Shown: piece by piece, positions 1 through 25,577 of the stretch
How the letters are laid out: each line of letters opens with the position of its first letter
Position numbering within the stretch: the stretch's first letter is position 1
Source of the DNA: an uncultured Frankineae bacterium
GTDB taxonomy: Bacteria; Actinomycetota; Actinomycetes; Mycobacteriales; SCTD01
Assembly: GCA_902805805.1 (NCBI GenBank)
Contig: CADCUE010000247.1
Location: forward strand, 1 to 25,577
Reading direction: 5' to 3'
Length of the DNA stretch: 25,577 bases
Made by a program: the position numbers and the translations under genes
The notes under the pieces: generated by a model
What the model was told of the DNA's origin: nothing
The model's database searches: none
Seen by the model: the letters and a program-made list of their open reading frames with translations, nothing else

Positions 1-18
1 ATGGCCCGCGACCCACGG

Positions 19-74
19 GCCGCGGCCACCGCCCACCGTGCCGCGGCCACCGCCCACCGTGCCGCGGCCACCGC
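19..74. repeat. 21-nt tandem repeat, about 2.7 copies
   Basis: The unit starts GCCGCGGCCACCGCC and ends CACCGT. Copies occupy 19-39 and 40-60, with a partial third copy at 61-74, and no mismatch between the two full copies. The period is a multiple of three, so if translated it would give a repeated Ala-Ala-Ala-Thr-Ala-His-Arg. There is no other sign that it is coding. Confidence 0.85.
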
Positions 75-112
75 GCCAGCCAGGACGCCGGACCTCATAG
101 ACACACCGCTGG

Positions 113-168
113 CAAGATCTTCAGAACATCCCCAGCAGCCTGGTGCTGGGGATGTCCCGAAGATCTTG
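113..168. repeat. Long palindrome, copy 1 of a three-member family
   Basis: Both arms are about 27 nt: CAAGATCTTC leads the left arm and GAAGATCTTG ends the right arm, with a CCCCAGC/GCTGGGG core. Three arm positions do not pair (A/C at two places and one near the tip). Compared with copy 3, the GATCCCC core has become CATCCCC and the opposite arm GGGGATG, so that base pair is kept although both bases changed. It could be a terminator or a REP-like element. Confidence 0.85.
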
Positions 169-340
169 GGCCGCCCGGCGCGACGGAAGCGCCGAGCGTC
201 GGGCGACGTGCCGAACGGCTCGCACGCCCTCCAGCCGCCCTCACGGGGAGCAGTCCGGCCGACGCGCCAGCCGACCGGCGCGGCACGATCCAGCCGCACG
301 CAGCAGTCGCCGGACAGCCCTTCGGCTCACCCGCGCCCCC

Positions 341-394
341 GAGGTCTTCGAAGGATCCCCAGCACCCGAGTGCTGTGGATCTTCGGAAGATCTC
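341..394. repeat. Long palindrome, copy 2, just downstream of larA
   Basis: Two 25-nt arms (341-365 and 370-394) surround a CCGA loop. About five positions mismatch, so this is the most decayed copy. It shares the GGATCCCCAGCAC core and the TCTTCGGAAGATCT right arm with copy 3. It begins 20 nt beyond the larA stop codon on the minus strand, the position expected for a transcription terminator or a 3'-end stabilising hairpin of that gene. No U-tract follows it. Confidence 0.8.
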
Positions 395-413
395 GAGCCT
401 CCTGCGCTCCGCG

Positions 414-1688
414 TCAGACGATGTACGGGATCGTCTGCGGGCCCTCGGGCAGCACGCAGACGCGGGCGTCCGGGCCGGCACTGCCCAGCGCCCGGTCGAC
501 GGCCTCGGCGAGATCGGGCACCGGCTCGAGGTGCGCCGCGCGCAGATCGTCCTCGGACAGGAACCCCGAGTGGACGCCCACCCGCGCCTTGATCTGGATC
601 TTGGCCTGGACCTGGACCTGCCACTGGTCCGGCACCGTCGCGTCCCGCGCCGAGATCTCGTCGAACAGCGCCTGGGGCGAGGCTGCAGAGGCCAGCACCT
701 CGCGGTAGGACCCGTGGTCCGGGAAGCCGTCCCGGCACTCGGCTGCGCACAGGATGAGGCCGCCGGGACGCACGACGGTCGCCGCGGCCGACATGCCCTT
801 GACGGCCTGGTAGAGGTTCTGGTCGAGCGGATGGCCGGCGTTGGTCGTGAGCACCACCTCGAACTCCCCCGGTACGGGCGCCATCGCGAGGCCGCGTGAG
901 CGCTCCCGGGCCTGCTCGTGCATGGCCAGCAGGTCGCCGCCGAACGCGGCCACGATGCCCTGCTCCCGGTTGAGGACGACGTCGAGCGCGAAGTCGCACC
1001 CGGTCGACATGGCGGCGGCACGGATGTCGTCGTGCACGGGGTTGCCGTCGCAGACGCCCCAGCGGGCGTCCGGGTGGCCGATGCGCTGGGCGTCGTGCAG
1101 GACGAGGACGGTGTCGAGCCCCGCGAGGCCCGGCGTGACCATCTTCGGCCCGCCGGAGAACCCTGCGAAGAAGTGCGGCTCGACGAAGCCGGTGGTGATC
1201 CGGACGTCCGCCTGCACCCACTCGCTGCACAGCCAGACCGGGACGCCGTTGCCGAAGGTGCCCATCCACGTGAGGGTGCTGTCGTCCCGGGCATCGTGGT
1301 TGACGACCCGGACACTGTCCACGATCTCGTCCCCGAGCATCGCGCGCAGCTCGGATCCGGTGTTGACGCGGTGCGTGCCGGTGGCGACGAGCACGACGAC
1401 GTCCTCGAGGCGCACGAGCCCGTCGAGCTCGTCGAGCACGGCCCTCACCATGAGCTCGCGCGGCTGCGGCCGGGTGGCGTCGCAGACGGAGATCGCCACG
1501 GTCTGGCCGGCGCCGACCCGCTGGCGCAGCGGAGGACCCGCCACCGGATTGCGGAGCGCCTGCTGCAGCACGCGAGGCGGGTCGTCGACGGTCGGCTCCC
1601 AGCGCGGCTCGACGACCGTCGTACGGGACTCGGGCAGGTCCACCGTCAGACCGCTCGTGCCGTAGGCCAGGTGCACCTCTCGCGTCAT
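414..1688 (-). CDS. larA: Nickel-dependent lactate racemase homologue (LarA family, DUF2088)
   Basis: This 424-residue cytoplasmic protein matches LarA, which racemises D/L-lactate or a related 2-hydroxyacid using a nickel-pincer nucleotide (NPN) cofactor. The signature residues are visible: D70 and R73 in CDATRP, H106 in GTHR, H172 and K182 in PHFFAGFSGGPK, and H198. All are offset by exactly two from D72, R75, H108, H174, K184 and H200 of the Lactobacillus plantarum enzyme, where Lys184 anchors the cofactor. The ATG at 1688 is chosen because upstream frame sequence is non-protein-like and runs through the palindrome at 1799-1854. A possible -10 (TACGGT, 1724-1719) lies 30 nt upstream. No larB, larC or larE cofactor genes are in the window. 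Several LarA homologues act on other hydroxyacids, so the substrate is open. Confidence 0.88.
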   Translation of the reverse strand: MTREVHLAYGTSGLTVDLPESRTTVVEPRWEPTVDDPPRVLQQALRNPVAGPPLRQRVGAGQTVAISVCDATRPQPRELMVRAVLDELDGLVRLEDVVVLVATGTHRVNTGSELRAMLGDEIVDSVRVVNHDARDDSTLTWMGTFGNGVPVWLCSEWVQADVRITTGFVEPHFFAGFSGGPKMVTPGLAGLDTVLVLHDAQRIGHPDARWGVCDGNPVHDDIRAAAMSTGCDFALDVVLNREQGIVAAFGGDLLAMHEQARERSRGLAMAPVPGEFEVVLTTNAGHPLDQNLYQAVKGMSAAATVVRPGGLILCAAECRDGFPDHGSYREVLASAASPQALFDEISARDATVPDQWQVQVQAKIQIKARVGVHSGFLSEDDLRAAHLEPVPDLAEAVDRALGSAGPDARVCVLPEGPQTIPYIV

Positions 1689-1798
1689 GCCCGTACGCCC
1701 TCCGGCTCGCCGACCTCGACCGTAGGCCCAGGTGACCGCACCGGCGCATCCACCCCGCGGTCGAGCTGGCGCGCCGACCCGGCCCGCTCCCCGACCCG

Positions 1799-1854
1799 CA
1801 AGATCTTCCGAAGATCCCCAGCACCCTGGTGCTGGGGATCTTCGGAAGATCTTG
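1799..1854. repeat. Perfect 27-bp-arm palindrome, copy 3
   Basis: Left arm 1799-1825 and right arm 1828-1854 are exact reverse complements separated only by CT. The arm begins CAAGATCTTCCGAAGATCCC and closes on CAGCACC. It is the intact member of the family also found at 113-168 and 341-394. It lies 75 nt downstream of the proline-rich gene stop and upstream of larA, both on the minus strand. Possible roles are a bidirectional terminator or a REP/MITE-like element. A protein-binding operator is also possible. Confidence 0.93.
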
Positions 1855-1929
1855 GAGAGGGCGAGCCAGCACGCGACGGCGGGCGCCGCGTCGATCACCC
1901 TTGCGCCCGCGGCACCCGCCGGACGCCGG

Positions 1930-2055
1930 TCAGGCGGGCGTCGGCTCGATCGGCTGCGGGTCCGTCGGGCCCGGTCCGGGCAGGATCGGCTCGACGGGTG
2001 TGACGGGGTCCGGCGGCAGCGGATCGGGCTCCGGGAAGGGCGTCGGCAGCGTCAT
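1930..2055 (-). CDS. 41-residue proline-rich small protein
   Basis: This very short acidic protein has 17 prolines in 41 residues, arranged as repeated P-x-P and D-P-x-P units, with no Cys and no membrane segment. The start is supported by an AGGAG 10 nt upstream of ATG and by only 16 nt separating it from the DUF1918 gene before it, so the two are probably one transcript. I do not recognise a family. It may be an extended, disordered peptide. A perfect palindrome lies 75 nt beyond its stop. Confidence 0.6.
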   Translation of the reverse strand: MTLPTPFPEPDPLPPDPVTPVEPILPGPGPTDPQPIEPTPA

Positions 2056-2071
2056 GTCCTGCTCCTGTCCG

Positions 2072-2263
2072 TCACGACGAGCTGGGCTGGTCGACCCTGG
2101 CCTCCGGACCCGGGCTGCAGACGCCCTCGTGCCCGTCGTCCCAGCGCACGACGTAGAGCGGCGCGTCCTCGCTCCCGCGGACGGCCGTGACCTCGCCCTC
2201 GCGGGACGCGTCGCCGACGTGGCGCCCCGGGACGCGGATGCGATCACCGACAGTGGCTCTCAT
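2072..2263 (-). CDS. DUF1918 domain protein
   Basis: The 63-residue protein matches the actinobacterial DUF1918 pattern: MRATVGDRI at the N-terminus, PGRHVGDASREGEV around residues 12-25, then YVVRWDDGHEGVCSPGP at 37-53. These are single-domain, SH3-like small beta-barrel proteins of unknown function, often found near stress genes. GGAGG sits 5 nt before the ATG. It is divergent from hsp20 and shares the 177-bp intergenic region with it. Confidence 0.88.
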   Translation of the reverse strand: MRATVGDRIRVPGRHVGDASREGEVTAVRGSEDAPLYVVRWDDGHEGVCSPGPEARVDQPSSS

Positions 2264-2346
2264 GGTGGCCTCCGACCTCTCGTCCTGCGCTCCAGCCTCC
2301 TCCTCGCTGCCCTGCAGGGCAATGCCCCCGGGCACCGTCCAGGACT

Positions 2347-2374
2347 TGCATCTCGACATGCAGGTTTGCTGCAT
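2347..2374. promoter_or_regulatory. Candidate operator: three phased TGCAT half-sites
   Basis: TGCAT (2347-2351), ATGCA (2358-2362) and TGCAT (2370-2374) alternate in orientation with 11- and 12-nt centre spacing, about one helical turn. The right pair forms ATGCAG-N5-CTGCAT. The array lies 67 nt before hsp20 in the region shared with the divergent DUF1918 gene. It differs from the known HspR HAIR element (CTTGAGT-N7-ACTCAAG). That the downstream MerR-type protein binds it is inference. Confidence 0.45.
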
Positions 2375-2440
2375 CCGACGCACGGGCAGTCTGCGTGTGG
2401 AGTCGCAGGGACTCCCCCGTTGCTGGAGGTGGTTCTCGTG

Positions 2441-2920
2441 ATGATGCGGTTCGACCCGTTCCGGGACCTCGACCGCCTGGCTGACCAGCTGACCAGCGGC
2501 GTACGCACGCCGCGCATGGCGCCGATGGACGTCTACCGGCTGGGCGACCACTACGTCGTCCACCTGGACCTGCCGGGCGTGGACCCGGGCAGCGTCGACC
2601 TGTCGGTGGAGGACAACACGCTCACGGTGCGCGCGCACCGCACGACCCGTCCGCAGGGCGAGGACATGCAGGTGCTCGTGGCCGAGCGGCCCGCGGGCGA
2701 GGTGTCCCGCCAGCTCCTGCTCGGCGAGGGCCTCGACGTCGAGCGCATCGAGGCGACGTACGAGCAGGGCGTCCTGACCCTCCACGTCCCCGTCGCCGAG
2801 CGTGCCAAGCCGCGGAAGATCACGGTCTCGCTGGGCGGCCACGAGCAGGGGCCGGAGGTCATCGAGGGCAGCACGAAGTCGCCGCAGACGGCCGTCGGCT
2901 CCGGCACGAGCACGAGCTGA
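2441..2920 (+). CDS. Hsp20/alpha-crystallin small heat-shock protein
   Basis: The 159-residue protein is an ATP-independent holdase that binds unfolding proteins during heat or other stress. The alpha-crystallin domain spans about residues 27-120: it opens with MDVYRLGDHYVVHLDLPGVD and ends with the family's GVLTL motif (110-114) followed by HVP. The C-terminus lacks a clear I-x-I tail. GGAGG at 2425-2429 precedes GTG 2438, ATG 2441 and ATG 2444. I chose 2441, which gives MMRFDPF, the usual actinobacterial Hsp18/Hsp20 beginning. The HspR-like gene follows after 4 nt, so the two are co-transcribed and the pair is probably autoregulated. Confidence 0.93.
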   Translation: MMRFDPFRDLDRLADQLTSGVRTPRMAPMDVYRLGDHYVVHLDLPGVDPGSVDLSVEDNTLTVRAHRTTRPQGEDMQVLVAERPAGEVSRQLLLGEGLDVERIEATYEQGVLTLHVPVAERAKPRKITVSLGGHEQGPEVIEGSTKSPQTAVGSGTSTS

Positions 2921-2924
2921 CGCC

Positions 2925-3377
2925 ATGACGGGCACCTCGTCCCGGGCGGGGGACACCGGCCCGGGCGGGGTGCCCCGCACGTCCCCCGAGGCCCTGCCCC
3001 TGAGCCAGTCCCTGCCCCTGCCCCTCGGCCACCCGCAGACCGCACCCGTCACCACGGCCCGCGGACCTGCTCCGGAGGGCCCCTGGTCCGACCCGGACGC
3101 CGCCTTCTACACGGTCGGGCAGGTCGGCGACCTGCTCGGCGTCCCCGCGGCGACGCTGCGCCGCTTCGACGTCACCGGAGCCGTGCGGCCGGCCCGCTCC
3201 ACCGGCGGCCAGCGCCGCTACAGCCACCGCCAGCTCGAGCACGCCCGCCGGCTGCTCCGGCTCGTGGACGAGGGCCTGACCCTGGCGGCGGCCACCCGGG
3301 TGGCCGACCTGGAGGACACGGTGGCCGACCTGCGGCAGCAGCTGTCCGACACCCGGAGCGACGACGGCGCGGACTGA
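2925..3377 (+). CDS. HspR-like MerR-family regulator
   Basis: The 150-residue DNA-binding protein has a long disordered Pro-rich N-terminus (1-58), then a MerR winged helix-turn-helix (about 61-100: FYTVGQVGDLLGVPAATLRRFD, then GGQRRYS). A predicted coiled coil (about 127-143, LEDTVADLRQQL) ends it. The TLRRFD...RPARSTGGQRRYS stretch resembles HspR, the heat-shock repressor that binds HAIR sites. It lacks the Cys residues expected of metal-sensing MerR members. It starts 4 nt after hsp20, which makes it a likely local regulator of that gene. It is convergent with the sugar-transporter operon. Confidence 0.85.
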   Translation: MTGTSSRAGDTGPGGVPRTSPEALPLSQSLPLPLGHPQTAPVTTARGPAPEGPWSDPDAAFYTVGQVGDLLGVPAATLRRFDVTGAVRPARSTGGQRRYSHRQLEHARRLLRLVDEGLTLAAATRVADLEDTVADLRQQLSDTRSDDGAD

Positions 3378-3396
3378 GCTGAGCGCGCCCGCCCGG

Positions 3397-4257
3397 TCAG
3401 CCCTTGACCGCGCCGGAGACCAGGCCCTGGGTGACCTGCTTCTGCATCGCCACGAACAGCACGACGACCGGCAGGATGGTGATCAGGGTGCCGGCCGCGA
3501 GCGGCCCGATGTCGATCGACCGCCCGCCGAGGAACAGGTAGAGCCCGGTCGTCAGCGGCCGGTAGTCGCCGCCCGGCATGTAGAGCAGCGGGACGAGGAA
3601 GTTGTTCCAGTTCTGCAGGAACGTGAAGACGGCCAGCGCCCCGATGCCCGAGGTCACCAGGGGCAGCATCACCTTGGTGAAGATCTGCCACTCCGAGGCG
3701 CCGTCCATCCGGGCCGCCTGCGCGAGCTCGACCGGCAGGTCGGAGAAGAACGCGCGCATGAAGAACGTGCCGAACGAGACGCCCGTGCTGGCCAGGACCA
3801 GGTTGACCCCCACGAGGCTGTCCAGCATGCCCATCCCCCGCAGCTGGAAGTACAGCGGGATCATGTAGGTGAAGAACGGCACCAGCAGACCGACGACCAC
3901 GACGTAGAACGCGAGGTCGCGACCCGGGAACGGCAGCCGCGCGAAGGCGTAGCCGCCCATGGTCGACAGGGCCAGCACGAGCAGCGTGCTGGGGACCGTC
4001 AGCAGCAGGCTGTTGAGGACGTAGCCGCCGAAGCCGCCGACCGTCCAGGCCGTGACGATGTTCTCCGTCGAGAACGACGAGAACAGGCCGAACGGGTTCA
4101 CCTGGACGTCCTGCTCGGTCTTGAGCGCGGTGGAGACGGTCAGGACCAGCGGGAAGAGCATGAGCAGCGACAGCGCGATCAGCAGCCCGTGCTTGCCCGC
4201 CAGGCGGACGCGGGCCCGGGGCGTCATCCGGGCCTGCAGCGGGGCCGTCGTGGCCAT
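3397..4257 (-). CDS. Sugar ABC transporter permease, MalG type (CUT1)
   Basis: The 286-residue inner-membrane protein has about six transmembrane segments. The first is near residues 25-46, and the C-terminus ends QGLVSGAVKG, as is typical of MalG-like subunits. The EAA loop that docks to the ATPase is seen as AQAARMDGASEWQIFTKVMLP. Its start ATG overlaps the stop of the preceding permease (TGATG), a translationally coupled arrangement. It forms the heterodimeric channel with that permease. No ATPase gene is nearby, so a shared MsiK-type ATPase is likely. Confidence 0.93.
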   Translation of the reverse strand: MATTAPLQARMTPRARVRLAGKHGLLIALSLLMLFPLVLTVSTALKTEQDVQVNPFGLFSSFSTENIVTAWTVGGFGGYVLNSLLLTVPSTLLVLALSTMGGYAFARLPFPGRDLAFYVVVVGLLVPFFTYMIPLYFQLRGMGMLDSLVGVNLVLASTGVSFGTFFMRAFFSDLPVELAQAARMDGASEWQIFTKVMLPLVTSGIGALAVFTFLQNWNNFLVPLLYMPGGDYRPLTTGLYLFLGGRSIDIGPLAAGTLITILPVVVLFVAMQKQVTQGLVSGAVKG

Positions 4258-5144
4258 CAGCTCATCCCCTCGAGCGACACCCGGCGCTGCAGCCTGTTCA
4301 GCCACACGGCGAACGGGATGGCCAGCATCGTGATGACCAGCGCGAGCGCTGTTCCGTAGCTGATGCGGTTGAGCTGGAAGGCGCTGCTGTAGGCGAGCGT
4401 GCCCAGGACCTCCGAGGCGCCGGCGGGACCGCCGCCGGTCATCACGAAGATGATGTCGAAGACGCTGAAGCCGCCCAGCAGCGTGATGGTCGTGACCATG
4501 AGGAACACCGGCATGATCTGCGGCAGCACGATGTGGATCAGCCGCTGCCAGCCGTTGGCGCCGTCGAGGCGGGCGGCGTCCACGATGTCCATGTCGACGC
4601 CCTTGAGCGCCGACAGGAAGATCACGAAGACGAACCCCAGCGTGACCCAGACCGCGGTGGCGAGCACGGCGTACAGGGCCGTGTCGGGGTTGCCGAGCCA
4701 GCCGGTCGCAAGGGCGTCGAGCCCGACCGTCTCGAGCACCTTGTTGAGCCAGCCGCGCGACGGCTCGTAGATCCAGCCCCACACGACGCCGACCGCCACC
4801 TGCGGCAGGATGTAGGGCAGGAAGAAGGCGACCCGGTAGAAGACGCTGCCGCGCTGCACGTGCCACAGCAGCAGCGCCAGGGCGAGCCCCAGGACGAGCG
4901 GGCCGACAGTGCCCAGGACGATCCAGATGATGTTGTTCGAGAAGGCCGCCCAGACGTCGGGGTCCTGCGCCAGCTCCGTGAAGTTCGCGAGGCCGACCCA
5001 GGGCGGGGCGGGGTCGATGCCGTTGAAGTCGACGAAGACGTAGTAGACGGCGTTGATCATCGGGAAGACCAGGAAGACGCCCACGAGCAGGAGCAGCGGG
5101 ACGACGAGCAGGACCCCGAGCCGTGCCTGCGCCTTGCGGGTCAC
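4257..5144 (-). CDS. Sugar ABC transporter permease, MalF type (CUT1), N-terminus possibly frameshifted
   Basis: As called (GTG at 5144) this is a 295-residue membrane protein with six predicted helices and an EAA loop (DAARLDGANGWQRLIHIVLP). It pairs with the MalG-type subunit, whose ATG overlaps its stop. The GTG at 5144 has no convincing ribosome-binding site. The frame stays open upstream and reads as a Pro/Ala-rich, then Arg-rich leader with high GC3. A better start exists at GTG 5272: it overlaps the binding-protein stop as GTGA and has GGAG-AAGG before it. It lies in another frame, and one extra G in the five-G run at 5248-5252 would join the two into a 338-residue protein. So either the start is 5144, or the gene or the sequence carries a one-base deletion. 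Confidence 0.85.
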   Translation of the reverse strand: MTRKAQARLGVLLVVPLLLLVGVFLVFPMINAVYYVFVDFNGIDPAPPWVGLANFTELAQDPDVWAAFSNNIIWIVLGTVGPLVLGLALALLLWHVQRGSVFYRVAFFLPYILPQVAVGVVWGWIYEPSRGWLNKVLETVGLDALATGWLGNPDTALYAVLATAVWVTLGFVFVIFLSALKGVDMDIVDAARLDGANGWQRLIHIVLPQIMPVFLMVTTITLLGGFSVFDIIFVMTGGGPAGASEVLGTLAYSSAFQLNRISYGTALALVITMLAIPFAVWLNRLQRRVSLEGMS

Positions 5145-5191
5145 CGCGGGGACCTGGGACCGGGCGGTGCCGCCCCGACGACGCGTCGGCG

Positions 5192-5239
5192 CCGGCGCGG
5201 GCGCCGGCGAGGCCGCCGCCCGGGCCGGCGCGGGCGCCG
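5192..5239. repeat. Two identical 15-nt GC hairpin sequences between binding protein and permease
   Basis: CCGGCGCGGGCGCCG occurs at 5192-5206 and 5225-5239, 33 nt apart. Each can form a short GGCGC/GCGCC hairpin. Hairpins in this position are known in sugar importers to raise binding-protein expression over permeases. In the permease frame both copies encode Ala-Pro runs, so they may instead be codon-level repeats in a leader peptide. Confidence 0.5.
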
Positions 5240-5268
5240 TCCCGCCGCCCCCTCTGCGCGGCTGCGGG

Positions 5269-6540
5269 TCACGCCTTCTCCGCCTCGAGGGCCTTCGCCA
5301 CCTCCTGCGGTGTCCGCTGACCGGTGAGCACGCCCTGGAAGCCGTCGAACATCGCCTCGTTGAAGGCGTCGCTCACCAGGACGTCGATGTTGAGGCCGAA
5401 GTCGCCGCCGCTGGAGAGCTCGGCGGTGTCCTCGAGCACCTGCGCGAACAGCGGCGAGACGTCCAGGCCCTCCGTCTCGACCTCCATCGGCGGGATGGTC
5501 GCGAGGTTCTCGACGACCCACTTGCCGTGCTCCGGGGAGGCGAGGAAGTCGAGGAACTCGATCGCCGCCTCCTCGTTCTTCGTCGTGGCGGAGACGTACG
5601 GCCCGGAGCCCAGGCCGCCGGTGAAGATGCCGGGGCCGTCGGGGGCCGGGAACGGGATGTAGCCGACCTCGAAGTCGGTGTTGTCCTCGATCTCGGCGAC
5701 CAGCCAGCTCCCCGTGGGGATCATCGCCGCGTCGCCGGAGTAGAACAGCGACGTCATCGTGTCGTAGTCCACCGAGGTCGGGGACTTGGGCAGGTAGCCC
5801 TTCTTGTTGTAGTCCTGCCACAGCTGCAGGGACTGGACGACCTCGGGCGAGGTCCAGGACTTCTCGCCGTCGAGCAGCGCCTGCATGCCGTCGCCGCCGA
5901 CCGCGCTCGACAGGGCCATGCTCAGCAGGTGTCCGCCCTCCCAGCCCTCCTTGTCGCCGACGGCCATCGGGGTCTTGCCGGCGGCCTTGATGGCCTCGCT
6001 GGCCGCCTGAAGGTCGTCCAGGCTCTTGGGCGCCTCGAGCCCGAGCTCGGAGAAGATGTCCTTGTTGTAGAACAGCCCGATGGTCTCGGCCTCGCCCGGC
6101 AGTCCGTAGACCTTGCCGTCCACGGTGACCCGCTCCTTGGCGAAGTCGAAGACCTTCCAGTCGTTCTCCTCGTAGGCGGCCGTCAGGTCCTTCACCAGGC
6201 CGGCCTCGGCGAGGGCGCCGCCGAAGCTCGGTCCGGAGCCCCAGGCGAACACGTCCGGGCCCTCGCCCGAGCGCAGCTGGGTCTGCAGGACGGTGCGCAT
6301 GGCGTCGAGCGGCAGGGTGTCGAGCTCGACCTCGATCCCGCTCTCCTTCGTGAACTCGCCGAGGTGCTCCTCGAGCGCCTTGTTGGCCTCGGCGTCCTCC
6401 TGCTCCTCGATGAGGTAGCGGATGGACTGCGCCCCGTCCCCGGATCCGCTGTCGTCGTCCGCCGGGGCAGCCCCCGTGCAGGCGGCCGCCAGCAGGCACG
6501 CCGTCGCGGCGACGGCGACGCGGGATCGTGAGTTGCGCAT
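5269..6540 (-). CDS. Sugar ABC transporter substrate-binding lipoprotein (family 1)
   Basis: This 423-residue extracytoplasmic lipoprotein captures a sugar for the two permeases encoded next. The signal peptide (1-20) ends in a lipobox with Cys21 (LAAAC), followed by an acidic Ser/Gly linker. The body has CUT1 binding-protein marks: GPDVFAWGSG, then YGLPGEAETIGLFYNKDIF and FYSGDAAMIPTGSW. ATG 6540 is chosen over an upstream ATG (6585) because it directly begins a basic signal peptide and is preceded by AAAGGG. A promoter candidate lies 54-82 nt upstream. The substrate cannot be read from sequence. No glycosidase is in this operon, so an alpha-glucan sugar is only a guess from the trehalose block 7 kb away. 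Confidence 0.92.
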   Translation of the reverse strand: MRNSRSRVAVAATACLLAAACTGAAPADDDSGSGDGAQSIRYLIEEQEDAEANKALEEHLGEFTKESGIEVELDTLPLDAMRTVLQTQLRSGEGPDVFAWGSGPSFGGALAEAGLVKDLTAAYEENDWKVFDFAKERVTVDGKVYGLPGEAETIGLFYNKDIFSELGLEAPKSLDDLQAASEAIKAAGKTPMAVGDKEGWEGGHLLSMALSSAVGGDGMQALLDGEKSWTSPEVVQSLQLWQDYNKKGYLPKSPTSVDYDTMTSLFYSGDAAMIPTGSWLVAEIEDNTDFEVGYIPFPAPDGPGIFTGGLGSGPYVSATTKNEEAAIEFLDFLASPEHGKWVVENLATIPPMEVETEGLDVSPLFAQVLEDTAELSSGGDFGLNIDVLVSDAFNEAMFDGFQGVLTGQRTPQEVAKALEAEKA

Positions 6541-6560
6541 GACAGCCCTTTGCTCGTGTT

Positions 6561-6575
6561 CCCGGCTGTGCCGGG
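6561..6575. other. Leader hairpin ahead of the sugar-binding protein gene
   Basis: CCCGGC-TGT-GCCGGG is an exact 6-bp stem with a 3-nt loop, 21 nt upstream of the binding-protein start. If transcription begins just after the candidate -10 at 6594-6599, it falls in the 5' leader and could stabilise the transcript or limit translation. Its role is inferred. Confidence 0.4.
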
Positions 6576-6593
6576 GATCCGGCAAGCCAGGTC

Positions 6594-6622
6594 ACGCTTC
6601 ACTGCGCAACCAGGGGTGTCAA
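6594..6622 (-). promoter_or_regulatory. Candidate promoter of the sugar importer operon
   Basis: On the minus strand a perfect TTGACA (6622-6617) is followed after exactly 17 nt by AAGCGT (6599-6594), a weak match to the TANNNT -10. It is the only consensus -35 in the 135-bp gap. Upstream of it GGAACGT is repeated directly 11 nt apart (6623-6629 and 6634-6640, plus strand), a possible regulator site. Confidence 0.45.
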
Positions 6623-6675
6623 GGAACGTCATCGGAACGTGACGCGAACACCGTGAGCGGCCTGTGGGCCGACGG

Positions 6676-7950
6676 TCAGGGCAGGTTGCGCAGCGCCACG
6701 TCCAGGCCACGGCGCGGGCTGCCGACACCGGTCACGGTGTCGAACCCGGTCGTCGCGGTGCAGACCGCACCGCAGGTGCCGTTGGTCCCGGTCACGATGT
6801 CGCCGAGGGCGCCGCTGCTGCGCAGGGCGCTGGAGTACAGGGCCGTGTGCAGGGGCGTGGCCCCTGTGGAGGTGACCGCGCTGAGCAGCGGCTTGCCCGC
6901 GGCCTTGCGCAGCTGGTGCGTGGCCGCCAGGATGCCCGCCCACTGCGGCGCTCCCGCACTGGTCCCGCCCATGACGAACCAGCCGGTCTGCCTCTCGTAG
7001 GGCGTGCTGCTGTAGACGGCGAAGCCGGTCGCCGGGTCGCCCGCGTACGACACGTCCGGCCCGGCCCGCCGCACGGCGTCCGTCACGCCGTTCTGGTACG
7101 CGGGCTTGGGGCTGTAGAGGCTGACGCCGCCACCCGAGCCCGACCACGCGGTCTCGGCGACCACCGCGCCTGCGGCGCCGAGCTCCAGCGACGTGCCGCC
7201 GACCGCGAGCGCCGCCGGGTTGCTCGCCGGGTACGACCCGGGGTTGCCGTCGTCCCCGGAGGCGAACACGCAGACGCCGGTCGTCAGCCGGCAGCGGTAG
7301 TCCTGGTCCTTCTGAGCGGCGAACTCCCCTGTCCCGAAGCTCCCGCTGACGACCGTCACCCCCGGCTGCTTCGACGCGTACCCGACCGCCGTCATGAGGT
7401 TGCCCATGGAGCTCGAGGTGGCCTCGACGAGCAGCAGTGCCGCGGCCGGGGCCACGGCGTGCGCCCACTGCACGTCCAGAGCGGCTTCGAGCGCCCACCC
7501 GCCGTCGACCGGCGGGTACTTGGTGCCGCCGGTCTGGTTGACCTTCTTGAACGACGGCGGCGCCGGGAGCCCGAACGTCGAGTTGAAGACAGCGAGGTCC
7601 TTGGCGATGTTGGGCGCGTCGTAGGCGGTGACGATGGCGATCGTCTGACCCGCGCCGGTGCCGGTGAGGCCGAGGTAGTCCCGGATCTGCGCCGGTGTGT
7701 AGCCGCTCGCCGAGGTGCTCGTCAGCAGCGGCTCGGCCTGCGGCGTGCGGCCGAGCACCTTCAGGCGCAGCGGGTGCCGGGCGTCGCTCGCTGCGCCGGC
7801 CTGCACGACCGGGACGAAGTCGGCGGTCGGCGCGGCCGAGGCGAGCTCCGCCGTCGCCGGGGCGGGAGCGAGCGGGCTGCCCGCGAGCAGCAGGGCCCCC
7901 ACGGCGACGGCGCCTGCACTGCGGAGGCGACGGAAGGCGAACGGCAGCAT
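6676..7950 (-). CDS. Secreted S53 (sedolisin) family peptidase, no prodomain
   Basis: The 424-residue serine-carboxyl peptidase would be exported by a Sec signal peptide (about 1-34, ending ATA). The sedolisin catalytic set is present: E155 and D159 in WALEAALDVQW, the oxyanion Asp233 in ASGDDG, and Ser331 in GGTSAGAP, where the family usually has SGTSA. The C-terminal DIVTG and TGFDTVTGVGSP stretches match the calcium site. The long N-terminal activation prodomain common in sedolisins is absent: only about 75 residues separate the signal peptide from the catalytic domain. ATG 7950 is preferred because it starts the signal peptide. The frame is open to 8070. It is divergent from a small secreted peptide gene. 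The substrate is unknown. Confidence 0.88.
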   Translation of the reverse strand: MLPFAFRRLRSAGAVAVGALLLAGSPLAPAPATAELASAAPTADFVPVVQAGAASDARHPLRLKVLGRTPQAEPLLTSTSASGYTPAQIRDYLGLTGTGAGQTIAIVTAYDAPNIAKDLAVFNSTFGLPAPPSFKKVNQTGGTKYPPVDGGWALEAALDVQWAHAVAPAAALLLVEATSSSMGNLMTAVGYASKQPGVTVVSGSFGTGEFAAQKDQDYRCRLTTGVCVFASGDDGNPGSYPASNPAALAVGGTSLELGAAGAVVAETAWSGSGGGVSLYSPKPAYQNGVTDAVRRAGPDVSYAGDPATGFAVYSSTPYERQTGWFVMGGTSAGAPQWAGILAATHQLRKAAGKPLLSAVTSTGATPLHTALYSSALRSSGALGDIVTGTNGTCGAVCTATTGFDTVTGVGSPRRGLDVALRNLP

Positions 7951-8169
7951 GTCGAGGACGTCCTTCGATGGAGGGAGCACCTGGTTCGCCGGCCGAGAGG
8001 CGTGGGCCGAACTGGCACGAGAAGGGGCGTACGGTCTCTCCTCGGCAACGAAGTGTGTCGACTTAATCACCCGAAGTGACCATTGTCCGGGGGAGCTGCG
8101 TCGGCGACGCTGATCTCCTGGCGCTCCTCCCCCTCGCCGCGAGCGTCCCCGTCACTGGAAGAAGGACCC

Positions 8170-8367
8170 ATGCCCCGACGTTCCTTGGCCCGCTCCGCGC
8201 TGCTGGCCGTCGCGACGTCCGGCGCGCTGACCGCCGGCGTCGTCACTGCTCCGCTCGCCCACGCCGACACGACGCAGCCGCCCGGCTTCTCCCTCATGCC
8301 CGAGCAGAGCCAGGCCGGCTGGAACGCGGCTCCGTGGAGCGTGCCCCACGGCCGCAAGCTCCGGTAG
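8170..8367 (+). CDS. 65-residue secreted peptide precursor
   Basis: MPRRSLAR begins a classical signal peptide with a hydrophobic stretch at 9-28 and an AHA cleavage site at about residue 32. That leaves a 33-residue Cys-free mature peptide with two Trp, Pro-rich ends and a basic tail (HGRKLR). GAAGAAGGA precedes the ATG at 8170 at normal spacing. A longer in-frame start (8083) would only add non-signal-like sequence. Six nt separate its stop from the EAL-protein start, so translation is probably coupled. I do not recognise a family. It could be a secreted signal, a leader or a lineage-specific short protein. Confidence 0.6.
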   Translation: MPRRSLARSALLAVATSGALTAGVVTAPLAHADTTQPPGFSLMPEQSQAGWNAAPWSVPHGRKLR

Positions 8368-8373
8368 AGCGTC

Positions 8374-10401
8374 TTGACGGTGCACGAGCGTGCCGGCCGG
8401 CAGGCGACGGCCTTCGGCGCCTACGTCGCCGCGGTGCTCCTCGCGGGCGGCGCGCTGCTGCTGTACGCGGTGCTCGGCCGGGCGCACACCCTGCTGGGCA
8501 CCGTGGACGCCACCTTCGTGCTGCTCAGCGTGCTGCTCGTCGCCGCCGAGGTCCGGCACATCACCGTCCACCGCCGCAGCGGGGCGCACGAGTCGATCAG
8601 CCTGTCCGGCGCTTTCGCCTGCGCGCTGGTGCTGCACTACGACTGGTCCCTCGTCGTCGTCGTGCTCGCCCTCGGCTCGGCCGTGGACGACGTGCGGTGC
8701 GGCTCGAGCTGGTGGAAGGCGGGCTTCAACGCCGGGCAGTACACGCTGTCCCTGGCCGGGGCGGCGGCGGTGCTCGACCGGCTCGGCGGAGCTCCGGCCG
8801 GTCCGGCCGAGCTGTCGCTGCCCGTGGCCGTGTCGCTCGCCACGTGCGCGACGTTCTTCCTGCTCAACACCGCGCTGCCCGGCGTCGCCATCGCCCTCAA
8901 GGAGGGGACCGGCGTCGTCGCCTCGCTGCGGGCCGACCTCCCCCTGCAGTGGTCCGTCAACGGCGTCGTCATCGCCATGGCACCGCTGGTCGTCGCTGTG
9001 GCCAACGACAGCCTGTGGCTGGTCGGACTGCTGATCGTCCCCGTGCTCGCCGTGCACCGCGGAGCCCTGTCCGCGCTCGAGCGCGAGCACATGTCCCTGC
9101 ACGACCCGCTGACCGGCCTGCCGAACCAGGTCGCCTTCCGCGAGCGGCTGGTCGAGCACCTGGAGGCCGCGCAGGACGGGGAGCACGTCGCCGTGCTCGT
9201 GCTGGACCTGGACCACATCGACGACGTCAGCAACACCCTGGGCCCTTCGGCGGCCGACGAGCTGCTCGTGCAGGTCGCCAGCCGGCTGCGCACCTCGGTC
9301 CCCGAGGGCGCTGTGCTCGCCCGGTCCCACACGGGCGGCTTCGTCGTCGCCGTGCCGGGGCTGCACTCCCCCTGGGACGGCAGCGCCTGCGCCGAGGGAC
9401 TGCTCGCGCAGTTCAGCGACCCGTACGCCTTCGCCGACTCGGCCTTCGCGCTGCGCGCCAGCGTGGGGCTGACGGTGTCGCCCCTGCACGGGTCCGACCC
9501 GGAGCAGCTCGTGCAGCACGCGGAGGTGGCCCGCGGTCTCGCGCAGCGCTCGCGCACCGGCCTGGAGGTCTACAGCTCCGAGCGCAACGCCTTCACCGAG
9601 CGCCGCCTGGCGGTCCTGCGCGGACTGGGCCCCGCGCTGCGCCGCCGCGAGATGACCGTGCACTTCCAGCCGCAGGCGGACATGGTCAGCGGCCACGTCC
9701 TCGGCTACGAGGCCCTGCTGCGCTGGGAGCACCCCGTCCTCGGACCGGTGTCCCCGGACGAGTTCGTGGCCCTGGCCGAGCACGCCGGGATGATGCAGGA
9801 GGTCACCGACTACGTGCTCGACGAGTCGCTGCGCAGCGTCGCCGGCTGGCGACGCCAGGGGTCGAACGCGACCGTGTCGGTCAACGTCTCGGCCAGCGTC
9901 CTGCAGGACCCCGAGCTCCCCAAGCGCGTCGCGCGGCGGCTGGCCCTGTGGGGGGTGCCCAGCCACGCGCTGGTCCTCGAGCTCACGGAGACCGCCGTCA
10001 TGTCGCACCCCCAGCGCTGCCAGGAGGTGATGCGCGAGCTGCGGGCCCTGCACGTCGGCCTGTCCCTCGACGACTACGGCACCGGGTACGCCTCGCTCGC
10101 CTACCTGACCACGATGCCGGTCGACGAGCTGAAGATCGACAAGAGCTTCGTGATGGGCATGGCGGACAACCGGGTGGACCGCGTCGCCGTGCGGTCGACG
10201 CTCGAGCTGGCGCACCAGCTCGGTCTGCGGGTCGTGGCCGAGGGCGTCGAGACCGCCGAGTGCGCGGCGCTGCTGTCGTCGTACGGCTGCCGCACCGCGC
10301 AGGGATGGCACTTCGGCCGACCGGTCCCCGCGCGGGACATCGTGCTGGACCTGACCACCCGCCCGGAGGCCGAGGCCACCGCGGCCTCCGCTCAGCGCTG
10401 A
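8374..10401 (+). CDS. Membrane-anchored degenerate GGDEF + EAL c-di-GMP phosphodiesterase
   Basis: This 675-residue protein would hydrolyse the second messenger c-di-GMP. About eight transmembrane helices (roughly residues 12-230) form a sensory or anchoring region. A GGDEF domain follows (about 240-400) with a normal DPLTGLPN start, but its active loop reads HTGGF (319-323), so cyclase activity is unlikely. The EAL domain (about 415-660) keeps its catalytic residues: E446 in YEALLRW, the N in VNVS, the E in LELTE, D566 and D567 in LDDYGTGYAS, K587, EGVET, and the Q in QGWHFGRP. It starts with TTG at 8374, 6 nt after the secreted peptide. GTG 8380 is an alternative, and neither has a strong ribosome-binding site, which suggests coupling. 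Confidence 0.92.
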   Translation: MTVHERAGRQATAFGAYVAAVLLAGGALLLYAVLGRAHTLLGTVDATFVLLSVLLVAAEVRHITVHRRSGAHESISLSGAFACALVLHYDWSLVVVVLALGSAVDDVRCGSSWWKAGFNAGQYTLSLAGAAAVLDRLGGAPAGPAELSLPVAVSLATCATFFLLNTALPGVAIALKEGTGVVASLRADLPLQWSVNGVVIAMAPLVVAVANDSLWLVGLLIVPVLAVHRGALSALEREHMSLHDPLTGLPNQVAFRERLVEHLEAAQDGEHVAVLVLDLDHIDDVSNTLGPSAADELLVQVASRLRTSVPEGAVLARSHTGGFVVAVPGLHSPWDGSACAEGLLAQFSDPYAFADSAFALRASVGLTVSPLHGSDPEQLVQHAEVARGLAQRSRTGLEVYSSERNAFTERRLAVLRGLGPALRRREMTVHFQPQADMVSGHVLGYEALLRWEHPVLGPVSPDEFVALAEHAGMMQEVTDYVLDESLRSVAGWRRQGSNATVSVNVSASVLQDPELPKRVARRLALWGVPSHALVLELTETAVMSHPQRCQEVMRELRALHVGLSLDDYGTGYASLAYLTTMPVDELKIDKSFVMGMADNRVDRVAVRSTLELAHQLGLRVVAEGVETAECAALLSSYGCRTAQGWHFGRPVPARDIVLDLTTRPEAEATAASAQR

Positions 10402-10442
10402 GCAACCGACCGGGGCGAAGGGCAGCACCCCCGCCGCACGCC

Positions 10443-10448
10443 TAGGGT
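10443..10448 (+). promoter_or_regulatory. TAGGGT -10 element for leaderless MFS gene
   Basis: TAGGGT fits the actinobacterial TANNNT -10 and is followed by exactly 7 nt and then the GTG start at 10456, so transcription would begin at or next to the start codon. No Shine-Dalgarno is present. The same spacing recurs at 22474-22479. No clear -35 is visible. Confidence 0.6.
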
Positions 10449-10455
10449 CGGGCCG

Positions 10456-11793
10456 GTGACGCTCGACGACCTCCGCTCGCCGCCGGGGCCGGCGCGCGGG
10501 CTGCGACGGGTGCACCGCGCGTGGTGGGTGGCGGCGGTCGCGTTCGTGGCCCTGATGGCCTCGGCGGGCTTCCGCGCGAGCCCGGGCGTGCTGATGCTGC
10601 CCCTGCAGGAGGAGTTCGGCTGGTCGGCGGCGACGGTCTCGCTGGCCGTCAGCGTCAACCTGCTGCTGTTCGGGCTGACCGCGCCGTTCGCGGCGGCCCT
10701 GATGGAGCAGTTCGGGCTGCGCCGCGTCGTCGCGAGCGCCCTGGTCGTCGTCGCGGCCGGCAGCGGGCTGACCGTCTTCATGACCGCGAGCTGGCAGCTG
10801 GTCCTGTGCTGGGGGGTCCTGGTCGGTCTGGGCACCGGCTCCATGGCGCTGGTGTTCGCCGCGACCGTGGCGCAGCGCTGGTTCACGCGCTCGCGCGGCC
10901 TGGTGACGGGCATCCTCACCGCCGGCAGCGCGACGGGGCAGCTGGTCTTCCTCCCGCTCGTCGCCTGGCTGGCCGAGGGCGCCGGCTGGCGGACCGCGGC
11001 GCTGGTCGTGTCGGCAGCCGCGCTGGCCGTCGTGCCGCTCGTCCTGCTGCTGCTCGCCGAGCGCCCCGCCGACGTCGGGCTCGAGCCGTACGGCGGACCG
11101 GACCCGGCGGGTCCCCCGCCGGCGCCCAGCGGCGGCGCCGGCCGGGCCGCGGTGCACGCGCTGCGCCGCGCCGTGCGGGTGCCCGCCTTCTGGCTGCTGG
11201 CCGGCGGCTTCGCCATCTGCGGTGCGAGCACCAACGGGCTGATCGCCACGCACTTCGTCCCGGCCGCCCACGACCACGGCATGGGCACGACGACGGCGGC
11301 CGGCCTGCTGGCGCTGGTCGGCGTCTTCGACGTGGTCGGCACGATCGCCTCCGGCTGGCTCACCGACCGGGTCGACAGCCGGGTGCTGCTCGCCTGGTAC
11401 TACGGGCTGCGCGGGCTGTCGCTGTTCGCGCTGCCCGTGCTGTTCGCCGCGGTCCCCCACGCGACGATGCTGCTGTTCGTCCTGTTCTACGGCCTGGACT
11501 GGGTCGCCACCGTCCCTCCGACCGTGGCGCTGTGCCGCGAGCGGTTCGGCCCGGACGGCGGGATCGTCTTCGGCTGGGTGTTCGCCAGCCACCAGGTCGG
11601 CGCCGCGCTCGCCGCCTCCGCGGCCGGGCTGGTCCGCACCACGACCGGCAGCTACGACATCGCCTGGCTCGGCGCCGGGGCGCTCTGCCTGGTCGCGGCG
11701 GCCCTGTCGCTCTCGGTCCGGGTCCGTCCCGCGTCGGCGGCGGGCGCCGGTGCGACGACCGCGGGCCTGCCGGACCGACCCATGTCCGACTGA
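10456..11793 (+). CDS. MFS transporter, monocarboxylate/oxalate-formate antiporter-like
   Basis: The 445-residue inner-membrane carrier has about 12 transmembrane helices. The first begins near residue 24, and a central loop (about 205-235) is Pro/Gly-rich. The N-terminal GFRASPGVLMLPLQEEFGWS and the cytoplasmic QRWFTRSRGLVTGILTAGSATGQ are typical of the MCT/oxalate-formate antiporter branch of MFS. That suggests export or exchange of an organic acid, though the substrate cannot be assigned. The GTG start has no ribosome-binding site but has a leaderless-type promoter 7 nt upstream. It follows the EAL gene by 54 nt. Confidence 0.9.
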   Translation: MTLDDLRSPPGPARGLRRVHRAWWVAAVAFVALMASAGFRASPGVLMLPLQEEFGWSAATVSLAVSVNLLLFGLTAPFAAALMEQFGLRRVVASALVVVAAGSGLTVFMTASWQLVLCWGVLVGLGTGSMALVFAATVAQRWFTRSRGLVTGILTAGSATGQLVFLPLVAWLAEGAGWRTAALVVSAAALAVVPLVLLLLAERPADVGLEPYGGPDPAGPPPAPSGGAGRAAVHALRRAVRVPAFWLLAGGFAICGASTNGLIATHFVPAAHDHGMGTTTAAGLLALVGVFDVVGTIASGWLTDRVDSRVLLAWYYGLRGLSLFALPVLFAAVPHATMLLFVLFYGLDWVATVPPTVALCRERFGPDGGIVFGWVFASHQVGAALAASAAGLVRTTTGSYDIAWLGAGALCLVAAALSLSVRVRPASAAGAGATTAGLPDRPMSD

Positions 11794-11838
11794 GCGGCCG
11801 CCCGGCTGAGGACGGCCCGGCTGGGGCACAGCACAGCC

Positions 11839-12255
11839 ATGCTGCGCCTCGACCTCGCCCAGGCCCTGCGCGCGGACGGGCTCACCTGGTCGCCCGTGCG
11901 CGGCGACCGCTTCGTCGTCCCGGACCGGGACATGGACGAGGAGGTGTTCGTCGTCAGCGACTTCACCGTCGAGGTCCGGGAGGTGCCGTCCGGTCTGGTG
12001 CTCGGCTTCAACGGCACGACCGAGTGGGCGCTCGACAGCCTCAAGAGCACGCAGGTCCTCTGGCTGCCGCGCGAGGAGCAGCTGCGTGAGCTGCTCGGCC
12101 CCCGCTTCCGCCGGCTCGAGGCCACCCCCGCCGGGTGGTCGGTGGTGGTCGTCGAGGGCCTCGAGGAGCGGGCGTTCGTGGACGAGGACGTCGAGTCGGC
12201 GTACGCGCTGGCAGCGCTCGGCAGCCGGCCGCTGCGGGCCGTGCCCGACGCCTGA
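11839..12255 (+). CDS. Conserved actinobacterial protein, often labelled 'pilus assembly protein CpaE'
   Basis: The 138-residue soluble protein has a recognisable actinobacterial pattern: GDRFVVPDRDMDEEVFVVSDFTVEV (about 22-46), then FNGTTEWALDS (57-67) and LPREEQLRELLG (76-87). Homologues are widely labelled CpaE, but there is no Walker ATPase or receiver domain here, so a pilus role is not supported. Function is unknown. No clear Shine-Dalgarno precedes the ATG. Other possible starts would cut into conserved sequence. Confidence 0.8.
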   Translation: MLRLDLAQALRADGLTWSPVRGDRFVVPDRDMDEEVFVVSDFTVEVREVPSGLVLGFNGTTEWALDSLKSTQVLWLPREEQLRELLGPRFRRLEATPAGWSVVVVEGLEERAFVDEDVESAYALAALGSRPLRAVPDA

Positions 12256-12312
12256 CGCCTGGCCGGCCGGGCGGTGCTCGGGTCGACGCGAGCCCGGCCG
12301 AGCGGCGGACGC

Positions 12313-12465
12313 ATGCGCGCCGACGGTGCGGGGCAGCCTGTTCCGGTGATCTGCGAGGCGTGCCGCGAGGCGGAGCACGAGCGGTGTCCCGGCGCGACCT
12401 GGTGCTACTGCCAGCACCGCCCGCCGGGGCCCGTGGAGCCCGTGACGGGGCCGCCCGGGGAGTGA
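12313..12465 (+). CDS. 50-residue Cys-rich (zinc-ribbon-like) small protein
   Basis: The core reads CEACREAEHERCPGATWCYCQH: two CxxC/CxC-type pairs with nearby His, as in small metal-binding proteins that are common but uncharacterised in actinobacteria. The ATG at 12313 starts a compact protein. An upstream in-frame GTG (12274) would add 13 low-complexity residues. No good ribosome-binding site is visible for either. It lies 57 nt after the CpaE-labelled gene and is followed by GC hairpins. Confidence 0.7.
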   Translation: MRADGAGQPVPVICEACREAEHERCPGATWCYCQHRPPGPVEPVTGPPGE

Positions 12466-12470
12466 CCGAT

Positions 12471-12486
12471 CCCGCGCAGGCGCGGG
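12471..12486. terminator. GC-rich hairpin, possible terminator before the trehalose block
   Basis: CCCGCG-CAGG-CGCGGG forms a perfect 6-bp stem with a 4-nt loop, 5 nt after the Cys-rich gene stop. A second GC palindrome (CCCGCGCGGG) follows within 20 nt. There is no T-run, as is common in high-GC actinobacteria, so termination is inferred. Confidence 0.4.
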
Positions 12487-12552
12487 GCGTAGGTCCCGCG
12501 CGGGCGGGGGTAGGACCGCGACCGACCGCTCCCCGTTCCCAGGAGGCACCCC

Positions 12553-13665
12553 GTGCAGCTGCGCGACCTGTCCGACGTCCTCGCCGCCGAGAGCCCCTTC
12601 GTGACGGTGCACGTCGGTGCCGAGAGCGCCGTCGAGCAGGCCGCCGACCGCTACGACCTCGCGTGGAAGAACGTCCTCAAGCGACTGGAGGACGAGGGGG
12701 TCGCCGCGCCGGTCCGCGAGGCGATCGCCGCCGCGAAGGGCGAGCACGCAGGAGGCGAGGCCCGTCTGGTCGTCGCGAGCATCCCGCAGGCCCGGGTCGT
12801 GCTGTCCGAGCCCGTGTCGACCCGGCCGGCGACCGACGTCGTCGACATCGCGCCGCTGCCCGACCTGCTGCCGCTCGTCACCGACCTCACCTCGCAGGTG
12901 CCCCACGTCGTCGTGCACACCGACCGCACCGGCGCGGACGTCGAGGCGTTCTTCGACACCGCGTCGGCAGCCGGGGAGGTCACCGTCAAGGGCCGCACCC
13001 TGCACCTGAAGAAGGTGCAGGGCGGCGGTTGGGCCCATCATCGCTACCAGCACCGCACCGAGAACCAGTGGCGTGAGAACGCAAAGGAGATCCGCGAGAC
13101 GGTGGTCCAGCTCGCCGAGCAGGTCGGCGCCGAGCTGGTCGTGGGTGTCGGGGACGAGCGCGAGCTGACCTACGTGCGGGAGGGCCTGGGTGCGCCCTGG
13201 GACGCCCGGTGGGTGGAGATCCCGGGCGGACGCGGGCAGGACGGCAGCGAGCAGCTGGTGCAGACCCGGGTCCGGAACGCGGTCAGCCTGCACACCGCGG
13301 CCGAGACGCTCCAGCTGCTCGCCGACTACGCTCAGGAGCTGGGTCAGGCCAAGCGCGCCTGCGACGGCCTGCGCGACGTGGTCGACGCCCTGCGCAAGGC
13401 CCAGGTGCAGACGCTCGTCCTCACCACCGATCCGGACCAGCACAGCACGCTGTGGTTCGGGGAGGACCCCTCGCAGCTCGGCACGAGCCGGGCGGACGTG
13501 GAGGCGCTCGGCGCCACCTCCCCCCAGGAGGGGCCGCTGCTCACCGTCCTGCTGCGAGCGGCGCTGGCCACCGGCGCCGACGTCCAGCTCGTCCCGCACC
13601 AGAGCGAGCACGCCCCGCAGTCAGGGCTGGGCGCACTGCTGCGCTACGCCGACTCCGACGTCTGA
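12553..13665 (+). CDS. Vms1/baeRF-like protein (Rv2629 family, eRF1-domain)
   Basis: The 370-residue protein matches the mycobacterial Rv2629-type family, placed with the bacterial/archaeal eRF1-like (baeRF) and Vms1/ANKZF1 peptidyl-tRNA hydrolases, which release nascent chains from stalled ribosomes. The likely catalytic loop is VQGGGWAHHRYQHRTENQW, with Q156-GGG and R164/Q166. It resembles the Gln- and Gly-containing loop of release factors but is not a canonical GGQ. An AGGAGG perfectly placed 6 nt before the GTG fixes the start and predicts strong translation. GlgX begins 9 nt after the stop, which puts this gene at the head of a GlgX-TreY-TreZ operon. The mycobacterial homologue is linked to dormancy and hypoxia. 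Release activity here is inferred. Confidence 0.85.
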   Translation: MQLRDLSDVLAAESPFVTVHVGAESAVEQAADRYDLAWKNVLKRLEDEGVAAPVREAIAAAKGEHAGGEARLVVASIPQARVVLSEPVSTRPATDVVDIAPLPDLLPLVTDLTSQVPHVVVHTDRTGADVEAFFDTASAAGEVTVKGRTLHLKKVQGGGWAHHRYQHRTENQWRENAKEIRETVVQLAEQVGAELVVGVGDERELTYVREGLGAPWDARWVEIPGGRGQDGSEQLVQTRVRNAVSLHTAAETLQLLADYAQELGQAKRACDGLRDVVDALRKAQVQTLVLTTDPDQHSTLWFGEDPSQLGTSRADVEALGATSPQEGPLLTVLLRAALATGADVQLVPHQSEHAPQSGLGALLRYADSDV

Positions 13666-13674
13666 GAGACCCCC

Positions 13675-15831
13675 ATGCCACCACGCAAGCGCACGACCAA
13701 GGACTCCAAGGCCGCGCCCGTCAAGACGTGGCCGGGCTCGCCCTACCCGCTCGGGGCCACCTACGACGGCTCGGGCACCAACTTCGCGCTGTTCTCGGAG
13801 GTGGCCGAGCGCGTCGAGCTCTGCCTGTTCGACGACAAGGGCAAGGAGGTCCGGGTCGACCTGCGCGAGCGCGACGCGTTCGTCTGGCACTGCTACGTCC
13901 CGAACGTCGGTCCCGGTCAGCGCTACGGCTACCGCGTGCACGGCCCGTACGACCCCGCGGCCGGCCACCGCTGCAACCCGAGCAAGCTGCTGCTCGACCC
14001 GTACGCCAAGGCCATCGACGGCGACATCGACTGGTCGCAGGCCTGCTTCAGCTACACCTGGGGCGACGAGGACTCGTTCGACGACGAGGACTCCGGCCCG
14101 TACATGAGCAAGTCGGTCGTCATCAGCCCCTTCTTCGACTGGGACAACGACCGGCACCCGCGCACGCCCTACAACGAGACCGTCGTCTACGAGGCGCACG
14201 TCAAGGGGCTCACCAACACCCACCCGGGCATCCCGGACGAGATCCGCGGCACCTACGCCGCGCTCGCGCACCCGGTGATGCTCGAGCACTACAAGAAGAT
14301 CGGGATCACCGCGGTCGAGCTGATGCCGGTGCACCAGTTCGTGCACGACAGCCACCTCGCCGACCGGGGCATGCGCAACTACTGGGGCTACAACACCATC
14401 GGCTTCTTCGCCCCGCAGAACGACTACTCCTCCTCCGGCTCGCGCGGCCAGCAGGTGCAGGAGTTCAAGGCGATGGTCAAGGCGCTGCACGAGGCCGGCC
14501 TCGAGGTGATCCTCGACGTCGTCTACAACCACACGGCCGAGGGCAACCACATGGGCCCGACCCTGTCGTTCCGCGGCATCGACAACAACGCCTACTACCG
14601 GCTGGTCGAGGGCGACGCCAAGCACTACTACGACACGACGGGCACCGGCAACACGCTGCTCATGCGGCACCCGCACGTGCTGCAGCTGATCATGGACTCG
14701 CTGCGCTACTGGGTGAGCGAGATGCACGTCGACGGCTTCCGCTTCGACCTGGCCAGCTCGCTGGCCCGTCAGTTCCACGAGGTCGACCGGCTGTCGGCCT
14801 TCTTCGACCTGGTGCAGCAGGACCCGGTGGTCAGCCAGGCCAAGCTCATCGCCGAGCCGTGGGACATCGGCGAGGGCGGCTACAACGTCGGGCAGTTCCC
14901 GCCGCTGTGGACGGAGTGGAACGGCAAGTACCGCGACACGGTCCGCGACTACTGGCGCGGCGAGGCCCGCACGCTCGGCGAGTTCGCCGCCCGGCTCACC
15001 GGCTCCGCCGACCTGTACGAGGACGACGGGCGGCGGCCGTACGCCTCCATCAACTTCGTCACCGCGCACGACGGCTTCACCATGCACGACCTCGTGTCGT
15101 ACAACGACAAGCACAACGAGGCCAACGGCGAAGGGGGCATGGACGGCGAGAGCCACAACTCGTCGTGGAACTGCGGCGTCGAGGGCGAGACCGACGACCT
15201 GGAGGTCGTCGCGCTGCGCGAGCAGCAGAAGCGCAACTTCCTCACGACGCTGTTCCTGTCGCAGGGCGTGCCGATGCTGCTGCACGGCGACGAGCTGGGC
15301 CGGACGCAGAGCGGCAACAACAACGTCTACGCCCAGGACAACGAGACGGCGTGGGTCGACTGGGAGCGGGCCAAGGACTTCGAGGTGCTCACCGAGTTCG
15401 TGTCGCGGCTCACGCGGCTGCGGCGCGAGCACCCGGTGTTCCGCCGCCGCCGTCACTTCGAGGGCCGGCCGGTCAAGGGGACCGGCCTCGAGGACATCGG
15501 CTGGTTCACCCCGGCCGGCCACGAGATGGGCCAGGACGACTGGGGGTCGGGCAGCGCCCGCTCGGTCACCGTCTTCCTCAACGGCGACGGCATCCGCGAG
15601 CCCGACGCGCGCGGCGAGAAGGTCACCGACGACTCGTTCTTCCTGCTGTTCAACGGCCACCACGAGCCGATGGAGTTCGTCCTGCCCGACCTCGGTGCGG
15701 GTGAGCGCTGGCAGGTCGAGGTGGACACCGCCGCGCCCATGCTCGGCGACGTCGAGGAGCAGACCGCCAAGACCGGCGAGCCGGTCCAGGTCGACGCGCG
15801 GGCCGTGCAGGTCCTGAGGAAGGTCTTCTAG
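13675..15831 (+). CDS. glgX: Glycogen debranching enzyme GlgX/TreX (GH13_11)
   Basis: The 718-residue cytoplasmic enzyme hydrolyses alpha-1,6 branch points of glycogen and feeds linear maltodextrins to TreY. It has an N-terminal CBM48 beta-sandwich (about 20-120, PYPLGATYDGSGTNFALFS) and a GH13 barrel. Catalytic residues are the nucleophile D358 (DGFRFDLAS), acid/base E394 (IAEPWD) and D466 (TAHDGF). GNNNVYAQDNETAWVDW is typical of GlgX. The length is normal for the family. The start ATG lies 9 nt after the Vms1-like gene with GAGAG before it. Its TAG stop shares one base with the GTG of treY, so translation is coupled. Confidence 0.96.
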   Translation: MPPRKRTTKDSKAAPVKTWPGSPYPLGATYDGSGTNFALFSEVAERVELCLFDDKGKEVRVDLRERDAFVWHCYVPNVGPGQRYGYRVHGPYDPAAGHRCNPSKLLLDPYAKAIDGDIDWSQACFSYTWGDEDSFDDEDSGPYMSKSVVISPFFDWDNDRHPRTPYNETVVYEAHVKGLTNTHPGIPDEIRGTYAALAHPVMLEHYKKIGITAVELMPVHQFVHDSHLADRGMRNYWGYNTIGFFAPQNDYSSSGSRGQQVQEFKAMVKALHEAGLEVILDVVYNHTAEGNHMGPTLSFRGIDNNAYYRLVEGDAKHYYDTTGTGNTLLMRHPHVLQLIMDSLRYWVSEMHVDGFRFDLASSLARQFHEVDRLSAFFDLVQQDPVVSQAKLIAEPWDIGEGGYNVGQFPPLWTEWNGKYRDTVRDYWRGEARTLGEFAARLTGSADLYEDDGRRPYASINFVTAHDGFTMHDLVSYNDKHNEANGEGGMDGESHNSSWNCGVEGETDDLEVVALREQQKRNFLTTLFLSQGVPMLLHGDELGRTQSGNNNVYAQDNETAWVDWERAKDFEVLTEFVSRLTRLRREHPVFRRRRHFEGRPVKGTGLEDIGWFTPAGHEMGQDDWGSGSARSVTVFLNGDGIREPDARGEKVTDDSFFLLFNGHHEPMEFVLPDLGAGERWQVEVDTAAPMLGDVEEQTAKTGEPVQVDARAVQVLRKVF

Positions 15832-18254
15832 TGCCGGACCGCCACGTGCCGGCCGCGGGGCGGCCGGTGCCGGTGTCGACCTACCGCGTGCAGCTCCGCC
15901 CGCCCGCGGCGGACCATCCCGGCTTCGGCTTCGCCGACGCGGCGGAGGTCGTCCCCTATCTGGCCGACCTCGGCGTCACGCATCTCTACTGCTCGCCCTA
16001 CCTGCAGGCCGCGCCCGGCTCGGCGCACGGCTACGACGTCGTCGACCACAGCCGCCTGAACGACGAGCTCGGCGGCGAGCGGGCCTTCCAGACGATGGTC
16101 GCCGCCTGTCGCGAGCACGGCCTCGGGATCGTGCTCGACGTCGTGCCCAACCACATGGCGGTGAGCGAGCCCGAGTCGCAGAACGCCCAGTGGTGGTCGC
16201 TGCTGCGCGAGGGCCGCGACTCGCCGTACGCCGACTGGTTCGACGTCGACTGGGAGTCGGCCGACAACCCCGGTCAGGTCCTCGTGCCGGTCCTGGGCGC
16301 CCCGCTGGGCGAGGTGCTCGACGAGCTCGAGCTGCTCGAGGACCGCATCCGCTACTACGACCACGAGGTGCCGATCGCGCCGGGCACGCGGGTCGAGGAC
16401 GACCTGCTGGCCACGCTCGAGCGCCAGCACTACCGGCTGTGCTCCTGGCGCGTCGCCGGCGAGGAGCTGGACTACCGCCGCTTCTTCGACGTCACGACAC
16501 TCACCGGCGTCCGGGTCGAGGTCCCGGCGGTGTTCGACGAGACGCACCGGATCCCGGTCGAGCAGGTGCGCAGCGGCGTGCTGGACGGCCTGCGCATCGA
16601 CCACCCGGACGGGCTGGCCGACCCCGGCGGCTACCTCGACCGGCTCGCCGAGGCGACCGGCGGCTCCTGGGTGGTCGTGGAGAAGATCCTCGAGCCCGGC
16701 GAGCAGCTGCCCGACGACTGGGCGACGGCGGGAACGACCGGCTACGACGTCCTCAACGACGTCCTCGGCGTCTTCGTCGATCCGGCCGGCGAGCAGCCGC
16801 TGACCGCCCTGTGGGCCTCGATGACCGGCTCCGACGCGTCGTACGACAAGGTCGTCGCCGGCACCAAGCGGCTGGTGCTGTCGGAGGTGCTGTCGGCCGA
16901 GGTCAACCGGCTGACCGAGCTCGGACTGCGGGTCTGCCGCCAGGACCCGGTCCTGCGCGACACGACCCGCCGGGCGCTGCGCGAGTCGCTCGTCGAGGTG
17001 CTCGCGTCCTTCGGCGTCTACCGCGCCTACCTGCCGCCCGCCGGTCCCGCCGACGAGCAGGCGCGGGCCCACGTCGAGCACGCCGTGGCGGCCGCTCGCG
17101 CGTCGCTCCCCCGGCGCGCCGGGACGATCGAGGTCGTCGGGCGGCTGGCGCTGGCGCAGGGCCCCGGCGGCCCCGCTGCCGAGGAGTTCGTGACCCGGTT
17201 CCAGCAGACCTGCGGGCCGGTGATGGCCAAGGGCGTCGAGGACACGGCGTTCTACCGCTACCTGCGCCTGTCGGCGCTCAACGAGGTCGGCGGTGACCCC
17301 GGCCGGTTCGGCCTGCCCGTCGCCGCCTTCCACGAGGCCAACGCCCTGCGGCAGAGCGCGTGGCCCACGGCCATGACGACCCTGTCGACCCACGACACCA
17401 AGCGCTCGGAGGACGTGCGGGCGCGGCTCGTGCTGCTGGCCCAGTGCCCCCGCGAGTGGGCCGACGCCGTGACCACCTGGCAGGCCCTGGCCCACGACCA
17501 CCGCAGCCCCGCCGGACCGGACCCGGTCACCGAGCAGCTGGTCTGGCAGACGCTGGTCGGCGCCTGGCCGCTCAGCGCCGACCGCGCCGTGGCGTACGTC
17601 GAGAAGGCGACCCGCGAGGCCAAGGCCCGCACCAGCTGGACCGACCCCGTGCCGGAGTTCGACGAGGCGGTCGCCGGCTTCGTGCGCGGCGTGCTCGGCG
17701 ACGAGCGGCTCCGCTCGCGGATCGCCGCCTTCGTCGCGACGCTGGCGCGCTCGTGGCGCACGACGGCGCTGGCGCAGAAGGCCGTCCAGCTGACCGTGCC
17801 GGGGGTGGCCGACACCTACCAGGGCAGCGAGCTGTGGGACCTGTCGCTCGTCGACCCCGACAACCGGCGGCCGGTCGACTACGACGCCCGGCGCCGGATG
17901 CTGGCCCTCGACGGCGTGCCGGAGGTCGACGACTCCGGCGCCGCGAAGCTGCACGTCGTGTCGCGGCTGCTCCGGCTGCGCCGCGACCGGTCGGAGCTGT
18001 TCCTGGCCGGGTCGTCGTACACCCCGCTCGACGCGGGCGGCCGCGCCGTCGGCTTCGTCCGCGGCGGGCAGGTCGTCACCGTGGCCCCGACGCGGGCGCT
18101 GCTGGTCGAGCGGCACGGCTGGGGCGACGACGCGGTCGAGCTGCCCGCCGGCCGCTGGACCGACGTGCTCACCGGCGCCGAGCGCGACGGCGGGTCCGTG
18201 CGCCTGGCGGACCTGCTGGCCGACTTCCCGGTGGCCGTCCTGCTGCGGGCCTGA
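15831..18254 (+). CDS. treY: Malto-oligosyltrehalose synthase TreY
   Basis: The 807-residue enzyme isomerises the reducing-end alpha-1,4 bond of a maltodextrin to the alpha,alpha-1,1 trehalose linkage. Diagnostic sequences run in order: STYRVQL near the start, then YCSPYLQAAPGSAHGYDVVD, and DVVPNHMA. The catalytic nucleophile is D257 (DGLRIDHPDG), the acid/base E284 (VVVEKIL), and D522 lies in STHDTKRSEDVR. PGVADTYQGSELWD near the C-terminus is characteristic of TreY. The GTG start overlaps the glgX stop (taGTG). Size and motifs are complete. Confidence 0.96.
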   Translation: MPDRHVPAAGRPVPVSTYRVQLRPPAADHPGFGFADAAEVVPYLADLGVTHLYCSPYLQAAPGSAHGYDVVDHSRLNDELGGERAFQTMVAACREHGLGIVLDVVPNHMAVSEPESQNAQWWSLLREGRDSPYADWFDVDWESADNPGQVLVPVLGAPLGEVLDELELLEDRIRYYDHEVPIAPGTRVEDDLLATLERQHYRLCSWRVAGEELDYRRFFDVTTLTGVRVEVPAVFDETHRIPVEQVRSGVLDGLRIDHPDGLADPGGYLDRLAEATGGSWVVVEKILEPGEQLPDDWATAGTTGYDVLNDVLGVFVDPAGEQPLTALWASMTGSDASYDKVVAGTKRLVLSEVLSAEVNRLTELGLRVCRQDPVLRDTTRRALRESLVEVLASFGVYRAYLPPAGPADEQARAHVEHAVAAARASLPRRAGTIEVVGRLALAQGPGGPAAEEFVTRFQQTCGPVMAKGVEDTAFYRYLRLSALNEVGGDPGRFGLPVAAFHEANALRQSAWPTAMTTLSTHDTKRSEDVRARLVLLAQCPREWADAVTTWQALAHDHRSPAGPDPVTEQLVWQTLVGAWPLSADRAVAYVEKATREAKARTSWTDPVPEFDEAVAGFVRGVLGDERLRSRIAAFVATLARSWRTTALAQKAVQLTVPGVADTYQGSELWDLSLVDPDNRRPVDYDARRRMLALDGVPEVDDSGAAKLHVVSRLLRLRRDRSELFLAGSSYTPLDAGGRAVGFVRGGQVVTVAPTRALLVERHGWGDDAVELPAGRWTDVLTGAERDGGSVRLADLLADFPVAVLLRA

Positions 18255-18300
18255 GCCACCCCCCGGCGTAAGGGCGGGCGGACCGGGCAGGGGCTCGCGC

Positions 18301-20031
18301 ATGACGACGCTGAACGTGTGGGCGCCGCTCCCCGGTCTGGTCGAGGTCTCGACCGACGGCGCGCGCACCCCGATGACCTCCCTGGACGACGGCTGGTGGA
18401 CCGCGCAGATCGGCGGCCCCGGCACCGACTACGCGCTGGTGCTGGACGGCGGTGACCCCCGCCCCGACCCGCGCTCGGCCTGGCAGCCGCACGGCGTGCA
18501 CGGCCCCTCGCGGGTCGTCGACCACAGCGCGTTCTCCTGGACCGACGCCCAGTGGCGCGGCGTGCCGCTGCCCGGCGGGGTCCTGTACGAGATGCACATC
18601 GGGACGTTCACGCCGGAGGGCACCTTCGACGCCGCGATCGGCCGGCTCGACCACCTCGCCGACCTCGGCATCTCGGCCGTGGAGCTGCTGCCCTGCAACG
18701 CCTTCGCCGGAGAGCGGGGCTGGGGCTACGACGGCGTCGCGTGGTTCGCCGTCCACGACCCGTACGGCGGTCCCGACGGCCTCAAGCGCTTCGTCGACGC
18801 GTGCCACGCCCGCGGCCTCGGCGTCGTCATGGACGTCGTCTACAACCACCTCGGACCGGCCGGCAACTACCTGCCGGAGTTCGGCCCCTACCTCACCGAG
18901 GCGCACACCACCCCGTGGGGGCCGGCCGTGAACCTCGACCAGCCCGGGTCGGACCAGGTCCGGCGCTTCGTCCTCGACAGCGTGCTGTCGTGGCTGCGCG
19001 ACTACCACGTGGACGGTCTGCGCATCGACGCCGTGCACGCCTTCGTCGACGAGCGGGCCACCCACCTGCTCGAGGAGATGTCGGTCGAGGTCGAGGCCCT
19101 GGGAGCCCAGCTGCGCAAGCCGCTGTTCCTCATCGCCGAGAGCGACCTCAACGACGCCCGGATGGTCACCTCGCGCGAGGCGGGCGGTCACGGGCTGGAC
19201 GGGCAGTGGGCCGACGACGTCCACCACGCGCTGCACGCCAACCTCACCGGGGAGACCGCGGGCTACTACGGCGACTTCGTCGGCCTCCCCGTGCTCGCCA
19301 AGGTCCTGTCCGGGGTGTTCCTGCACGACGGGACGTGGTCGAGCTTCCGCGGCCGGGTGCACGGCCGGCCCGTCCCGTCGACCGTGCCCGGGCACCGCTT
19401 CGTGGTCTACCTGCAGGACCACGACCAGGTGGGCAACCGGGCGACCGGCGACCGGATCTCGGCGACGCTGTCCGACGGGCTGCTGAAGGTCGGGGCCGCG
19501 CTGGTGCTGACCTCGCCGTACACCCCGATGCTCTGGATGGGCGAGGAGTGGGGTGCCCGCACGCCGTGGCAGTTCTTCTCCGACCACGAGGGCGAGCTGG
19601 GCGAGGCGGTCCGCAACGGCCGCCGCGCGGAGTTCGGGTCGCACGGCTGGAACACCGAGGACGTGCCGGACCCGCAGTCGGAGCAGACCTTCCGCGACAG
19701 CACGCTCGACTGGAGCGAGCCGGAGCAGCCCCGGCACGCCGAGCTGCTCGCCTGGACCCGGTCGCTGATCGCCCTGCGACGGTCGCGGCTCGAGCTGTCG
19801 GACGGGCGCCGGGACGCGGTGCAGGTGACGTACGACGAGGACGCCCGGTGGCTGGTCGTGCGCCGTGGCCGGCTGCTCGTCGTCGGCAACCTGGCCGGCG
19901 CCCCGGCGCGGGTGCCCGTCCCGGGCGGCGCGCGGACCGTGCTGCTCGCCAGCGCCCCCCTCGAGCAGGCGGCGGACGACAGCCTGACGCTCGCGGCGGA
20001 GTCGGCCGTCGTGGTGGACCTCGCAGTCTGA
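18301..20031 (+). CDS. treZ: Malto-oligosyltrehalose trehalohydrolase TreZ
   Basis: The 576-residue GH13 enzyme releases trehalose from the TreY product, completing the glycogen-to-trehalose route. An N-terminal beta domain (about 1-85) precedes the barrel. MHIGTFTPEGTF, GWGYDGVAWF and VVYNHLGPAGNY are TreZ-type motifs. The catalytic residues are D243 (DGLRIDAVHA), E280 (IAESDLND) and D375 (DHDQVGNR). MLWMGEEWGARTPWQFFSDH is a further family marker. It follows treY by 46 nt, with only a weak GGGG upstream of ATG 18301. No convincing terminator separates it from the next gene. Confidence 0.96.
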   Translation: MTTLNVWAPLPGLVEVSTDGARTPMTSLDDGWWTAQIGGPGTDYALVLDGGDPRPDPRSAWQPHGVHGPSRVVDHSAFSWTDAQWRGVPLPGGVLYEMHIGTFTPEGTFDAAIGRLDHLADLGISAVELLPCNAFAGERGWGYDGVAWFAVHDPYGGPDGLKRFVDACHARGLGVVMDVVYNHLGPAGNYLPEFGPYLTEAHTTPWGPAVNLDQPGSDQVRRFVLDSVLSWLRDYHVDGLRIDAVHAFVDERATHLLEEMSVEVEALGAQLRKPLFLIAESDLNDARMVTSREAGGHGLDGQWADDVHHALHANLTGETAGYYGDFVGLPVLAKVLSGVFLHDGTWSSFRGRVHGRPVPSTVPGHRFVVYLQDHDQVGNRATGDRISATLSDGLLKVGAALVLTSPYTPMLWMGEEWGARTPWQFFSDHEGELGEAVRNGRRAEFGSHGWNTEDVPDPQSEQTFRDSTLDWSEPEQPRHAELLAWTRSLIALRRSRLELSDGRRDAVQVTYDEDARWLVVRRGRLLVVGNLAGAPARVPVPGGARTVLLASAPLEQAADDSLTLAAESAVVVDLAV

Positions 20032-20070
20032 CGCGGGTTGTCGCCACGCGGGGCGGGGACGCTGACCGGC

Positions 20071-21150
20071 ATGCGCATCGTCGTCACAGGGGCCACCGGG
20101 AACGTGGGCTCGCAGCTCCTGCCCCAGCTGCTCGCCGCGCCGGAGGTGAGCTCGGTCGTCGGGCTCGCCCGCCGGCTGCCCACCGACCCTGACCGCCGCG
20201 TCGAGTGGCACGCCCTCGACGTCGCCGAGGACGACCTCACGCCGGTCCTGCGCGGGGCGGACGTCGTCGTGCACCTCGCCTGGCTGCTGCAGCCCGCGCA
20301 CGACCCCGACGAGATGCGCCGCGTCAACCTGCAGGGCACCCGCCGGGTGCTCGACGCGGTCGCCGCCGCCGGCGTGCCGGTGCTGGTGCACGCCTCCTCG
20401 GTGGGCGCCTACTCCCCCGGGCCGGCCAAGACGCGGGGCGCCCAGTCCCCGCGCGCCGCCGAGGACCACCCCACCGGGGGCATCAGCACCTCCACCTACA
20501 GCCGGCACAAGGCCGAGGCCGAGCGGATGCTCGACCGGTTCGAGACGGCGCACCCCGAGCGGCGGGTCGTGCGTCTGCGCCCGGGCGTCGTGCTGCAGGC
20601 CGACGCCGCCAGCGAGCTGGCGCGCTACTTCCTCGGGCCGTTCGTGCCGCAGAGCCTGGTCCGCCGGGGGCTGCTCCCCGTGGTCCCGGCGATCGACCGG
20701 CTGGCGTTCCAGGTCGTCCACGCCTCCGACATGGCCCGGGCGTACGTCCTGGCCTGCACCACCCCTGTCTCCGGCGCCTTCAACATCGCCACCGAGCCGG
20801 TGCTCGACCCGGCCACCCTGGCGGCGATCCTCGGCGCCCGCCAGGTCCCGGTCCCGGCCGTGCTCGCCCGCGCCGTCGTCGGCCTCAGCTGGCGGCTGCA
20901 CGTCCAGCCGACCGATCCCGGCTGGGTCGACATCGGCCGCGAGACGCCGCTGCTCGACACCACGCGGGCCCGCACCGTGCTGGGCTGGGCGCCGCAGTAC
21001 GACGCGGCGCAGGCCCTGCTCGAGACGGTCGACGCGATGTCGGCCGGTCGAGGCGGAGGATCACCGGTCCTGCGTCCCCGGGCGCAGGGCGGCCACCGCG
21101 TGCTGGAGATCGTCCGGGCACTCGTGCCGGGCGCCAAGGGCACCGGCTGA
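20071..21150 (+). CDS. NAD-dependent epimerase/dehydratase (extended SDR)
   Basis: The 359-residue protein has a Rossmann fold with the TGATGNVGS dinucleotide loop at residues 6-14 and the extended-SDR active site Tyr143-Lys147 (YSRHK), so it should be an NAD(P)-dependent oxidoreductase or epimerase acting on a sugar nucleotide or similar. The substrate is not recognisable. ATG 20071 is chosen because it begins MRIVVTGATG. The frame opens 11 codons earlier without added domain sequence. It follows treZ by 39 nt and may be read through from the trehalose operon. It is convergent with zapE. Confidence 0.9.
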   Translation: MRIVVTGATGNVGSQLLPQLLAAPEVSSVVGLARRLPTDPDRRVEWHALDVAEDDLTPVLRGADVVVHLAWLLQPAHDPDEMRRVNLQGTRRVLDAVAAAGVPVLVHASSVGAYSPGPAKTRGAQSPRAAEDHPTGGISTSTYSRHKAEAERMLDRFETAHPERRVVRLRPGVVLQADAASELARYFLGPFVPQSLVRRGLLPVVPAIDRLAFQVVHASDMARAYVLACTTPVSGAFNIATEPVLDPATLAAILGARQVPVPAVLARAVVGLSWRLHVQPTDPGWVDIGRETPLLDTTRARTVLGWAPQYDAAQALLETVDAMSAGRGGGSPVLRPRAQGGHRVLEIVRALVPGAKGTG

Positions 21151-21189
21151 CACCTGTGCGGCGCTGTGCGGGGCGTGGGCGCCGACCGG

Positions 21190-22200
21190 TCAGGCCACGG
21201 ACCGCGCCTCGCGCGCCAGCGCGGTGAGGCGGCTGACCGCGCGCAGGTACTTCTTCCGGTATCCCCCCGCCAGCAGGTCCGGCGGGAACAGCGCGTCCAG
21301 CGGCACGCCGCTCGACAGGACCGGGATGTCGCGGTCGTACAACCGGTCCGCCAGCACGACGAGCCGGAGCGCCGCCGCCTGGTCCTCCACCGGACGCGCG
21401 CCGAGCAGACCGACCAGCGGCACGTCGTCCACCAGGGCGCCGTAGCGCGAGGGATGCAGCGACGACAGGTGCGCGAGCAGCTCGTCGAAGACGTCGCACG
21501 TCGCGCCGGACGTGGCAGCCGTCGTGCGGAGCACCGCGGCGTCGTCGACCGGCTCCGGCGCCGCGGGGCGACCGCGGTGGCGGTAGTCCTCGCCGTCGAC
21601 CCGCACCGGCTCGAAGTGACCGGCCAAGGTCTGGATCTCGCGCAGGAAGTCCTGGGCGGCGAAGCGTCCCTCGCCGAGAGCGCCCGGGAGCGTGTTCGAG
21701 GTGGCGGCGACGCGCACACCGGCATCGACGAGCCGGCCGAGCAGGGTCGAGACCAGCACGGTGTCACCAGGGTCGTCCAGCTCGAACTCGTCGATCGCCA
21801 GCAGGCGGTGGCCGGACAGCGCCTCGACGCACCGCGCGAACCCGAGCGCGCCGACCAGGTGCGTCAGCTCGACGAAGGTCCCGTACGCCCGTGGCTCGGG
21901 CGAGGCGTGCCACAGGGCGGCCAGCAGGTGGGTCTTGCCGACGCCGTAGCCGCCGTCGAGGTAGACGCCCGGGCGGCCCCGGGGCGCGGGTGACCGGCCG
22001 AACCACCGCTTCGGCGGCGGCGCCGTGGCCGCGGCGAAGCGCTGCAGCACCTCGACGGCCGCGGCCTGCGAGGGCTGCGCCGGATCCGGCAGGTAGGTCT
22101 CGAAACGGGCGCCGTCGAAGCGCGGCGGCGGCACCAGCGAGGCCACGAGGGTCTCGGCCGGCACGACCGGAGCGCGGTCGACCAGGCGGGAGGCGGGCAC
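21190..22200 (-). CDS. zapE: Cell-division/AFG1-family ATPase ZapE
   Basis: The 336-residue P-loop ATPase is of the AFG1/ZapE family (single AAA-like domain). ZapE binds FtsZ in E. coli, and the mitochondrial relatives assist protein turnover. Walker A is GGYGVGKT (83-90), Walker B is LLAIDEFELDD (133-143), and AATSN follows as sensor 1. The first residues (VPASRLVDRAPVVPAETLVASLVPPPRF) match actinobacterial ZapE N-termini, which sets GTG 22200 as the start. The Shine-Dalgarno is weak. An upstream 69-residue acidic gene ends 26 nt before it, so the two may be one transcript. Confidence 0.9.
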   Translation of the reverse strand: MPASRLVDRAPVVPAETLVASLVPPPRFDGARFETYLPDPAQPSQAAAVEVLQRFAAATAPPPKRWFGRSPAPRGRPGVYLDGGYGVGKTHLLAALWHASPEPRAYGTFVELTHLVGALGFARCVEALSGHRLLAIDEFELDDPGDTVLVSTLLGRLVDAGVRVAATSNTLPGALGEGRFAAQDFLREIQTLAGHFEPVRVDGEDYRHRGRPAAPEPVDDAAVLRTTAATSGATCDVFDELLAHLSSLHPSRYGALVDDVPLVGLLGARPVEDQAAALRLVVLADRLYDRDIPVLSSGVPLDALFPPDLLAGGYRKKYLRAVSRLTALAREARSVA

Positions 22201-22226
22201 GACGCTCAGCCGCGGACGGCCTGGCG

Positions 22227-22436
22227 TCAGACGCCCTCGGTGTCGCCCTCGGCGGTCTGCCCGGCGTCCTCGTCCTCGGGCGCCGAGGTGGTCTCCTGCT
22301 CCGCAGCGCCGGTGCCGGCGGGATCGCCGTACGTCGCGCCGGAGCCCTCCTCGCCGGGGCGGAACTGGTCCGCGGTCTTGCCGGTGGCGGACAGGCCGGC
22401 GCCGGCGAGGTCGGGGTCGGGCTGGGTGTCGGTCAT
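22227..22436 (-). CDS. 69-residue acidic small protein
   Basis: The protein is rich in Asp, Glu, Gly, Ala and Thr, with no Cys, no Trp and no hydrophobic segment, so it should be disordered. ATG 22436 is close to the divergent phosphotransferase start (50 nt between them). No strong ribosome-binding site is visible, and TAGGCC 7 nt upstream may be a degenerate leaderless -10. Similar in character to the 119-residue protein at the right end. Unrecognised family. Confidence 0.55.
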   Translation of the reverse strand: MTDTQPDPDLAGAGLSATGKTADQFRPGEEGSGATYGDPAGTGAAEQETTSAPEDEDAGQTAEGDTEGV

Positions 22437-22473
22437 GGCCGGGGCCTACCCACGCGCGGCCGGACGGCACCCC

Positions 22474-22479
22474 TAGGGT
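22474..22479 (+). promoter_or_regulatory. TAGGGT -10 element for leaderless phosphotransferase gene
   Basis: TAGGGT lies exactly 7 nt before the ATG at 22487, identical in sequence and spacing to the element before the MFS gene at 10443. No Shine-Dalgarno lies between it and the start, so the transcript is probably leaderless. Confidence 0.62.
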
Positions 22480-22486
22480 TCGACGC

Positions 22487-23536
22487 ATGACCTCGTCCCC
22501 TGCCGGCGCCGATCCTGCGGTCGTCGGGCCGTACCTCGCCACAGCGCTCGACGACGAGCGCTGGACCGGCTGCTCGGTCACGCTGATCGCCGGCGGCAAG
22601 AGCAACCTGACCTACCGGGTGGACAGCCCGGCCGGGTCGGCCGTGCTGCGCCGGCCGCCGCTCGGTCACGTGCTGCCGACCGCCCACGACATGGTCCGCG
22701 AGCACACCGTCATGTCGGCGCTCGCCGACACGGACGTGCCCGTGCCCCGGATGCTGCACCTGTGCACCGACGACACGGTGCTCGGCCAGCCGTTCTACGT
22801 GATGGAGCGGGTCGAGGGCCACGTGTGCCGGGAGGCGCTGCCGACCGGGTACGCCGACGACCCGGCCCAGCGCCGAGCCGTCGGCGAGGGCCTGGTCGAC
22901 GTGCTGGCCGCCCTGCACGACGTGGACCCGGCGAAGGTCGGCCTGAGCGAGTTCGGCCGGCCGAGCGGCTACCTCGAGCGCCAGGTCCGACGCTGGGTCA
23001 CGCAGTGGGACGCCACCCGGATCGAGGGGCACGAGGCGCTCGACGCGCTGGCGGCGGACCTGGCCGCCGAGGTGCCGGACACCCAGCGGCACACCGTCGT
23101 GCACGGCGACTACCGCCTGGACAACACGATCCTCGACCCGACGACACCGGGGCGCATCGCCGCCGTCCTCGACTGGGAGATGTCGACACTCGGCGACCCG
23201 CTGGCCGACCTCGGCGTGCTGCTCGGCTACTGGTCGCAGGCCGACGACTCCGGCGCGCGCTCGCAGGCGCTGGTCGTGCCCGCCGCCACGGTGCTCGAGG
23301 GCTTCCCCACCCGAGCGGAGGTCGCCCAGCGCTACGCCGAGCGGACCGGTCTCGACCTGACCCCCCTGCCGTGGTACGCCGCCTTCGCAGCGTTCAAGCT
23401 CGCCGTCGTGTGCGCCGGCATCGTGGCGCGGGTGCGGGGCGGGGCGATGGTCGGTGCCGGCTTCGACGGCATCGAGGAGCGGATCGGCCCGCTGGTGGAC
23501 ATCGGCCGCTCGACGCTGGCCGACCGCACGGTCTGA
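22487..23536 (+). CDS. APH-fold phosphotransferase (ACAD10/11-like)
   Basis: The 349-residue protein has a protein-kinase-like aminoglycoside phosphotransferase fold. Key elements are LIAGGKSNLTYRVD (an ATP-binding loop), the catalytic HGDYRLDN (H206-N213, with D208) and the metal-binding LDWEMSTLGDPLADLG (D229). GGKSNLTY and the last motif are typical of the family fused to acyl-CoA dehydrogenases in ACAD10/11, whose members are linked to phosphorylation of 4-hydroxy fatty acids. No dehydrogenase is adjacent. Aminoglycoside resistance is unlikely. The start is set by the TAGGGT-N7-ATG promoter. Confidence 0.9.
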   Translation: MTSSPAGADPAVVGPYLATALDDERWTGCSVTLIAGGKSNLTYRVDSPAGSAVLRRPPLGHVLPTAHDMVREHTVMSALADTDVPVPRMLHLCTDDTVLGQPFYVMERVEGHVCREALPTGYADDPAQRRAVGEGLVDVLAALHDVDPAKVGLSEFGRPSGYLERQVRRWVTQWDATRIEGHEALDALAADLAAEVPDTQRHTVVHGDYRLDNTILDPTTPGRIAAVLDWEMSTLGDPLADLGVLLGYWSQADDSGARSQALVVPAATVLEGFPTRAEVAQRYAERTGLDLTPLPWYAAFAAFKLAVVCAGIVARVRGGAMVGAGFDGIEERIGPLVDIGRSTLADRTV

Positions 23537-23543
23537 GCGGCCG

Positions 23544-23792
23544 TCAGCCGGCGGCCAGCAGGGTCGCGCACGGCACCGGCTGCCCGCAGCCGGCGCAGCG
23601 GGTCTGGGAGCGGCGCCATCCGACGGCCACCGGCCGGTGGGCGGACCGGACGGCCCACAGCCGCGCCGCCAGGTCGGAGATGCGCTCGAGGGCCTCGTCC
23701 AGGGCGGGGTCGGCTCCTGCCGTGGACGTGGACGTGGAGGTGGTGGGGCCAGGGATGAGGGGGCGGGTCGCGGCGGCGGTGCGGATGGGCAT
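23544..23792 (-). CDS. 82-residue small protein with C-terminal CxxC...C
   Basis: A Thr/Ser-rich N-terminus (STSTSTAGA) leads into a helix (about residues 28-50, PALDEALERISDLAARLWAVRS). A Cys cluster CAGCGQPVPC (66-75) follows and may bind a metal. The ATG has a strong GGGAGGA 5 nt upstream, the main reason to accept it. Its stop is 7 nt from the convergent phosphotransferase stop. Family not recognised. Confidence 0.65.
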   Translation of the reverse strand: MPIRTAAATRPLIPGPTTSTSTSTAGADPALDEALERISDLAARLWAVRSAHRPVAVGWRRSQTRCAGCGQPVPCATLLAAG

Positions 23793-23847
23793 GAGGTCCT
23801 CCCGGTAGCGGCCCGAGGGACGCTACGGACCGCGCGGGCCGCCGCCA

Positions 23848-23868
23848 AGCGCTCCTGTGCGGAGCGCT
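23848..23868. other. 8-bp hairpin in the gap between two minus-strand genes
   Basis: AGCGCTCC-TGTGC-GGAGCGCT is an exact inverted repeat. It lies 74 nt beyond the DoxX-like stop and 56 nt upstream of the next minus-strand start. It may be a terminator for the first or a regulator site for the second. No T-run follows. Confidence 0.4.
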
Positions 23869-23941
23869 GTGCCGGTCGTGGGGACCGGTCCGGCGCGCCG
23901 TTGTGCAGTCGGTGGGGACGGCTCTGTGACTTGTCGCCCCG

Positions 23942-24337
23942 CTAGGCCCGCCGGCCTGTGGACGGAAGCTTCTCGGCGACCTGCAGGCCCCACAGGACCA
24001 GCGGCACCTGCAGCGGCAGCCGGGCGATCGCCGCCCAACGGGGGACCCCACCGGGTTCGAGCGCCATCCAGACGTTGCCGGGGAACACCGCGACGAACAG
24101 CGCCGCCGCCGCGAGACCACCGGCCCGGCGCGTCCGCGGAGCCGTCACCGCCGCGGCCACGGCCAGCTCGACGACGCCGCTGACCAGCGTCCAGGCCCGC
24201 GCCGGACCGGGGAGCACCGGCGGGACGAGCCCGTCGTACCACGCCGGACGCAGCAGGTGCGACGTCCCGGCCGCGGCCAGCAGCGCCGCCAGCAGGTACG
24301 GCGACGACGTCCGGAGGCGGTCCACGGGGGTCAGCAT
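23942..24337 (-). CDS. DoxX-like small membrane protein
   Basis: The 131-residue integral membrane protein has about four helices (roughly 10-30, 45-65, 70-90 and 105-122). LLAALLAAAGTSHLLRPAWYDGLVPPVLPG near the N-terminus and FPGNVWMAL in the third helix are typical of DoxX/DoxX-like proteins, whose function is poorly known (some act with thiol or redox partners). GAGGAG 5 nt before ATG 24337 chooses this start over an upstream one at 24409. It is divergent from the Gly-rich small protein. Confidence 0.82.
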   Translation of the reverse strand: MLTPVDRLRTSSPYLLAALLAAAGTSHLLRPAWYDGLVPPVLPGPARAWTLVSGVVELAVAAAVTAPRTRRAGGLAAAALFVAVFPGNVWMALEPGGVPRWAAIARLPLQVPLVLWGLQVAEKLPSTGRRA

Positions 24338-24444
24338 GCCGCTCCTCGTCGACTCCGGCTCGACGTCACCCCCCGACCGCCCGTTGCACCCCGGCGCAGC
24401 GGGGCACACCTGCCAGACCGTTCCCCACGACCCGGAGGTGTCCG

Positions 24445-24675
24445 ATGCAGATCGACAAGAGCATGGTGCTGGAGCTGCTGCGCTCGCAGGGCAAGGGCGA
24501 CCAGGCGAGCCAGGCCGACAGCGAGCTGCCGCAGCAGGTCGACACCGACCAGCACGCCGGTCTGCTCGAGAAGTTCGGCATCTCCCCGCAGGACCTCATC
24601 GCGATGGTCAGCGGTGGCGGCGGTGGTGGCGGTGGGCTCGCCGGTGGCCTGGGCGGGATGCTCGGCGGACGCTGA
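24445..24675 (+). CDS. 76-residue small protein with Gly-rich tail
   Basis: An amphipathic N-terminal part (MQIDKSMVLELLRSQGKGDQA, then HAGLLEKFGISPQDLIAMV, about 1-55) is followed by a run of eight Gly and a GLAGGLGGMLGG tail. GGAGG upstream of ATG 24445 gives a normal ribosome-binding site. The pattern of a short helical domain plus a Gly tail is seen in uncharacterised actinobacterial proteins. A 12-bp hairpin follows 9 nt after the stop, so it is probably a monocistronic transcript. Confidence 0.78.
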   Translation: MQIDKSMVLELLRSQGKGDQASQADSELPQQVDTDQHAGLLEKFGISPQDLIAMVSGGGGGGGGLAGGLGGMLGGR

Positions 24676-24684
24676 CAGCGGTAC

Positions 24685-24714
24685 GGCGAGGTGGCCGGGC
24701 TCGGCCACCTCGCC
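24685..24714 (+). terminator. Perfect 12-bp stem hairpin after the Gly-rich gene
   Basis: GGCGAGGTGGCC pairs exactly with GGCCACCTCGCC around a GGGCTC loop. It lies 9 nt after the stop at 24675, the expected place for an intrinsic-type terminator, though there is no U-tract. It is the strongest hairpin in the right half of the window. Confidence 0.7.
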
Positions 24715-24736
24715 ACCGCAGCACCCCGTCGTCGAC

Positions 24737-24777
24737 GTGCGGGAGGATCAGGCTCGTCGGGGTGCGGGAGGATCAGG
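24737..24777 (+). repeat. 16-nt direct repeat carrying a duplicated ribosome-binding site
   Basis: GTGCGGGAGGATCAGG occurs at 24737-24752 and again at 24762-24777 (25-nt period). The second GGGAGGA is the ribosome-binding site of the gene starting at 24780. The first is an exact spare copy with no start codon at matching distance. Confidence 0.85.
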
Positions 24778-24779
24778 AC

Positions 24780-24959
24780 ATGAGCCGGATCTGCGAGGAC
24801 TGCGGCGAGCACGCCGAGTGGGAGCTGTCGAGCGTTCGGGAGAACGCCGTACCGCCCGACACCGTCGTCACCGCGGCGTGCCACCTGCACCGGCTCGACG
24901 CGACGGAGAACCTGCTCAACCAGTACGGCAACGTCACGATCAGCGAGACGCTGGGCTGA
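24780..24959 (+). CDS. 59-residue CxxC small protein
   Basis: MSRICEDCGEHAEWELSS opens with a CxxC pair (C5, C8), and a further Cys-His pair with another His (CHLHR, near 34-37) could complete a zinc site. GGGAGGA precedes ATG 24780. It resembles other tiny metal-binding actinobacterial proteins, but the family is not recognised. It is encoded just behind the duplicated ribosome-binding site repeat and is convergent with the acidic protein gene. Confidence 0.7.
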   Translation: MSRICEDCGEHAEWELSSVRENAVPPDTVVTAACHLHRLDATENLLNQYGNVTISETLG

Positions 24960-24969
24960 GCGCCCGGCG

Positions 24970-25329
24970 CTAGCCCCGTCCGGTGCGCTCGGCCGGCAGC
25001 TCGTTGCCCATCGCCGAGTCGCCGCGGCTGGCCGACACCTGCGACGGCGCGGCGTTGTAGGCCGGTGACAGCAGATCGGCCTCCTCGCCGGGACCCGTGC
25101 TGGTCGTCCCGCCCGTGGCGCCGTCCGGTGAGGCCGAGGCCGGCGGCGGCACCGGGTCGCCGTCCTTGTCGTGCCCGACCAGCGCCGCCGGGATGCCGGC
25201 CGGTCCCTCGTCGGTGCCGGTGGAGCCGCCGTCGAGCAGCTGCTCGGAGCCGCTGGCGAGGGTCGACGACTCGTCGAGGGCGGAGGGACCGGAGGGGTCC
25301 TGCGGCAGGGGGTTCGTGATCTCGGTCAT
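24970..25329 (-). CDS. 119-residue disordered acidic protein
   Basis: The protein is rich in Gly, Ser, Pro, Asp, Glu and Thr, with no Cys, Trp or hydrophobic segment, and is likely disordered. ATG 25329 is preferred: the frame continues upstream to 25473 but the added residues are Arg/Pro-rich and unlike the acidic body. No strong ribosome-binding site was seen. Its stop (TAG) is 10 nt from the convergent CxxC gene stop. Unrecognised family. Confidence 0.6.
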   Translation of the reverse strand: MTEITNPLPQDPSGPSALDESSTLASGSEQLLDGGSTGTDEGPAGIPAALVGHDKDGDPVPPPASASPDGATGGTTSTGPGEEADLLSPAYNAAPSQVSASRGDSAMGNELPAERTGRG

Positions 25330-25548
25330 GCCGCACGCGTACCCCGTCGGCCGCGATCTGCCCGTCGGCCCACCCCCCGGCCTGACACCTCGAGGCCGAG
25401 CGCCCGGCCAGGTCGGCCGCCGGCAGAAGATCTTCGTCGACTTGGCCGGAACCGCTACGGATCTGCTTCTCACCAGCCGAAGCCACAGGCATCAGGACGC
25501 CGCCTCACGCGGTGTCGGCACGGTGACAGGACTTCGAGGAGCAGAGCG

Positions 25549-25577
25549 ATGGACAGGCGAGACTTCCTGCGCGGCAG
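25549..25577 (+). CDS. Start of a Tat-exported protein, cut by window end
   Basis: Only the first codons are present: MDRRDFLRG, a twin-arginine motif (RRDFLRG) right after the start. Proteins that begin this way are usually folded, cofactor-containing or secreted enzymes exported by the Tat pathway. GAGGAG lies 8 nt before ATG 25549. The function cannot be told from this fragment, which is partial at its 3' end. Confidence 0.72.

Follow-up and report, generated by a model that had tools for sequence, protein, structure and literature searches.

A dispersed, REP-like palindrome family found mainly at gene 3' ends in an uncultured actinobacterial lineage

Three long, related palindromes surround a lactate racemase gene in the window, the whole 25,577-nucleotide stretch of DNA analyzed here, and raise the question of what such sequences do at gene ends. 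A preliminary description of the window considered terminators, a REP/MITE family or target sites of an unknown protein.

Three palindromes around larA

The features concerned are as follows.
113..168, no strand assigned: palindrome copy 1, 56 nt, with imperfect arms; pattern and R1 matches
341..394, no strand assigned: palindrome copy 2, the most diverged, 19 nt past the larA stop; pattern and R1 matches
414..1688, minus strand: larA, nickel-dependent lactate racemase family, between copies 2 and 3 (Pfam Lar_N 8.5e-53, LarA_C 3.5e-34)
1799..1854, no strand assigned: palindrome copy 3, exact 27-nt arms around a 2-nt centre; fold, pattern and R1 matches
1930..2055, minus strand: 41-aa proline-rich ORF, no Pfam match, upstream of copy 3 in the minus-strand direction
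2072..2263, minus strand: DUF1918 gene (PF08940, 1.4e-22), same direction as the proline-rich ORF

The three palindromes lie where the preliminary description placed them and form one family. A single pattern, CTTC N5 ATC N2 CAGCA N6 TGCTG N2 GAT N5 GAAG, has 3 exact matches in the 25,577 bases and a maximum count of 0 in 100 shuffles of the window. The covariance model R1, for which 30 copies from eight genomes, the window included, were aligned without gaps, recovers the same three places and no others, and a pattern search with 3 mismatches agrees, so that the rest of the window is indeed free of further copies. Copy 3 is, as first described, an exact inverted repeat, its 27-nt arms being 100% complementary around the 2-nt centre. 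The ends and core said to be shared by all three are less uniform: one pattern matches every copy, but copy 2 reads CGAGGTCTTC ... GAAGATCTCG at its ends and lacks the CAAGATCTTC end, and the left arm of copy 1 reads CCCCAGCAG. Placement after minus-strand stop codons holds for both copies concerned: copy 3 lies 75 nt beyond the 1930 end of the proline-rich ORF, and copy 2 ends 19 nt, not 20, from the larA stop codon at 414. RNA folding of the six strands of the three copies gave z-scores from -3.99 to -11.93, with no shuffle as good; copy 1 folds to -44.9 kcal/mol on the minus strand versus -37.8 on the plus strand, and copy 2 to -33.8 on the plus strand versus -27.3 on the minus strand. Rfam yielded no match at gathering score in window 1-3000 (five miRNA-precursor matches scored 24.4-28.8 bits against cut-offs of 76-100), and one exact pattern had 0 matches in viral contigs. 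Directly before copy 1, at window 12-74, a 21-bp unit occurs three times head-to-tail.

Judging by their spacing, the DUF1918 gene and the proline-rich ORF are presumably co-transcribed. The latter is probably a real gene, since a similar C-terminus, also rich in proline, is encoded at the orthologous place of a close relative, G002. Pieces of G002 match window 1686-1725, 1929-2054, 2344-2873 and 3081-4427 in the same order, and the gap between the first two measures 53 bp in G002 versus 203 bp in the window, where it contains copy 3. Copy 3 is thus missing from the orthologous intergenic stretch of G002, although the exact empty site was not recovered, the flanks of copy 3 having no alignable counterpart in that genome. 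At the place of larA, G002 has a different gene, the protein start of which resembles a short-chain dehydrogenase by eye; a search for LarA was negative in G002 and, over 41 genomes, gave matches in 5, all of them distant (29-40% identity). The 40 bp at window 1686-1725, covering the larA start and leader, are 90% identical to the leader of that different gene at the same place (L288, G002:C53:22331-22370), which looks as though the leader stayed and the gene following it was swapped. In the same locus of G002 (L288 compared with window 1930-2263), the DUF1918 gene is mostly missing and its first codons fuse with the proline-rich ORF into one short protein.

A dispersed, patchy family with genome dialects

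Across genome contigs, the exact pattern was found in one record, the MAG Mycobacteriales bacterium isolate YX3bin30 (G001). In that genome, when up to 2 mismatches are allowed, the core pattern occurs at 18 places, 14 of them family-like by eye, and a reversed control pattern at 0 places. A shorter core pattern matched in 9 genomes among 150 relatives of G001; single matches in G044 and G047 look like chance and were set aside. Searching G001 and its relatives with R1 at E <= 0.01 under stricter filters gave matches in 17 of 61 genomes. Match counts cover both strands, so places number about half: 54 matches in G003 (~27 places), 42 in G017 (~21), 36 in G001 (~18), 28 in G007 (~14) and 26 in G005 (~13), with 1-9 matches each in G004 (14 under laxer filters), G006, G009, G010, G011, G016, G018, G019, G022, G023, G024 and G039. 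The preliminary description had made a mobile-family role depend on copies elsewhere in the genome; such copies exist in relatives, and the repeat-family reading therefore survives.

The family is patchy. By TreY identity to the window, compared over 26 genomes, G002 is closest (87%), followed by G006 (82%), G008 (81%), G005 (80%), G003 and G007 (78%), G017 (77%), G019 (74%), and G001, G004, G009 and G011 (73%); yet the near relatives G002 and G008 have neither an R1 match nor a match to the outer-end pattern. R1 likewise found nothing at E <= 1 in 589,540 bases of G002, G006, G008, G013 and G014. In an even, class-wide sample of 394 genomes searched at E <= 0.001, R1 matched 11, G001 strongly and ten weakly. 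Nine of the weak matches were inspected by eye and rejected as family members, having the look of ordinary GC-rich terminators.

Several observations adjoin this survey. Hairpins on GGATCCCCGGCACC-like arms, resembling the family core, were seen in other actinobacteria, namely G351, G515, G304 and G210 (L163-L165, L168). Copies of G003 in L103:1510-2194 and L112:1510-2195 lie inside a larger non-coding mosaic repeat with further inverted repeats (87% identity over 707 bp). Contigs C5 and C8 of G001 (L049, L095) are 82% identical over 2.2 kb and carry one palindrome each, a likeness that reflects either duplication or mixed strains.

The stems are paired and vary by genome. Pairing holds for 80.1% of stem cells in the 30 aligned copies; shuffles give 71.8 +/- 1.0, and sliding the arms never gives more than 46.7%. 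Changes on both sides affect 77 cells, compared with 39.1 +/- 5.2 in shuffles, but when stem pairs with at least one double change are counted, the total of 16 does not exceed that of shuffles (14.4; a total of 16 is reached by 116 of 500). The stem reads CAAGATCTTCGGAACATCCACAGG in G003, CAAGATCTTCGGGGAGTTCACAGGG in G004, CCTTTGTGGAACTTCCACAGCA in G017 and CTCTGGGTGATGTCCCCAGCA in G007. Outer-stem likeness between copies at orthologous sites (12 pairs, group G omitted) is 0.25-0.75, much the same as for copies drawn at random from the two genomes (0.28-0.74), and mean likeness to copies of the same genome is mostly higher (0.45-0.84, with one at 0.25). Counter to a full switch of dialect, the G010 and G018 copies of group G are alike.

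The conserved ends read CAAGATCTTC/GAAGATCTTG. Over six genomes and with spacings of 40-66 bp allowed, 31 of 32 places have their AAGATCTTC ends at a distance of 54 bp and one at 56 bp. A laxer count over 65 copies gave 54 bp in 44, 43 in 12 and 56 in one, with an end lost in 8; the 43-bp spacing is probably an inner repeat mistaken for a decayed end. Copies in G012 and G021 keep the ends and the length with different interiors, that of G021 being barely palindromic. These six copies are all intergenic, with a called 3' gene end at most 34 nt away in five cases and 80 nt away in the other. In G007, G009 and G017, by contrast, the ends diverge, the core is kept and the outer pairs change together. 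Sequence likeness drops at the stem ends in G001 and G017.

Bias to gene 3' ends and terminator-like features

For position relative to genes, 117 copies were fetched from 16 relatives and the window, including 17 of the ~18 places of G001, 24 of ~27 in G003 and 18 of ~21 in G017. Gene calls came from a codon-usage caller trained for this analysis (88.9% coding), tRNA calls from aragorn. Class counts exclude 8 copies that have no called gene on one side and 6 called inside genes, five of these being 33-169 bases from the gene end and one 664. The 103 classified copies lie in 46 convergent, 45 tandem and 12 divergent gaps, as compared with 8.2%, 54% and 37.5% in a control that measured where a 56-bp block would fit between genes in the window and in 12 stretches taken from G001 and G003 (265,577 bases, 109 gaps). 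The nearest gene end is a 3' end for 80 of the 103 (control 35%). Restricting the count to G001 and G003 leaves 15 of 37 copies convergent (p 8e-8). A 3' gene end lies within 50 nt of 60 of all 117 copies, and 19 of 29 tandem-gap copies are nearer the end of the upstream gene. The preliminary description had let a terminator role stand or fall with such a bias; given its strength, a terminator-like role survives. Some copies sit beside housekeeping genes (cysS, tsf). A 311-aa ORF beside cysS in G001 (L086:2195-3130, with a relative in L132 of G017), which has no Pfam match, is flanked by a palindrome on each side, as larA is.

Eight groups of sites have neighboring genes common to several genomes. 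Since a genome has only ~115 convergent gaps, full synteny would lead one to expect ~8 coincident convergent pairs, and the convergent groups A, F and H contain 8. For tandem gaps 0.95 coincident pairs are expected; strict tandem-tandem pairs number 1 in group B and 6, some of them weak matches, in the tsf group G. The remaining non-convergent groups involve copies that were called within the end of a gene or that lie at a contig edge. Old positions common to several genomes are therefore suggestive only.

As in terminators, the family offers a stable, GC-rich hairpin close after the stop codon. The block is followed by a mean of only 1.2 T per 10 nt (47 copies), and 0 terminator-like sites were predicted in window 1-8000; the exceptions are the tsf-site copies of G010 and G018, which have T-rich tails soon after a shorter stem. 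The T-run directly after the stem, a defining feature of canonical intrinsic terminators, is thus missing in general. Folding has no sense-strand advantage (21 versus 19 of 47 copies, p 0.96); an earlier lean in a subset of 31 copies (17 versus 9, p 0.12) disappeared with 47. Ten long palindromes were counted in 333 kb of G002, a genome free of family copies; 5 of them are in convergent gaps, including one that has more than 1 kb on both sides, and so symmetric hairpins seem to be usual at convergent gene ends in this group. U-tract-poor terminators occur in Streptomyces. The family resembles bidirectional actinobacterial hairpin terminators in its strong symmetric hairpin near stops and its enrichment in convergent gaps; ordinary terminators, however, need no common sequence, whereas here one sequence stands at many loci with a genome dialect.

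Explanations compared

We regard it as somewhat probable that the copies are a dispersed, REP-like palindrome family of an uncultured actinobacterial lineage that serves as a bidirectional hairpin terminator or mRNA-end cap. An inverted repeat of ~54-56 bp at a gene 3' end or between convergent genes, when transcribed from either side, would form a hairpin of ~20-27 bp that ends transcription, or caps and protects mRNA 3' ends, for transcripts of either strand, in most cases without the help of a U-tract. In the window, copy 3 would keep the DUF1918/proline-rich transcript apart from larA, whose own transcript would be closed off by copies 2 and 1. A copyable palindrome would thereby fill the place of the usual symmetric hairpin at convergent ends, and amplification and loss would turn the family over, so that each genome would come to have its own stem dialect. 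Termination or capping is what the position and structure of the copies point to, and we likewise infer the copying mechanism; we know of no enzyme that copies the family. Against this explanation count the near-identity of a 54-bp sequence across loci, which exceeds the need of a terminator, the barely palindromic interior in G021 with ends and length kept, the lack of a general T-run or a sense-strand advantage, and a number of double-change pairs at shuffle level.

The main rival, possible if rather doubtful, is a near-neutral mobile palindrome, a miniature element or REP/MITE in the broad sense, that is copied by an enzyme, affects transcripts at most incidentally and is tolerated only at gene ends, where it is proposed to accumulate because insertion elsewhere is harmful. 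It accords with the patchiness (none in G002 and G008, one place in G006, ~27 in G003 and ~18 in G001), with about twenty near-identical copies in G003, some within the larger mosaic repeat, with the fall of likeness at stem ends in G001 and G017, and with the G002 stretch that lacks copy 3. It accounts less well for the enrichment of convergent gaps far over tandem ones, the preference of tandem copies for the upstream gene's end and the double changes in paired stems; in addition, no target-site duplication was identified and the Y1 transposase is absent from the 12 carriers tested.

These last points bear on the REP comparison. The REP survey (PMC3733652) finds the GTAG/CGTC super-families preferentially downstream of genes, in convergent and unidirectional gaps, and gives stems of 5-13 bp (GTAG) or 8-9 bp (CGTC); the word 'actinobacteria' occurs 0 times in it. 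Like REP/BIME, as covered there, our family consists of dispersed, genome-specific intergenic palindromes, mainly downstream of genes. It differs in its stems (~20-27 bp versus 5-13), in its ~1-27 places per genome and in its actinobacterial host. No unpaired GTAG/CGTC tag was found in 79 copies inspected with flanks or in flank conservation over five genomes. The Y1/RAYT transposase (PF01797) is absent from 12 carriers among 27 genomes searched, a set excluding the window's own genome, G018, G019 and G021-G024; it is present in 2 of the 27 (G030, G034), both non-carriers, and in 5 of 14 control genomes. RAYT-driven REPs were thus rejected on the missing tag, the missing gene in tested carriers and the longer stems: of the REP/MITE proposal, the dispersed repeat family stands and the REP hallmarks do not.

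It is improbable that the palindromes are double-stranded DNA sites at which a specific protein (a chromosome organizer, insulator or recombinase) reads two inverted end motifs at fixed spacing. The 54-bp spacing of the AAGATCTTC ends at 31 of 32 places, the retention of ends and length in G012 and G021, and folding without strand preference would suit such sites, but the laxer count gives 54 bp in only 44 of 65 copies, the co-changing outer pairs of G007, G009 and G017 fit hairpin pairing better than independent half-sites, and no candidate protein is known. An integron attC-like recombination site, known by its folded strand and with larA as a captured gene, is very improbable: copies do come after stop codons, larA and the cysS-adjacent ORF of G001 and G017 each lie between two copies, and G002 has another gene where larA would be, but the copies are mostly single and scattered, several by housekeeping genes, rather than in arrays, and the attC end boxes, RYYYAAC/GTTRRRY, do not match the conserved ends CAAGATCTTC/GAAGATCTTG by inspection.

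For dialects at terminators, the nearest precedent is the DNA uptake sequence (DUS) of Neisseriaceae, inverted pairs of which act as terminators and differ in dialect between species, according to PMC3630211. Like DUS pairs as presented there, our family is one repeated sequence, with inverted pairs at gene ends and species dialects; unlike DUS, its single units are not abundant and its copies number only in the tens. Counts of arm words in 160 kb of G001 range from 0 to 13, near first-order expectation, and only AAGATCTT(C) exceeds it there (2-4 occurrences). A DUS-like uptake signal was rejected on this low abundance. No description of this palindrome family was found among titles and abstract openings, in a literature coverage mostly outside subscription journals.

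A further reading, to which we give little credence, holds that a dedicated factor, specific for sequence or structure, marks gene ends by recognizing the palindromes and co-evolves with them, and it is proposed that whole sets of sites would therefore switch dialect together, some at unchanged gene ends. If true, bacteria would have here a site-specific system for termination or insulation, spreading in the form of a repeat. With termination or mRNA capping as the preferred reading, the family adds an actinobacterial palindromic gene-end repeat without the hallmarks of the tested REP classes. Because relatives range from ~27 places to none, each carrier having its own stem, the lineage offers a natural setting in which to follow how dispersed palindromes multiply, become homogenized and come to occupy the place of a terminator.
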